64,000 bases of DNA from Sporosarcina trichiuri (GTDB lineage: Bacteria; Bacillota; Bacilli; Bacillales_A; Planococcaceae). The DNA lies in assembly GCF_030406775.1 (NCBI RefSeq), contig NZ_CP129119.1, positions 1,336,001 through 1,400,000 of the forward strand, written 5' to 3'. The notes under the pieces were generated by a model, which was not told the origin of the DNA, did no database searches, and was given only the letters and a program-made list of their open reading frames with translations. The translations under genes were made by a program, and so were the position numbers. This document shows positions 1 through 64,000 of the stretch, in pieces. Positions within the stretch are counted from its first letter, which is position 1. Every line of letters starts with the position of its first letter.

Positions 1-112
1 CATCTTTCAGATAGGCACCGAACTTCTGCTGCGATTCGAATGTTGTCGGTGCCGCTTTTGCCTGGGCCGGCATCATTGCCGGACCCATGGACATGATCGA
101 ATGGATTGCCAT
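1..112 (-). CDS. fliE: Flagellar hook-basal body protein FliE (N-terminal fragment, cut by window edge)
   Basis: Only the first 37 codons are inside the window. They start at the ATG complementary to 110-112 and read MAIHSIMSMGPAM..., running off the left edge. FliE joins the MS ring to the proximal rod of the flagellar basal body. The identification rests mainly on position: it follows flgB and flgC, as in the fla/che operon of Bacillus, 24 bases downstream of flgC. An AGGGTG-like ribosome binding site precedes the ATG. The fragment is too short to judge domains. Confidence 0.75.
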   Translation of the reverse strand, partial: MAIHSIMSMGPAMMPAQAKAAPTTFESQQKFGAYLKD

Positions 113-136
113 ATGGTCTCACCCTGCTTCCTGCTG

Positions 137-598
137 TTATTTTCCGATTTCCAGTGCTTTCATGAGCATCGCCTTGTTCGAATTCAAGACGGTGATATTC
201 GCTTCATAGGAACGCGTCGCGGACATCATATCGATCGTCTCGCGGAGCGGATCCACATTCGGCATGGACACATACCCGTTCGCATCCGCGTCGGGATGGG
301 ACGGATCGAATACTTGTTTGAAAGGCGTCTCGGTATCTTCAACAATCTTCGAGACGGCGACACCACTGCCGATGGCACCTCTGTCACGCGTTCCCATGGC
401 GATGTTAAGGAAGTTCGAGAACTGGCCCTCCCTCGGCTGGAGTGAGACGGATTTCCGGGCGTATGGCTGCCACTCACCGTCAACCAGCTTGCCGCGTGTC
501 GTATCGATATTCGCCATGTTCGATGAAATGACATCCATCCGCAGGCGCTGGGCAGTGAGTGCAGAAGCTGTCGTATTGAGTCCGTGAAAAATCGACAT
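137..598 (-). CDS. flgC: Flagellar basal-body rod protein FlgC
   Basis: A 153-residue protein of the proximal rod family, the usual length for FlgC. The N-terminal signature MSIFHGLNTTASALTAQRLR is the conserved rod-protein amphipathic helix that precedes the SSNMANIDTT motif. The C-terminus carries the matching helix (ATRSYEANITVLNSNKAML), and in assembled rod the two ends pack together. It lies two bases after the flgB stop and is followed by fliE, so the three are co-transcribed. The protein is exported through the flagellar type III apparatus and has no cleavable signal peptide. Confidence 0.95.
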   Translation of the reverse strand: MSIFHGLNTTASALTAQRLRMDVISSNMANIDTTRGKLVDGEWQPYARKSVSLQPREGQFSNFLNIAMGTRDRGAIGSGVAVSKIVEDTETPFKQVFDPSHPDADANGYVSMPNVDPLRETIDMMSATRSYEANITVLNSNKAMLMKALEIGK

Positions 599-600
599 GA

Positions 601-993
601 TCAGCGGCCTCCTTTAATGACAGTGTTCAGTGAATTGAATTTGCTGCCCATCCGGTCGACGAGCGCATTGTAATAGATCTGGTTGGCTGCAAGATCCGCC
701 TGTTCCTTATCCATGTCCACGCCGTTTCCATTCTGGTTGAACCGGAAATTCGCATAGGTGCGGACCGGTGAACCGTCAGAAGATGGAGAGAACGGCAGAT
801 GCCGCTTGTCTGTGCGATAAGCTTCCAGCTGCGCTGTCTTCGCTTCGTTCAGGTAACTTTTGAAATTGACAGTTTTCGCCTTATAATTCGGTGTGTCGGC
901 ATTCGCCACGTTCTGAGCGATCGCTTTCGACCTGTCCGCCGAGAAATTCAGCCCTTTCTCGAGTAAAGAGACAGTACCTCCATAGAGTTCCAT
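601..993 (-). CDS. flgB: Flagellar basal-body rod protein FlgB
   Basis: First gene of the flagellar operon seen here. The start is placed at the ATG complementary to 991-993, giving 130 residues beginning MELYGGTVSLLEKGLNF, because AAGGAGGAAG sits directly upstream; the open frame extends further up to 1041 but without a ribosome site. The rod motif AIAQNVANADTPNYKAK is clear. FlgB is the proximal rod component next to FlgC. Upstream, between this gene and codY, about 290 bases hold several candidate regulatory sites that are described separately. Confidence 0.95.
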   Translation of the reverse strand: MELYGGTVSLLEKGLNFSADRSKAIAQNVANADTPNYKAKTVNFKSYLNEAKTAQLEAYRTDKRHLPFSPSSDGSPVRTYANFRFNQNGNGVDMDKEQADLAANQIYYNALVDRMGSKFNSLNTVIKGGR

Positions 994-1073
994 TCGGCTT
1001 CCTCCTTCAATGGCAATTAAGAAATATATTAAATTCGACATAATCTAGCAGAAGTCAACATTTACATCCCATT

Positions 1074-1100
1074 GTATCGGATTATGGACTAATTTGTCTA
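1074..1100 (-). promoter_or_regulatory. Candidate sigma-D-type promoter upstream of flgB, inside an inverted repeat
   Basis: On the minus strand TAGA, 15 bases, then TCCGATAC resembles the sigma-D (SigD/FliA) consensus TAAA-N15-GCCGATAT, with 3/4 and 6/8 matches. The -10 lies at 1074-1081 inside one arm of a perfect 11-bp inverted repeat (1071-1081 and 1107-1117). In B. subtilis the fla/che operon has a SigD promoter as well as a SigA one. Pattern match only. Confidence 0.4.
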
Positions 1101-1155
1101 GGCTATTCCGATACAATCCAAAGGACTTTTCTATACTTCTTCACATATTCCCTAT

Positions 1156-1170
1156 AATTTTCAGAACGAA
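1156..1170. promoter_or_regulatory. Candidate CodY box upstream of flgB
   Basis: The plus-strand 15-mer AATTTTCAGAACGAA matches the CodY consensus AATTTTCWGAAAATT at 11 of 15 positions, with all mismatches in the last four bases. It lies between codY and flgB. CodY is known to repress the fla/che operon in B. subtilis, so the position is sensible, but many A/T-rich intergenic regions give matches at this level. Confidence 0.4.
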
Positions 1171-1208
1171 AACAGGTCATTTGGTACATGACTTTCTATA
1201 AACTATTA

Positions 1209-1277
1209 TTACTAGGTATTCAAAACCTTACTGACTGCAATGAATTGAAGTGATTGTATTTACTAGGTTTCCAAAAC
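1209..1277. repeat. Pair of 18-bp direct repeats upstream of flgB
   Basis: TTACTAGGTATTCAAAAC (1209-1226) and TTACTAGGTTTCCAAAAC (1260-1277) agree at 16 of 18 bases and are 51 bp apart, close to five helical turns. Each contains a partly palindromic core of the form GGTNTTNNAAAAC. This looks like a two-site operator for an unidentified regulator, either of flgB or of sequence around the codY 3' end. Confidence 0.5.
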
Positions 1278-1280
1278 AGA

Positions 1281-1319
1281 AAAAGAGCGGACAGCTGCAT
1301 TCGCTGTCCGCTCTTTTTT
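1281..1319 (-). terminator. Rho-independent terminator of codY
   Basis: The stem AAGAGCGGACAGC pairs with GCTGTCCGCTCTT around a short loop, flanked by A and T runs on both sides, just downstream of the codY stop. The symmetrical A/T flanks could make it bidirectional, but the only gene reading into it is codY. Confidence 0.85.
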
Positions 1320-1331
1320 GTGTTCCTTACA

Positions 1332-2108
1332 TTATGATTTCTGTTTTTCGAGTTCCTCCAGGAATTTGCTGTTCAGCACTTTGATATATGTCCCTTTCAT
1401 ACCAAGGGAGCGGGACTCGATCACGCCGGCACTTTCAAGTTTGCGCAATGCGTTTACAATGACTGAGCGGGTGATACCGACACGGTCAGCGATCTTGGAC
1501 GCAACCAAAAGGCCCTCGTTGCCATCAAGCTCATTGAAGATATGCTCGATCGCTTCATGCTCACTGTATGAAAGTGAGTTGATAGCCATCTGGACAACCG
1601 CTTTGCTGCGGGCTTCCGTTTCGATCTCTTCCGCTTTTTCACGGAGGATTTCCATGCCGACGACTGTAGCGCCATATTCGGCCAAGATGAGATCATCTTC
1701 CTTGAACTCTTCACTCAGACGGGCAAGGATCAGCGTCCCGAGACGGTCGCCGCCGCCGATGATCGGCACGATCGTTGTCAGGCCTTCCTTGAACAGGTCT
1801 TTATTTTCGACAGGGAAGACAGTATATTCGCTGTCCACGCCGATGTTCTGTGATGTTTCACGGATATTGAACAATTTGTTCGTATACGTTTCAGGGAACT
1901 TACGGTCTTCAAACATCTGCTTCATGCGCTCGTTTTCGATCTGGTGATGGATCTCGTGGCCGAGCAGCTTCCCTTTCCGGCTTACGATGAATGCGTTGCA
2001 GTCGATGACTTCGCTCAGCTGTTCGGCCATCTGTTTGAAGTTGACCTGCTTCCCGGCAGTTTCCTGAAGCATCGCGTTGATTTTTCTTGTTTTGTCTAAC
2101 AGTGTCAT
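1332..2108 (-). CDS. codY: GTP- and branched-chain-amino-acid-sensing global regulator CodY
   Basis: A 258-residue protein, about the standard CodY length (259). The N-terminal GAF-type domain (roughly residues 1-155) binds isoleucine, leucine and valine. The C-terminal winged helix contains [20 protein letters not shown], which reads as the DNA-recognition helix near residue 215. CodY represses or activates nutrient-adaptation genes when GTP and branched-chain amino acids are plentiful. It sits 80 bases after hslU, the fourth gene of the xerC-hslV-hslU-codY cluster found in Bacillus, and is followed by a strong terminator. A candidate CodY site lies downstream, before flgB. Confidence 0.98.
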
Positions 2109-2188
2109 TTATGGTTCCTCCTCAAGGTTCTTGACTGATATGAATATTCTAAAGGTTTTCAATTATTAAATAAACCATTTTGCCTTAT

Positions 2189-3586
2189 TTACAGAATGAA
2201 ATGTGACAGATCTTTGTCTTTGACAATTCCGGCTAATTTTTCATCGACATAGGCAGGTGTGATCCGGATGCTGGTCGGTCCGATATCCGAAGCCTCGAAA
2301 GATAATTCTTCCAGCAGACGCTCGACGATCGTATGCAGCCGTCTCGCCCCTATATTTTCCGTGTTGTCATTTACTTCGAATGCGATTTCCGCAATCCGGT
2401 CGATCGCCTCGTCCGTGAACTCCAACAGGACGTCCTCTGTCGCCAGAAGTTTCTCATACTGTCTGATGAGTGAGAAATCGGGCTCTTTCAAAATGCGCAC
2501 AAAGTCCTCTTTCGACAGCTTATCCAGCTCGACCCGCAGCGGGAATCGGCCCTGCAGTTCCGGGATGATATCGGATGGTTTTGCGATATGGAACGCCCCT
2601 GCACCGATGAAGAGGATATAATCTGTCCGGACAGCACCATATTTAGTATTGACTGTGGATCCTTCGACGATCGGCAGGATATCGCGCTGTACGCCTTCAC
2701 GCGATACGTCTGCATTGCCGGAACCGCTTTTGCTCGCGATTTTATCCATCTCATCGATGAAGATGATGCCGGACTGCTCTGTCAGCTCCACTGCAAGCCG
2801 TGCGATCTCATCATGGTCGATCAGCTTATCCGCTTCCTCCGCCTCGACGACTCGCCTTGCGTCTTTCACTTTCATGTTCCGGGAAACGGTCTTCTTCGGC
2901 ATAAGGGATGATAAGGCATCCTGCATACTGGTTCCCATCTGTTCCATTCCCGATCCCTGGAGAGCGTCAAACATGGAAGGCTGCTGGGATTCCACATCCA
3001 CGGTAATCTGCTCTTCCTCGAGCTTACCTTCTTTCAGAAGTGCGGCAATCTCGCTGCGTTTCCGCGTTCTTTCGGATTCCTCTTCCTGGTTTTCCGTGTC
3101 CTGCTCGTTCTTCTGGCCGCCGAAGAGCATTTCAAATGGATTCTGCATGTGGCCTTTCTTTTTCTTCGCCGGAACGAGCAGCTCGACGAGACGTTCTTCT
3201 GCCTGTTCAGCAGCCTGGTCTTTCACTTTCTCCCTCTGCTGTTCCTTGACGATACGAACCCCTGTCTCGACCAGATCGCGGACCATCGATTCGACATCCC
3301 GTCCGACGTAGCCGACTTCCGTGAACTTCGTCGCTTCCACTTTCACAAATGGGGCATCGACCAGTTTGGCGATACGGCGCGCAATTTCGGTTTTCCCGAC
3401 GCCGGTCGGTCCGATCATCAATATGTTTTTCGGTATGATTTCACTTTTTTCCTCATCCGTGAGCAAATTTCTGCGGTATCTGTTGCGTAAGGCGACCGCG
3501 ACCGCTCTTTTCGCTTGTTCCTGGCCGACAATATAACGGTTCAGGAAAGTGATCATCTCTTTTGGTGTCAGTTCCTTGGACTTCAT
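2189..3586 (-). CDS. hslU: ATP-dependent protease ATPase subunit HslU (ClpY)
   Basis: A 465-residue AAA+ unfoldase that feeds substrates to the HslV peptidase. The Walker A motif GPTGVGKT is at residues 59-66 and the Walker B IIFIDEMD is near residue 273. The charged segment between them (about 130-240, including [17 protein letters not shown]) is the intermediate domain. The C-terminal sensor-2 region [17 protein letters not shown] is intact and the protein ends in the short hydrophobic tail that docks into HslV. The ATG overlaps the hslV stop by four bases (ATGA), with GGAGGTG inside the hslV end, so the two subunits are translationally coupled. Confidence 0.98.
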
Positions 3587-4128
3587 TCGCCGAGCACCTC
3601 CACGATAATATTATCATTCGTGAATACACAGATTTCTGCAGCCGTTTCAAGGGCTGCCCGGGCAATCTGTTCCGCCGTGAGTGTATCGCCTGCATGCTTT
3701 GCCAGCGCACGGCCGGCTGCCAATGCATAGTTGCCGCCGGATCCGATGGCGAGGATACCGTCATCAGGCTCAATGACCTCACCTGTGCCGGAAACAAGCA
3801 GCAGGCTTTCTTTGTTCATGACGAGAAGCATCGCTTCCAGTTTCCTGAGGACCTGATCCCCCCGCCATTGTTTCGCCAATTCCACGGAGGCACGCTGCAG
3901 ATTTCCGTTGTACTCCGTCAATTTGTCTTCAAACAGATCGAACAGTGTGAAGGCATCAGCTACGGATCCGGCAAACCCTGCAAGGACATTGCCGTTGAAG
4001 AGCCTTCTCACCTTCCTGGCCGTATGTTTCATGACGACGCTCTCTCCCATCGTCACCTGTCCGTCACCGGACATTGCACAGACCCCATTATGCCGGATTG
4101 CAAAAATTGTCGTTGCATGAAATTCCAT
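3583..4128 (-). CDS. hslV: ATP-dependent protease peptidase subunit HslV (ClpQ/CodW)
   Basis: A 181-residue proteasome-related peptidase, full length. It begins [15 protein letters not shown]: five residues precede the Thr-Thr pair that aligns with the catalytic N-terminal threonine of HslV. The Ser-Ser found near the start of B. subtilis CodW is absent, so activity would require removal of the short leader to expose Thr6. The motifs SGDGQVT and [14 protein letters not shown] are conserved. A strong TAGGAGGAAT ribosome site precedes the ATG. It is the second gene of xerC-hslV-hslU-codY and overlaps hslU. Confidence 0.97.
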
Positions 4129-4139
4129 TCAGATTCCTC

Positions 4140-5039
4140 CTAAGCACGCGGATGCGTATTCATGTAGGTTCTCCGTAAATGCTCTTTCGTTGTATGCGTG
4201 TAGATCTGCGTTGATGACAGATCGCTGTGGCCGAGCAATTCCTGCACTGTCCTCATATCGGCGCCCGCTGACAGCAAATGGGTGGCGAATGTATGGCGCA
4301 GCATATGCGGATACACTTTCGTCTGGATTGCAGCACGCTCCACTATGGATGTAAGGACATGCCGGACTCCCCTGGCTGTCAGAGCCCCGCCGCGCAAGTT
4401 GACGAACAGCTTATCATGGCGGACATTTTTCATGAGACGCGGTCGCACATTTCCTATGTATGATTCCAGCGCCTCTGCTGCCAGGCTCCCGAACGGAATA
4501 TACCGTTCCTTCCTGCCTTTCCCCATGACACGGACGATACCCAGATCGAGGTCCACATCGGGCAGGGTGATGGACGTCAGCTCACTGACGCGCACCCCCG
4601 TCGCATAGAGCAGCTCGAGCAATGCTAGATCGCGTACGTCCCTCGGCTGCCCGCCTTGACATACCGAAAACAATTTTTCAAGTTCTTCTTCATAAAAAAA
4701 AGCCGGCAGCCGTTCTTCCTTTTTAGGATGATGCAGCAAGCGGAATGCCGTGTCGTCTATTCCGCATCGTGAATTCGCGAACCGGAAGAATGAGCGGACA
4801 GATGAGATTTTTCTGGAGATGGTCGTGCGGGACAGTCCGCGGTCATACAGCCGGGACACATACAGCCGGGCTTCCTGGTACGTGATCGACTCGATCGTGC
4901 CAATTCCTTCACTTGCCAGGAACTCAAGGAATTCGTCCACATCCGTTATATACTCGGATACAGTGTGTACAGAATAGTTCTTCTCCAAACGGATATACGT
5001 TATATAATCATCACGCAGTTTCAATGTCTGCTGTTCCAA
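4140..5039 (-). CDS. xerC: Tyrosine recombinase XerC (CodV)
   Basis: Site-specific recombinase that resolves chromosome dimers, about 299 residues. An N-terminal SAM-like core-binding domain (through residue ~110) is followed by the catalytic domain with Arg in GVRVSELT, Lys in GKGRKERYIPFG, His-x-x-Arg in HMLRHTFATHLL, His in LLGHSDLSS and the nucleophile Tyr in TQIYTHTTKE. The start is uncertain: the longest frame begins at a GTG (5048) that overlaps the GGGGGTG ribosome site, while a TTG nine bases later (5039) has proper spacing, so I chose the TTG. First gene of the xerC-hslV-hslU-codY cluster. Confidence 0.95.
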   Translation of the reverse strand: MEQQTLKLRDDYITYIRLEKNYSVHTVSEYITDVDEFLEFLASEGIGTIESITYQEARLYVSRLYDRGLSRTTISRKISSVRSFFRFANSRCGIDDTAFRLLHHPKKEERLPAFFYEEELEKLFSVCQGGQPRDVRDLALLELLYATGVRVSELTSITLPDVDLDLGIVRVMGKGRKERYIPFGSLAAEALESYIGNVRPRLMKNVRHDKLFVNLRGGALTARGVRHVLTSIVERAAIQTKVYPHMLRHTFATHLLSAGADMRTVQELLGHSDLSSTQIYTHTTKEHLRRTYMNTHPRA

Positions 5040-5200
5040 TGGATGCACCCCCGTATGAATGGCTCGGATTGCAGGGCGGGCTGGCGGTCATCTGTAACTG
5101 TTAGAAAATGCCGATTACTCGTTAAATTCAAATTCATCCACGGTTTACTATACATGATGAACCACTGTTCTATCAACTATCTGAGGCTCTGTCGTCAGAC

Positions 5201-5229
5201 CTCTTAATAATATTTTGATGGACTGTCAA
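5201..5229 (-). promoter_or_regulatory. Possible promoter of the xerC-hslVU-codY operon
   Basis: A perfect -35 TTGACA (complement of 5224-5229) is followed after 17 bases by a poor -10 (TAAGAG), with TATTAT-like sequence closer in. It lies in the 300-base gap between trmFO and xerC, which holds no convincing gene and otherwise only the trmFO terminator. Confidence 0.3.
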
Positions 5230-5274
5230 CAAAACTTCACATTCTCTTCACGAATTGCCTGCCGCATCAACCAT

Positions 5275-5308
5275 AAAGAAGCCAGCAGAGCATGACTGCT
5301 CTGCCGGC
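5275..5308 (-). terminator. Terminator downstream of trmFO
   Basis: GCCGGCAGAGCA pairs with TGCTCTGCTGGC around a four-base loop (GTCA), followed on the minus strand by TTCTTTAT. The stem is strong but the T tract is broken, so termination may be partial. Confidence 0.65.
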
Positions 5309-5351
5309 CGGCTCATTATCCAACACAAGACTCTTCTGGACAATATCGTCC

Positions 5352-6677
5352 TCAGTTTACCGTCTGGTGGGTTTCTTTGAACGTCTCCAATGCTGCCAGT
5401 GCACGTTCAGCATGTTTCTCCGCACGCTCAACCTTGGAACGGATCCGTTCGCCGAGATCCGGGAACAGACCGAAGTTGACATTCATCGGCTGGAAGTTCT
5501 TCGAGTCCGCTTCCGTAATATAGCGTGCCATACTGCCGAGCGCAGTTTCCTTCGGCAGGACGCAGAGCTCCTCACCGAGTGCCAGGCGGGCAGCGTTCAT
5601 GCCTGCCACAAGGCCTGCTCCTGCAGATTCAACATACCCTTCGACGCCTGTCATCTGTCCGGCAAAGAACAGATTCGGGTTGGCGCGCAGCTGGTATGTC
5701 GGTTCGAGAACACGCGGGGAATTGATGAATGTGTTCCGGTGCATGACACCGTACCGGACGATCTCCACATTCTCAAGCCCGGGAATGAGACGGAGCACCT
5801 CTTTCTGTGCACCCCATTTCATGTGTGTCTGGAATCCGACAATATTATAGAGCGTGCCGGCTGCATCATCCTGACGCAGCTGCACAACCGCTTTCGGGCG
5901 CTTCCCTGTTTTCGGATCTTCGAGACCTACAGGTTTCATAGGTCCGAACAGCAGCGTCTTCTCTCCCCGGGAAGCGAGCACTTCCACGGGCATACAGCTT
6001 TCAAAATACACTTCTTTCTCGAATTCCTTCAGTTCAGCGACTTCCGCATTGACGAGTGCGTCATAGAAGCGGCCGAACTCCTCCTCATCCATCGGACAAT
6101 TGAGATAAGCGGCTTCCCCTTTGTCATAGCGGGATTTCAAATAGACCTTGTCCATATCGATGGAATCCTTCTCGACGATCGGCGCTGCCGCATCGTAGAA
6201 GTACAGATATTCCTCCCCGGTCAGTTGGCGGACCTTCTCCGCGAGTGCCGGTGATGTCAGAGGTCCTGTCGCGATGACGGTGATTCCTTCAGGGATCTCT
6301 GTCACTTCTTCGTTGACGACTTCGATCAGCGGATGGTTTCTCACTTTGTCGGTGACATGCTGGGAGAATTCATGCCGGTCCACAGCAAGAGCGCCGCCTG
6401 CCGGAACGGAACATGCGTCCGCAGCCGAGATGATGACGGAGTCCAGGCGGCGCATCTCTTCTTTGATGACGCCGACTGCATTCGTCAGCGAGTTGGCACG
6501 CAGGGAATTGCTGCACACAAGCTCTGCGAACTTGTCTGTATGATGGGCGGGTGTCTGCTGGACAGGGCGCATTTCGTACAGGCGGACAGAGACGCCTCTG
6601 TTCGCGATCTGCCAGGCTGCTTCACTTCCTGCAAGACCGGCTCCGATTACATTAACTGATGGTGTCACGGTTACCAC
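5352..6677 (-). CDS. trmFO: tRNA (uracil-54-C5)-methyltransferase TrmFO (folate/FAD-dependent)
   Basis: A 441-residue flavoprotein that makes ribothymidine at position 54 of tRNA using methylenetetrahydrofolate, the low-GC Gram-positive alternative to TrmA. The N-terminal dinucleotide-binding motif [13 protein letters not shown] begins near residue 10. Conserved family blocks include [29 protein letters not shown] and the C-terminal [16 protein letters not shown]. It starts with GTG at 6677 behind AGGAAAG; another GTG lies nine bases in. It follows topA directly, as in Bacillus (topA-gid-codV). Confidence 0.97.
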
Positions 6678-6692
6678 TTCTTTCCTGCTTAA

Positions 6693-8771
6693 TTATTGTT
6701 GCGGGTTCTCTTTATAATCGCATTCCGTACACTGGATTTGAAGACCTTTTTTCAATCGTTTTTCAACTAACGTGCTTTCACACTTCGGACAAGGCCTGGA
6801 GATCGGCTTATCCCATGAGATATATTCACAGTCCGGGTACCGGTCGCAGCCATAGAAAATCCGGTTTTTCTTGCTCTTCCGCTCGACGACCTCCCCTTTT
6901 TTACATAGGGGACATGTGACGCCGATCGGCTTGACGATGGCTTTCGTATTGCGGCAGTCCGGGAAATTCGAACAAGCCATGAATTTACCGTACCGTCCCA
7001 TTTTGAAGACCATTGGGGCTCCGCACTTTTCACAATCTTCGCCGGCAGGCTCGTCTTTGATTTCGATTTTTTCCATTTCCTCATCAGCGATCTTGAGGTG
7101 CTTCTCGAAATCTTTGTAGAAGTCATCGATCACTTTCACCCAGGCGATGTCGCCTTCTTCGATCTGGTCGAGGCTCTGTTCCATTTTTGCCGTGAATTCG
7201 GCATTGGTGATATCCGAAAAGTATTGGTTCACCGCCGCGTTGACGATCTCCCCGAGTTCGGTCGGTACGAACCGCTTGGCGTCAAGCGTCACATATCCGC
7301 GTCTCTGGATCGTATCCAGTGTCGGCGCGTAGGTGGACGGACGGCCGATGCCGAGCTCTTCCAGTGTCTTGACGAGACGGGCTTCCGAATAACGGGGCGG
7401 CGGCTGCGTGAAGTGCTGTTTCGGATCGATCTTCGTACATTCGACAGTTTCCCCTTCCTCCAGTGGCGGAAGGACGTTATCCTTCTCCTCTTCCTTATCG
7501 TCCTGGCTCTCGACGTAGACTTTCATGAAGCCTTGGAATTTCACCTGGGAGCCTGTCGCCCTGAACTGGATGCCGCTGTTTACAAGATCCGCAGTCACTG
7601 TATCGAGGACTGCCGGCGCCATCTGGCTCGCGACAAAACGGGACCAGATGAGCTTGTACAGTTTCAGCTGGTCTTTCGACAAGAATTCTTTCATCGCATC
7701 TGGTGTCCTCATGACGGAGGTGGGCCGCACCGCTTCATGGGCATCCTGCGTCTTCGCTGCAGCAGGCTTGCCCGTTGTTTTCGTACTGCGGAGATACTCC
7801 TTCCCGTACATGGTCCCGATATGCTCTTTCGCTTCACCTTGCGCAGTTTCCGAAATCCGGGTCGAGTCGGTACGCATGTAGGTGATCAGGCCGACGATCC
7901 CTTCTTTGCCGACAGTGATCCCTTCGTAGAGCTGCTGGGCGATCATCATTGTCTTCTTGGCCCGGAAATTGAGCTTACGGGCAGCTTCCTGCTGCAGGGA
8001 AGACGTCGTGAAAGGTGCTGCGGGATTCCGTTTCCTCTCTTTTTTCACGACTTTTGTAACAGTGAACCCGTCGCCGTCGAGCTGGCCGAGAATTTCGTCC
8101 ACCTGCTGTTTGTCGCCGAGCTTCACTTTCTTGCCTGATTTGCCGTAGAACGAGGCATTGAACGCACCTTCCGTTTTGCTGAAGTCTCCGCCGATCGTCC
8201 AGTATTCTTCCGGTTCGAAGACCTTGATCTCCTCTTCCCGGTCGATGATCAGTTTGAGGGCCACGGATTGGACACGGCCTGCAGAGAGTCCCTTTTTCAC
8301 TTTCTTCCACAGTATCGGGCTTATATTATAGCCGACCAGACGATCGAGGATGCGCCGTGCCTGCTGGGCATCCACAAGGTCTGAATTGATCGGGCGCGGA
8401 TGCTTGAACGAATCTTTGATGGCGTCTTTCGTAATTTCGTTGAAGACGACACGGCAGTCCGTTTCTTCATCCACACCGAGCTGGTGCGCGAGGTGCCAGG
8501 CGATCGCTTCCCCCTCTCTGTCGGGGTCAGCTGCGAGAAAGATCTTTTTCGCTTTTTTCGCTTCTTTTTTCAAGTCCTGCAAGATCGGGCCTTTCCCACG
8601 GATCGTTATATACTTCGGCTCATAATTATTTTCAACGTCGACTCCCATCTGACTGCGCGGCAGATCGCGCAGGTGACCGAGGGAAGCGCGCACCTTGTAT
8701 TTCTTTCCTAAGTACCGCTCGATTGTTTTCGCTTTCGCGGGTGATTCCACTATTACCAAGTAATCCGCCAT
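6693..8771 (-). CDS. topA: DNA topoisomerase I
   Basis: A 692-residue type IA topoisomerase that relaxes negative supercoils. The N-terminal TOPRIM fold begins [20 protein letters not shown], with the acidic [11 protein letters not shown] cluster near residue 80. The nucleophile is the Tyr of [10 protein letters not shown] at about residue 298. The C-terminus holds three tetracysteine zinc-ribbon repeats, each with a CxxC pair near the start (CEKCGAP, CPLCKKG, CPKCEST) and a second pair of cysteines about 17-20 residues on. The stop is 15 bases before trmFO. The start ATG has a GGGGGACG ribosome site. Confidence 0.98.
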
Positions 8772-8834
8772 TATGTTTCGTCCCCCTTACAGAGGTTCTT
8801 TGTATTTATTCATCCAAAAGAATATCTGTTGCAA

Positions 8835-8863
8835 AATGTATAACAGTTTTTCTGGAAAAGCAA
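8835..8863 (-). promoter_or_regulatory. Possible topA promoter
   Basis: TTGCTT (complement of 8858-8863), 17 bases, then TACATT; an alternative -10 TATACA overlaps with shorter spacing. It lies in the 119-base gap between dprA and topA. Weak consensus on both hexamers. Confidence 0.3.
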
Positions 8864-8890
8864 CTGTTTCAGTGAAATGGTTTTTTTCCG

Positions 8891-9742
8891 TCACGATTCG
8901 ACAACCGTCGCAATGAGCTGAAAACCGTTCCAGATTCCGGTCGCGCCTTCGTTCAGCAGCCTGTTCGGGCCGAGTGAAAGCGGCGAATCGATCGGGCCGG
9001 GGACCGCGAAGACTTCCTTGCCATGTTCAAGTGCATGCTCGATCGTGCTCATCGTGCCGCTCTTCTCGGCCGCTTCCGTGATGATGAGCGATCTCGACAA
9101 TCCGCTGATGATCCGGTTGCGCATCGGGAAGGTCCATTTAGCCGGCTTATGATAGGGCGGATATTCCGTGATCAGAAGATGATGGGCTGCAATCTGCTCG
9201 GCAAGCTGCCGGTTCTCTTTCGGGTATAAATGAAAGAACCCGTTTCCAAGGACGGCGATCGTCTCGCCGCCATACCGGATGGCCGCTTCATGGGCGAATG
9301 TGTCCGCGCCTTTTGCGAGTCCGGAAACGATGACAAAGCCGTTTGCGACAAGCGGCGGGACGATCTGTTCCATTGCTTTCACGGAATAGGAAGTTGCTTG
9401 CCGGGCGCCGATGATGGCGGTGAGATTTTCTTTTTTCAATAACTTCCGGTTGCCTTTTGTATAGAGAACGGCAGGCGGGTCGATCAGTTGCTTCAGTTGT
9501 GGAGGATAGTCAGGATGAGTATAGGGAATGGGGAAGATTCCTTTTTGCAGAAGCAGTTCCAAGAGGGGGAGCCTGGAAAGTCCGGTCAGTTTCTCAATGA
9601 GGTCCGCGGGCTGTTTCAATGATGAATGTGTAAAGTTTTCGTCACCTGTCTGATAACTCAAATACCGATGAAGTTTCGGATACGGAGCCGGCCAGGCGTA
9701 ATGCAGTTTCAGCAGGTCGATTTCCTGTTCGGACAGATTCAT
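8891..9742 (-). CDS. dprA: DNA-processing protein DprA (Smf)
   Basis: A 283-residue protein that protects incoming single-stranded DNA and loads RecA during natural transformation. The Rossmann-like core is present: IIGARQATSYS near residue 110, VSGLAKGADTFAHEAAI near 140, and MRNRIISGLS near 205, followed by the EAAEKSGTMSTIEHA motif. The length matches Bacillus Smf; no additional C-terminal winged helix is evident. It sits between sucD and topA as in B. subtilis. The ATG has a clean AAGGAGGAACAGC ribosome site. Confidence 0.96.
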   Translation of the reverse strand: MNLSEQEIDLLKLHYAWPAPYPKLHRYLSYQTGDENFTHSSLKQPADLIEKLTGLSRLPLLELLLQKGIFPIPYTHPDYPPQLKQLIDPPAVLYTKGNRKLLKKENLTAIIGARQATSYSVKAMEQIVPPLVANGFVIVSGLAKGADTFAHEAAIRYGGETIAVLGNGFFHLYPKENRQLAEQIAAHHLLITEYPPYHKPAKWTFPMRNRIISGLSRSLIITEAAEKSGTMSTIEHALEHGKEVFAVPGPIDSPLSLGPNRLLNEGATGIWNGFQLIATVVES

Positions 9743-9768
9743 GCTGTTCCTCCTTTTTCAATTATAGA

Positions 9769-9799
9769 AAAAGGCAGCGCATCTTGGCGATACGCTGCT
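9769..9799 (-). terminator. Terminator of sucCD
   Basis: GCAGCG and CGCTGC form a stem around a 12- to 13-base loop, followed by CTTTTTC on the minus strand, 12 bases after the sucD stop. Confidence 0.75.
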
Positions 9800-9810
9800 C
9801 TCTTCTATGA

Positions 9811-10713
9811 TCAGTGGGTCTTGCACTTCTCGTACAGACCTTTTTCCTTGATGACTTTGATCAGTGTTTCACCGATGACGGAAGGCGTCTCTGCGACTTC
9901 CACGCCTGCGCTGTTGAGCGCTTTGATCTTTTCATCAGCAGTACCCTTACCGCCGGAAATGATGGCGCCTGCGTGGCCCATACGCTTTCCTGGAGGTGCT
10001 GTCTGTCCGCCGATGAACCCGACGACAGGTTTCTTCATGTTGGCTTTGATCCACTCGGCTGCTTCTTCCTCTGCCGTACCGCCGATCTCACCGATCATGA
10101 CGACTGCGTATGTGTCTTCATCTTCGTTGAATTCTTTCAGGACGTCGATGAAGTTCGTGCCGTTGACCGGGTCTCCGCCGATACCGACAGCGGTCGTCTG
10201 GCCGATGCCTGCTTCGGAAAGCTGGTGGACCGCCTCATACGTCAGTGTGCCGGAGCGTGAAATGACGCCGACATGACCTTTTGTATGGATGTAGCCCGGC
10301 ATGATGCCGATCTTGCACTCTTCCGGTGTGATGACACCCGGGCAGTTAGGACCGACCAGGCGTGTTTTCTTGCCTTCCATATAACGGACGACTTTCACCA
10401 TGTCAAGGACCGGGATGTGTTCCGTGATGCAGATGGCCATGTCCAGTTCTGCATCCACAGCTTCCATGATCGCATCCGCTGCGAACGGAGCCGGCACATA
10501 GATGACAGATACGTTGGCGCCTGTTTCCTTGACAGCGTCTTCCATCGTATTGAATACAGGAACGCCGTCCACTTCCGTGCCGCCTTTTCCTGGTGTGACA
10601 CCTGCGACGATTTTCGTGCCGTATTCAAGCATTTGCTGGGTATGGAATTTCGCAGTCCCGCCGGTGATACCCTGCACGACCACTTTTGTATTCTTGTCGA
10701 TATAAATACTCAT
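9811..10713 (-). CDS. sucD: Succinyl-CoA ligase, alpha subunit
   Basis: A 300-residue subunit of the TCA-cycle enzyme that interconverts succinyl-CoA and succinate with substrate-level phosphorylation. The N-terminal CoA-binding Rossmann region reads [19 protein letters not shown], and [10 protein letters not shown] is conserved. The phosphorylated active-site His lies in [18 protein letters not shown] near residue 245. It is 18 bases downstream of sucC and is followed by a terminator, so sucCD is a two-gene operon. Confidence 0.98.
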
Positions 10714-10731
10714 CGTTTGTCCCTGCCTTTC

Positions 10732-11892
10732 TTAGCCTACGATTTCAACAATCTTTTGTGCGCCGTCCGCCATCGAGCCGGCAGCGATAATATTGAGTCC
10801 GGACTCGTTCAGCAGAGCTTTCCCTCTGTCGACGTTGGTACCTTCAAGACGGACAACGAGCGGCACTTCCAGGCCGACTTCCTTCGCTGCCGTGATGACA
10901 CCTTCCGCGATGACGTCACACTTCATGATGCCGCCGAAGATGTTGACGAAGATCCCTTTGACATGCTCGTCGGAAAGGATGATCTTGAACGCTTCAGTGA
11001 CTTTTTCAGCAGTCGCGCCGCCCCCAACGTCCAGGAAGTTCGCGGGTGACCCGCCGTAGTAGTTGATCGTATCCATTGTAGCCATGGCAAGTCCCGCACC
11101 GTTGACCATGCAGCCGATATTTCCGTCGAGCGAAATGTAGCTGAGGTCGTACTTCGATGCTTCGATCTCTTTAGCGTCTTCTTCTTCGAAGTCGCGAAGT
11201 TCCACGATGTCCTTGTGGCGGAACAATGCATTGTCGTCGAAGTTGAACTTCGCGTCCAGTGCAAGCACTTTATCGTCTCCAGTGACGACAAGCGGGTTGA
11301 TCTCCACGATGGATGCATCTTTTTCCACGAACACTTGGTACAGACCTGTCATGAATTTCGCAGCTTTGTTCACAAGGTGCGTCGGGATGTTCATGTTGAA
11401 AGCCATGCGGCGTGCCTGGAAGCCGGTCAGGCCGACAACCGGATCGATCACTTCACGGAAAATCTTTTCAGGAGTCGCTTCCGCCACTTCCTCGATATCC
11501 ATTCCGCCTTCTTCGGATCCCATCAGCGTTACGCGGTCCGTCGCACGGTCCACGACGAGGCTGATGTAATATTCTTTCTGGATGTCTGCGCCTTCTTCGA
11601 TCAGCAGACGCTTGACTTCTTTTCCTTCAGGGCCGGTCTGGTGTGTCACCAGTGTCTTGCCGAGAAGTTCTTTCGCATATGCGCGCACTTCGTCAAGAGT
11701 CTTGGCGATCTTGACGCCGCCTGCCTTGCCGCGGCCGCCTGCGTGGATCTGCGCTTTCACGACGAATACGTCAGTGCCCAGTTCCTTTGCTGCGTTTACT
11801 GCCTCTTCCGGGGAGAACGCTGCAATTCCTTTTGAAGCTGCGACTCCGTAGTCACGGAGGAGCTGCTTCCCTTGATATTCATGGATATTCAT
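10732..11892 (-). CDS. sucC: Succinyl-CoA ligase, beta subunit
   Basis: The ADP/GDP-binding subunit, 386 residues from the ATG complementary to 11890-11892 ([16 protein letters not shown]). This start is preferred over one six codons upstream because GGAGGATATAAG precedes it and the family always begins here. The ATP-grasp fold is intact; the C-terminal half holds the [13 protein letters not shown] and [15 protein letters not shown] blocks of the ligase domain. It is co-transcribed with sucD from the promoter at 11940-11968. Confidence 0.98.
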
Positions 11893-11939
11893 CTTATATC
11901 CTCCAATCAAACTGATAGCTGTACTTTACTGCGTACTCT

Positions 11940-11968
11940 ATTGTAGTAAACTTGTCATACTATGTCCA
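11940..11968 (-). promoter_or_regulatory. sucCD promoter (SigA type)
   Basis: TGGACA (complement of 11963-11968), a 17-base spacer and TACAAT (complement of 11940-11945), each one mismatch from consensus, about 48 bases upstream of the sucC ATG. Confidence 0.7.
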
Positions 11969-12019
11969 TATTTGTACTCGTCTCTAGCGAAATTTCTGTA
12001 CTACGACAGGAACCGACGC

Positions 12020-12301
12020 TTACTTTCCGCTCTGCGACCGATCCAGACGATAAACGTAGGCGAGCACTTCGGATACTGCCTGATACAGCTGTTCAGGAAT
12101 TGTCTCATTCACATCCAGCTGTCCGAGGAGCTCGACCAGGGACGGGTCTTCCTGTATCGGCACACCGTGCTCCTTCGCCTTCTGGAGGATATTATCGGCG
12201 ATCTGCCCCTTCCCCTTGGCCGTCACTTTCGGGGCATCGTTCTGCTCGGGCACGTAGGACAGCGCCACTGCTTCGCGGCGTTTATACGGTTTCTCACTCA
12301 T
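12020..12301 (-). CDS. ylqH: FlhB C-terminal-domain-like protein (YlqH type)
   Basis: A 93-residue protein resembling only the cytoplasmic C-terminal domain of the flagellar export switch protein FlhB, with no membrane segments. The region RREAVALSYVPEQNDAPKV matches the sequence just after the FlhB autocleavage site, and ILQKAKEHGVPIQEDPSLVELL matches the following helix. The NPTH autocleavage motif itself is absent. In B. subtilis ylqH lies at the same place, after ylqG and before sucC. Its ATG overlaps the end of the upstream FliK-like gene (ATGA), so the two are coupled. Function is unproven. Confidence 0.85.
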   Translation of the reverse strand: MSEKPYKRREAVALSYVPEQNDAPKVTAKGKGQIADNILQKAKEHGVPIQEDPSLVELLGQLDVNETIPEQLYQAVSEVLAYVYRLDRSQSGK

Positions 12302-14328
12302 ATGCGGAAGTCCACTCCTTTCAGGTTCCTGCCGGATGATGGATGTAGTTTTTTCTGCCCGGCGTCTTCCTCCCTGAATGGTTTGAAGCGGACCGCAGAC
12401 AGTTTGTAGCCGCCTTCTTCAAGCCCTTCCTCCAATTTCCCCTGCAGGACCTGCCCGGTTGACTGAAGACGGGGATCTCCATTGAAGATGGTCAGGGTGA
12501 TGACCTTATTCTGCACCTGCATATCGACGACCGTTTTCTTCAGTGCCTCAAGATCCAGGTAGAACAGCACGCGCGCATGATCGGGGTCGATTTTTCCATC
12601 GTCTTTCAGACGGCCGTTCCACTCGAGTGTGGCGTCGATCCTGCTGCCCTGCAGCGTCAGTGGCAGCTGCATGATGATCTGCTGCTGGGCCCCTGTATCG
12701 ACCGACTGGAGCGGCGGGCCGTTCAGGCGGGAGACGGCAGCCTCTGCCGCTTCACGCAGTGCGGGACCTGCCGAACTGTTCTGCAGGAGGGCGACCAAAT
12801 GGGGTTTGAGTGAATCCTGTATCTGCTGGATATCCGGCTCCTTCGTGGCCAGTCCGGCCTCGTAGTTCACACCCAGTTTCGTGAGCACGGTTTGGATCGC
12901 CTGCTTCACTGCGTGCCCTGTCAGTTCCTCTGCCGTCCGTCCTTCCGCTGCTGCGGCTAATGTCTGGATGGCCGGTGAGTCGGACTGCTGCGCCTGGAGA
13001 ACCAGCTGCGCGAGCCTGCCGCTGCCTCCTGCAGCATCCACTGCGGCCCGGATGAGTGTCGGTACCGAAGAAGCGGGCTGCGGCTCATCAGGTGCCTGAA
13101 ATGGCGCCTGCACCCCGCCAGGCGCCGTCTCCGTCTGACGCAAGCCTGGCAGCAGCATACGGTCAGTGGATTCCGTGAAGAAAAGCCTGCTCAATTTGGT
13201 CAGAACGGACGCTGCCGGCTCGTCCGTCTGCATACTGGTTGCCAGTATGCCGGCAGCCTGCGTCTTGACAGCAGGAGGCAAATCCGACTGCTCCAGCATA
13301 CGGGCCAGCCGGGCCGCGGTCGCTTGCGGCAGTTTCGCTGCTCCATCCGCCTGCTGCAGCAAGGCAAGGACCTGCCGGCTGTCACTTTTCGCGGCCGGCG
13401 CCTGCACGTCTGCAGCAGACCCAGGCATTGCCTGTGGCGCATTCCGGGCCGTTTGCGCGGAGAATTGCTGTCCCGGCTTCACGGCAGACTCTCCGACGGA
13501 ACCCTGCGTAACCAGCTTCGCCAAAACTTCAGGAAGATTTGCAAGGGATGTACCCGCCGGCAGCACTCCTGACGTTTTCAGCAGCTGTACTGCCTGGAAC
13601 CGGTCGCCTGCCTGCGCGGACGAGTCGAGTGCAGTCCTGATCGTCAATGCAAACAGTCTTGCGCCGTTCGTTTCCAGCAGCGGCAGCTTCAGCTGCTGGA
13701 GAAGCTGCCGGATCTCCTGTTTACCGTCCGCCGGGATGGCCGGATCCGCCTCCAGAGCCGTCTGCAGGCCGCCGAGGACAGAATGCAGACCTTCTTTCGT
13801 CTCGACCCCCATCATTGCCTGGAACAGCTGGGGAGTGACCGGCAGTTTCAGGGCCGTCAGTTTTCCGATCGACTGGACGGCTGCCTGCATCTGCGCAGGG
13901 GATGTCTGTTTCAACAGGGCTTCTCCTGCAAGAAGGGCCTCTTTCGTCATAGGGAGCTGCTGTTGGATGAATGATTCCGCAAGCTGGCGCATCTGCGGCG
14001 TCTTCGGCAGCTGCATGGTCTCCAGCAGGCTGTCGATTTTGGCACTCTGCGGCTCTTTCTGCCCATGCGGTCCCGAGATGATCTTCAGCTGCAGTTCTGG
14101 CTCGGTCGCCTTCACTTGGAAATAGTAGCTGTCTCCCGCTTTCAATGGCACTTCCAGCTTGGCATGCATCTTCTGGCTCCCGATCTGGACTTCCGCCATT
14201 TCGCCGGGAAACAGCTGCTGGATCTTGCCGTGGAATACTTGCCCTTCGCGCATCTTGAGCTGTGTGCCGGACTGCACTGCACCCAATGCATTGGGCGGCA
14301 TATTCTGGCCGATCGATGGATAATTCAT
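12298..14328 (-). CDS. ylqG: FliK-like large protein (YlqG type)
   Basis: A 676-residue protein, Ala/Gln-rich through its middle, starting at the ATG complementary to 14326-14328, which overlaps the rnhB stop (TGATG); a longer frame exists but lacks a ribosome site. The last ~130 residues (QIIMQLPLTLQGSRIDATLEW, then the region ending GYKLSAVRFKPF) resemble the C-terminal domain of flagellar hook-length control protein FliK: a short beta-rich segment followed by a helix-strand element. A long low-complexity body plus a compact C-terminal domain is the FliK plan. It is coupled to the FlhB-like gene downstream. I do not recognise any enzyme motif. Confidence 0.75.
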   Translation of the reverse strand: MNYPSIGQNMPPNALGAVQSGTQLKMREGQVFHGKIQQLFPGEMAEVQIGSQKMHAKLEVPLKAGDSYYFQVKATEPELQLKIISGPHGQKEPQSAKIDSLLETMQLPKTPQMRQLAESFIQQQLPMTKEALLAGEALLKQTSPAQMQAAVQSIGKLTALKLPVTPQLFQAMMGVETKEGLHSVLGGLQTALEADPAIPADGKQEIRQLLQQLKLPLLETNGARLFALTIRTALDSSAQAGDRFQAVQLLKTSGVLPAGTSLANLPEVLAKLVTQGSVGESAVKPGQQFSAQTARNAPQAMPGSAADVQAPAAKSDSRQVLALLQQADGAAKLPQATAARLARMLEQSDLPPAVKTQAAGILATSMQTDEPAASVLTKLSRLFFTESTDRMLLPGLRQTETAPGGVQAPFQAPDEPQPASSVPTLIRAAVDAAGGSGRLAQLVLQAQQSDSPAIQTLAAAAEGRTAEELTGHAVKQAIQTVLTKLGVNYEAGLATKEPDIQQIQDSLKPHLVALLQNSSAGPALREAAEAAVSRLNGPPLQSVDTGAQQQIIMQLPLTLQGSRIDATLEWNGRLKDDGKIDPDHARVLFYLDLEALKKTVVDMQVQNKVITLTIFNGDPRLQSTGQVLQGKLEEGLEEGGYKLSAVRFKPFREEDAGQKKLHPSSGRNLKGVDFRI

Positions 14329-15107
14329 CAGTCTGTCCCCTTTCCGGCAATCATCGATTTGACCGGTTCGAATGTCCTTCGGTGATACGGACACGGACCG
14401 TGCAGCCGGAGGGCCTCCAGATGTTCAGGCGTTCCGTACCCTGCATGTTTTCCGAACCCATACATTGGATACTCTTTGTGCAACTCGTCCATCAGCCTGT
14501 CCCTCTCCGTCTTTGCCAGTATCGAGGCTGCAGCGATCGCCAGGCTCTGTGCATCCCCTTTTATGATGGAGGCGGACGGGCAGTCCGCTGACAGTGTCAT
14601 CGCATCCGCCATCACATAATCCGGTCTTACAGCAAGGGATTGGATCGACTGTTCCATTGATTCCCGGGTCGCGGCGTAGATATTCACTTCATCGATCCGC
14701 TCAGCGGACTGGATATGGACCGACCAGGCGACAGCTGTCTGCCTGATCTCTTCAGCGAGATGTTCCCGCTGTTTCCGGGTAATCTTCTTCGAATCGTCAA
14801 GACCGATCAGTCCATCAGCTTCCTGAGGAAGAATGACAGCCGCCGTGACCACAGGCCCGGCAAGCGGGCCCCTGCCCGCTTCGTCGGTCCCGGCACCGAG
14901 CGCCTCCGGAAACGGTGCGAACGACAGATCGAACTCTTGCTTGCTGCGGTGGTTCTCCTCCAGGACACGGCGCTTTTCATATGACCTGCGCCAGGTTTTC
15001 AGTGCCTGCTGGACACCTGCCCGCTGATCGTGCTCCAGTTCCGTTATCCAGTCGGCCGGTCCAGATGCCGCTTTCAGTTCCTCTTTGATCGTCTGTATCG
15101 TCTTCAC
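14328..15107 (-). CDS. rnhB: Ribonuclease HII
   Basis: An endonuclease that cuts RNA in RNA-DNA hybrids, about 259 residues. The start is placed at the GTG at 15107 (VKTIQTIKEEL), preceded by GAGGGTGAGC; an in-frame GTG seven codons upstream has no ribosome site. The catalytic Asp-Glu pair is in GTDEAGRGPLAGPV (about residues 75-76), with further acidic residues in GLDDSKK and VMADAM. The ~70-residue N-terminal extension before the catalytic core is typical of Bacillus RnhB. Its stop overlaps the next gene's start (TGATG). Confidence 0.96.
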   Translation of the reverse strand: MKTIQTIKEELKAASGPADWITELEHDQRAGVQQALKTWRRSYEKRRVLEENHRSKQEFDLSFAPFPEALGAGTDEAGRGPLAGPVVTAAVILPQEADGLIGLDDSKKITRKQREHLAEEIRQTAVAWSVHIQSAERIDEVNIYAATRESMEQSIQSLAVRPDYVMADAMTLSADCPSASIIKGDAQSLAIAAASILAKTERDRLMDELHKEYPMYGFGKHAGYGTPEHLEALRLHGPCPYHRRTFEPVKSMIAGKGTD

Positions 15108-15178
15108 TCGCTCACCCTCTGTTTTCACGTGAAATGGTTTGTTTCTTATATCGGCCGGAATCCTTCGATTTCGATATG

Positions 15179-15214
15179 AAAAAGCTGAAGCCGGCTGTCA
15201 GAGCCGGCTTCAGC
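15179..15214 (-). terminator. Terminator downstream of rbgA
   Basis: GCTGAAGCCGGCT pairs perfectly with AGCCGGCTTCAGC around a five-base loop (CTGAC), followed by TTTTT on the minus strand. It separates rbgA from rnhB. Confidence 0.9.
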
Positions 15215-15219
15215 CGCTG

Positions 15220-16074
15220 TTACACCTGTTCAGTTGTCCAGTCGAACGTCAGTCGTCCGAAATTTCCGCTCCTGACATCCTGGACGATCAGTTCGGCGAC
15301 TTTGTCATAGTCGATTTCCCCGCCTGTCGTATAGGCTTTCCTGCGTGCCCCGACTGCGTCGAACAGCTCTCGGGTGTCTTCTTCAGCGGTAGTGAACCCA
15401 TACCGCTCTTCCAGCCTGTCGGGATAGCGGTCTGCCAGGAAACGGAGTCCGTATACTGCCAAGTCTTCCATATTGACGATTGTATCTTTAATGGCGCCTG
15501 TCAATGCCAGCTTCAGGCCAGTCTCCGGGTCTTCGAACTTCGGCCAGAGGATCCCCGGGGTATCGAGGAGCTCCAGCTCTTTTCCGTATTTGATCCACTG
15601 CTGGGCTTTCGTGACGCCCGGCTTATTCCCTGTCTTGGCGATATTTTTCTTGGCAAGCCGGTTGATGAGCGTCGACTTTCCGACATTCGGGATGCCGACA
15701 ATCATCGCACGGATGGCTCCAGGCCGGATGCCCCGTTTCTTCATCCGTTCAATCTTCGGAGCGAGGACGTCCTTTGCCGCTTTCGTCACAGTCTGCAGGC
15801 CCTTGCCTTCAAACGAATTGATGGCGATCGCCTGGATATCCTGCTCCGCGAAATGGCGGATCCACCTTGCCGTCTCCTGTTCATCCGCCAGATCCATCTT
15901 ATTGAGGATCAGCAATCTCGGTTTCTGATGAATGACTTCGTCGATCATCGGATTCCGTGATGACAGCGGAAGCCGTGCGTCCACGAGTTCGAACACGATA
16001 TCGACCAATTTCAGCTGCTCGGTAACTTCCCGCCTGGCTTTCGCCATGTGTCCGGGGAACCATTGTATTGCCAT
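15220..16074 (-). CDS. rbgA: Ribosome biogenesis GTPase RbgA (YlqF)
   Basis: A 284-residue circularly permuted GTPase needed for late assembly of the 50S subunit. The motif order is permuted: G4 [10 protein letters not shown] near residue 58 comes before the P-loop [14 protein letters not shown] near residue 125, then the G3 DTPGILWP near 175. The N-terminus [16 protein letters not shown] is the YlqF signature. A C-terminal RNA-binding region follows. It lies between lepB and rnhB as in Bacillus, next to rplS, whose product is incorporated in the same subunit. Confidence 0.97.
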
Positions 16075-16092
16075 GTGCCAATCCCGTCCTTT

Positions 16093-16650
16093 TCACTCCA
16101 CCGGTCCGATATCTTTCATCGGCCAGAAAACGAATTTTGTCGTGCCTATAATCTGATCGATGCTGATGGCACCGATATGCCGGGAATCATTGCTCATCCG
16201 CCGGTTGTCCCCCATGACGAATACATGCCCTTCAGGCACTGTCTGCCGGTGGATCTTCTCTTCCAGCGTAAAGTCCTCCGTCAGTGTCCCGCCCGCCAGA
16301 TCCTCTTTGTACGTATCCAAATATGGTTCCTTTTGGGCTTCTCCGTTTATGTAGAGAACATCGTCCACATACTCGATTTCATCGCCCGGTAAGCCGATGA
16401 CCCGTTTGATGTAATCTTTCTGTTCGGGTGCATGGAAAACCACGATATCGAAATGGTCAGGCTTTCCGACCGTATAGCTGATCTTGTTGACGATCATCTT
16501 GTCGCCATCTTTAAGTGTCGGCATCATGGAGACGCCGTCTACGACAATCGGCGTGAACAAGAACAGCCGGATGACCGCCGCAATGCCGAAAGCGATCAGA
16601 AGTGCTTTCATCCATTCAAATGTTTCGCTTTTCTGTTTCTCCCCAGTCAT
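16093..16650 (-). CDS. lepB: Type I signal peptidase
   Basis: A 185-residue membrane protease of the SipS kind, with one transmembrane segment (about residues 15-37, ALLIAFGIAAVIRLFLFTPI) and the active domain outside. The catalytic Ser41 lies in VDGVSMMPTL and the Lys82 base in KDYIKRVIGLPGDE. The conserved GDNRRMSNDSRHIG motif follows. The start is taken at ATG 16650 with GGAGGCGTGGGC upstream; an in-frame GTG two codons earlier is too close to the ribosome site. Placed between rplS and rbgA. Confidence 0.96.
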   Translation of the reverse strand: MTGEKQKSETFEWMKALLIAFGIAAVIRLFLFTPIVVDGVSMMPTLKDGDKMIVNKISYTVGKPDHFDIVVFHAPEQKDYIKRVIGLPGDEIEYVDDVLYINGEAQKEPYLDTYKEDLAGGTLTEDFTLEEKIHRQTVPEGHVFVMGDNRRMSNDSRHIGAISIDQIIGTTKFVFWPMKDIGPVE

Positions 16651-16708
16651 GCCCACGCCTCCTGCAGTCTATTGTTCCAATTGTAACAGTACAGCCGGGT
16701 TTGAGGCA

Positions 16709-16746
16709 AAAAGAAAGGAGGCCGCCTGAGCGGTCTCCTTCTTTTT
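16709..16746 (-). terminator. Terminator of rplS
   Basis: AAGAAGGAGACCGC pairs with GCGGCCTCCTTTCTT around TCAG with one or two mismatches, followed by TTTTTGCC on the minus strand, directly after the rplS stop. Confidence 0.85.
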
Positions 16747-16750
16747 ATGC

Positions 16751-17095
16751 TTATCGAAGTTCTTTGATACGTGCAGCTTTTCCGCGCAGGTTGCGAAGGT
16801 AGTACAGCTTCGCACGGCGTACTTTACCGCGGCGTGTCACTTCTAGTTTTGCGATTTTCGGTGTGTGTACAGGGAATGTACGCTCAACGCCGACACCGTT
16901 GGAAATTTTACGGACTGTGAACGTTTCACTGATTCCGCTTCCGCGGCGCTTGATGACGACACCTTCAAACAGCTGGATCCGCTCACGTGTACCTTCCACG
17001 ATTTTCACGTGCAAACGTACTGTGTCTCCCGGACGGAATGCCGGCAGGTCGCTTTTCAGCTGGTCTTTCGTGATATCTGCAATAAGTTGTTGCAT
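16751..17095 (-). CDS. rplS: 50S ribosomal protein L19
   Basis: A 114-residue ribosomal protein at the 30S-50S interface. The start is the ATG at 17095 ([18 protein letters not shown]), preceded by AGGAGAGAGAATC; the longer frame upstream is the untranslated leader. Family blocks include [16 protein letters not shown] and [16 protein letters not shown]. It has its own promoter, leader and terminator, so it can be expressed apart from trmD upstream. Confidence 0.98.
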
Positions 17096-17181
17096 GATTC
17101 TCTCTCCTATCCTTAGAGGCTCTTGCAGCCAGCTTGGCCGCAGCGGAACATCAGTTAAGTATGTGCTCACATAGAAGCACG
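17096..17181 (-). ncRNA. Putative L19 leader of rplS mRNA
   Basis: About 86 bases of untranslated leader between the promoter and the rplS ATG can fold into short hairpins: GTGCT...AGCAC early, and a GCTGCGGCC / GGCTGC element later. Low-GC Gram-positives carry an autoregulatory L19 leader at this place. I did not have a covariance model to test the fold, so the assignment rests on position and hairpin potential. Confidence 0.45.
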
Positions 17182-17187
17182 TATATC

Positions 17188-17216
17188 ATGTTAGCACAGC
17201 TGCCACGGTTGCGCAA
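17188..17216 (-). promoter_or_regulatory. rplS promoter with extended -10
   Basis: TTGCGC (complement of 17211-17216), 17 bases, then TAACAT preceded by TGC, an extended -10. The -35 is embedded in the palindrome ACGGTTGC/GCAACCGT immediately after the trmD stop. Confidence 0.5.
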
Positions 17217-17219
17217 CCG

Positions 17220-17957
17220 TTACTGCTGGGATTTCAGACGGCTGAGGATCTTCTGCTGCTCCGGCGTCAGCGGATAGGTCTCCAGCAGATCCGGCCGCCG
17301 CTCGAATGTCCTCTTCAGCGATTGTTCCATCCGCCATTTGTCAATCTCGGCGTGGTTGCCGGACAGCAGGACATCCGGAACCGGGAGACCTTCATAATCT
17401 GCCGGACGTGTATACTGCGGATGCTCCAGCAGTCCCGTCGAAAAGGAATCCTCCACGGAGGAGACGTTGTTGCCGAGGACCCCCGGCAGCAGGCGGACGA
17501 TACTGTCGATCATCGTCATCGCCGCCAGCTCGCCGCCTGTCAGGACGAAGTCGCCGATGGAGAGCTCGTCCGTCACAAGATGCTCGCGAATCCGTTCATC
17601 ATACCCTTCATAATGACCGCAGATGAATACGAGCTGCTCTTCTTCTGCAAGTTCTTCCGCCTTCGCCTGGCTGAACCGCTCCCCCTGCGGACACATGAGG
17701 ATGACCCGCGGCGGCTTTTCAGATCCGTTCGTCACCGCTTTCACCGCATTGAACAGCGGTTCCGGTTTCAGCACCATCCCGGCACCGCCACCATATGGAT
17801 AGTCATCGACCTTCTTATGCTTGTTCTCCGAGTACTCCCGGAAATCCGTCACGCCGAGCTGCACCGCTCCGTTTTCCTGGGCTTTTTTCAGTATCGAGGA
17901 ATTGAACACCCCGGTAAACATCTCGGGGAACAGCGACAGGACCTGGACGTTCATCAT
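17220..17957 (-). CDS. trmD: tRNA (guanine-37-N1)-methyltransferase TrmD
   Basis: A 245-residue SPOUT methyltransferase that makes m1G37 in tRNA and prevents frameshifting. The knot region shows [14 protein letters not shown] and [16 protein letters not shown], which form the AdoMet site. The N-terminal [18 protein letters not shown] is the family start. The first ATG overlaps the rimM stop by four bases (ATGA); a second ATG directly follows. Arranged rimM-trmD-rplS as in most bacteria. Confidence 0.98.
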
Positions 17958-18469
17958 GACAGGAGACCTTCCATGACATCGATCGTGATTGTCTTGTTCG
18001 GTACGTCGATCTCCTTGACGATGTCTTCGATGTACGGGATGTAATGCGGTTTGCCTGTTTCGGGTGTCACTGTCCAGACATCGTTCGCACCCGTTTCCAG
18101 GATTTCCGTGACTGTGCCGATTGTCTCCCCTTCCAGGGAGACGACCTTGCAGCCTATGATTTCATGATAGTAGAACTCGTTGTCTTCCAACTCGCCGAGC
18201 TGCTTCTCGGAGATTTTCAGCATACCGGTTTTATACTTCTCTACATGGCTCAAGTTGTAATGGCCTTCGAACGTGAGCAGGTAGAAATTTTTGTGGCGGC
18301 GCGAACTTGCGATCTTCAGGTGAACAGGTTTTGTTTCGTTCGGCATGAAGAGCGCCAGTTCGCTGCCGACTGCAAAGCGTTCCTCGGGAAAGTCGGTGCG
18401 TGACAAGACCCGCACTTCCCCCTGGACGCCGTGTGTATTGACAAGTTCTCCAACGTTAAACCATTGCAT
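17954..18469 (-). CDS. rimM: 16S rRNA processing protein RimM
   Basis: A 171-residue 30S maturation factor that binds S19. The N-terminal RimM barrel begins [21 protein letters not shown]; a C-terminal PRC-barrel follows, with [10 protein letters not shown] and TGANDVWTV. It is coupled to trmD by a four-base overlap. B. subtilis has ylqD between khpA and rimM, but here the gap is only 78 bases and contains a terminator instead. Confidence 0.97.
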
Positions 18470-18509
18470 AGGCCGACCCTTCCTTCTGTCCGTAGTGATT
18501 CTGCCGTAT

Positions 18510-18540
18510 GAAAAAGGGAGGAACCGAGGCTCCTCCCTTG
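18510..18540 (-). terminator. Terminator between khpA and rimM
   Basis: AAGGGAGGA pairs with TCCTCCCTT around GCCTCGGT, followed by TTTC on the minus strand. It lies just after the khpA stop, so rpsP-khpA may be partly insulated from rimM-trmD. Confidence 0.8.
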
Positions 18541-18547
18541 TACAGTG

Positions 18548-18781
18548 TTAGTCAACGATATCGATATAGACCCGTTTACCGCGGTGGCTGCCTGCAGCTG
18601 ATGTCACAATTGTCCGTATCGCGCCTGCGACACGGCCCTGCTTTCCTATGATCTTCCCCATGTCTTCCGGGTGGACGGAAAGTTTGTAGGCAATCCGGGT
18701 GTCCTGCTCATCCTTTTCGATCTGCACCGATTCAGGATGATCGACCAGCGGTTTCACGATTGTCTGGATCAGCTGCTCCAT
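18548..18781 (-). CDS. khpA: KH-domain RNA-binding protein KhpA (YlqC)
   Basis: A 77-residue single-KH-domain protein that binds RNA, usually with its partner KhpB/Jag, and affects cell elongation and small-RNA function in Firmicutes. The GxxG loop is IIGKQGRVAGAI. The start is ATG 18781 with AGGAGGTGTGCTC upstream; the in-frame GTG two codons earlier overlaps the ribosome site. It follows rpsP by 15 bases. Confidence 0.95.
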   Translation of the reverse strand: MEQLIQTIVKPLVDHPESVQIEKDEQDTRIAYKLSVHPEDMGKIIGKQGRVAGAIRTIVTSAAGSHRGKRVYIDIVD

Positions 18782-18796
18782 GAGCACACCTCCTGA

Positions 18797-19069
18797 TTAC
18801 TTACCGAGTTTCGCGTTATGGAATTTCTCCATGATGCCCTGCTCAGAAAGCAAGTTGCGGACTGTATCGGACGGCTTTGCGCCGTTCTGCATCCACTGCA
18901 GTACTTTTTCTTCGTCGATCTTCACTTCAGCCGGCTTCGTGAGCGGGTTGTAAGTTCCGACTGTTTCGATTTGACGGCCGTCACGCGGTGAACGTGAATC
19001 GGCAACTACGATACGATAGAAAGGTGATTTCTTTGCACCCATACGTTTTAGACGAATTTTAACTGACAT
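18797..19069 (-). CDS. rpsP: 30S ribosomal protein S16
   Basis: A 90-residue small-subunit protein, standard length. It starts at ATG 19069 ([20 protein letters not shown]), with GGAGGTGC upstream; the longer frame begins at a GTG that is part of the ribosome site. [14 protein letters not shown] is the S16 signature. A promoter at 19108-19136 separates it from ffh. Confidence 0.98.
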
Positions 19070-19107
19070 AATTTGTTGCACCTCCGAATAGTTTCACACA
19101 AGATAGT

Positions 19108-19136
19108 ATATTATCAACCTTCTTGGTGTTTGTAAA
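19108..19136 (-). promoter_or_regulatory. rpsP promoter
   Basis: TTTACA (complement of 19131-19136), 17 bases, then TAATAT (complement of 19108-19113), overlapping an alternative TATACT. It lies in the 101-base gap between ffh and rpsP. Confidence 0.55.
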
Positions 19137-19170
19137 GTGTTTTTTCTTAACACCTGTCATTTGCGCCGGT

Positions 19171-20526
19171 TTATTTGAAAAATGCGTCCATGCCGGGGAA
19201 TTTCATCTTCTTTTTGTTCTTCATCTGCGCCCCGGTCATCTGCTTCACCATCTTCTTCATTTCCTCGAATTGCTTCAGCAGTCGGTTCACTTCCTGGATC
19301 GACGTGCCTGACCCTTTTGCGATCCGTTTCTTGCGGCTCGCATTGATCATTTCAGGCGTGGCACGCTCCTGGGTCGTCATCGAATAGATGACCGCTTCGA
19401 CTTTCCCCATCTGGCTTTCATCCACCTGAGCGTTCTCGAGCCCTTTTATTTTGTTGAAGCCCGGCATCATCTTGAGGATCTCATCGAGCGGCCCCATCTT
19501 CTTCACCTGCTGGAGCTGGTCCAGGAAATCATCGAGGGTGAAGGTCTGTGTGCGCAGTTTCTGTTCGAGATCCCGCGCCTTTTCCTCATCGACGTTTTCC
19601 TGTGCTTTCTCGATGAGCGACATGACATCGCCCATGCCGAGGATCCGTGATGCCATGCGCTCGGGATGGAATGGTTCGAGCGCGTCCATCTTCTCACCCA
19701 TACCGACGTACTTGATCGGTTTTTGGGTGACGGAACGGATGGACAATGCCGCCCCGCCGCGTGTATCACCGTCCAGTTTGGTGAGCGCGACGCCTGTGAT
19801 GCCGATCGTATCATCAAAGTTCTTCGCGACATTGACGGCATCCTGACCTGTCATGGCATCGACGACGAGGAACGTTTCATCCGGTGAAGCGAGCTCGCGG
19901 ATATCTTTCAGTTCCTGCATGAGCGCTTCGTCGATATGGAGACGTCCCGCCGTATCGATGATGACTACGTCATTATGGTCTTCATCCGCCTTTGCAAGCG
20001 CCTGCCGGACGATTTCGACAGGTGACACGTCCGTTCCGAGAGAGAAGACCGGAATGGTGAGCTGTTTCCCGATCGTCTGCAGCTGCTGGACGGCTGCCGG
20101 ACGGTAGACGTCCGCCGCGACGAGCAGCGGTTTCTTGTTGTTGCGTTTCCGCAGCGAGTTGGCAAGCTTTCCGGAAGTTGTCGTTTTCCCGGCCCCCTGC
20201 AGGCCGACCATCATGATGACCGTCGGCGCTTTGCGTGCGAACTGGATGCCGGACTGCTCTTCGCCCATCAAGTTCGTCAATTCGTCTTTGACGATCTTCA
20301 CGACCTGCTGTCCCGGTGTCAGGCTCTTCATGACGTCCTGTCCGACAGATCGCTCGCTTACCGTCTTGACGAACTCCTTGACGACTTTCAAGTTGACGTC
20401 CGCCTCGATCAGTGCAAGCCTGACTTCGCGCATCATTTCCTTGACGTCGGCTTCACTGATCTTGCCCTTGCCTGTAATTTTCTGAAGCGTCCCTTGCAGG
20501 CGCTCCGCCAATCCCTCAAAAGCCAT
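19171..20526 (-). CDS. ffh: Signal recognition particle protein Ffh
   Basis: A 451-residue SRP54-type GTPase that binds signal sequences and SRP RNA. The N domain (residues 1-~85) leads into the G domain with P-loop GLQGAGKTTTSGKLA starting near residue 108, DTAGRLHIDE near 190 and TKLDGDTRGG near 250. The C-terminal methionine-rich M domain begins around residue 300 and ends MKNKKKMKFPGMDAFFK. It follows ylxM and ftsY, so SRP protein, its helper and its receptor are made together. Confidence 0.98.
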   Translation of the reverse strand: MAFEGLAERLQGTLQKITGKGKISEADVKEMMREVRLALIEADVNLKVVKEFVKTVSERSVGQDVMKSLTPGQQVVKIVKDELTNLMGEEQSGIQFARKAPTVIMMVGLQGAGKTTTSGKLANSLRKRNNKKPLLVAADVYRPAAVQQLQTIGKQLTIPVFSLGTDVSPVEIVRQALAKADEDHNDVVIIDTAGRLHIDEALMQELKDIRELASPDETFLVVDAMTGQDAVNVAKNFDDTIGITGVALTKLDGDTRGGAALSIRSVTQKPIKYVGMGEKMDALEPFHPERMASRILGMGDVMSLIEKAQENVDEEKARDLEQKLRTQTFTLDDFLDQLQQVKKMGPLDEILKMMPGFNKIKGLENAQVDESQMGKVEAVIYSMTTQERATPEMINASRKKRIAKGSGTSIQEVNRLLKQFEEMKKMVKQMTGAQMKNKKKMKFPGMDAFFK

Positions 20527-20539
20527 GCACAGAACCTCC

Positions 20540-20872
20540 CTAGTCGTGCTCTTTTATTTGCCGCAGCAGGCCGGCCGCTTCCTCAGTCATTGACCGGTTT
20601 GCGGCGAGATGCTGTTCAAGCTGTTCGATCATCAACGCCCTCTGCTGGTACTTGCCGAACAGCATGAGTTTGGCTTCGTAGTCTTCCAGCATCGCTTCCG
20701 TCCTGCGCACATTATCGTAGACCGCCTGTCTCGACACATTGTACTCTTCGGCAATCTCACCGAGGGACAGGTCGTCGAGATAATACAATTCCATGTAAAT
20801 GCGCTGTTTGTCCGTCAACAGCGATTGATAGAAATCAAAGAGGAAATTGACGCGGGTCGTTTTCTCAAGCAT
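20540..20872 (-). CDS. ylxM: YlxM/p13 family SRP-associated helix-turn-helix protein
   Basis: A 110-residue DNA-binding-like protein (UPF0122). A helix-turn-helix segment [20 protein letters not shown] lies at about residues 34-55. It is encoded 13 bases before ffh; the family is nearly always beside ffh or ftsY, and in streptococci it stimulates the SRP GTPase. Its exact role here is not shown by the sequence. Confidence 0.95.
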
Positions 20873-20933
20873 CGGAACTCCTCCTCATATCTCCCTTAAT
20901 AGTAGCCGCTGCCGGAATCGCTGTCAAGGGGAT

Positions 20934-21953
20934 TTACTTGTCTCCACTTTCTTCAGCAGATTCCTCTTCGGCTTCCAGTTCCAGACCGTCCGCGAACAGG
21001 CCGTATACATACTTTTCCGGCTCGAACGGCTGCAGATCATCGATGCCTTCGCCGAGACCGACGAATTTCACAGGGATGTTCAGCTTGCTGCGGATCGCAA
21101 GGACGATTCCGCCTTTTGCCGTGCCATCCAACTTGGTCAGCACGATACCTGTGACATCGGTCGCTTCCTTGAAGGTTTCCGCCTGGATAAGTGCATTCTG
21201 TCCGGTTGTCGCGTCAAGTGCCAGCAGGACTTCATGGGGGGCCCCCTCGATCTCCCTGCCGATGACACGGTGGACTTTCTGCAATTCGTTCATCAGGTTC
21301 ACTTTGTTCTGCAGCCGGCCCGCTGTATCGCAGATCAGGACATCGACACCGCGTTTCTTCGCCGCGTTCACGGCATCGTACATGACGGCGGCCGGATCGG
21401 ATCCTTCTGACTGGCGGATGACTTCGACACCTGCCCGCTCGCCCCAGACGACGAGCTGATCGATCGCCCCTGCCCGGAATGTATCCCCGGCTGCAAGCAT
21501 GACCGTTTTGCCTTCCGCCTGCAGGCGGGATGCCAGCTTCCCAATCGTCGTCGTCTTGCCGACTCCGTTGACGCCGACCATGAGGATGACGGTGATTCCG
21601 TCTTCCTGTATGTTGAGTGCATTGCTGTCTTCACCCTGTGCATTGTAAATATCGACAAGTTTCTCCGAGATGACTGTCTGGATGCCGGCTGTGTCTTTGA
21701 TGTTCTTGCGCTTGACTTCCATTTTCAGCTGATCGATCAGTTCCATGACCGTCTCGAAGCCGACATCCGCCTGCAGAAGCACTTCCTCCAGTTCTTCGAA
21801 GAATTCCTCGTCCACTTCCCTGAAACGGGCTACGAGGTCATTCACTTTGGATGTGAATGAGTCCCGCGTCTTGCTCAGGCCGTCCTTGAACTTTCCGGTG
21901 ACGGCTTCGTTCGTGCCTGTTATTTTTTCTTTCATTTTCTTGAAGAATGACAT
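20934..21953 (-). CDS. ftsY: Signal recognition particle receptor FtsY
   Basis: A 339-residue SRP receptor GTPase. The N-terminal part is short (MSFFKKMKEKITGTNEAVTG), with the membrane-binding amphipathic start but without the long acidic region of E. coli FtsY, as usual in Bacilli. The NG domain has the P-loop GVNGVGKTTTIGKLA near residue 127, DTAGRLQNK, and TKLDGTAKGG near residue 275. The C-terminus is an acidic tail. Twenty-three bases after smc. Confidence 0.98.
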   Translation of the reverse strand: MSFFKKMKEKITGTNEAVTGKFKDGLSKTRDSFTSKVNDLVARFREVDEEFFEELEEVLLQADVGFETVMELIDQLKMEVKRKNIKDTAGIQTVISEKLVDIYNAQGEDSNALNIQEDGITVILMVGVNGVGKTTTIGKLASRLQAEGKTVMLAAGDTFRAGAIDQLVVWGERAGVEVIRQSEGSDPAAVMYDAVNAAKKRGVDVLICDTAGRLQNKVNLMNELQKVHRVIGREIEGAPHEVLLALDATTGQNALIQAETFKEATDVTGIVLTKLDGTAKGGIVLAIRSKLNIPVKFVGLGEGIDDLQPFEPEKYVYGLFADGLELEAEEESAEESGDK

Positions 21954-21976
21954 AATGCCTACATTCCTTTCCCCTG

Positions 21977-24900
21977 TTAGGTTGTCTGCAGGGCAGCTTC
22001 CGGCACGTCAGACATTTTGACTGACAGCAGCCTGGATACGCCGGATTCCTGCATGGTGATGCCGTACAGGACATCCGCCCCTTCCATCGTTCCCTTCCGG
22101 TGGGTGATGACGATGAACTGCGTGTCCTCTGAAAACTTCTTCAAGTACCGGCTGTACCGGATGACATTCGCTTCATCCAGTGCGGCTTCAACTTCATCCA
22201 ATATACAGAACGGCACCGGGCGGACTTCGATGATTGCAAACAATAACGTGATCGCGGTCAGCGCCCGCTCGCCGCCGGACAGAAGGCTGAGGTTCTGGCG
22301 CTTCTTCCCCGGAGGGCGTGCAATGATATCGATGCCCGTTTCGAGCATATTGCCGGGATCCGTCAGCACAAGGTCGGCTTCCCCGCCGCCGAACATTTCC
22401 TTGAAGACTGTCCGGAAACGCTGCTGGACGGCATTGAATGTCGAGGTGAAGCGGGTCTTCATCTCCGTATCCATCTCCGACATCGCCTCTTCCAGCGTCG
22501 TCTTCGCCTCGAGCAGATCATTGCGCTGTTCGGTCAAGAACGTGTGCCGCTCCAGCACTTCCCTGTATTCTTCCACAGCCCCCGGGTTGACCGGCCCGAG
22601 GGAAGCGATCTCCTGTTTCAGCCGTTCGACACGCCTGCGGGTTTCCGTTTCGTCGAAACCTTCCAGCACCTCGAAGTCCGGATACAGCCCGTACTCTTCC
22701 AGCAGCCGGCCGCCAAGGGATTCCAGTTTCACTTCGCTTCTGGAATATTGCACGTGAAGCCGGTTCAGCTCCGCAGCCAGCTGTGCCAGCCGGTCCGCTT
22801 CCTTCTTCAGGAGCAGTTCTCTCTCCCCGACTTCCCCGCTGATCCGGTCGCGTTCTTCCTTTTTGGCCAGAAGATCCGATTTCAATGATTCGACAGCAGC
22901 TGCCGTTTCGGTGATTTTTCGTTCGATTTCTTCAGGCGACAGCATTTCGCCCTGCTCTTGGCCGGACAGGAAACGGTTCTCCTCTTCAAGACGGCGAAGC
23001 CTGGTTTCCGACGCCTCAAGTTCGCGGCCGGCGTCTTCTGCAAGCGCGGCCTTGTGGGCCGCCTGCTCACGCAGTACCGCCGTCTGTTCACGGAGTTCAC
23101 TGTACCGTTCTCGCAGGACCTGTTCTTCCGTACGGCGGTCAGCCGCCAGACGCTCAAGGGATGCGACAGCTCTCTGGATCTCCTGCTGCTCGCGTTTCAG
23201 GAGCTGCTGCTGACGTTCGAGATCCGACCGTTTTGTGAGCAGTGTGCTCGCTGTGTCCTTCGCACCTGCGCGGTCCCGTTCGAACATCTGGTACTGGGCT
23301 TCGGCCGTACGCAGCTCATATGAGGTTTCACGGAGCGCAGCATCGATTTCTTCTGCAGCCGATTTCAGCTCCGCGAGCCTGCGGTCGGCGGCAGTCACTG
23401 TCTGCAGACTGCCGGCAGTGGCGAATTTGATGTCTCTCGCCTTCTGTTCAGCCGCTTCCACGGATTCGTTCAGCTTTGCGAGCTGTCCGGTCAGGGTTTC
23501 CAATTCCGCCTTCCGGGAGAATACGGTCGACTGGCCTTTCGAGCCGCCGCCAGTCAGGGAACCGCCGGCATTGACGACATCGCCGTCCAGCGTGACGATC
23601 CGGTACCGGTAGCCGGCGAGCTTGGCGATTTCGGAAGCGCCGGTCAATGTATCCGCCACGATTGTCGCACCGAGCAGGTTCGCGATCACGTTCTTGTATT
23701 TCGGATCGGCGCCGGTAAGCTGTTCGGCTGTGCCGATGAAGCTCCCATGGTGTCTGACCTTCGCAAGTACATCATTTGGGACATACCTTGCCTTCATGAC
23801 ATCGAGCGGCAGGAATGTCGCCCGCCCGGAGTTCTTCTTCTTCAGGTACTGGATCGCTGTCCGCGCAGCCGGTTCAGCAGTTGCGATGATATGCTGCATG
23901 GCGCCGCCGAGTGCCGTCTCCACTGCCTTCAGATGTTTCCTGTCGACGTTGATGAGTTCTGCGACCGCCCCCTCGATGCCCTGGAGTGTGTCCGACTGTT
24001 TCGCAAGCAGCACTTCCTTGACACCGGAATAGAAGCCTGAAAAATCGGCTTCCATGCTTTTCAGCGCACGCAGCCGCCCCTGCAGTTCGTACCGCTTATT
24101 CACAGCCTGCTGCTGGAGTTTCTGCGTTTCTGCGAGTCGCTGCTCGCTCTGCTTCAGGTTCTGTCTGGCTTCTTCAGATTGGGCAGTGACTTTCTTCGAT
24201 TCATCCCTCATCCGCCGGAGTGTTTCCGACTGTTCTTCTTTCCGCTTCTGCAGATCTGTGATTCTGGTGCGAAGCTCAAGCGTCTGTTCGTCCGATTTTT
24301 CGGAGGAATGCTGTTCGCCTGCCAGCCGCTCCTCGATATGTTTCAGTTCGTTGCGCACGGTCGCTTCTTTGTTCAGCACTTCGATATAGGAGGATTTCAG
24401 GTTTTCAATTTCCTGCTCCGTTTCTGCAAGGGACCGCTTCAATTTCTTGGATATGGACGCCATCTCTTCGGTTTTTTCCGACAGCTGCCCGTTCGTCGTT
24501 TCGGTTTCATGGAGCAGCTCCGATTTTCTTGCTTCCAGCTGTTCCAAGGACCGGCGGACAGTCTTGAGTTCTTCCGCAAGACGCACCGAGCGTTCTTTTG
24601 CATTCCGCTGTTTCTCGATCGACAGCAGCCGCCGCCCTTCCCATTTCTCGGCTTCGGCGCTCGCCGTGACAAGCTGTTCCTGCAGGGCGCCGACAGCTGT
24701 GTCGAGGGCAGCCAGCATGGCTTTTGCGTCTGCAGTCTCCTGTTCCACGGCTGAGACTGTCTTTTCAAGGCGAGTACGGATTCCCCTCTTTTCATCCGAT
24801 GCCGAACGGTTCTCCTGCAGTTCGGTTCGGAGTGCATGGGCTTCCGCATTCATCAGCCGGACATCCGCCTCCCGCAAATCGGAAGCCAGCGTCCGATGGC

Positions 24901-25540
24901 GTTCAGCCGCGCGCGCATTCTCGGCAAGCGGCTCCATCCGGTCATCGAGTTCTTTGAGGATATCAAGGATGCGGTCGAGATTGTCGTCCGTTTCAATCAG
25001 CTTGAATTCCGCTTTTTTCTTGCGCATGCGGTATTTCAGGACACCTGCCGCTTCGTCGAAGATACTCCGCCTGTCTTCGGGACGGCTGTTGAGGATTTCA
25101 TCGACCCGCCCCTGGGAGATGATGGAGAACGCTTCTTTGCCTAATCCGGAGTCCACGAAGACGTCATTGATGTCCTTCAGGCGGCACACTTGTCCGTTCA
25201 GCTGGAAGGAGCTCTCCCCGGAACGGAACACACGCCGGCTGACGCTGATTTCCGTATAGTCGAGCGGAAACAGGCCTGTCGAGTTGTCCAGGATCAAGGT
25301 CACTTCCGCAAAATTCAGCGCTTTTCGGGAGTCACTGCCTGCAAAAATGACGTCCTGCATCTTGGCACCGCGCAGTGATTTCGCGGATTGCTCACCGAGC
25401 ACCCACCGGATCGCATCGATGACATTGCTCTTCCCGCTGCCGTTCGGGCCTACGACAGCCGTGACGCCCGGAACAAAATCGATGGATACTTTATCGGCAA
25501 AGGATTTGAATCCGATGATTTCCAGTCGTTTTAAAAACAC
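21977..25540 (-). CDS. smc: Chromosome segregation and condensation ATPase Smc
   Basis: A 1187-residue SMC protein, full length. The N-terminal Walker A GPNGSGKSN is at residues 31-39; two long coiled coils flank a hinge in the middle (about residues 500-670, glycine-rich VNAGGSLTGGGSKG). The C-terminal ABC signature LLSGGERALTAITLLFA and the Walker B FCILDEVEAALDEAN are intact. With ScpA and ScpB it forms the bacterial condensin loaded near the origin. It lies between rnc and ftsY with two- and 23-base gaps, the conserved Bacillus order. Confidence 0.98.
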   Translation of the reverse strand: MFLKRLEIIGFKSFADKVSIDFVPGVTAVVGPNGSGKSNVIDAIRWVLGEQSAKSLRGAKMQDVIFAGSDSRKALNFAEVTLILDNSTGLFPLDYTEISVSRRVFRSGESSFQLNGQVCRLKDINDVFVDSGLGKEAFSIISQGRVDEILNSRPEDRRSIFDEAAGVLKYRMRKKKAEFKLIETDDNLDRILDILKELDDRMEPLAENARAAERHRTLASDLREADVRLMNAEAHALRTELQENRSASDEKRGIRTRLEKTVSAVEQETADAKAMLAALDTAVGALQEQLVTASAEAEKWEGRRLLSIEKQRNAKERSVRLAEELKTVRRSLEQLEARKSELLHETETTNGQLSEKTEEMASISKKLKRSLAETEQEIENLKSSYIEVLNKEATVRNELKHIEERLAGEQHSSEKSDEQTLELRTRITDLQKRKEEQSETLRRMRDESKKVTAQSEEARQNLKQSEQRLAETQKLQQQAVNKRYELQGRLRALKSMEADFSGFYSGVKEVLLAKQSDTLQGIEGAVAELINVDRKHLKAVETALGGAMQHIIATAEPAARTAIQYLKKKNSGRATFLPLDVMKARYVPNDVLAKVRHHGSFIGTAEQLTGADPKYKNVIANLLGATIVADTLTGASEIAKLAGYRYRIVTLDGDVVNAGGSLTGGGSKGQSTVFSRKAELETLTGQLAKLNESVEAAEQKARDIKFATAGSLQTVTAADRRLAELKSAAEEIDAALRETSYELRTAEAQYQMFERDRAGAKDTASTLLTKRSDLERQQQLLKREQQEIQRAVASLERLAADRRTEEQVLRERYSELREQTAVLREQAAHKAALAEDAGRELEASETRLRRLEEENRFLSGQEQGEMLSPEEIERKITETAAAVESLKSDLLAKKEERDRISGEVGERELLLKKEADRLAQLAAELNRLHVQYSRSEVKLESLGGRLLEEYGLYPDFEVLEGFDETETRRRVERLKQEIASLGPVNPGAVEEYREVLERHTFLTEQRNDLLEAKTTLEEAMSEMDTEMKTRFTSTFNAVQQRFRTVFKEMFGGGEADLVLTDPGNMLETGIDIIARPPGKKRQNLSLLSGGERALTAITLLFAIIEVRPVPFCILDEVEAALDEANVIRYSRYLKKFSEDTQFIVITHRKGTMEGADVLYGITMQESGVSRLLSVKMSDVPEAALQTT

Positions 25541-25542
25541 GT

Positions 25543-26310
25543 TCAGCTCTCCTCTTTTGTATGCTCTTCCAATAGCTGCTGGATTGCCTGGCGCGCTGCT
25601 TCCTGTTCTGCTTCTTTCTTGGAACGGCCGATACCCTCACCGAGCTTCGTGTCACCGAGCTCCACATACGTTAGAAACTTTTTCGCATGTGCAGGACCTG
25701 ATTCTTCCACAATCCGGTAATGCAGCTGCCCATGATTGGTCTGCTGGACGATTTCCTGCAGCCGGCTTTTGTAATCCATCACATGCGAAAAAGCTCCAAG
25801 CCCTATCTTCGGGAACACGATCCCTTCGAGGAAGTCAGTAGCTACATCGAACCCCTGATCCAGGTAGAGCGCACCGACGAATGCTTCGAACACATCGGCA
25901 AGAAGCGCAGGCCGGGTCCGTCCGCCGGTCAGTTCCTCGCCTTTGCCGAGGAGGATATAGTCGCCGAAGTTCAGTTCGGTACTGAACGTGACGAGCGAAG
26001 GTTCGCAGACGATGGCGGCACGCAGTTTGGTCAGCTCCCCTTCACTTTTTCCAGGTTCGGTCGCATACAGATACTGCGACACGGCAAGCTCCAGTACGGC
26101 ATCCCCCAGGAATTCGAGCCGCTCGTTATCGGTAAAACGTTTGCTGCGGTGCTCATTCACATATGAAGAGTGAGTGAACGCATTATACAGCAGGGACACA
26201 TTCGTGAATCGGATGTCCAGCCGTTCCTGCAGCTCATCGAATTTCCTGCGCACGGAACCCGGAAGAACAGCCTTCGATGTCTTGCCTGTCGGTTTCTTAT
26301 TAGTCGTCAT
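25543..26310 (-). CDS. rnc: Ribonuclease III
   Basis: A 255-residue double-strand RNA endonuclease. The catalytic signature [20 protein letters not shown] lies near residues 63-82, with the second acidic cluster in [15 protein letters not shown]. The C-terminal dsRNA-binding domain starts around residue 180 ([12 protein letters not shown]) and ends [14 protein letters not shown]. It processes rRNA precursors and SRP RNA. Two bases before smc; a terminator stands upstream, after acpP. Confidence 0.98.
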
Positions 26311-26378
26311 TCAGTCAACCTGCCTTTCTTTGCACATACCTCTCTATTCTACCTTGTCGCAACGCGCAGTGCAAAATG

Positions 26379-26426
26379 GAAAAGAGACGCCTCCGCACTT
26401 TCCGGGGAAAGGACGAAAGAGTCTCT
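26379..26426 (-). terminator. Terminator of acpP
   Basis: The outer stem AGAGAC/GTCTCT encloses an inner CCTTTCC...GGAAAG hairpin, followed by TTTTCC on the minus strand, just past the acpP stop. Confidence 0.75.
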
Positions 26427-26435
26427 ATGCTGCGA

Positions 26436-26672
26436 TCATTTAGTTTTTTCTTCGATATAAGAGACAGCATCTCCGACTGTGCCGATTTTCTCAGCGTCAT
26501 CATCGGAAATTTCCATGTCGAATTCATCTTCCAATTCCATTACGAGCTCAACAACATCCAAAGAGTCAGCGCCGAGATCATCACGGAAAGAAGCTTCAGG
26601 TTTCACTTCGCTCTCGTCAACCCCCAAACGGTCAACAACAACCTTCGTCACGCGATCCAATACTGTAGACAA
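26436..26672 (-). CDS. acpP: Acyl carrier protein
   Basis: A 78-residue carrier of growing fatty-acyl chains. The 4'-phosphopantetheine attachment site is Ser37 in [13 protein letters not shown]. The acidic helix [19 protein letters not shown] is conserved. It begins with TTG, chosen because AAAGGAGGTGAGTTATA precedes it and the homologous start is here. It is separated from fabG by about 286 bases occupied by two hairpin repeat elements. Confidence 0.97.
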
Positions 26673-26698
26673 TATAACTCACCTCCTTTCAAGGCTAT

Positions 26699-26812
26699 AA
26701 AGCGCAGGCGGGCTGGTAGAGGCGACAGGCGCTGGAGGAATTGAAGAACAGGACGCTTATTGTCCTGTTTTCAATTCCGAAGCGACCCCGAGCCTCTGCC
26801 CGCCGGAGCTGG
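26699..26812. repeat. Hairpin repeat element, copy 1 (between fabG and acpP)
   Basis: A 114-base element opening AAAGCGCAGGCGGGC and closing GCCCGCCGGAGCTGG. The outer arms GGCGGGC/GCCCGCC and AGAGGC/GCCTCT pair. The centre is a long hairpin, GGAATTGAAG plus AACAGGAC pairing with GTCCTGTT plus TTCAATTCC. The conserved blocks GACAGGCGCTGGAG and GAAGCGACCCCGAGC flank the central hairpin. A second copy follows nine bases later. Confidence 0.85.
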
Positions 26813-26821
26813 ATTACACAT

Positions 26822-26933
26822 AAAGCGCAGGCGGGCGCCTAGGTCGACAGGCGCTGGAGGGGCTGAACCACAAGACGCTCTCTGCCTTGTGTTCAGCACC
26901 GAAGCGACCCCGAGCCCTGCCCGCCGGAGCTGG
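26822..26933. repeat. Hairpin repeat element, copy 2
   Basis: A 112-base element with the same conserved blocks as copy 1 (AAAGCGCAGGCGGGC, GACAGGCGCTGGAG, GAAGCGACCCCGAGC, GCCCGCCGGAGCTGG). Its central arms are different in sequence, GGGGCTGAA plus CACAAG against CTTGTG plus TTCAGCACC, yet still pair. A truncated third start (AAAAGCGCAGGG) lies at 26942-26953, directly against the fabG stop. Confidence 0.85.
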
Positions 26934-26958
26934 CGTGATCAAAAAGCGCAGGGACAGC

Positions 26959-27705
26959 TTACATCACCATGCCGCCATCCACATTCAATACCTGACCAGT
27001 AATATAGGACGCATCATCGGACAGCAGGAAGGCGGCGGCTCTCGCCACATCCTCCGGCTTGCCGAGACTGCCGAGCGGAATGCTGCCGAGCAGCCCGTCT
27101 TTGACATCGTCACCGAGTGCATCCGTCATGTCGGTTGTGATGAATCCAGGTGCAACGGCGTTCACGGTGATCCCGCGGGCCGCGAGTTCCTTGGCCGTCG
27201 TTTTTGTCAGTCCGATCACACCCGCTTTTGCGGCTACATAGTTCGCCTGTCCTGCATTGCCGGCAATGCCGACAACCGACGCCATGTTGACGATGCGTCC
27301 GGCGCGCTGTTTCATCATCTGGCGGGAGACCGCTTTCGTGCAGAGGAAGACGCCTTTCAAATTCGTATCGAGCACTGCATCCCACTCGTCCTCTTTCATG
27401 CGCATCAGGAGATTGTCCTTAGTGATTCCCGCGTTATTGACGAGAAGATCGATCGAGCCGAATGTTTCGAGCGTTTCAGCTATCAGCGCTTTCACGCTGT
27501 CCGGGTCTGTGACGTCCGCCTGGACAGCGATCGCCCGTCCGCCGTCCGCCTCGATCGCCGATACGACTTCATCAGCACGTTCCTTGCTGCCGCTGTAGTT
27601 GACCGTTACGCTCGCACCTTCACGTGCCAGCAGCAGCGCGATCTCCCGGCCAATGCCGCGCGAGGCTCCTGTGACGACAGCCGTTTTACCTGTGAACCTC
27701 TCCAT
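26959..27705 (-). CDS. fabG: 3-oxoacyl-[acyl-carrier-protein] reductase FabG
   Basis: A 248-residue short-chain dehydrogenase that reduces beta-ketoacyl-ACP with NADPH in fatty-acid elongation. The cofactor motif [12 protein letters not shown] is near residue 11, [14 protein letters not shown] near 90, and the catalytic Tyr-x-x-x-Lys is in [13 protein letters not shown]. The C-terminus [10 protein letters not shown] is typical. The ATG at 27705 overlaps the fabD stop (TGATG), with AAAGGAGTGGGACTG upstream; a GTG three codons earlier lacks spacing. The product works directly on AcpP, encoded next. Confidence 0.97.
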
Positions 27706-28649
27706 CAGTCCCACTCCTTTGCCGCTTCGATGACAGCCGCCAGTGTCTCTTCGTCATACACCGGCCAGACGGATACCGACCGGTCGATCTTGCGGACCAG
27801 CCCGCTCAGCACTTTGCCGGGACCGCATTCGATGAATTTGGTTACGCCGGCATCTATCATTGTGCGTACGGACTCCTCCCAGCGCACCGGGGAAGACAGC
27901 TGTTCGATCAGCAGCCGTTTCACTTCACTGCTGTCCGTCACCGGCTCCGCCGTCACATTTGCGATGACAGGAACAGCCGCGTCGTGCAGGTCTGTGTTTT
28001 CGAGCACTTCCCCGAGCTTCCCTGCTGCGGGACGCATGAGTTCGGAATGGAACGGCCCGCTGACATCGAGCATCAGCGCACGTTTCGCACCGGCTTCCTT
28101 CAGACGGGTGCAGGCCGCGTCCACGCCTTCCTTCGTGCCAGAGATGACAATCTGCCCCGGACAGTTCAAATTCGCCGGCTGGACGAGTTTCCCTTCCGCA
28201 CTGACGGCATCCGTCACACCGGTCAGCGTCTCCTGATCGAGGCCCAGGATTGCTGCCATCGCGCCTTCTCCCGCCGGCATCGCTTCATTCATGAACAGGC
28301 CGCGTTTATGTACGATCCGCACGGCGTCTTCGAACGTCAGGGCACCCGAGGCATACAATGCTGTGTACTCGCCCAGGCTGTGTCCTGCCGTATAGTCAGG
28401 ACGGATCCCCGCCTGGATCAGACGGTCTGCTGCCATCGCGCCGACCGTCAGGAGTGCAGGCTGTGCATTATACGTTACCGTCAATTCTTCCTGAGGCCCC
28501 TCTTCCATCAGTCTGCTCAGCGGGAACCCGAGCATTGAGTCTGCTGTCTCGAAAAATTGCCGCCCGCTCTCGTCCGCAGCCAATTCCGTTCCCATCCCGA
28601 CTTTCTGGGACCCTTGTCCGGGAAATAAGAATGCTAGTTTCGTCATCAT
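27705..28649 (-). CDS. fabD: Malonyl-CoA:ACP transacylase FabD
   Basis: A 314-residue enzyme that loads malonate onto ACP. The N-terminal [14 protein letters not shown] motif and the active-site Ser91 in [11 protein letters not shown] are present; the catalytic His lies in [11 protein letters not shown] near residue 205. The first ATG overlaps the plsX stop by four bases, and the stop overlaps the fabG start. Third gene of the fapR-plsX-fabD-fabG-acpP operon. Confidence 0.98.
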
Positions 28650-29635
28650 GCTTCCTCCTCGACAATCGTTTCGCGTATTGTATCAGTCACACGGTGTTCA
28701 GCCATCGTGCGTGCCTGCCGTATTGCGTTTTTCAAAGCATTGGCATTGGATGAGCCATGCGCTTTGATGACCGGTGAGTTCAGGCCGAACAATCCGGCAC
28801 CACCGTATTCTGTATAGTCCATCTGGTGCTTTAATCCCCGCAGCTCATCTTTGACGAGAGCTGCCGAGATCTTGGATTTCAATGAAGACGCGAACACGTC
28901 CTTCAGCATCGAAAACAGCCCGGCCGCAGTGCCCTCGATCGTCTTCAGCACCATATTACCGGTGAATCCGTCCGTCACGGCGACATCTGCCGTGCCTGTC
29001 AGGAGATCACGCGCTTCGACGTTGCCGACAAAATTCAAAGGGGCCATCTTCAATTCCTCGAACGCGGCCTTTGTCAGGTCGTTCCCTTTTCCTTCTTCCG
29101 TTCCTATGTTCAGCAGGCCGACACGCGGGTTCCGGATTCCCCGGACTTTCTCCGCGTAAATACTGCCCATGATCGCGTACTGCACGAGGTGGGATGGCTT
29201 TGCTTCGGCATTGGCACCGACGTCCAGCAGGACAAACCCTTCTCCGCCAAGCGTCGGAAGGGTCGGTGCCAATGCGGGACGTTCGATCCCTTGGATGCGG
29301 CCGACGATGAACAGGCCTGCCGCCATCAAAGCGCCAGTATTGCCTGCGGAGACACAGGCGTCCGCCCTGCCTTCTTTCACCGCTTCCGCCATCTTGACCA
29401 TGGAGGCATCTTTCTTCCTCCGCACGGCGCGTACCGGCTCATCGTCCGGTCCGATCACTTCGCTGCAGTGTGTGACCGTCAGCCGGTCATGGTCTTCCAG
29501 GTACGGAGCCATCTTCTCCCGGTCCCCGAAAAGTTCAATATGTATATCCTCGTAGTCTTTCAGGCTCTGCAGTGCCCCTGCGATAATTTCCTCAGGGGCA
29601 TTATCACCGCCCATTGCATCTACAGCTATTCTCAT
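28646..29635 (-). CDS. plsX: Phosphate acyltransferase PlsX
   Basis: A 329-residue enzyme that converts acyl-ACP to acyl-phosphate, the first step of phospholipid synthesis in this pathway. It begins [18 protein letters not shown], the family start, and includes [12 protein letters not shown] and [11 protein letters not shown]. Soluble, no membrane segment, as is usual for PlsX. Both ends overlap neighbours by four bases (fapR upstream, fabD downstream), showing tight coupling under FapR control. Confidence 0.98.
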
Positions 29636-30210
29636 TTGGCATCCTCCTTGTCCGCCGCGGTCGAACGGTACATCTGAAATTCCCCGCTGAATACAGTCTC
29701 TTCCCCGACAGTGGAATCGACGTCGACAACGGCCCGGCTGCCGCTGCGGCTCCGGACTGCCGCCCGCGCGATGACCCGGTCGCCCGCTTTCACCGGCTTG
29801 ACGAAATGGAGAACAGATTTCGCGGTAAGTGCCAGCTCATCGTCCAGCACGGCGACTGCCAGGGAATTGGCCTGTGCGAACAGATGATGACCGCGTGCGA
29901 TACCGCTTTTCTGGAATACATGCGCAGCCGTGATATCCAAGATCGATATCGCTCTGCTGTCCAGTTCGATATCGATGATCTCCCCGATGACCTCGTCCTG
30001 TTCCAGCGCCTTCACTTTCCCGGCAATCGTTTCGGCTGCCGCCGACCGGAGACGTTCCCGCAGTTCCGGGATCCCGCACTCCAGCCGGTCCAGCCGGATG
30101 GTCTGGACACTGACGCTGAAATGCTGTGCAATCTCTTCATCCGTCAGGAAGGGGGTTGTTTCAAGCAGCTGCTGAAGCTCCTGCTGACGGTCCTTTTTCT
30201 GTAAACGCAA
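29632..30210 (-). CDS. fapR: Fatty acid and phospholipid biosynthesis repressor FapR
   Basis: A 192-residue malonyl-CoA-sensing repressor. It starts with TTG at 30210 ([16 protein letters not shown]), with AAGGGGAAGGCGACG upstream; the longer open frame runs through the promoter. The N-terminal helix-turn-helix includes [19 protein letters not shown]; a linker helix leads to a hot-dog effector domain with [17 protein letters not shown] and [14 protein letters not shown]. Malonyl-CoA binding releases DNA. A candidate FapR operator overlaps its own transcription start, so the operon is probably autoregulated. Confidence 0.97.
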
Positions 30211-30229
30211 CGTCGCCTTCCCCTTCCTG

Positions 30230-30280
30230 ATTAGCACTTGGTAATAGTAACAGTATATAAAGTAAAAAAAAAGAATGCAA
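30230..30280 (-). promoter_or_regulatory. fapR operon promoter with FapR operator
   Basis: TTGCAT (complement of 30275-30280), 17 bases, then TATACT (complement of 30252-30257). The predicted start falls inside a 19-bp near-palindrome, ATTAGCACTTGGTAATAGT (30230-30248), which resembles the FapR site form ATTAGTACC...GGTACTAAT. The -35 lies in the descending arm of the upstream recG terminator. Confidence 0.75.
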
Positions 30281-30306
30281 GAGCGGTCTGCTCTTTCGCA
30301 TTCTTC
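30262..30306 (-). terminator. Terminator of recG
   Basis: AAGAATGC and AAGAGC pair with GCTCTT and GCATTCTT (small bulge), followed on the minus strand by a run of nine T. It overlaps the fapR promoter spacer. Confidence 0.8.
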
Positions 30307-30348
30307 CTGCTTGTAAAGCTGACCGCGAACGGGGAAACACACCTGCAC

Positions 30349-32397
30349 TCAGTCGATACGCTCACTCTCAAGCACTCCGGATTCCTCCACCGTTCTCCGT
30401 AAGCCGGCGTAATCGGCATCGTTCCAGAATTCATCGGTCGCAAGCAGCCGTTCGGCATCCTGTCTTGCTGTTTCCAGCGCCCGATAATCGTGGACGAGAT
30501 CGGCCATCTTGAATTCCGGCAGGCCGCTCTGTTTCTTGCCGAAGAAATCACCGGAACCCCGGAGCTCCAGGTCTTTTTCCGCAAGCAGGAATCCGTCGTT
30601 CGTCTCGGCCATTGTCATCATCCGCTCTTTTCCCTCTTCCGTCTTCGGGTCCGCGAGCAGCACGCAGTAGGACTGGTCCGCACCGCGTCCGACACGTCCG
30701 CGGAGCTGATGGAGCTGAGCAAGACCGAAACGGGTCGCATCGTAAATGAGCATGAATGTCGCATTCGGTACATTCACGCCGACTTCGACGACTGTCGTCG
30801 AGACGAGGCAGTCGATCTTCCCCTCGCTGAAATCCCGCATGATCTGTTCTTTTTCATCGGCATGCAGCCGGCCATGCATGAGTCCGACAGTATAACGGCC
30901 TGCAAAATAAGCCGAAAGCTGCCCGAATACGTCGACCGCATTCTGTACGTCCAGTGTGTCGGATTCTTCGATTAGCGGGCAGATTACGTATGCCTGCCGC
31001 CCTGCCTGCAGTTCCTTCTCCATCCGCCGCAGCACGGGTGACAGTGACTCTTCTTTCAGCCAGTGGGTCTCGATCTCCTTGCGGCCTGCCGGCATTTCGT
31101 CGAGCAGGGAGACATCCATTTCTCCGAAGGCCGTGATGGCCAGCGTCCTCGGGATCGGTGTCGCTGTCATGAACAGCACATCAGGATGCTCCCCTTTGTC
31201 ACGCAGGATGCGGCGCTGTTCGACACCGAATCTGTGCTGTTCATCCGTGATGACAAGTCCGAGTTTCCTGAAATCGACGTCCGGCTGGATGAGCGCATGG
31301 GTGCCGATCAGAAGATCCACTTCACCTGCCGCCAATCGTCCGAGGATGTCACGACGCGCCTTCCCTTTTGTCGAACCTGTCAGGAAAGCGACAGAGACAC
31401 CCGCGGGTTCCAGCCAGCCGGCTAAAGTCTCCGCATGCTGTTCCGCCAATATTTCGGTCGGCGCCATCAGGGCCCCCTGGTAGCCTGCAGTGATGGCCGC
31501 ATACAGTGTGATGGCAGCAACGACCGTCTTTCCGGACCCGACATCGCCCTGAAGCAGCCGGTTCATGCGGAGCGGGCTTTTCAATTCCGCGCACAGTTCA
31601 TTGACGACCCGCTTCTGGGCGCCTGTCAGTTCAAACGGCAGCGTGGCGATGAACTGCTTGAGTTTCTCGATATCGTATCCGATCGGCGTCCCTTTCCCGG
31701 CGGCTTTCCGCACTTTTTTCAAGGCGGCCATCTTCAGCTGGAAATGGAGGAGCTCTTCGTAGACAACGCGCCTTCGGGCATGTTTCACATCATCAGGCGC
31801 GGTCGGGAAATGCACCATCTCGAGCGTCTCAGCGAGCGTCGGCAGCTTGTAGGCCGTAAGCAGGGAGGCGGGCAGCGTTTCGGGCATGCTGCCTTCGATC
31901 TCGTCGAGCGCCAGGCGCATCCACCGCCTGAATGTCGGCTGCTTGACGACACCTTTCAGACTGTACACCGGTTCAAAATCAGCCTGTCCGATTTTCGGAC
32001 CATCCTTGAAATTGCTGACATTGATGAGCTGCCGGCCGCGGTCCCATTTCCCGGTGACCGTAATGATCTGTCCCGGATTCAGCCTCTCTTTCAGGTAATG
32101 CTGGTTGAAGAAGACCGCTTTCACCAGATGCGGTCCGACCAGCAGCTGGATCTGCAGCCGTGATTTCCTGCTGCCGGTAAAGAGGACGGATGGAACACTC
32201 TCCACCCGTCCTTCTATCGTGAGCCGTTCCCCGTGAGGCGTTTCAGCCAGATCTTTCAGCCTGAAATCCTCATGCCGGTAAGGGAATGTCAGCACCAGCT
32301 GTTCGATTGTTTCGATCCCGAGCGAAGCCAGCTGTTCACCGGCCGTCTTCCCGATCCCTTTCAGTGAAGTGACAGGATCACTTAGTGACTGTGTCAC
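30349..32397 (-). CDS. recG: ATP-dependent DNA helicase RecG
   Basis: A 682-residue fork-reversal helicase. The start is GTG 32397 (VTQSLSDPVTSLKGIG) preceded by AAGGAAGCCC; the longer frame upstream lies inside sdaAA in another phase. The N-terminal wedge/OB domain has FPYRHEDFRLKDL and ITVTGKWD. The helicase core has Walker A GDVGSGKT near 284, VITDEQHRFGVEQR, FMTATPIPRTLAI, and the C-terminal motor with TTVVEVGVNVPNA and QLHQLRGRVGRG. It overlaps the sdaAA 3' end by 20 bases. Confidence 0.97.
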   Translation of the reverse strand: MTQSLSDPVTSLKGIGKTAGEQLASLGIETIEQLVLTFPYRHEDFRLKDLAETPHGERLTIEGRVESVPSVLFTGSRKSRLQIQLLVGPHLVKAVFFNQHYLKERLNPGQIITVTGKWDRGRQLINVSNFKDGPKIGQADFEPVYSLKGVVKQPTFRRWMRLALDEIEGSMPETLPASLLTAYKLPTLAETLEMVHFPTAPDDVKHARRRVVYEELLHFQLKMAALKKVRKAAGKGTPIGYDIEKLKQFIATLPFELTGAQKRVVNELCAELKSPLRMNRLLQGDVGSGKTVVAAITLYAAITAGYQGALMAPTEILAEQHAETLAGWLEPAGVSVAFLTGSTKGKARRDILGRLAAGEVDLLIGTHALIQPDVDFRKLGLVITDEQHRFGVEQRRILRDKGEHPDVLFMTATPIPRTLAITAFGEMDVSLLDEMPAGRKEIETHWLKEESLSPVLRRMEKELQAGRQAYVICPLIEESDTLDVQNAVDVFGQLSAYFAGRYTVGLMHGRLHADEKEQIMRDFSEGKIDCLVSTTVVEVGVNVPNATFMLIYDATRFGLAQLHQLRGRVGRGADQSYCVLLADPKTEEGKERMMTMAETNDGFLLAEKDLELRGSGDFFGKKQSGLPEFKMADLVHDYRALETARQDAERLLATDEFWNDADYAGLRRTVEESGVLESERID

Positions 32398-33286
32398 GGG
32401 CTTCCTTGTCCTTCCCGAAAATCTCGGCTTCCAGCGCTTTTCCTGTCGGTGTTGCAGCCAGACCGCCTTTTGCCGTTTCGCGGAGGGCGGATGGCATGGA
32501 CTGGCCGATCTTATGCATCGCTTCAATGACTTCGTCCGTCGGGATCACACTGACGACGCCTGCGAGCGCCATATCCGCACCGACGAGCGCTTTGGCTGCC
32601 CCCATCGCATTCCTCTTCACACACGGCACTTCGACGAGCCCTGCGACAGGGTCACAGACGAGACCGAGCATGTTCTTCATGACGATCGAGAAGGCTTCCG
32701 CGCTCTGCTGCGGCGTGCCGCCCGCCATTTCGACAATCGCTGCGGCCGCCATGGACGCAGCTGAACCCGTCTCTGCCTGGCATCCTCCTGCAGCGCCGGA
32801 GATCGACGCATTGTTCGCGACGATGAAGCCGAACGCCCCTGTCGTGAACAAATAGTTCACCATCTGCTCATGCGTCGGATTCAGCTTATTCTTCACTGCG
32901 AACAGAGTGCCCGGCACAATCCCTGCCGCGCCGGCAGTCGGGGTTGCACAGATCATGCCCATCGCTGCATTGACTTCATTCGTCGCGACAGCCTTGCTGA
33001 CCGCATCGAGCAGCAGTTCACCTGAGAGGGCCTTGCCGGTTTTCATATACTCCTGAATAAGTACAGCATCCCCGCCGGTGAGCCCCGACTTGGAATGGAC
33101 GCCTTTCAGCCCTTCTTCGACCGAACTTTCCATGACTGCCAGGTTGTTCTCCATCTGAGCGAAAATCTCTTCACGTGAACGGCGTGTCAGGAGCATCTCC
33201 TGCCGGATCATGATCTCCGAGATCGGCTGCTGTTCCTTCTCAGCAACTTCCACCAATTCCTTCACTGTTGAAAACAAAATATCCAT
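32378..33286 (-). CDS. sdaAA: L-serine dehydratase, iron-sulfur-dependent, alpha subunit
   Basis: A 302-residue catalytic subunit converting L-serine to pyruvate and ammonia. Cysteines that can ligate the 4Fe-4S cluster are in MGMICATPTAGAAGIVPGT, GGCQAETGSA and the region LVCDPVAGLVEVPCVKR. The preceding gene encodes the beta subunit, 14 bases away. The order sdaAB-sdaAA-recG matches Bacillus. The 3' end overlaps the recG start. Confidence 0.97.
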   Translation of the reverse strand: MDILFSTVKELVEVAEKEQQPISEIMIRQEMLLTRRSREEIFAQMENNLAVMESSVEEGLKGVHSKSGLTGGDAVLIQEYMKTGKALSGELLLDAVSKAVATNEVNAAMGMICATPTAGAAGIVPGTLFAVKNKLNPTHEQMVNYLFTTGAFGFIVANNASISGAAGGCQAETGSAASMAAAAIVEMAGGTPQQSAEAFSIVMKNMLGLVCDPVAGLVEVPCVKRNAMGAAKALVGADMALAGVVSVIPTDEVIEAMHKIGQSMPSALRETAKGGLAATPTGKALEAEIFGKDKEARDTVTK

Positions 33287-33300
33287 AGTTGTCCGCCTCC

Positions 33301-33963
33301 TCAGTTTGCCAATGTCGAAACTTGTGTGACGTTCGGAAGAGCACGCAGCTGCTCGATCAGCTCATCGGTCACGACCTGATCGACTTCGATGACCATCAGC
33401 GCCATCTTCCCTTTCTCTTTTCTGCCGACTTCCATATGTGCGATATTCATATCCTGGGCGGCAATAGCGTTCGAGACATTTGCGATGACACCTGCACGGT
33501 CATCATGGACGACGAGAAGCGCCGGGAAATGACCTGACAGCCGCAGTGTGAAACCATTCAGCTCAACGACTTCCATTGTGCCGCCGCCGATTGAGATGCC
33601 GACCAGTTCCATGACACCTTCGTCATCGCCGATCACAAGCTTTGCGGTGTTCGGATGATCCGCCTCTTCCTCTTCTGCGATGAATTCAAAGGACATGCCG
33701 AGTTCCTCCGCATCGTCGAAAGCTGTCCGGATGCGTTCGTCGAATGTATCATATCCGAGCAGGCCGCCGATGATCGCTACGTCCGTTCCATGCCCTTTGT
33801 AGGTTTCGGCGAACGATCCATACAGATGGATACGCGCCCAATCCGGCTGCCTGCCGAACAGATCGCGTGCAACTAGTCCGATCCTGGCAGCACCTGCTGT
33901 ATGGGATGATGACGGACCGATCATGACAGGACCGATGATTTCAAATACGGATCTATATTTCAA
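33301..33963 (-). CDS. sdaAB: L-serine dehydratase, iron-sulfur-dependent, beta subunit
   Basis: A 220-residue subunit with the same length as B. subtilis SdaAB when started at TTG 33963 (LKYRSVFEIIGPVMIGPSSS), behind AAGGGGGAGTTTTCG. The longer open frame upstream has no ribosome site. The N-terminal domain carries GPSSSHTAGAARIG; the last ~75 residues are an ACT domain (LLVVHDDRAGVIANVSNAI), expected to bind serine for allosteric control. Confidence 0.97.
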   Translation of the reverse strand: MKYRSVFEIIGPVMIGPSSSHTAGAARIGLVARDLFGRQPDWARIHLYGSFAETYKGHGTDVAIIGGLLGYDTFDERIRTAFDDAEELGMSFEFIAEEEEADHPNTAKLVIGDDEGVMELVGISIGGGTMEVVELNGFTLRLSGHFPALLVVHDDRAGVIANVSNAIAAQDMNIAHMEVGRKEKGKMALMVIEVDQVVTDELIEQLRALPNVTQVSTLAN

Positions 33964-34054
33964 CGAAAACTCCCCCTTTTTACACATCTTCCTAGTTTCC
34001 ATTCTACACGAAAAACGGCCGGATAACAAAAATCACGAACGTCTATGCCCATAG

Positions 34055-34090
34055 GAAAAGCGCCTCCAGCAAGGCTGGGACGCTTTTGTC
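34055..34090 (-). terminator. Terminator of fakA
   Basis: AAAAGCG and CCAGC pair with GCTGG and CGCTTTT with a small internal loop, flanked by T on the minus strand, just after the fakA stop. It stands before sdaAB, which would then need its own promoter or readthrough. Confidence 0.7.
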
Positions 34091-34098
34091 GTTTTACA

Positions 34099-35763
34099 TC
34101 ATTCCACTGAAAGGATATATGGGTACAATGGCTGCCTGCCGCTGTACAGCTCGATCTCCACGTTGGAGGACTGCCCTTCGATGTAGGCGGCCATCTCTTC
34201 CGCTTCCTTCTCCGACACGTCTTCCCCATAGATGATCGTGACAATTTCGTCATCTTCAGTAATCAGTTCACCGATCAGGGCTTTCATCGTCGTTTCAAGT
34301 GACGGTGTCGCAATCGTGATCTTACCGTCCGCAATCGCCATATAATCGTCCTTATGGATCGAGACATTGTCGATTGTCGTGTCGCGCACTGCGGTCGTCA
34401 CCTGACCGGTCTTCACACTTGCCGCTGCTGCTGTCATCGTTTTGGCATTCGCGGAGACCTGCGCTTCCGGATTGAATGCCAGGATTGCCGCCAGCCCTTC
34501 AGGGACCGTCTTTGTCGGCACGACTGCCGCCTCGATGCCCGCAAGTTCCGCTGCCTGCTCGGCTGCCAGGATTATGTTTTTGTTGTTCGGCAGGATCAGG
34601 ACCCGCTCAGCGCCGACTTCCCGGATCGCCTTCACGATGTCCTCCGTCGACGGATTCATCGTCTGGCCGCCTTCGATGACATAGGAAGCCCCGATGCTCC
34701 TGAGCAATTCAGCGATTCCGCTGCCCAAGGCGACGGTCACGATGGCATACGGATGCTTCGCAGCAGGCTCCTTGCCCGCATTTCCGGACGCCGGGCTGCC
34801 GACGATATCCATATGCTGCTGGCGCATGTTTTCGATCTTGATGTTGATGAGGGAACCGAACGTCTGACCGTATGACAGTGCGTCACCCGGGTCTTCCGTA
34901 TGGATATGTACTTTTGCGATCTCCTCATCGGAAATGACCAGCAGCGAATCACCGAGTTCGCTCAGCTGCTGCCTGAACTGGGTTTCATCGAACGGATGGT
35001 CTTTCGTCTTGTCCTCTTCGAACCGGACCATGAATTCCGTACAGTAGCCATACTGGATATCCGCCGTGTCCATGAATCCCTGGACGCTGCGGTGATGCTC
35101 TGCACTGACAAGTTCATCCATCGACAGGACAACTGTACGCTCCGGCAGTTCCTCCCCTTTCAGCGAAGCGAGGAATCCTTCGTACACATAGACGAGCCCC
35201 TGGCCGCCGCTGTCGACAACGCCGACTTCCTTCAGGACAGGGAGCAGATCCGGTGTCCGTTTCAGCGATTGTTTCGCTTCAGCGACTGTCGCCTCCATCA
35301 CTTGGATCAGGTCATCGCTTTCCGCAGCTGTTTCCACAGCTTGCTGTGCCGCCTCACGGGCAACTGTCAGGATCGTGCCCTCGACAGGTTTCATGACCGC
35401 TTTATAGGCTGTTTCCACGCCATACTTAAGAGCAGCGGCAAATTCACCCGCTGTCAGGGTCTCCTTATCTTCGACCGCTTTCCCGAATCCTCTGAACAGC
35501 TGAGACAGGATGACACCTGAGTTGCCCCGCGCGCCCATCAGCAGTCCTTTCGACAGCGCCTGTGATGTCCTGCCGAGGTGCCCGGAGCTGTTCGCCGCCG
35601 TCTCTTTCGCCCCGGAGGTCATCGACAAATTCATATTCGTCCCTGTATCGCCATCCGGCACCGGGAATACGTTTAAAGAATCTACATAATCTGCATTCTG
35701 TTTGAGGTGATGTGCACCCATCTGCACCATTTCCGCAAACTTCTGTCCATCGATCGACTTCAT
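34099..35763 (-). CDS. fakA: Fatty acid kinase catalytic subunit FakA (YloV, DhaK/DhaL-like)
   Basis: A 554-residue kinase that phosphorylates fatty acids held by FakB proteins, feeding exogenous fatty acids into PlsX/PlsY phospholipid synthesis. The N-terminal DhaL-type nucleotide domain begins MKSIDGQKFAEMVQMGA and contains VFPVPDGDTGTNMNLSM, whose aspartates bind magnesium. A central domain and a C-terminal EDD-like region (ERVLILPNNKNIILAAEQA) follow. The start is ATG 35763 with AAGGAGG upstream. It lies after yloU, and its substrate pathway is encoded further down in the fapR operon. Confidence 0.95.
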   Translation of the reverse strand: MKSIDGQKFAEMVQMGAHHLKQNADYVDSLNVFPVPDGDTGTNMNLSMTSGAKETAANSSGHLGRTSQALSKGLLMGARGNSGVILSQLFRGFGKAVEDKETLTAGEFAAALKYGVETAYKAVMKPVEGTILTVAREAAQQAVETAAESDDLIQVMEATVAEAKQSLKRTPDLLPVLKEVGVVDSGGQGLVYVYEGFLASLKGEELPERTVVLSMDELVSAEHHRSVQGFMDTADIQYGYCTEFMVRFEEDKTKDHPFDETQFRQQLSELGDSLLVISDEEIAKVHIHTEDPGDALSYGQTFGSLINIKIENMRQQHMDIVGSPASGNAGKEPAAKHPYAIVTVALGSGIAELLRSIGASYVIEGGQTMNPSTEDIVKAIREVGAERVLILPNNKNIILAAEQAAELAGIEAAVVPTKTVPEGLAAILAFNPEAQVSANAKTMTAAAASVKTGQVTTAVRDTTIDNVSIHKDDYMAIADGKITIATPSLETTMKALIGELITEDDEIVTIIYGEDVSEKEAEEMAAYIEGQSSNVEIELYSGRQPLYPYILSVE

Positions 35764-35780
35764 TGAACTGTGTTCCTCCT

Positions 35781-36143
35781 TCACAGGTTCGTTACACGAA
35801 CGCCCTGTACGTAAATATTGACGGCACCAATCGTCAATCCGAGTATTTTTTTCAGTGTATACTGCACTTTGGATTGCACCTGGTAGGCAACTTCCGTGAT
35901 TTTCGTCCCGTATCCGACAATAATGTACAGATCGATCTGCATATCGGCCCCTGCGTTTCTTACGATGACGCCCCTGCTGAAATTCTCTTTGCGCAATATT
36001 TCAGTAAGCCCGTCCCGAATCTGGTGCTTGGACGCCATGCCGACAACACCATAACATTCGACTGTAGCTTCACCGGTGACCCGGGCGATCACATCATTCG
36101 TTATATCAATCTTGCCATAATCGTTTTCCAATTGAATTGACAT
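35781..36143 (-). CDS. yloU: Asp23/Gls24 family envelope stress response protein (YloU)
   Basis: A 120-residue Asp23-family protein. The motif YGKIDITNDVIARVTGEATVECYGVVGM at its start and the C-terminal VNIYVQGVRVTNL are characteristic. Such proteins associate with the membrane through partners and are induced by cell-wall stress in staphylococci; the role of the YloU branch is not established. It lies 17 bases before fakA, with which it is almost always paired. The 204-base gap to rpmB carries the divergent promoters. Confidence 0.93.
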   Translation of the reverse strand: MSIQLENDYGKIDITNDVIARVTGEATVECYGVVGMASKHQIRDGLTEILRKENFSRGVIVRNAGADMQIDLYIIVGYGTKITEVAYQVQSKVQYTLKKILGLTIGAVNIYVQGVRVTNL

Positions 36144-36347
36144 GCCACGATCCCTCCTGCATCCAGTTTCACTGTCATCATTGTACTATATCACCCCTTA
36201 TAAGAAAAGAAAGCAAGCGTTTTCTTTGTCGTGTAAAGGAATACTACTTGAAAGAACAGTGAAAAAAGCTTGCAAGCCTCTTGTGGATATGATAAATTGT
36301 TCTAGTATGCGAATTATATTAATCATCATTCGCGAGGAGGTTATAAA
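36144..36347. promoter_or_regulatory. Divergent intergenic region between yloU and rpmB, with possible cre site
   Basis: A 204-base A/T-rich region with no gene. Plus strand toward rpmB: TTGCAA, 17 bases, TAAATT (weak). Minus strand toward yloU: TATAGT/TACAAT-like -10 elements without a clear -35. The 16-mer AAGCAAGCGTTTTCTT (36211-36226) fits the CcpA cre consensus WTGNAANCGNWNNCWW with one mismatch. Assignments are weak. Confidence 0.35.
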
Positions 36348-36536
36348 ATGGCTAAAGAATGTGTAATTACAGGTCGCAAAGCACGCTCGGGGAATAACCG
36401 TTCCCACGCAATGAACTCCAGCAAACGTACTTGGGGTGCAAACCTTCAAAAAGTCCGTATTCTTGTAAATGGCAAGCCGAAGCGTGTATGGGTTTCTGCC
36501 CGCGCACTCAAATCAGGTAAAGTTCAGCGTGTATAA
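36348..36536 (+). CDS. rpmB: 50S ribosomal protein L28
   Basis: A 62-residue large-subunit protein on the plus strand, opposite to its neighbours, as in Bacillus where rpmB is divergent from yloU. It starts [20 protein letters not shown], with CGAGGAGGTTATAAA as ribosome site. Zinc-binding CxxC pairs are absent, so this is the zinc-independent form. It ends 35 bases before the convergent spoVM and shares a terminator with it. Confidence 0.98.
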
Positions 36537-36552
36537 TAGACCGCAACGTAAA

Positions 36553-36586
36553 GAAAACGCCAGGCTGTGGTCAGCCCGGCGTTTTT
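36553..36586. terminator. Shared bidirectional terminator of rpmB and spoVM
   Basis: AACGCCAGGCTG pairs with CAGCCCGGCGTT around TGGT with one mismatch. A T run follows on the plus strand (for rpmB) and a shorter one on the minus strand. The spoVM stop codon at 36571-36573 lies inside the hairpin. Confidence 0.85.
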
Positions 36587-36729
36587 TCGTTGCGTTTTTT
36601 CCGTTTCTTCGTTGAAGCGGCAGCTGGTTTCGTCTTCGCTTTCGCTGTTTCCTCTTTCGAGAACACCACCATGCACTTCCGTACAATTCCGCTGACAAAC
36701 TTAGGCAATGTAAATGTATAAATCCGCAA
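36571..36729 (-). CDS. spoVM: Stage V sporulation protein SpoVM with an unusual C-terminal extension
   Basis: A small gene starting at TTG 36729 with AAAGGAGTGGGAAC upstream. The first ~26 residues read MRIYTFTLPKFVSGIVRKCM and then VVFSKE, matching SpoVM (26 residues in B. subtilis), including Pro9 in the LPKF turn that is needed for sensing convex membranes. The frame continues for another 26 residues of a Lys/Ala/Thr-rich tail (KPAAASTKKRKKRNEK) to a TGA inside the terminator. SpoVM anchors the spore coat ATPase SpoIVA on the forespore. Position between thiN and rpmB matches B. subtilis. The extension could be real or a decayed stop. Confidence 0.8.
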   Translation of the reverse strand: MRIYTFTLPKFVSGIVRKCMVVFSKEETAKAKTKPAAASTKKRKKRNEKTPG

Positions 36730-36742
36730 GTTCCCACTCCTT

Positions 36743-37396
36743 TCAGGAATCTGAGCTCCTTACCATTAAACATATGCCCGTGCGGAATGAGATAGTACAG
36801 GACGGTCCGAGTATTTCATTGCTCGTGAAGCGCGTGTCACCGAAATGCATCGTTTCGCCGGTCACTTCATATTTCACACCCCGCAGTGTCAGCCCTTCGA
36901 CGGTTTCGGTCAGCGGGAAGAATGACAGATAGGGATAGGCTGCATTGCGGTTGGCTTCCGAAGAGCCGGCATGCAGAATCCTCATTTCGTTCTGCCGGTT
37001 GGCCAGCAGCAGTTCTGTCCCTGTCTGCAGGGCTGCATACCGTCCGAGCAGCTGGATGGCCGAAAACATGTGATCCAGACGGCCGCCGGTCACGCCTGTG
37101 ATGATCACACGGCCGGGATCCATTTGGAGAGCCGTCTGCAGTGCCAGCTCCGTATCCGTCTCGTTCTTCTCTGCGGGCCAGCGGTCGACCGGGCAGCCCG
37201 ACGCTTCGATTGCCGCAAACTCCTCAGCTGTCACTGAATCGAAATCCCCGATAGCCGCCGCCGGCGTGATCCCCGCCTTAAGCAGATGGACAGCTCCCCT
37301 GTCCGCTCCGATGAAACAGGCATCCTCTTCTGCAAAAGGAGCCAGAGGAATCAGTTCATCCTCCGGCCCTCCTGCACATATGATGATCGTCTTCAC
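36743..37396 (-). CDS. thiN: Thiamine pyrophosphokinase
   Basis: A 217-residue enzyme that makes thiamine diphosphate from thiamine and ATP. The N-terminal catalytic motifs are [19 protein letters not shown] and [25 protein letters not shown] is the conserved metal/phosphate loop. The C-terminal beta domain ends [12 protein letters not shown]. The ATG overlaps the rpe stop by four bases. Conserved rsgA-rpe-thiN-spoVM order. Confidence 0.95.
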
Positions 37397-38061
37397 TTGC
37401 CGAGTGCCCGCTCGCCAGCTTCGCGGATATCGCGGATGGCCGCTGCGCGGTCTTCCTTATTGTAGATGGCGGACCCTGCAACGAAGACAGTAGCTCCCGC
37501 TTCCGCACAGACACCGATCGTTTCAGGTGTAATACCGCCATCGATCTCGATGTCTACGGACAGGCCGCGTTCTTTCAGCATATCGGACAACTGCTTCACT
37601 TTCGGTACGACAGACGGGATGAACTTCTGCCCGCCGAATCCCGGATTGACGGTCATGAACAGCACCAGGTCGATATCTTCCAGAATATGCTGTATCGTTT
37701 CCACCGGGGTATGGGGATTCAGCACGACGCCCGGCTTCACACCGAACGACCGGATAAGCTGGACGGTGCGGTGCAGATGACGGCACGCTTCCACATGGAC
37801 GGTGATATAATCGGCGCCCGCTTTTGCGAACTGTTCGATATATCGGTCCGGTTCCTCGATCATCAGATGGACATCGAGCGGCAGGTCCGTCACCGGACGG
37901 ATCGCCTCGACGATCAGCGGGCCGATCGTGATGTTCGGGACGAAATGACCGTCCATTACATCGACATGGATCCAGTCCGCGCCTCCCCGCTCCACTTCTT
38001 TGATCTCTTCTCCTAATTTCGCGAAATCCGCTGATAGGATTGACGGTGCCAGTTTGATCAT
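37393..38061 (-). CDS. rpe: Ribulose-phosphate 3-epimerase
   Basis: A 222-residue TIM-barrel enzyme of the pentose phosphate pathway. It begins [20 protein letters not shown], with metal ligands in [12 protein letters not shown] and [14 protein letters not shown]; the catalytic [12 protein letters not shown] loop and the C-terminal VEIDGGI-type motif ([14 protein letters not shown]) are present. It is four bases after rsgA and overlaps thiN. Confidence 0.98.
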
Positions 38062-38065
38062 TCTA

Positions 38066-38947
38066 TTAATACCTCGGCTTTCTGTCCATGATTTCCTGCA
38101 GGAACTGCAGGTAGTTATCGTAGCGGCTCTGCAGGATCTGACCGGATCCCACCTGCCGCTTCACTTCACAGGAAGGCTCTTTCAAATGCAGACAGCCTCT
38201 GAATTTGCACTGCTCGGACGCGGCCGCGATTTCCGGGAAACAGCTGCCCAGCTCCTCTTTTTCCATCGTGTCGAACTCGAGTGAGCTGAAGCCCGGCGTA
38301 TCCGCAACAAGACCGCCTGCCACTTCATGCAGTTCAACATGACGGGTCGTATGCTTACCGCGCCCGAGGGATTCCGAAATCACCCCTGTCTCGAGCAGCA
38401 GCTCCGGCAGCAGCGTATTCAGCAGCGTCGATTTCCCGACACCCGACTGGCCGGCAAGAACCGCTGTCTTCCCTTTCAAATAAGGGTTGAGGAGGTCAAG
38501 GATTTCCGGATCGCCGATTGACGTCATAAGGACCGGATAGCCGATGGATCTGTAGTAGCCGGCCCACTGTTCTGCAGTTTCCAATTCCGCAGCCGCAGCT
38601 TTGTCCTTCTTGGTCAGGCAGATGATGGGCTCGATTCCGTGCGATTCGACAAGCACGAGAAACCGGTCCAGCAGTCCGGGACTGAACGCCGGCTCGACGA
38701 TGGAAACAGCCAGCAGCGCGATGTCCACATTGGAAACAGGGGGGCGCACCAGTTCATTCTTTCTCGGGTGGATTTCGGTGATTGTGGCGTCTTCTCCGCC
38801 TTCTTGCACATAGGTCACCCAATCGCCGACGAGCGGGGTGATTTTCCGTTTCCGGAATACGCCGCGTCCCCGGGAACGGACCGTGGCCCCTTCATCGTTC
38901 ACGTAATAAAAACCGCTGAGCGCTTTTCGAATTTGTCCTTCCGGCAT
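38066..38947 (-). CDS. rsgA: Small ribosomal subunit biogenesis GTPase RsgA
   Basis: A 293-residue circularly permuted GTPase for 30S maturation. An N-terminal OB fold (residues 1-~70) precedes the G domain with G4-equivalent IICLTKKDK near 115, P-loop [14 protein letters not shown] near 165 and [10 protein letters not shown] near 215. The C-terminal zinc-binding segment [18 protein letters not shown] supplies Cys-Cys-His-Cys. It lies after prkC and is probably a phosphorylation neighbour in this cluster. Confidence 0.98.
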
Positions 38948-38961
38948 CCTATCCCTCTTTC

Positions 38962-40944
38962 TTATTGAATGTCTTTGTAATCGAATGTCTTTTCATCCAC
39001 TACAGTGGAACCTCTCATCACTTTGTAGCCGCCCCGCTGGCCTTCTTCCAGCTCGACGGTGATCTGTTTTTCGGTGTCTTCCGTGATGTCAAACTTCTCT
39101 GCAGGGTCCGTCATTGAATGGGACCTGTCCTGGATATAAATGCGGACGGTCTGCGGCTCCCTTTTGTCCTCGTCTTCCCCGTCTTCATCCGACCCATCCG
39201 GAGCAGCCTCTTCATACGGGATCTTGATGCGTTTCACGTACAGCTTGACAGGTTTCTGTGCAGGACCCTTCGAGACGATGACATCGACTTTCGCTCCGAT
39301 CGGCAGGGACTGCCCCGCTGCAGGATCCTGGCTCAGGACCTGTCCTTCCGGGATGCTGTCGGAATGCGTGCGCTTTTTCACGGTGATGTTGAAGCCGGAT
39401 GATTTTGCATAGGCATTGAGCTGATCATCGGTGTAGCCGGTGAGGCTCTCCAATGTAACGAGCTCAGGCCCTTTGCTTATGGTGAAGACGACATCCGTCT
39501 CGCTCGGTACGACTTCCGTATCCGGCTCAGGATCCTGACTCAGGATCGTCCCTTCCGGTTTGTCGTCGTACACTTCTTCGGCCTCCACGGAACGGAAATC
39601 ATACGTTTCCAGCCGCTCTTTGACGGACTTGTATTCACGTCCGGAATAGTCACTGAAGGTCATTGTCTCCTTGCCGGTGCTGACATACAGTTTCACAGCG
39701 CTCCCTTTGTCCCGTTCCTTGCCCGCTTCCGGGATTGTCCGGAAAACTTCACCCGCTTCGTACTCTTCAGAAGGCTGCTCGACTGCTTTGCCGTCGACAA
39801 CCAGACCATTTTCTTCGAGCAGGGCGATTGCATCAGCTTCCGTCTTGCCAAGGACATCCGGTACGGTCGCCTGCTGATCGAATACGCCCGTCAGATACAG
39901 AATCGCTCCGGCTGCAATCAGCAGCAGGAACACGGCGACCAGCCAAGGCCACTTTTTCCGCTTCTTTTTCAAAGGATCCGTTTTCGGCTGCTTCGGTGCA
40001 GGTTTCACAGGATCGAGCTTCACTGTCTCTTCCGGATCGATCAGCTGCGGCACATCTTTGATGACTGGCAGGGCCCGGGTCTCATCCTCATCAAAGGGCA
40101 GCGTGAATTTCGCTTCGCGCGCGCGCGACGGACTCAGGGATGTCTGCAAATCTTCATACATGGCATCTGCGGATACGTATCGGTGGCGCGGATCCTTCGC
40201 CGTCGCCTTCAGGATGATATTCTCCACGCTCTGCGGGATTTCCGGGTGTTCCGCACGGACGGATGGAGTTTCTTCCTGAAGATGCTTCAATGCGACTGCC
40301 ACGGCGGATTCCGCGGAAAACGGCAGCTTTCCGGTCAGCAGCTCGTAGAAAACGATGCCAAGTGAATAGATATCGGACTTCTTCGTCGCCATGCCTCCCC
40401 GTGCCTGTTCCGGCGAAAGATAGTGGACCGTACCGAGGACGGAGTTCGTTTTCGTGTGCGACGTCGCTGTCAGCGCCATGGCGATACCAAAGTCGGTGAT
40501 CTTCACATTCCCGTCTTCGTCCATCAAGATGTTCTGCGGTTTGACATCACGGTGGATAATGCCGTTATGGTGTGCATTTGAAATCGCGGCTGTCAGCTGC
40601 AGCATGATCGGAATCGCCTTTTCGGGCGAAAGCGGGCCCTGCTCGAGTATGTAGCGCTTCAGCGTCATGCCTTTGACATATTCCATTACAAGATAATGGA
40701 GTTCTCCCTCTTCACCCACGTCAAAAATATTGACGATGTTCGGGTGGGTTAGACTTGTCGCGGACAGCGCCTCCCGCTGGAAACGGCGTTTCAGCTCTTC
40801 TTCGTGCGCAAATTCATAATTAAGTACTTTGATGGCGACGTCACGGTCAAGGATAAGGTCATGCGCCAGGTAGACTTTCGACATGCCCCCTTCGCCGATC
40901 GTGCCGATGATATCGTAGCGGTCCCCGATCCGATTACCGATCAT
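38962..40944 (-). CDS. prkC: Serine/threonine protein kinase PrkC with PASTA domains
   Basis: A 660-residue membrane kinase that senses muropeptides or lipid II. The cytoplasmic kinase domain has the glycine loop GEGGMSKVY, Lys39 in VAIKV, HRDVKPQNIL near 135 and DFGIAM. A juxtamembrane basic stretch (DPLKKKRKKWPW) leads to one transmembrane helix (about residues 333-353). Three extracellular PASTA repeats follow, then a C-terminal ~100-residue domain of lysine- and aspartate-rich sequence. Its start overlaps the stop of prpC by four bases, coupling kinase and phosphatase. Confidence 0.97.
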   Translation of the reverse strand: MIGNRIGDRYDIIGTIGEGGMSKVYLAHDLILDRDVAIKVLNYEFAHEEELKRRFQREALSATSLTHPNIVNIFDVGEEGELHYLVMEYVKGMTLKRYILEQGPLSPEKAIPIMLQLTAAISNAHHNGIIHRDVKPQNILMDEDGNVKITDFGIAMALTATSHTKTNSVLGTVHYLSPEQARGGMATKKSDIYSLGIVFYELLTGKLPFSAESAVAVALKHLQEETPSVRAEHPEIPQSVENIILKATAKDPRHRYVSADAMYEDLQTSLSPSRAREAKFTLPFDEDETRALPVIKDVPQLIDPEETVKLDPVKPAPKQPKTDPLKKKRKKWPWLVAVFLLLIAAGAILYLTGVFDQQATVPDVLGKTEADAIALLEENGLVVDGKAVEQPSEEYEAGEVFRTIPEAGKERDKGSAVKLYVSTGKETMTFSDYSGREYKSVKERLETYDFRSVEAEEVYDDKPEGTILSQDPEPDTEVVPSETDVVFTISKGPELVTLESLTGYTDDQLNAYAKSSGFNITVKKRTHSDSIPEGQVLSQDPAAGQSLPIGAKVDVIVSKGPAQKPVKLYVKRIKIPYEEAAPDGSDEDGEDEDKREPQTVRIYIQDRSHSMTDPAEKFDITEDTEKQITVELEEGQRGGYKVMRGSTVVDEKTFDYKDIQ

Positions 40945-41699
40945 ATAGCATCCGCTCCCTGTTCAGGGAGTGTGAGCAGGATCGCTGTGATATTATCCTC
41001 TCCGCCCCGTTCATTCGCAAGATCGATCAGCTTCGTTACTTTGCTGTCCACCGTACCATCCGCTTCGATCAGTTCCCGCATCGTTCCTTCATCGACTTTG
41101 TTGCTCAGCCCGTCCGTACACATGAGCAGACAGTCGCCATACTCAAATGGGACGTGATAGAAATCAGGCCGGATGCTGCGTTCGGAACCGACAGCTCTCA
41201 TGATCCAATTTCGCTGAGGATGGACTTCCGCCTCAGCTTCCGTAATTTCACCGCTTGCGAGCAGCTCATTGACGTAGGAATGATCTTTTGTGATCTGTGT
41301 GATCGTATTAGCGCGGATTTTATAGACACGGCTGTCCCCCACATGTGCGATGTAGCAGTTTCCGCCCTGGAAGACGGCTGCTTCCAGTGTCGTCCCCATC
41401 CCTTCATGTTCCGCAGATGATTGCGCTTTCTCATAAATGAGCCGGTTGACGTCCCGCACACAGTCATCCAGCCAGGCTGTCCATTTCTCGGCATGCCCGG
41501 GAGTATGGCCGCGGAGTCCGCTGAAAAGTTCCCCCATCAGCCTGACCGCCATTGCACTCGCTACATCACCGCTCCGATGGCCGCCCATCCCGTCTGCTAT
41601 GACGGCGAGTACGGTTCCGTCATCAAGTTCAAATACAGCAGCCTGATCTTCATTGAACGTACGTTTCCTGCCTATGTCCGTCCGAACACTGAACAGCAT
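40941..41699 (-). CDS. prpC: PP2C-type protein phosphatase PrpC
   Basis: A 252-residue Mn-dependent phosphatase that reverses PrkC phosphorylation. It starts at ATG 41699 (MLFSVRTDIGRKRTFNED) with GGGGGAAACGAT upstream. Metal-binding aspartates are in VRTDIG...NEDQ, VIADGMGGHRSGD, and MCTDGLSNKVD, with the final GGEDNITAILL. The upstream neighbour is rsmB, 27 bases away; rlmN, which sits between them in B. subtilis, is missing. Confidence 0.97.
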   Translation of the reverse strand: MLFSVRTDIGRKRTFNEDQAAVFELDDGTVLAVIADGMGGHRSGDVASAMAVRLMGELFSGLRGHTPGHAEKWTAWLDDCVRDVNRLIYEKAQSSAEHEGMGTTLEAAVFQGGNCYIAHVGDSRVYKIRANTITQITKDHSYVNELLASGEITEAEAEVHPQRNWIMRAVGSERSIRPDFYHVPFEYGDCLLMCTDGLSNKVDEGTMRELIEADGTVDSKVTKLIDLANERGGEDNITAILLTLPEQGADAI

Positions 41700-41725
41700 A
41701 TCGTTTCCCCCAATCATTTCTGACT

Positions 41726-43084
41726 TTACTGCTCAAGCTCCGGCTTCACGATGGCCGCTGCGAAGAAGCCGTCGCTCCCGAAGTGGTGCGGCATCACTTG
41801 CAGCATGCCATTCGGTGTTGAAAGACCGGCCTCCCGGAAAAATTCCGGCACTTCCTTTTCAGCTTCCGGATGCCGTTCGAGGAAATGTAGGACAACGCCG
41901 TCATTCTCGGTTTTATCCACCGTGCATGTACTGTAGACAATCTTGCCTCCCGGTTTAACGAGTGTCCATGCCGTCTCCAGCAGTTCCGCCTGGATTTCGG
42001 CAAGCGATTCGACGTCCTGTTCCGTCTTGTTGTACTTGATTTCCGGTTTGCGACGGATGACACCGAGACCGCTGCACGGTGCATCGACGAGGATTCGGTC
42101 GAACGATTCCGCTTCATACACATCCCTGAGTTCCCGGCTGTCGCCGCTCGATGTCCAGATCGATTTCAGTCCGAGCCGGTCCGCGTTCTGTTCGATCAGT
42201 TCAAGCTTATGCTCATGCAGGTCATGTGCATGGACTTCACCGGTATCCGCCAGATGCTCTGCGATCTGAGTCGTCTTGCCGCCTGGTGCCGCACACATAT
42301 CGAGCACTTTCATGCCCGGCTGCACATCCAGTGCGTAGACCGGCAGCATGGAGCTTTCGTCCTGCACGGTCAGCCAGCCTTTCGTGTACGTATACGTATT
42401 AGCGACATTGCCGCTATGGCAGTAGATCGCCTCAGGGACCACTTTGCCGATTTCGGCTTTCGCCCCTTCGCTCTTCAGCTGATGGAGCGCTTTCTCCACT
42501 GTCGTGTGAACCGTGTTGACACGCGCTGTATTGACCGGCGGGATGTTGTTCGCTTCCGCCATCCGCTGGGTCTCTTCCATGCCGTACTGGTCGATCCATC
42601 TGCGGATCAGCCATTCAGGATGGCTCGTTGCAAGGGCAAGCCGTTTCGTCTCGTCGGGAATATCATCAATCGAGCGGACGCCCTGCCGCAAGACGGAACG
42701 GAGCACACCGTTGACCAGGCTCGCCGTGCCTTTATGACCGCGCCGCTTCGCAATTTCGACGGCTTCGTTGACGGCCGCGTGGGGCGGAATCTTCGTCAGG
42801 TACACAATCTGATACAGCGACAGGCGCAGCAGCTCACGCACCCAGTCATCAAGCTTCCCTTTGATGAACGGCTCGAGATAGTAATCGAGCGTCAGTCTGC
42901 GCTGCAGTGTGCCGTACGCCAAATTCGTCAGGAGCCCTTTGTCCTGGTCTTTGATACCATACGTTTCGAACGTCCTCGTCAGCAGAAGGTTGCTGTAGGC
43001 CTGATTGCGGCTCACTTCGAGGAGGATCGAGAGGGCAGCGTCACGGACATTCCCTTTCCAGATCGTCTTCTTCTTTGCCGTCAT
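41726..43084 (-). CDS. rsmB: 16S rRNA (cytosine-967-C5)-methyltransferase RsmB
   Basis: A 452-residue rRNA methyltransferase. The N-terminal NusB-like domain runs to about residue 140; the catalytic domain has the AdoMet motif [17 protein letters not shown], the Cys in [16 protein letters not shown] and the nucleophilic Cys in [14 protein letters not shown]. The ATG overlaps the fmt stop by four bases. Ends before prpC. Confidence 0.97.
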
Positions 43085-44022
43085 ACGAAACGCTCCCCTT
43101 TTTTCCAGTCGTTTCCGGAACCGTTCAGGAAGACCGATGCCGTCATCCGCTTCTTGCCGGCAGGCTGGAGCTCCGTGATGGCGACGGAATTTCCGTCGCC
43201 GGCCCGGACGATGATCCGGTCTTTCTGGATATCCGTGATGTCACCGGCAGCTCCGTCCGCTGAACCTTCGGCCATTTCGGTTTTCCAGATCTTCACGGTT
43301 TCCCCGCGGAAGGTCGTGAAGGCTGTCGGCCATGGCGACAGGCCGCGCACTTGGTTATGGATATCCCGCGCGCGCCGGTTCCAGTCGATCCGTTCCTGTT
43401 CGCGGCTGATATTGCGGGCGAATGTCACGAGCGTCTCGTCTTGCGGGATCCGTTCGTTCGTCCCTTCCAATATGGAGGGCAGCGTCTCCTTCAGCAGCTG
43501 TTCACCGGCAGCCGAAAGCTTGCCGAACATGCTGCCGGTATCATCAGTCTCCGTGATCGGCACTTTCACTTGTGAGATCATGTCCCCGGCATCGAGCTTC
43601 TGCACCATGTACATGATCGTCACGCCGGTCTCTTCACAGCCGTCCATGACGGCCTGGTGGATCGGCGCACCGCCGCGGTAGGCCGGCAGCAGTGAGGCGT
43701 GCACGTTGATGCAGCCGAGTTTCGGGGCATCCAGCAAATCGTTCGGCAGAAGCTGGCCGAAAGCGGCTGTGACGATGAGATCCGGCTCAAGTGCGATGAT
43801 CTCTGCAAGTTCCGCTGATCCTTTCAGCTTTTCAGGCTGGATGACAGGCAGTCCGAGACGCAGCGCCTCCGCTTTCACAGGCGGCGGGGTCAGGACACGC
43901 TTGCGTCCGACGGGCCGGTCCGGCTGCGTTACGACTGCTGCAATCTCGTGGCCTTCTTCGTGGAGCATACGCAGGATGGGCACTGAAAAATCAGGCGTGC
44001 CCATGAACACGAGTCTACTCAT
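43081..44022 (-). CDS. fmt: Methionyl-tRNA formyltransferase
   Basis: A 313-residue enzyme that formylates initiator Met-tRNA. The start [17 protein letters not shown], the catalytic [21 protein letters not shown] (Asn, His) and [17 protein letters not shown] (Asp) motifs are intact; a C-terminal OB domain binds tRNA. The start overlaps the def stop by eight bases, so formylation and deformylation enzymes are coupled. Confidence 0.98.
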
Positions 44023-44536
44023 TTTCCGTCACGTCCTCTCCTAACGCCGCCAGCGTTTCATCCGGTTCGTCGAATTCCGAAGCATCGACAATGCGGCTGA
44101 TTTTCGTATTGAACAGGATGCCGTCCAAGTGATCGATCTCGTGCATGATCGCCCGGGCTTCATAGCCTTCCGCCTCGAGTTCATACAGGGAGCCGTCCCG
44201 TTCCTGTGCTTCCACCCGCACGAAGAACGGCCGCTTCACTTCTCCATACAGATCCGGGAAGCTCAGGCATCCTTCAAGATCGGTGTCTTCCCCGCCCACT
44301 GCGGTGATGACAGGATTGATGAGCTCGATCGGCGGATCCCCTTCGCCGATATCGACGATGGCCGCCCTGATCGACTGTCCGACCTGGGGCGCTGCGATGC
44401 CGACACCGTCTGATGCGATCATCGTTTCCATCATGTCATCGAGCAGTTTGTGCAGCTTGCGGTCGAACTTCACGACTTCCGCTGTTTTCGTTTCAAGTAT
44501 TTTGTCAGGGTATTTCACGATTTCCAGTACAGTCAA
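44015..44536 (-). CDS. def: Peptide deformylase
   Basis: A 173-residue iron enzyme that removes the N-formyl group from nascent proteins. The three motifs [17 protein letters not shown] and HEIDHLDG (metal ligands Cys, His, His; catalytic Glu) are present; the spacing fits the classical type 1 enzyme. It starts with TTG at 44536 behind AGAGGAATTCGT. It is followed by fmt and lies 24 bases after priA. Confidence 0.98.
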
Positions 44537-44560
44537 ACGAATTCCTCTTTTCTCGCCCCG

Positions 44561-46972
44561 TCAATAGATGACGACCGGGGATTTATCCACAGACAGCAGG
44601 AGCCCGTCTTTGATCCATCCGGTGCGGTAATGACGGATGAGCGCCTGCAGTGTCTCTGTCAGTTTCGGTTCTTTTTTGTATTTTATCAGACATTGGTACC
44701 TATATCTATTATTCACCCGGCTGACCGCCGATGCTGTCGGTCCGATCAGCACACTTTCCGGACTGAGCCTCTCTGTCAGGAAACGTGCCGCCTTTTCAGC
44801 ATACTCGACGACTTTCAGCAGGTTCTCATGGCTGAATTGGATGTTGACGATATAGTAGAACGGCGGATAGCCGAACTGCTTGCGCGCCCCCATTTCCATC
44901 GCATAGAACGGCTCATAGAGCTGGGCCTTCGACAGTTCGATCGCATAGTGTTCAGGGGTATAGGTCTGTATGAAGACCTCCCCTTCCAGTTCATGTCTGC
45001 CGGCCCGCCCGCTCACCTGCGTCAGCAGCTGGAACGTCTTCTCGGCAGCCCGGAAGTCGGCCAGGTGGAGGGTCGTGTCGGCTGCGAGCACGCCGACGAG
45101 CGTGATGTTCGGGAAATCGAGCCCTTTTGCGATCATCTGGGTGCCGAGCAGGATATCCGCTTTCCCTTCACCGAACTTCTGCAGGAGGCGGGCATGCGAC
45201 CCTTTCTGCCTTGTCGTGTCGACGTCCATCCGCAGTACACGGGCTTCCGGGAACAGGCGGCCGATCTCTTCCTCCGCCTTTTGCGTCCCTGTGCCGAAGA
45301 AACGGATATGCTCACTGCCGCATTCCGGGCATTCTTGCGGAACCGCGTCTTCGTGACCGCAGTAATGGCATTTCAGGCTTTCACTGGCCCGGTGGTAGGT
45401 CAGGGAGATGTCGCAGTTCGGGCATTGGATCGTCGTGCCGCAGTCCCTGCACAGTACGAAAGAAGAGAATCCGCGTTTGTTCAGGAACAGCACGGTCTGC
45501 TCATGCCTGTCCAGCCGTTCCCGGATCGCTTCGGCGAGAGGGACGGAAAACATCGACCTGTTGCCTTCCTTCAGTTCGTTCCGCATATCGACAACATGGA
45601 CGGACGGGAGTGCCAGCTCTTTCACCCGGACAGGCAGCTCTAGAAGGTGATAGAGCCCTTTCGAAGCGCGTGCATACGATTCAAGTGCAGGGGTTGCGCT
45701 GCCAAGTATGACCGGACAGCGGTTGTAGGCAGCGCGCCAGATCGCGACGTCGCGCGCGTGGTAGCGCGGTGAGTCTTCCTGCTTGTAGGTCGATTCGTGC
45801 TCTTCATCCAGGATGATGATGCCCAGATTTTCGAAAGGAGCAAACACAGCCGACCTTGCGCCGACGACCACTTTCACTTCCTTCCGGTGGATCCTTCGCC
45901 ATTCATCATACTTCTCGCCCGCAGAAAGGGCACTGTGCATGACAGCGACCTGATCATCGAAACGTTCCTTGAAACGCGATGTCATCTGCGGGGTCAGGGA
46001 GATCTCAGGCACGAGGACGATCGCCTCCCGGCCGTTTTTCACGACTTCCTCGATCGTCTGCAGATAGACTTCCGTCTTGCCGCTGCCGGTAATGCCGTGG
46101 AGAAGGAATACGCTGTCCTGTCCGTTACGGAATGCGTCCGTCACCTGCCCGACCGCCTCCTGCTGATGGGCGGTCAGCTCACGGGGGACGGCAGCCTCTT
46201 CCATGCGGACATCTTCCGGCTCCCTGTACACTTCTGTCTTATTCTCCTGCGCCGCCCCTTTGTCGATCACACTTTTCAGGACGGTCGCAGTGACGTCCGC
46301 CTCTTTCAGCAGACGTCCGGCTTCCATCGATTCACCTGCATGGCTGAGCATCCACTCAAGGAGCCTGCGCTGTTTGGCTGCCTGTCTGGACAGCCCGGAC
46401 AGAACCCCCTCGATCGAAGCCGCATCCTGGATGGTGATCATACGGACTTTCTTGACCGCGGTCTGCTGCTTGACGAGTGTTTCCACACGGACCGCTCCGC
46501 TCGCTGCGGCGGCCTTCAGCTGTTTCAGCAATTCGGGGGTATCCGCCATTTTCAGCGGCACCCGTTCCCTGCCGCCCATCATATCCATGAGTGCCTCGCC
46601 TTGGATCCCATCGGGCTTCATAGCGACGATGAATTTCTCGTACTTCGCACGCATCGCTGCCGGCAGCATGACCTGCAGGGCATCGATCCGGTAGGCGAGC
46701 GTATCTTCCGCCAGCCATTTCGACATTTCGAGCAGTTCCGGCGAGAGGACCGGTTCGAAATCGATGAGCTGCTCGACGGACTTCAGCTTGGTCTCATCCA
46801 GACCGCTCGTCTCTTTCAGCCCGACGACATAACCTGCCACTTTGCGCGGACCGAACGGCACTTTGACCCGCATGCCGGGCTCGACGAATCCGCGGAACAG
46901 TTCCGGGATCTTATAGTCGAAAGGCCTGTCGATCGGATAGGCGGCAACATCCACAATCACTTCTGCGATCAT
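44561..46972 (-). CDS. priA: Primosomal protein N' (PriA helicase)
   Basis: An 803-residue replication-restart helicase. The N-terminal DNA-binding domain begins MIAEVIVDVAAYPIDRPFDY. The helicase core has Walker A HGITGSGKTEVY near 290, LDEEHESTYKQED near 390, ILGSATPALES, and the cysteine-rich zinc insert (CRDCGTTIQCPNCD, CHYCG, CPECGSEH) between the motor lobes; GTQMIAKGLDFPNITLVGVL follows. It overlaps the coaBC stop by four bases. Confidence 0.98.
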   Translation of the reverse strand: MIAEVIVDVAAYPIDRPFDYKIPELFRGFVEPGMRVKVPFGPRKVAGYVVGLKETSGLDETKLKSVEQLIDFEPVLSPELLEMSKWLAEDTLAYRIDALQVMLPAAMRAKYEKFIVAMKPDGIQGEALMDMMGGRERVPLKMADTPELLKQLKAAAASGAVRVETLVKQQTAVKKVRMITIQDAASIEGVLSGLSRQAAKQRRLLEWMLSHAGESMEAGRLLKEADVTATVLKSVIDKGAAQENKTEVYREPEDVRMEEAAVPRELTAHQQEAVGQVTDAFRNGQDSVFLLHGITGSGKTEVYLQTIEEVVKNGREAIVLVPEISLTPQMTSRFKERFDDQVAVMHSALSAGEKYDEWRRIHRKEVKVVVGARSAVFAPFENLGIIILDEEHESTYKQEDSPRYHARDVAIWRAAYNRCPVILGSATPALESYARASKGLYHLLELPVRVKELALPSVHVVDMRNELKEGNRSMFSVPLAEAIRERLDRHEQTVLFLNKRGFSSFVLCRDCGTTIQCPNCDISLTYHRASESLKCHYCGHEDAVPQECPECGSEHIRFFGTGTQKAEEEIGRLFPEARVLRMDVDTTRQKGSHARLLQKFGEGKADILLGTQMIAKGLDFPNITLVGVLAADTTLHLADFRAAEKTFQLLTQVSGRAGRHELEGEVFIQTYTPEHYAIELSKAQLYEPFYAMEMGARKQFGYPPFYYIVNIQFSHENLLKVVEYAEKAARFLTERLSPESVLIGPTASAVSRVNNRYRYQCLIKYKKEPKLTETLQALIRHYRTGWIKDGLLLSVDKSPVVIY

Positions 46973-48177
46973 TGCGCATCAGATCCCTGCGCCGCGACAG
47001 CTGTCAGAAGCTCCTTCGCAAGCGCCCGTTTTTCCATGGCGGGAAACGGTGTTTCACTGCCGTCTTTCGACAGGAGGGTCACGACGTTCGAATCGCTTCC
47101 GAAACCGCCTGACGGATCCGTCACGTCGTTGACGATGATCCAATCCAGGTTTTTCGAAGCGAGTTTCCCTTTTCCGTACGTGATCGCATCATCCGTCTCA
47201 GCTGCGAACCCGATGAGGCATTGGTGCGTCTTCCGGTCACCGAGTGTTTTCAGGATATCGGCCGTGCGTTCCAGTTCCAGCACCGAATTGCCTTCTTTCT
47301 TCTTCATCTTGTTCGGATGCACGGTCTGCGGGCGATAATCCGCGACAGCCGCCGATTTCACGACATAATCGGCATCATCATACTGCGCAAGCACGGCTTC
47401 CAGCATTTCAGCAGCACTTTCGACACGGACAACCGCCGCACCTTCAGGAGGATCGAGTGCAACCGGCCCTGTGATCAGGACGACGTCCGCCCCCAGTGCG
47501 ACTGCGGCTTCCGCCATCGCATAGCCCATCTTGCCGCTTGAAAAATTGGAGATGTACCGCACAGGATCGATCCGTTCCAGGGTGGGGCCGGCTGTCACGA
47601 CCACTTTCTTGCCCGCAAGCGGACGCTGCGGCTGCTCTGTAAAGAAGGCAGCGGCCAGTTCTGTGATCTTCTCGGGTTCTTCGAGACGTCCCCTGCCGAC
47701 ATAGCCGCAGGCCAGGAACCCTTCCGACGGTTCGATGAATTCATAGCCGTCACGCGCCAGACGGTCGATGTTCCGCAGGACTGCCGGATGCTCGTACATA
47801 TGGACATTCATGGCCGGCGCTATCCAGACCGGGGCTGTCGCCGCAAGCAGCAGTGTGGTGACCATATCGTCCGCGATCCCGTTCGCGAGCTTGCCGATGA
47901 CATTCGCGGTCGCCGGAGCGACTATGATCAGGTCTGCCCAGTCGGCAAGGTCGATATGCGCGATGACGGAGGAGTCCTTCTCATCGAATGTATCCGTATA
48001 GACATCATTCCGGGACATGACCTGGAACGACAGGGGCCGGACGAATTCCGTGGCGGATTCCGTCATGACCACCTTGACCGCCGCACCTGCCTGGCTCAGT
48101 CTGCTCACGAGTGCCACCGCCTTATAGACTGCGATGCCGCCTGTCACGCAAAGTAAGATCTTTTTGTTTGTCAGCAA
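46969..48177 (-). CDS. coaBC: Bifunctional phosphopantothenoylcysteine decarboxylase / synthase (CoaBC)
   Basis: A 402-residue fusion for coenzyme A synthesis. The start is placed at TTG 48177 (LLTNKKILLCVTGGIAVYKA), nine bases from AAAGGA; a TTG three codons upstream (48186) touches the ribosome site. CoaC is the N-terminal flavoprotein half, with PAMNVHMYEHPAV and the proton-donating Cys in GFLACGYVGRG. CoaB follows from about residue 190, with VTAGPTLERIDPVRYISN and FSSGKMGYAMAEAA. It makes phosphopantetheine precursor for CoA and, in turn, for AcpP. Confidence 0.97.
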   Translation of the reverse strand: MLTNKKILLCVTGGIAVYKAVALVSRLSQAGAAVKVVMTESATEFVRPLSFQVMSRNDVYTDTFDEKDSSVIAHIDLADWADLIIVAPATANVIGKLANGIADDMVTTLLLAATAPVWIAPAMNVHMYEHPAVLRNIDRLARDGYEFIEPSEGFLACGYVGRGRLEEPEKITELAAAFFTEQPQRPLAGKKVVVTAGPTLERIDPVRYISNFSSGKMGYAMAEAAVALGADVVLITGPVALDPPEGAAVVRVESAAEMLEAVLAQYDDADYVVKSAAVADYRPQTVHPNKMKKKEGNSVLELERTADILKTLGDRKTHQCLIGFAAETDDAITYGKGKLASKNLDWIIVNDVTDPSGGFGSDSNVVTLLSKDGSETPFPAMEKRALAKELLTAVAAQGSDAQ

Positions 48178-48204
48178 GATGTTCAATCCTTTCCAAAAAT
48201 GACA

Positions 48205-48263
48205 AACTCCCCAAGAAAATCGATTTCTAAGGGAGCGTCCATTTCTTATTCAGCTTGGGAGTT
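48205..48263 (-). terminator. Intercistronic hairpin between rpoZ and coaBC
   Basis: AACTCCCAAG and CTTGGGGAGTT pair across a ~38-base loop; a T-rich TTTGTCATTTTT follows on the minus strand. The loop includes the palindrome AAATCGATTT. It could be an attenuator or partial terminator upstream of coaBC. Confidence 0.4.
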
Positions 48264-48264
48264 C

Positions 48265-48489
48265 TCAGATCTCGTCTTCATAGACGATCGAATCATCGGT
48301 CTTCTGCTTGTTCAGCAGGCCGGCTGCAACTTCTTCCAGTGCTTTGCCGACATTTTTGTGCGATCTGTACTTCATCGTCTCTTCGTTATGGTTTTCCTGG
48401 ATATCACGGGCGCGCTTCGCTGCCAGTGATACGAGCGTGTACTTCGAATCGATCTTCTCTTTCAGTGAATCTACCGATGGATACAGCAT
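48265..48489 (-). CDS. rpoZ: DNA-directed RNA polymerase omega subunit
   Basis: A 74-residue polymerase subunit. The start is ATG 48489 (MLYPSVDSLKEKIDSKYTLV), as in Bacillus omega, with AAGGGGAATG... inside the end of gmk as ribosome site; another ATG three codons upstream is too close to it. RRAR-type motif AAKRARDIQEN and GKALEEVAAGLL are conserved. It begins five bases after the gmk stop. Confidence 0.96.
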   Translation of the reverse strand: MLYPSVDSLKEKIDSKYTLVSLAAKRARDIQENHNEETMKYRSHKNVGKALEEVAAGLLNKQKTDDSIVYEDEI

Positions 48490-48494
48490 TGGTT

Positions 48495-49124
<630 letters not shown>

Positions 49125-49187
49125 CTAAACTATAGTCTTTCTTTTCAAATCAGCCCTGACCGGGAACGATCCGAAGAATGTATTCGT

Positions 49188-49221
49188 ATTATACCATATG
49201 TCAGCCGTCTAGTGCTAAAAT
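49188..49221. promoter_or_regulatory. Back-to-back extended -10 promoters for gmk (minus) and rqcH (plus)
   Basis: Minus strand: TGGTATAAT, a perfect extended -10 with hexamer complementary to 49188-49193, directed at gmk. Plus strand: TGCTAAAAT, an extended -10 with hexamer at 49216-49221, directed at rqcH. Neither has a good -35. The two hexamers are only 22 bases apart, so polymerases bound at each would overlap. Confidence 0.5.
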
Positions 49222-49250
49222 GGAGAAAACGAAAAGAAAGAGGAATGCAC

Positions 49251-50942
49251 ATGGCATTTGACGGGTTGTTCACAACCGCGATGAGACGCGAACTGCAAGC
49301 AATCGAAAACGGCCGGATCACGAAGATCCATCAGCCGAACGCCCAGGAGATCGTGCTGGTCATCCGTGCTGAGGGACAGAACCGGAAACTGCTGTTTTCG
49401 GTCCATCCTTCCTATGCACGTGTCCAGTTCACGGAAGAGACGATCCAGAACCCATCGGAACCGCCGATGTTCTGCATGACGATGCGGAAACACCTGGAAG
49501 GGGGCACGGTGACCGCTGTCCGGCAGACAGGCACGGACCGCATCCTTACATTCAGGATCCGTTCGAAAAACGAAATCGGCGATGATATGGAACGCGAAAT
49601 CATTTTCGAGATCATGGGCCGGCACAGCAACTTTGTGCTGATCGATCCGGAACGCAATATGATCGTCGACAGTCTGAAGCACCTGCCGCCTGCGGTCAAC
49701 AGCTACCGGACCATCATGCCGGGCCAGCCGTATGTACCGGCACCCGCCCAGGACAAACTCGATCCGTTCGAACTGACGGAACAGGAATTCGACACACTGC
49801 TGCCGGAATTCGACTCGCCGAAAGCGGTCGTCGGCCGTCTGTCCGGCTTCTCTCCCGTCCACGCCGAGGAGCTGCTGTACCGGATGCACAATGCGGACAG
49901 CCCGCGGGCATTCGATGTGTACAATGAATTCGTGCGCACTTTCTCGGACGGTCCATTCAGACCGAATGCAGTCGAGAAGGACGGCAAGCTGCTGTTCTCG
50001 GCAGCGGATCTGACCTTCACCGGTCAGCCGCCGACGCTCTATCCGACTCTCGGCGAATTGCTCGACAAAGTGTACTTTGCACGTGCGGTCCGTGAGCGGG
50101 TGAAGGCGCAGGCCGCCGATCTCGAGCGCTGGCTCGACAACGAGATCGCGAAATTGAAACTGAAAGTCCAGAAACTCGAGAAGGAACGCAAGGATGCCGG
50201 GCGGCTCGATACGTTCCAGCTCTACGGCGAACTGCTGACCGCGAACAGCTATGCAATCGGGAAAGGGCAGAAGGAAGCGGAAGTCGACAACTATTATGAA
50301 CAGGGCACGACGGTCACCATCCCGCTCGATCCGCGCAAGACGGTCATCGAGAATGCCCAGCGCTACTTCTCGAAATATGCAAAAGCGAAAAATGCATTGA
50401 TCCAGATTGCCGACCAGCTCGAAAAGGCAGCCGAGGACATCAGCTATTTCGAAATGGTGAAGCAGCAGGTCATGCAGGCATCGACCGATGATATCGACGA
50501 AATCCGGGATGAACTGGCAGATCTCGGGCTGATGAAAGCACGGAAAGGCAAGAAGAAAGCGAAGCCGAAAAAGCCGATGCCGGAGTCCTACGTGTCGACG
50601 TCGGGCACCAAGATCTCCGTCGGCAAGAACAACCGGCAGAACGACTGGCTGACATCGAAGCTGGCCGCCCGCAATCATATCTGGCTGCATACGAAGGACA
50701 TCCCGGGCTCCCATGTCGTCATCCATGACGAACAGCCCGATGACGGGACGATCCAGGAGGCGGCAGCACTTGCTGCCTATTTCAGCAAAGCGCGCGGCTC
50801 CGCTTCCGTGCCGGTCGACTTCACGGAAGTGCGGCATGTGAAAAAGCCGAACGGCTCGAAACCCGGCTTTGTTATCTACTTTGAACAGCAGACGGTCTAT
50901 GTCACACCGGACGAGGACCTCGTCCGCAAACTGAAAGCATGA
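49251..50942 (+). CDS. rqcH: Ribosome quality control factor RqcH (NFACT/YloA family)
   Basis: A 563-residue plus-strand gene starting at ATG 49251 (MAFDGLFTTAMRRELQAIENG), with AAAGAGG upstream; the open frame continues further upstream without a suitable start. The N-terminal NFACT-N domain runs to about residue 270, a coiled coil follows (ERWLDNEIAKLKLKVQKLEK), and the C-terminal NFACT-R domain (HIWLHTKDIPGSHVVIHDEQ) carries the DUF814 motif. RqcH binds obstructed 50S subunits and recruits alanyl-tRNA to add alanine tails that mark nascent chains for degradation. Its own terminator follows. Confidence 0.95.
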   Translation: MAFDGLFTTAMRRELQAIENGRITKIHQPNAQEIVLVIRAEGQNRKLLFSVHPSYARVQFTEETIQNPSEPPMFCMTMRKHLEGGTVTAVRQTGTDRILTFRIRSKNEIGDDMEREIIFEIMGRHSNFVLIDPERNMIVDSLKHLPPAVNSYRTIMPGQPYVPAPAQDKLDPFELTEQEFDTLLPEFDSPKAVVGRLSGFSPVHAEELLYRMHNADSPRAFDVYNEFVRTFSDGPFRPNAVEKDGKLLFSAADLTFTGQPPTLYPTLGELLDKVYFARAVRERVKAQAADLERWLDNEIAKLKLKVQKLEKERKDAGRLDTFQLYGELLTANSYAIGKGQKEAEVDNYYEQGTTVTIPLDPRKTVIENAQRYFSKYAKAKNALIQIADQLEKAAEDISYFEMVKQQVMQASTDDIDEIRDELADLGLMKARKGKKKAKPKKPMPESYVSTSGTKISVGKNNRQNDWLTSKLAARNHIWLHTKDIPGSHVVIHDEQPDDGTIQEAAALAAYFSKARGSASVPVDFTEVRHVKKPNGSKPGFVIYFEQQTVYVTPDEDLVRKLKA

Positions 50943-50950
50943 TCAGCACA

Positions 50951-50980
50951 CCGGCAGGGCAGCAGCCCCGCCGGTTTTTT
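50951..50980 (+). terminator. Terminator of rqcH
   Basis: CCGGCAGGG and CCCCGCCGG pair around CAGCAG, followed by TTTTTT on the plus strand, nine bases after the stop. Confidence 0.9.
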
Positions 50981-51039
50981 CGTATTCCCAGTGGTTATTG
51001 GCGGTCCTTGCAGCAGGGACGCCCCGGGAAACTTGAAAG

Positions 51040-51170
51040 TGATCATAAACGTGGCCGTTCCGCTCATAAATCCGGAAAAGTGATCATAAAACAGGAATTC
51101 CGCTCATAAACATCCGGATTTGCTCATAAACCCCTGAAAGTGATCATAAACAGGCCCGCTGCGCTCATAA
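51040..51170. repeat. Array of seven 10-bp repeats with 20-bp period
   Basis: The decamers TGATCATAAA (51040, 51081, 51141), CGCTCATAAA (51061, 51101, and a 9/10 copy at 51162) and TGCTCATAAA (51121) recur every 20 or 21 bases, separated by 10 or 11 unrelated bases. TGATC copies follow GAAAG; CGCTC copies follow TTC or CTG. The spacing keeps all copies on one face of the helix. It lies between the rqcH and pyrE terminators, in about 380 bases that otherwise hold no credible gene. Confidence 0.9.
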
Positions 51171-51286
51171 CTTCACAATCAGCCTCCGTCCAGCCCCACT
51201 CCCGCGGCCAAACTCTCGATGATCTCCGCTTCCTTCCCCGCAGGATGCTTTTCCAGCCGATCAAGATATCATTCCTTCCTGGAACC

Positions 51287-51319
51287 AAAAAAGAAGCAGG
51301 GGAGGCCATCCCTGCTTCC
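51287..51319 (-). terminator. Terminator of the pyr operon after pyrE
   Basis: GAAGCAGGG pairs with CCCTGCTTC around ATGGCCTC, followed by TTTTTT on the minus strand, three bases after the pyrE stop. Strong stem and long T tract. Confidence 0.9.
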
Positions 51320-51321
51320 TG

Positions 51322-51950
51322 TCAATTGTGCAGTGCCCCTGTCTTCAATCTGCCGTGCCAGTCCTTCAGCGGAGCCAGGGATTCCTGGCGGATGGCGCCT
51401 GTGCGTGCCGCCACTTCGGCCAGCGCATCGAAATCCGTCAGACTTGTATACGTCAGATCCGCTTCCGCGAATGCCTGATCGGCGCTGTCGAGACCATATG
51501 TAAAGATGGAGACGATCCCTTCCACGGGTATACCCTCATCACGGAGTGCTGCCGCTGCCGTCAGACTGCTGCCCCCTGTCGAAATGAGATCTTCCACGAT
51601 GATTGCGCGGTCCTCCGGTTTCACACGGCCCTCGATCTGTTTACTGCGTCCGTGCCCTTTCGCTTTCGACCGGATATAGACCATGGGCAGGCCAAGGATG
51701 TCCGCAACCCAGGCAGCGTGCGGGATTCCTGCTGTCGCTGTTCCCGCGATGACTGTTGTGTTTGGATACTGTTTGCGGATGATCTCCGCAAGCCCTTCCG
51801 CCACCCGGCGCCGTCCGGCCGGGTCGGACATGATCAGCCGGTTGTCGCAGTAGATCGGCGACTCGATGCCGGACGCCCATGTGTACGGCTCGTCGGGACT
51901 GAGTGTCACAGCCTCCGCGTTCAGCAATATTTCTGCAATCTCCTGTTTCA

Positions 51951-51954
<4 letters not shown>
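51322..51954 (-). CDS. pyrE: Orotate phosphoribosyltransferase
   Basis: A 210-residue enzyme adding ribose phosphate to orotate. The PRPP-binding loop AIIVEDLISTGGSSL is at about residues 115-130; IRSKAKGHGRSKQIEG is the flexible catalytic loop. The start is taken at the first of two adjacent ATGs, overlapping the pyrF stop (ATGATGA). Last gene of the pyr operon. Confidence 0.97.
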
Positions 51955-54351
<2,397 letters not shown>

Positions 54352-54406
54352 TTGCGGACCTCCTTTGCTGTCATCCTGTCTGTTTGCTCTGTCTTATCTG
54401 TGTTTC

Positions 54407-55681
54407 CTATTCCTTATCTTCATAGACTGTCTGTCCGCCGTACAGCGTCATGACAGGCCATCCTGTACATGTCGTCCCTCCGAATGGCGTGTTCTTGCCT
54501 TTTGAGAGGAATGACGCCGGCTCGATCGTCCGTTCTGCCGACAGATCGAGCAGCACGAGATCCGCCGGTATTCCTTTTGCGAGCTTCCCGTAAGGAAGGC
54601 GGAATACGTCAGCCGGCTTACCTGCAAGCCAATCCACAAGCTGCTTCAGCGACCAGTCCCCGTTTTTTACGAAGTGCGTATACAGAAGCGGGAAGGCTGT
54701 TTCGAACCCTGTGATCCCGAACGGCGCCTTCTTGAATCCTGCCGCTTTTTCCTCCGCTGTATGCGGTGCATGGTCAGTGGCGATGAAATCGATTGTGCCG
54801 TCGAACAGCCCTTCTCTCAGAGCTGCCAGGTCCTCATGTCCCCGGAGCGGCGGGTTCATCTTCCACATCGCGTCGTCGCCGGGAATATCGTGCTCGGTCA
54901 GCAGCAGATGATGCGGTGTCACTTCAGCGGTGACGCGCACGCCTGCCCGTTTCGCATCCCGGATCACCCGGACGGATTCCTTCGTGCTGACATGGCATAC
55001 ATGGTAGTGGGCGCCCGCTGCTTCAGCGAGCAGGATGTCCCGGGCGATATGGACCGACTCCGCGACTGACGGGATGCCCGGCAGGCCGAGTTCCTTGTTG
55101 CGCGTCCCTTCGTGCATCGCACCGCCATAGATCAGTGTATTGTCTTCGCAATGGGCGACGACCGCCATATCGAGCTTTGCCGCGTCCTGCATCGTCTCGT
55201 ACATCATCCCGGCTTCCTGGATGCCGACGCCGTCATCCGTGAACGCGAAGGCACCATGCGCTTTCAGTTCTGCAAGGTCCGTCCGCTCCTTCCCGGCTTC
55301 CCGGATCGTAATGGATGCGTACGGCAGCACCCGGATCGATGCATGCTGGCGTATCAAGTCATTGACGTATTCCAAATTTTCCGCCGTGTCCGGGACAGGC
55401 CGCGTGTTCGGCATTGCGCAGATTGTCGTATAGCCGCCTTTTGCCGCCGCTTCCGTACCGGTCGCAATCGTCTCTTTCCGTTCTCCGCCCGGTTCACGCA
55501 AGTGGACGTGGACATCGACGAACCCGGGTGCGAGACAAAGCCCCTTGCCATCGATCAGTTCTGCATCGTTTTCCGCAAGTCCCTTCCCGATTTCCTCGAT
55601 CCGCCCGTCCCGGATACGGACGTCCTTCAGGTCTTCGGGTGTTTCATCATATAGCCAGATATTTCGGAGCAGCTTGTGCAT
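54407..55681 (-). CDS. pyrC: Dihydroorotase
   Basis: A 424-residue class I dihydroorotase. Zinc ligands His58 and His60 are in [10 protein letters not shown]; further metal ligands lie in [20 protein letters not shown] and the Asp of IATDHAPHT. Its start (GGGGAGGAAACGTAC before the ATG) lies 35 bases inside the 3' end of pyrB. No pseudo-active-site changes are visible. Confidence 0.98.
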
Positions 55682-56558
55682 GTACGTTTCCTCCCCGTAA
55701 AATCATTTCCATCGCTGCCGCGCGGATATAGACACCGTTCTCCACCGCTTCGTAGACACGCAGCTTCGGGTGATGCATGAGTGATTCAGCGATTTCGACA
55801 CCCCAGTTGATGGGCGCAGGATGCATGATGATTGCATCCTCTTTCAACTTTGCTGCGCGTTCTTCGGTCAGACCGTAGCGGGCGTGGTATTCCTCTTTCG
55901 TATAGCTCATCTTTTCATCATGGCGCTCGTGCTGCACACGCAGCAGCATGACGACATCCGCTTTTCCGATGATCTGATCCCACTCCGGCAGCGCATCGTA
56001 GTCGCCGGACCATTCCGGCGGGCAGACGAAACTGACGTTCGCACCGAGCTTCCTCAGCGCTTCGGCATTGGAAGCGGCGACGCGGCTGTGTGACAGATCT
56101 CCTGCGATGACGATATTCAAGCCGCGGAAACTGCCGAATTCCTCTTTGATGGTGAACAGGTCCAGCAGCGACTGGCTCGGATGCTGACCAGTGCCGTCGC
56201 CGCCGTTGAAAACGGGGATCCTGATGCCTTCCAGCTGCTTGTAATAATCCTTTTCGGGATGACGGATGACCACCGCGTTGACACCGAGCGCTTCCAGGGT
56301 CTTGACCGTATCGAACAGCGTCTCCCCTTTTGTCGTGCTCGAGTGGCCCGGATCGAACTGGATGATCTCAAGACCCAATTTCCGTTCCGCGATTTCGAAG
56401 CTCAGTTTCGTCCGGGTGCTCGGTTCGAAGAACAGGTTGCTCACCAAGTATTTCCCGGGCAATTCACGGATGCCGTGGCGCTTCAAATATTCCGCATAAT
56501 TCAGGATCTCCATGATTTCCTCTTCGTTGAATTGTGTCATTGTCAGTAAGTTTTCCAT
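55647..56558 (-). CDS. pyrB: Aspartate carbamoyltransferase catalytic subunit
   Basis: A 303-residue enzyme that joins carbamoyl phosphate to aspartate. The carbamoyl-phosphate loop [14 protein letters not shown] lies near residues 42-55, and [17 protein letters not shown] is the second conserved motif; [15 protein letters not shown] follows near the end. No regulatory subunit is present, as in Bacillus. Its upstream gap carries a PyrR attenuator, and the 3' end overlaps pyrC by 35 bases. Confidence 0.98.
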
Positions 56559-56593
56559 GCTGTCATCCTCCTTTAGTTGAGGAAAGGCCGTAA

Positions 56594-56704
56594 AAAAAGC
56601 CTTCCCGGCAGGCAGGAAGGCTATTTATGTACAGACGGGTCCTGTCAGTCCAGGACACCATTCACATAAACCTTTCCTTGTCTCTCAGTACAATGTTAAA
56701 AGGT
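56594..56704 (-). promoter_or_regulatory. PyrR-dependent transcription attenuator between pyrP and pyrB
   Basis: A binding loop at about 56672-56704: on the minus strand TTGTACTGAGAGACAA with flanking CCTTTT/AAAGG, matching the PyrR-loop form CNGNGAG. A middle hairpin GTCCTG/CAGGAC follows, and then a terminator, AGCCTTCC pairing with GGAAGGCT followed by a seven-T run (about 56596-56625). Binding of PyrR with UMP would favour the terminator. Confidence 0.8.
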
Positions 56705-56713
56705 CACGCGTAT

Positions 56714-58033
56714 TCAGTTGTCTTTGCTGATGAAGATCGGATCTTCCGGATGATCCTCGAGTGTCTGCTTCTCCCGGCCAGGCAGCAGCAGATTGAGCAG
56801 CACGCCGACGATCGCTGCCAGTGCCATCCCTTCGATATGGAATGTCTCGCTGAAATTGAGCGAGGCGCCGCCGATGCCGATGACCAGGATGATCGACGTG
56901 ATGACCAGGTTGCGCTGGTTGTCGAAATCCACATGGTTGTCGACGAGCATACGGAGGCCGGATGATGCGATGATCCCGAAAAGCAGGATCGAAATTCCGC
57001 CGAGCACCGCTGTCGGAATCGTTGCGATGAGCGCCATCACTTTTCCGAGGAACGAAAACAGGATGGCGAACACGGCGGCTCCGACGATGACATACACGCT
57101 GTAGACCCGGGTGATCGCCATGACGCCGATGTTCTCGCCATACGTCGTCTTCGGCGGTCCGCCGAGCAGACCGCTGATCAGCGTCCCGACCCCGTCACCG
57201 AGCAGCGAGCGGTTCAGCCCCGGATCGCGGATGAAATCCCGCTCCACGACCTTGCCGAGCACGAGCTGATGGCCGATATGCTCGGAAATCGTGACAATCG
57301 CGATCGGCACCATGATGAACAGCAGTGTCGGTGTCACGACGAAGTCATATGTGACGCCCGGAATCAGGAAGTCCGGAAATGCGAACCACTTCGCCTCCAT
57401 GACAGGCTGGAAGTCCAGGATACCGATGACCGCCGAGTAGATGTAGCCGATGATGATTCCGATCAGCACAGGCATCAGGCTGATGACGCCGCGGAAGAAC
57501 ATCATGCAGATGACCGCGGCGGCCAGCGTGACGATCGCTGCCGAAAAATGAAGAAGACTGTAGGTGGACACGCCGTCCACGTCGATGCGGCTCGCCATCC
57601 CGACAGCCGTCGGTGCGACTGCGAGACCGATCACCATGATGACCGGCCCGACAACGACCGGCGGCAGGATGTTCATGATCCACTTATGCCCGGTCTTCCA
57701 GATGATGAGTGACACGATCGCGTAAACAAGTGCGACGAACATGCTGCCGATCATGGCGCTGCCGATTCCGCCTGTTTTCGTCGCCACCTGGATCGGTACG
57801 ATGAAGGCGAATGAGGAGCCGAGGTAGGCGGGCACTTTCCCCTGCGTTATGACGATGAACACCAGTGTTGCGATTCCGCTCGTCAGCAGTGCGATTGCAG
57901 GGCTCAGTCCGACGAGCTGGGGGACGAGTATCGTCGCCCCGAACATCGCGAACATATGCTGGAGACTGAGCGCAAGCCATTTGCCGGCTTCCGGTTTTTC
58001 ATGGACGTCCAATACTTTTTCTGCCATTTGCAT
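56714..58033 (-). CDS. pyrP: Uracil permease PyrP
   Basis: A 439-residue nucleobase transporter (NCS2/UraA family) with about 12-14 membrane segments. The conserved start region LSLQHMFAMFGATILVPQLVG and the substrate-binding segment MSEHIGHQLVLGKVV type (ISEHIGHQLVLGK) are present; GLLGGPPKTTYGENIG is the second half-helix signature. A second ATG two codons in has better spacing from GGAGG and may be the true start. It follows pyrR by only 23 bases. Confidence 0.96.
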   Translation of the reverse strand: MQMAEKVLDVHEKPEAGKWLALSLQHMFAMFGATILVPQLVGLSPAIALLTSGIATLVFIVITQGKVPAYLGSSFAFIVPIQVATKTGGIGSAMIGSMFVALVYAIVSLIIWKTGHKWIMNILPPVVVGPVIMVIGLAVAPTAVGMASRIDVDGVSTYSLLHFSAAIVTLAAAVICMMFFRGVISLMPVLIGIIIGYIYSAVIGILDFQPVMEAKWFAFPDFLIPGVTYDFVVTPTLLFIMVPIAIVTISEHIGHQLVLGKVVERDFIRDPGLNRSLLGDGVGTLISGLLGGPPKTTYGENIGVMAITRVYSVYVIVGAAVFAILFSFLGKVMALIATIPTAVLGGISILLFGIIASSGLRMLVDNHVDFDNQRNLVITSIILVIGIGGASLNFSETFHIEGMALAAIVGVLLNLLLPGREKQTLEDHPEDPIFISKDN

Positions 58034-58056
58034 ACAGCCTCCGAATCTTGGGTCGA

Positions 58057-58632
<576 letters not shown>

Positions 58633-58654
58633 TCAGCGGCATGTCTGTGCCCAA

Positions 58655-58790
58655 ACAAAAAACCTTCCGGCCGTCGTTCGGGCAGGAAGGTTTGCATGCG
58701 CAATCGTATCCAGATGACAGCCTCCCCCTCAGGCAGGCGTCCTGGAAATCCGTGCATCCTTCCCAACCTCTCTGGATTGGCATTAAAGGT
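58655..58790 (-). promoter_or_regulatory. PyrR-regulated attenuator leader of the pyr operon
   Basis: A classical PyrR-binding loop, AATCCAGAGAGGTTGG (about 58760-58780), appears on the minus strand about 25-45 bases after the promoter. Downstream is a terminator with AACCTTCC pairing with GGAAGGTT and a TTTTTT run (about 58662-58693), just before pyrR. A GAGGGGGAGGCTG antiterminator-like stretch lies between. Confidence 0.85.
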
Positions 58791-58812
58791 CCGCTATTCG
58801 ATTTCTATTACA

Positions 58813-58841
58813 AGCATACCGTGTTCCGGAATGCGCGTCAA
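58813..58841 (-). promoter_or_regulatory. pyr operon promoter
   Basis: TTGACG (complement of 58836-58841), a 17-base spacer, and TATGCT (complement of 58813-58818). The -35 begins three bases after the rluD stop. Predicted start near 58806. Confidence 0.75.
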
Positions 58842-58843
58842 CC

Positions 58844-59752
58844 TTATTTTGCGCGCATCTCATCCAGCAGCTGTCTGTAATTTTCAGGCAGCGGCGTTTC
58901 GAATTCCATATACTCGCCGGATACGGGATGGACGAATCCGAGCGTACCTGCGTGCAATGCCTGTCCGTCGAACTCGATCGTCTTTTCCGGTCCGTATTTC
59001 GGATCTCCCGCAAGCGGATGGCCGATATATTTCATATGGACACGGATCTGATGGGTCCTCCCCGTCTCCAGCCGGCATTCGACGAGTGTGAAATCCCCGA
59101 AACGTTCCAGCACTTTGAAGTGGGTGACGGCATTTTTGCCGTTATTCTCGACCGCCATGCTCTGCCGGTCTTTCGGATTCCTGCCGATCGGCGCGTCGAT
59201 CGTGCCGTTGTCATGCGGGATATGTCCGTGCACGAGGGCTGTATAGACACGCGTCACTGATTTCGCCACAAGCTGATCCACAAGCGAGGCATGGGCCTTG
59301 TCGTTCTTCGCTACCATGAGCAGCCCGGAAGTATCCTTGTCGATCCGGTGTACGATCCCGGGGCGCATGACGCCGTTGATGCCCGACAGGTCGTCACAAT
59401 GATACATGAGACCGTTCACAAGCGTCCCTGTCGTATGGCCGGGTGCCGGATGGACGACCATCCCGCTCGGCTTATTGACGACAAGCACATCCTTATCTTC
59501 ATAGACGATATCAAGATCCAGATCTTCTGCAGGGATATCGAGTTCTTCCGGCTCCGGCTCATCGACCGTCAGCACGTCGCCGTCCTTCACCTTGTAATTC
59601 GCCTTCACCGTGCTGCCGTTGACAAGCACGATCCCCTCTTTCACCCATTGCTGGATGAGCGTCCGTGACCAGTCGAGATTGGCGGCTGTCAGTGCTTTGT
59701 CGATCCGCTCCCCGGCTGTTTCGTGTTCGATGATGTATTGAATCTGCTCCAT
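58844..59752 (-). CDS. rluD: 23S rRNA pseudouridine synthase, RluD family (YlyB)
   Basis: A 302-residue pseudouridine synthase. An N-terminal S4 RNA-binding domain (GERIDKALTAANLDWSRTLIQQ) is followed by the catalytic domain with the nucleophile Asp in PGIVHRIDKDTSGLLMVAK near residue 135, and the C-terminal GRTHQIRVHMKYIGHPLAGD motif. In Bacillus this YlyB protein is the homologue nearest RluD; which rRNA uridines it targets cannot be told from sequence. The ATG overlaps the lspA stop (TAATG). Confidence 0.93.
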   Translation of the reverse strand: MEQIQYIIEHETAGERIDKALTAANLDWSRTLIQQWVKEGIVLVNGSTVKANYKVKDGDVLTVDEPEPEELDIPAEDLDLDIVYEDKDVLVVNKPSGMVVHPAPGHTTGTLVNGLMYHCDDLSGINGVMRPGIVHRIDKDTSGLLMVAKNDKAHASLVDQLVAKSVTRVYTALVHGHIPHDNGTIDAPIGRNPKDRQSMAVENNGKNAVTHFKVLERFGDFTLVECRLETGRTHQIRVHMKYIGHPLAGDPKYGPEKTIEFDGQALHAGTLGFVHPVSGEYMEFETPLPENYRQLLDEMRAK

Positions 59753-60231
59753 TAGTCCACCTTTGCTTTCTTATCCTTTTTTTCTTCCAATAAAAGATGC
59801 AGGATGACGAGAATGACACCGATCGTCAATGCGGCATCCGCCACGTTGAATATCGGGAAATCATAGTTGATGACCGGGATGAGGACACTGACGAAATCGA
59901 CGACTTCCCCGCGTACCATCCGATCGATGAAGTTCCCGACTGCTCCGCCCAGCAGCAGCATCAGTCCCCAGGCGAACAGCGGGCTGCCTTTCGCTTCCTT
60001 CTGGAAGAAGTAGACGATGCCTGCGATGACCGCGACCGTCACGATGGCGAACAGCCACATCTGCCCTTCCAGCATGCCCCATGCCGCGCCGCGGTTCCGA
60101 TGGGACAGCAGACTGAGATACGGGTCGATCAGCGGAATACGCTCCCGGATTTCCATTGAAGATACGACTGCCCATTTTGTCAGCTGGTCGAGCAAAATGA
60201 CAATCACCGCGATACTGTAATAAATCAGCAA
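59752..60231 (-). CDS. lspA: Lipoprotein signal peptidase II
   Basis: A 159-residue membrane aspartyl protease with four transmembrane helices. The start is TTG 60231 (LLIYYSIAVIVILLDQLTKW), with GGAGGGAACAGGT upstream; the longer frame has no ribosome site. Catalytic aspartates are in GNFIDRMVRGEVVDF and FNVADAALTIGV. HRNRGAAWGML is the conserved substrate loop. It cleaves diacylglyceryl-modified lipoprotein signal peptides. Tightly coupled to rluD. Confidence 0.96.
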   Translation of the reverse strand: MLIYYSIAVIVILLDQLTKWAVVSSMEIRERIPLIDPYLSLLSHRNRGAAWGMLEGQMWLFAIVTVAVIAGIVYFFQKEAKGSPLFAWGLMLLLGGAVGNFIDRMVRGEVVDFVSVLIPVINYDFPIFNVADAALTIGVILVILHLLLEEKKDKKAKVD

Positions 60232-60268
60232 ACCTGTTCCCTCCGTCCTGCAGTGTCGGTTTAAGTTT

Positions 60269-60299
60269 ATCATACCCCGGAGGGCTGCGTACACGCCAA
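60269..60299 (-). promoter_or_regulatory. Possible lspA promoter
   Basis: TATGAT (complement of 60269-60274) is a good -10; TTGGCG lies 19 bases upstream, a long spacing. It lies in the 138-base gap between ileS and lspA, downstream of the ileS terminator. Confidence 0.35.
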
Positions 60300-60313
60300 A
60301 CGGCACGTCACGC

Positions 60314-60357
60314 AAAAGACACTGCAGCAGCCGGCTGGCCGGCGTCTCTGCAGTGTC
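60314..60357 (-). terminator. Terminator of ileS
   Basis: GACACTGCAG pairs with CTGCAGTGTC, and GCCGGC pairs with GCCGGC inside, followed by TTTT on the minus strand. It stands 12 bases after the ileS stop. Confidence 0.85.
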
Positions 60358-60369
60358 GGATGTTGTCAA

Positions 60370-63126
60370 TTATGCGTAATGGTGCGATACGACGTCTGCA
60401 CAGCGCGCGCACAGTTCCGGATACTTGCCGTCCTGCCCGACCGTTTCTGAAATCGTCCAGCAGCGTTCACATTTTTCACCGGACGCTTTCCCGACGGCGA
60501 TCTTGCCGGACGGGAATTGTTCCGCCTGTGCAGGCAGCTCCGATTCCGGCATGACGCTGAATTCCGAAACGATGAAGAACTGGGCGAAGTTGATGTCCCC
60601 GGTTTCAAAAAGCGGAGCAAGGTCATCGCGGAGCGCGACGGAGACATGCGCCTCGAGCGATTTGCCGATCACTTTGCTGTTCCGTGCTTCTTCCAGTGCT
60701 TTCAATACATCATCGCGGACAGCCATCAGCTGGTCGAATGCGCTGCGCAGTTCTTCGGTTCCGAGATCCTGCGCATCCGGCATATCCGTCAGCTGGATGC
60801 TCTCTGCTGTTTCATGCTCGAGATACGCCCACATTTCATCCGCTGTATGCGGAAGGATCGGTGCTGCGAGTTTGAGCAGGGTGATCAGCGCTTCGTACAT
60901 GACCGTCTGCATCGCCCGGCGGTGCGAATGGTCAGCCGCTTCGATATAGACGACATCTTTTGCGATGTCCAGATAGAATGAGCTCAATGTGTTCGTACAG
61001 AACGAATTGATGGCATGATAGACGACTGCGAATTCGTAATTCTCATAGGCATCGCGCACCTCACGGATCAGATCCTGCAGTTTCGCGTAAACGTACTGGT
61101 CGACAGGACGGAGATCGCTGAACGGCACTGCATCGGTCGCCGGGTTGAAGTCTGACGTATTACCGTGAAGGAACCGGACCGTGTTGCGGATCTTCCGGTA
61201 CACTTCGGACACCTGTTTGAAGTTCGAGTCGGACACGCGGACGTCCGCTGTATAGTCGACGGAAGCTACCCACAGGCGCAGGATATCGGCACCGAACTGG
61301 TTCATCACTTTGGACGGCAGGATGACGTTGCCGATCGATTTACTCATTTTACGGCCTTCGCCGTCGAGGGTGAAGCCATGGCTCAGCAGTCCCTTGTAAG
61401 GGGCGATGCCGTTGATGGCGACGCTTGTCGTCAGGGATGAGTTGAACCATCCGCGGTACTGGTCGGAGCCTTCCAGGTACAGGTCCGCCGGATACGACAG
61501 GTCGTCACGCTCCACAAGCACACCCTGATGGGTCGATCCCGAGTCGAACCAGACATCCATGATATCCGTCTCTTTCGTGAACGAACCGTTCGGGCTGCCC
61601 GGATGTGTGAACCCTTCCGGAAGCAGGTCTTTCGTGTCCCACTCGAACCAGATGTTCGATCCGTGTTCACGGAACAGATTGGAAATGTGATCGATCGTCT
61701 CATCTGTGATGATCGGCTCGTCATTCTCCGTATAGAATACCGGGATCGGAACACCCCATACACGCTGCCGGGAAATACACCAGTCCCCGCGGTCGCGCAC
61801 CATGTTGAACAGGCGCGTCTCGCCCCAGGCCGGCGTGAACTTCGTGTTGCGGATCGCTTCCAGCAGTTCACCGCGGAATGACTCGATCGACGCGAACCAC
61901 TGGGACGTCGCCCGGAAGATGACCGGTTTCTTCGTCCGCCAGTCGTGCGGATAGGAGTGGGTGAAGAATGACAGCTTTTCGAGTGCGCCAACTTCCTTCA
62001 GCTTTTCGGTGATCGCTTTGTTCGCGTCTTCGTAGAAGAGGCCTTCGAACATCGGGGCCTCCGCCGTCATGACACCGCGGTCATTGACAGGGGACAGGAC
62101 GCCGAGCCCGTATTTCTTGCCGACGTGGAAGTCATCTTCCCCGTGGCCGGGTGCTGTATGGACGCAGCCCGTACCTGCATCTGCTGTGACGTGTTCGCCG
62201 AGCATGACGAGGGATTCACGGTCATAGAGCGGATGGCTTGCAGTCATCAGTTCAAGTTCGCGGCCTTTGTATTCGCCTGCTGTCTCATAATTCTCCCATG
62301 CAAGTTCCTCTGCCAGCTGTTTGACGAGGTCCTTTGCCACGAGGAACTTTTTCCCGCCTGTTGCAACAACCGTATAGACGAAGTCCGGATGCACGGAAAT
62401 ACCAAGATTTGCAGGAATCGTCCAAGGTGTCGTCGTCCAGATCAGGAAGTTGACGTCGTCGTCCAGAAGACCTTTTCCGTCACGGACCGGGAAGCTGACG
62501 TAGATGGACGGCGACTTTTTGTCCTGATACTCGATCTCCGCTTCCGCCAAAGCGGTTTCCGATGATGGGGACCAGTAGACAGGCTTGAGTCCTTTGTAGA
62601 TATAGCCTTTTTTCGCCATATCACCGAACACTTTGATCTGCCGCGCTTCAAATGCAGGCTTCAGTGTGATGTACGGGTTCTCCCAGTCACCGCGCACACC
62701 GAGCCGCTTGAATTGCGAGCGCTGGTTGTCGATCTGCTGAAGGGCGTATTCTTTGCACATTTCACGAAATTCCGCGATGCTGTGCTCTTTCCGTTTGACC
62801 CCTTTGTTCACGAGTGCCTGCTCGATCGGCAGACCGTGCGTATCCCAGCCCGGCACGTACGGCGCATGGTAGCCCGTCATGGATTTATGGCGGACGATGA
62901 TATCCTTCAGCACCTTATTGAGCGCATGCCCCATATGGAGATCGCCATTCGCATAAGGCGGTCCGTCATGCAGGATGAACACCGGCCGGCCTTTTGTGCG
63001 CTCCTGCACTTTCCGGTACATGTTTTCCTGATCCCATTTCTCCTGCATCTGCGGTTCTTTCGTTGGCAGGCCGCCGCGCATCGGGAAGTCCGTTTTCGGC
63101 ATCAGCAGTGTTTCTTTATAATCCAT
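60370..63126 (-). CDS. ileS: Isoleucine-tRNA ligase
   Basis: A 918-residue class I synthetase, about the B. subtilis length. Start ATG 63126 ([19 protein letters not shown]), with CGAGGAGGAATTGGA upstream; the longer frame runs into the T-box leader. The HIGH-type motif [15 protein letters not shown] lies near residue 55 and [10 protein letters not shown] near 595. The editing domain is present in between ([14 protein letters not shown]). The C-terminal zinc-binding CERCWT...CARC ends the protein. Regulated by a T-box leader specific for an ATC-type specifier. Confidence 0.98.
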
Positions 63127-63194
63127 TCCAATTCCTCCTCGGTTTCTAGTCATCCAAGCTCGGTCCCAAGCACGTACATCCACTATCCTGAACG

Positions 63195-63438
63195 CTAAAA
63201 ATCCCCGTCCCCAAAAAGGGACGAGGATTGTGCTCGCGTTACCACCCTAGTTGCAGCTGCGTCATACAGCTGCCTCTCGAACACCGTAACGGGGTGTGTT
63301 CCGGGACTGCGGTCGGCAGTCCGGCTCCGGAGTGATCTTCCTTCCCATGTGTCTGGCCGGGCTCCCACCCTCCCCGGCTCGCTGGCATCACACCTGTCTG
63401 GAAAGTACTGTCTCTTTCAGCGCCTGTCTTGTAATATG
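63195..63438 (-). ncRNA. T-box riboswitch (isoleucine specifier) upstream of ileS
   Basis: The antiterminator T-box core GGGTGGTAACGCG is on the minus strand at about 63232-63249, a close form of AGGGTGGNACCGCG. A terminator follows, CCTCGTCCC pairing with GGGACGGGG plus ATTTTTA (about 63199-63229). Stem I carries GGAAGATCACTCCGG with the isoleucine codon ATC at complement 63334-63336 in a bulge position. Uncharged isoleucine tRNA would stabilise the antiterminator. Leader length about 240 bases. Confidence 0.9.
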
Positions 63439-63444
63439 AACCAT

Positions 63445-63473
63445 ATTATAATTGCGGCAGGGTCTTTCGTCAA
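63445..63473 (-). promoter_or_regulatory. ileS promoter
   Basis: TTGACG (complement of 63468-63473), a 17-base spacer and a perfect TATAAT (complement of 63445-63450). It starts eight bases after the divIVA stop and drives the T-box leader. Confidence 0.85.
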
Positions 63474-63480
63474 GCTGCGG

Positions 63481-63990
63481 TCACTCGTCGTCTGCGGCCG
63501 CTGTTTCGAGCTTCTTCGTGTTTGCCTCATATTCCAGCAGTTCATCCCAGTCATCCATTTTCACTAGGTCCAGCTGGGCTTCGATCAGCATGCGGAAGCG
63601 GTTTCGGAAGATTTTCGACTGCTTCTTCAAGTCGTCGATTTCCATCGAGATTTCACGGGAACGGGAGAGTGCTTCATTGACGATGCGGTCTGCATTCTTC
63701 TCCGCTTCCTTGATGATCAGCTTCGCTTCCTGTGTGGAGTTGCGGCGGACGTCTTCAGCCGCTTCCTGCGCCACCATGATCGACTTCTGCAGCGTATCCT
63801 CGATCGCATTGAAATGCGCAATCTGATCTTCGGTCTCCTTCAGTTTGCGTGTCAATTCCTTGTTTTCGTTCATCAGGTTTTCGTAGTCTTTCATGAGCTG
63901 CTCCAGGAATTCGTTCACTTCGTCTTCGTCGTAGCCCCGCCATCTGCTGCCGAACGTCTTGTTATGTATATCAATTGGTGTAAGCGCCAT
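63481..63990 (-). CDS. divIVA: Cell division/polarity protein DivIVA
   Basis: A 169-residue coiled-coil protein that marks curved membrane at poles and septa. The N-terminal membrane-binding head begins MALTPIDIHNKTFGSRWRGY, which includes the Phe-Gly-Ser-Arg tip residues; the rest is coiled coil (NEFLEQLMKDYENLMNENK onward) ending in an acidic tail KLETAAADDE. In Bacillus divIVA is immediately before ileS, as here. Only ten bases lie upstream before the window edge, so its promoter is not visible. Confidence 0.97.
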   Translation of the reverse strand: MALTPIDIHNKTFGSRWRGYDEDEVNEFLEQLMKDYENLMNENKELTRKLKETEDQIAHFNAIEDTLQKSIMVAQEAAEDVRRNSTQEAKLIIKEAEKNADRIVNEALSRSREISMEIDDLKKQSKIFRNRFRMLIEAQLDLVKMDDWDELLEYEANTKKLETAAADDE

Positions 63991-64000
63991 TCAAGTCTCT

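Follow-up and report, generated by a model that had tools for sequence, protein, structure and literature searches.

The window (the whole 64-kb stretch of Sporosarcina trichiuri DNA analysed here) contains a phased repeat array of seven units at 51027–51171 on the + strand, flanked by two genes whose 3′ ends point towards it. On one side lies an rqcH-like gene of the NFACT family (48549–50942, + strand; PF05833, PF18297 and PF05670), in which the domain matches start at residue 238 and the true start is downstream of the start of the open reading frame. On the other lies a pyrE-like phosphoribosyltransferase gene (51322–51975, − strand; PF00156); pyrE is present in all 68 Sporosarcina genomes. 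Inspection by eye and by script located a terminator-like hairpin with a T run 3′ of each gene, at 50950–50980 (+ strand) ahead of the array (START side) and at 51287–51318 (− strand) past its end (END side). The terminator-like hairpins of both genes thus point inwards, as had been proposed from the sequence, and the accompanying claim that the array is not the promoter of either neighbour is supported. Upstream in the pyr region, a PyrR binding site (RF00515) was matched at 56590–56707 on the − strand with 41 bits, under the curated cut-off of 54.

The array was delineated by motif positions and a shuffle test. Its first six units carry the core TCATAAA (51043–51049, 51064–51070, 51084–51090, 51104–51110, 51124–51130 and 51144–51150) and the seventh carries TCATAAC (51165–51171), with one mismatch; all face the same way on the + strand, with core-to-core steps of 21, 20, 20, 20, 20 and 21 bp. 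Three phased copies of TCATAAA occur at four places in the window, all of them within this array; 100 shuffled versions of the window gave no such match. The seven phased decamers of the original prediction are therefore real, with the correction that the seventh copy reads CGCTCATAAC. The two classes of unit that it described also exist, but they do not alternate strictly, the order here being A C A C C A C. The array ends in TCATAACTTCACAATC (51165–51180, + strand), a form common to many arrays of the source genome. Outside the array, TCATAAA occurs four times in the 64-kb window, where about four copies are expected; since the core shows no excess there, the cluster seems to be the functional unit.

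The array is one member of an interspersed family, an option that had been raised from the window and is now borne out by at least 57 arrays in the source genome. The three-copy phased TCATAAA pattern gave 201 matches in this genome (3.06 Mb), compared with none for the reversed control pattern. In 40 stretches of the genome we found 57 chains of at least three units, a lower bound, as two more arrays, near 2,734,300 and 2,882,900, lie outside the analysed stretches; some short chains are halves of one array interrupted by an insertion sequence. Seven or eight units are present in 43 of the 57 chains, and the array span is mostly 127–150 bp. The period predicted from the window is kept in these arrays: of 347 steps, in a search that allowed 19 to 22 bp, 281 are 20 bp, 65 are 21 bp and one is 19 bp, with the 21-bp step frequent at the first or last position. 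Two unit types are found genome-wide (A, AAAGTGATCATAAA; C, ATTCCGCTCATAAA), adjacent units being unlike in 199 pairs and alike in 139, and CGCTCATAACTTCACA is a common array ending. The arrays are distributed unevenly, with 15 of 58 listed positions at 2.0–2.25 Mb. By the skew of the analysed stretches, the origin is at about 2.40 Mb and the terminus at about 0.93 Mb, and arrays occupy both replication arms and the regions near both poles; replication-oriented sites are not favoured as an explanation. Paired, similar arrays about 300 bp apart occur in the source genome near 2191600/2191900, 2728000/2728300 and 2145200/2145500, and in strain S-K12 of S. koreensis a 338-bp segment, array plus flank, is duplicated in comparison with the source strain to give the pair at C4:74222/74540.

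None of the 57 chains overlaps a predicted gene by more than 25 bp (genes were called with a simple home-made caller). Among the 55 chains having both neighbours, 30 are flanked by a convergent gene pair, compared with 42 of 186 intergenic gaps from the window and the analysed stretches; as this baseline contains the array-bearing gaps and several chains fall in one gap, the P value of 2e-5 is only a guide. Gene 3′ ends point towards 37 of 56 START sides and 45 of 56 END sides. Gene starts are faced by 19 of the 56 START sides and 11 of the 56 END sides, so not all arrays lie outside regulatory DNA. A home-made scan without a shuffled control placed a terminator-like hairpin with a T run in the gap that separates gene from array in 30 of 37 START and 35 of 44 END cases. 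Judged from these predicted features, most arrays seem to lie outside transcripts. A partner gene was also sought beside the arrays; none was recurrent except an IS110 transposase, among neighbours that mostly lacked a family annotation. By eye, no candidate partner was seen among the array neighbours in Fictibacillus and Bacillus niameyensis.

A TCATAAA array is present at the same site 3′ of pyrE in nine other Sporosarcina genomes, taken as species (G021, G229, G007, G242, G009, G248, G024, G019 and G230, the last with an assembly gap). Arrays are thus shared with close relatives at the rqcH–pyrE site, the one site traced in detail across species. In six species with eight units in register, the cores, measured in chains that had been found by their core, differ at 19 of 840 positions (2%), compared with 327 of 1200 (27%) for the ten variable spacer positions; the source species (seven units), G021 (14 units), G242 (units shifted) and G230 (gap) were left out of this count. 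The same spacers differ by 27% when compared in register and by 54–68% out of register; each unit has therefore remained distinct, and simple copying from unit to unit is not what keeps the cores alike. An inverted repeat of approximate form CGACA(N12)TGTCG is conserved between the array and the pyrE terminator in several species (L225–L231).

At shorter distance, 41 loci could be paired between the source strain and S-K12, most of whose stretches were selected for holding arrays; 34 loci with flank divergence below 3% were used and seven were set aside. At the 34 loci, 3 of 1708 core, 40 of 3214 spacer and 159 of 27275 flank positions differ, with P = 0.03 for core versus flank, a contrast that depends on the three core changes, and P = 6e-5 for spacer versus flank. 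The four most diverged of the loci set aside show 1 of 223 core and 76 of 389 spacer differences, indels not counted. Cores that are kept while spacers diverge indicate that selection maintains the core and, to the extent observed, the step as well, in support of the selection suspected originally. Five of the 34 loci differ in unit number, by one or two units (20 or 40 bp). The array in the window is an outlier, with 11 of the 13 differences within 3651 bp falling in spacers, which suggests that it exchanged sequence with another array or changed rapidly in a local event; a general hypervariability of spacers was dropped as an idea, spacers being about twice as variable as flanks across the 34 loci. 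No empty site was seen among the 41 paired loci, mostly picked for holding arrays, and cores align at all 41. Similarly, among loci picked for holding arrays, at nine places the gene next to a source-genome array also lies within 500 bp of an array in another species, and at four it does not.

TCATAAA arrays were matched in 30 of 261 genomes of the family, 20 within the 68 Sporosarcina and 10 in other genera. At least 21 matches were obtained in 15 of the 20 matching Sporosarcina genomes, and one of the ten matching genomes of other genera is a strong case (G186, with core CGGTCATAAA). None of 24 genomes sampled from other families had TCATAAA arrays; among the matches listed from named genomes, Fictibacillus, Rossellomorea and B. 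niameyensis also carry them. Of 57 uncut Sporosarcina arrays (S-K12 excluded), 44 have 7–13 units, eight have 17–25 and five have 4–6, and 534 of their 552 steps are 20 bp, a count biased by a search pattern of four copies at exactly 20 bp. In B. niameyensis SIT3, a single array (L087:5752–7532) has 90 TCATAAA units that recur every 20 bp exactly, and its spacers are nearly identical. A phage origin was rejected, as the 21 viral contigs with three phased TCATAAA copies are irregular or are tandem repeats of other periods, and plasmids gave no more than three matches, all weak and unrelated. Contigs of Bacteroidetes, Saprospiraceae, Prevotella and Borreliella among the matches listed are tandem repeats with other units.

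Two results go beyond the original prediction: arrays of similar layout with other cores in relatives, and an insertion sequence that is specific for arrays. Arrays at 20–21 bp with AAATACT(G/T)TCC or AAATACTCGCGG cores occur in two other genera of the family, in all seven genomes examined, which had been chosen as matches of the reversed control pattern (G093, G094, G141, G144, G149, G168 and G178; L290–L301). Within the 68 Sporosarcina genomes, ACTACC cores are present in two, GCGGATAA in three and GTTATGCRG in one (a single match, at the pyrE site), and none of these six genomes has a TCATAAA match. The pyrE site was inspected in all 68 (in G255 it is shortened by a contig end). A period scan flagged this site in G250 (ACTACC), G014 (GCGGATAA), G015 (GTTATGCRG) and G005 (CGAGA..), and G003 carries a G005-type array that was recognized by eye under the scan threshold; a flag in G033 was rejected as resembling a coding repeat. 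The scan misses the window's own array, so weak arrays are missed and absence elsewhere is weak evidence. The several core types at the pyrE site may have replaced one another in place, or a convenient gap may have been used repeatedly; among 19 further stretches, no second place common to different core types was convincing besides rqcH–pyrE. In one of the stretches (L382), a single 46% protein match lies 256 bp from an array.

Of 15 arrays in G014, all at 21 bp, 12 have five units, two have four and one has six, while six arrays in G250 have 4–20 units at 19–22 bp. By crude ORF calls, 3 of 19 ACTACC and GCGGATAA chains with both neighbours known lie between convergent genes, so the preference for convergent gaps is not a general one; 8 of 21 such chains are overlapped by a crude ORF of 240 bases or more. 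Longer arrays of AGCGGATAAC units at 21 bp were seen at one place in G254 (C1:2493006–2493623) and at two in G255 (including C39:13973–14316).

The insertion sequence is represented in the source genome by four IS110-family transposase genes (PF01548 and PF02371) at C1:1789515–1790786, 2085760–2087031, 2132052–2133323 and 2810019–2811290 (L201, L203, L205 and L221, respectively). The four copies are identical in protein, and all four lie inside arrays, between TTCCGCT and CATAAA. S-K12 is without the L221 insertion, and its array at C2:412822 is continuous across the insertion point. The 376-bp 3′ non-coding part of the element contains ATTCCG, identical to the left side of the target; after a further 19 bases comes TTATGAGC, the complement of the right side. 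In the target-binding loop of a bridge RNA, a match to the left side followed by a complement to the right side is the expected order. The non-coding part partly matches the array word, in an order that may be that of such a loop. As an element found only in arrays in the source genome, it is a natural system in which to test RNA-guided targeting of a landing site that recurs.

Several features fit clustered DNA sites for a protein: core and step are conserved whereas the spacer is not, the units occur in clusters and all face alike, and most arrays seem to lie outside transcripts. Our preferred reading, to which we give about an even chance, is that the array is a cluster of same-facing putative sites for a sequence-specific DNA-binding protein that acts at the DNA level; the protein-binding array of the original prediction is thereby supported as the leading idea. 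With sites two helical turns apart, the protein would assemble, perhaps cooperatively, along one face of the DNA. It would do so at some 57 clusters, mostly of seven or eight sites, between genes, usually past terminators and often at converging transcripts, and there it would probably mark, bend or insulate the DNA between operons; chromosome organization or a topological barrier between operons is our best guess at its role. Units would come and go 20 or 40 bp at a time, after which spacers would drift while selection keeps core and step. Counting against this reading, no binding protein was found, the arrays with other core types are mostly not at converging genes, some arrays face gene starts, and the number of units varies in other species (4–25, and 90 in B. 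niameyensis). A different core in some relatives would be expected if the specificity of the protein changes, core and protein then changing together.

The main alternative is that the arrays are selfish or neutral repeats of the STAR or REP kind that grow by duplication, settle past terminators and have no host function. We consider this unlikely. It is consistent with the changes of unit number at 5 of 34 loci, the duplication of array plus flank in S-K12, the paired arrays about 300 bp apart, homogenized runs in some arrays (e.g. at 2381837 and in Fictibacillus) and the patchy distribution over 20 of 68 congeners. Neutral repeats should decay, however, whereas the array is kept at one site in ten species and the cores stay intact while flanks and in-register spacers diverge. 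The closest known kind is the STAR element of Staphylococcus. STAR elements are direct repeats scattered between genes, which combine a short conserved motif with spacers particular to each locus; unit number varies within a locus, signs of purifying selection are present and their function was unknown in 2012 (PMC3532100). The arrays are likewise direct repeats outside predicted genes (0 of 57 within them) with a variable unit number. STAR has a 14-bp GC-rich motif, its copies are separated by 40 bp or more and it occupies different places in different species (PMC3532100). The arrays, in contrast, have a 7-bp AT-rich core every 20–21 bp, with 13–14 bp between cores; their place is common to species at the site tested, and congeners have other cores. 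REP and BIME elements resemble the arrays in being extragenic, repeated, near gene ends and targets of insertion sequences, but the REP unit is palindromic (PMC6379681, PMC1525189), whereas the array core is directional with all copies facing one way.

Alternatively, the arrays could be strong gyrase sites, in which a phased alternation of AT and GC over ∼130–150 bp would wrap the DNA around gyrase and absorb supercoils between operons, like BIME-2 elements in E. coli. The gyrase motif of Escherichia coli is 130 bp long with phased GC content, and BIME-2 elements attract gyrase (PMC6379681). The span of most arrays (127–150 bp) is compatible with this, and a 10-bp harmonic makes up 37% of the GC signal of TCATAAA units (P ∼ 0.02 versus shuffled columns) and 33% of that of AAATACT units. 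We consider gyrase sites improbable, and a weaker rival, because one core type is without the 10-bp phasing (4% in ACTACC units); furthermore, a degenerate motif would not be expected to keep a 7-bp word strictly, and in other species many arrays exceed this span or fall short of it.

An element acting as RNA, with the array transcribed as a 3′ tail that binds a regulator or folds, is very improbable. Gene 3′ ends do face most arrays, and the − strand of the window array folds slightly better than its shuffles (z = −1.8, with 10 of 200 shuffles equally good); the + strand does not stand out (z = −0.6), an Rfam search of the window gave no match near the array and terminator-like structures mostly intervene between gene and array. 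The structured RNA listed among the original options was rejected on these grounds. Least credible is a mobile-element remnant or end, or an iteron-like replication or partition site: step and facing are iteron-like and an end sequence is common to many arrays of the source species, but no common flank, inverted end or recurrent neighbour gene was seen except the IS110 transposase, whose copies interrupt arrays instead of carrying them. The array also stays at one place across species, and the viral matches, 21 in all, are irregular or have another period.

We found no description of such arrays in the literature searched, in which subscription journals are mostly missing. Plasmid replication iterons are also same-facing repeats about two turns apart, in five to eight copies; the arrays differ from them in occupying dozens of chromosomal places, with no replication gene found beside them among neighbours that mostly lacked a family annotation. 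DNA uptake sequences are intergenic words that differ between related species and are mostly solitary or paired, whereas the window holds no excess of solitary cores. CRISPR arrays, with repeats of more than 20 bp, spacers of similar length and cas genes, differ from the 7-bp cores and 13-bp spacers seen here.

A phased multi-site DNA feature is held by selection between genes at dozens of places on the chromosome, and in some relatives the layout is kept with other words. The putative DNA-binding system is directly testable with a 150-bp DNA probe, for which species with different cores provide specificity controls, and the arrays may bear on what STAR elements do. More tentatively, and with appreciably less confidence than in the binding sites themselves, we suggest that the arrays could belong to a Bacillales-wide system in which the layout (same-facing sites every 20–21 bp, near-constant in number in some species, in intergenic DNA near gene ends) persists and the word is replaced wholesale from species to species of one genus. 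Such a system, read by a putative architectural protein, would parallel in bacteria the pairing of satellite DNA with a binding protein that evolves fast.
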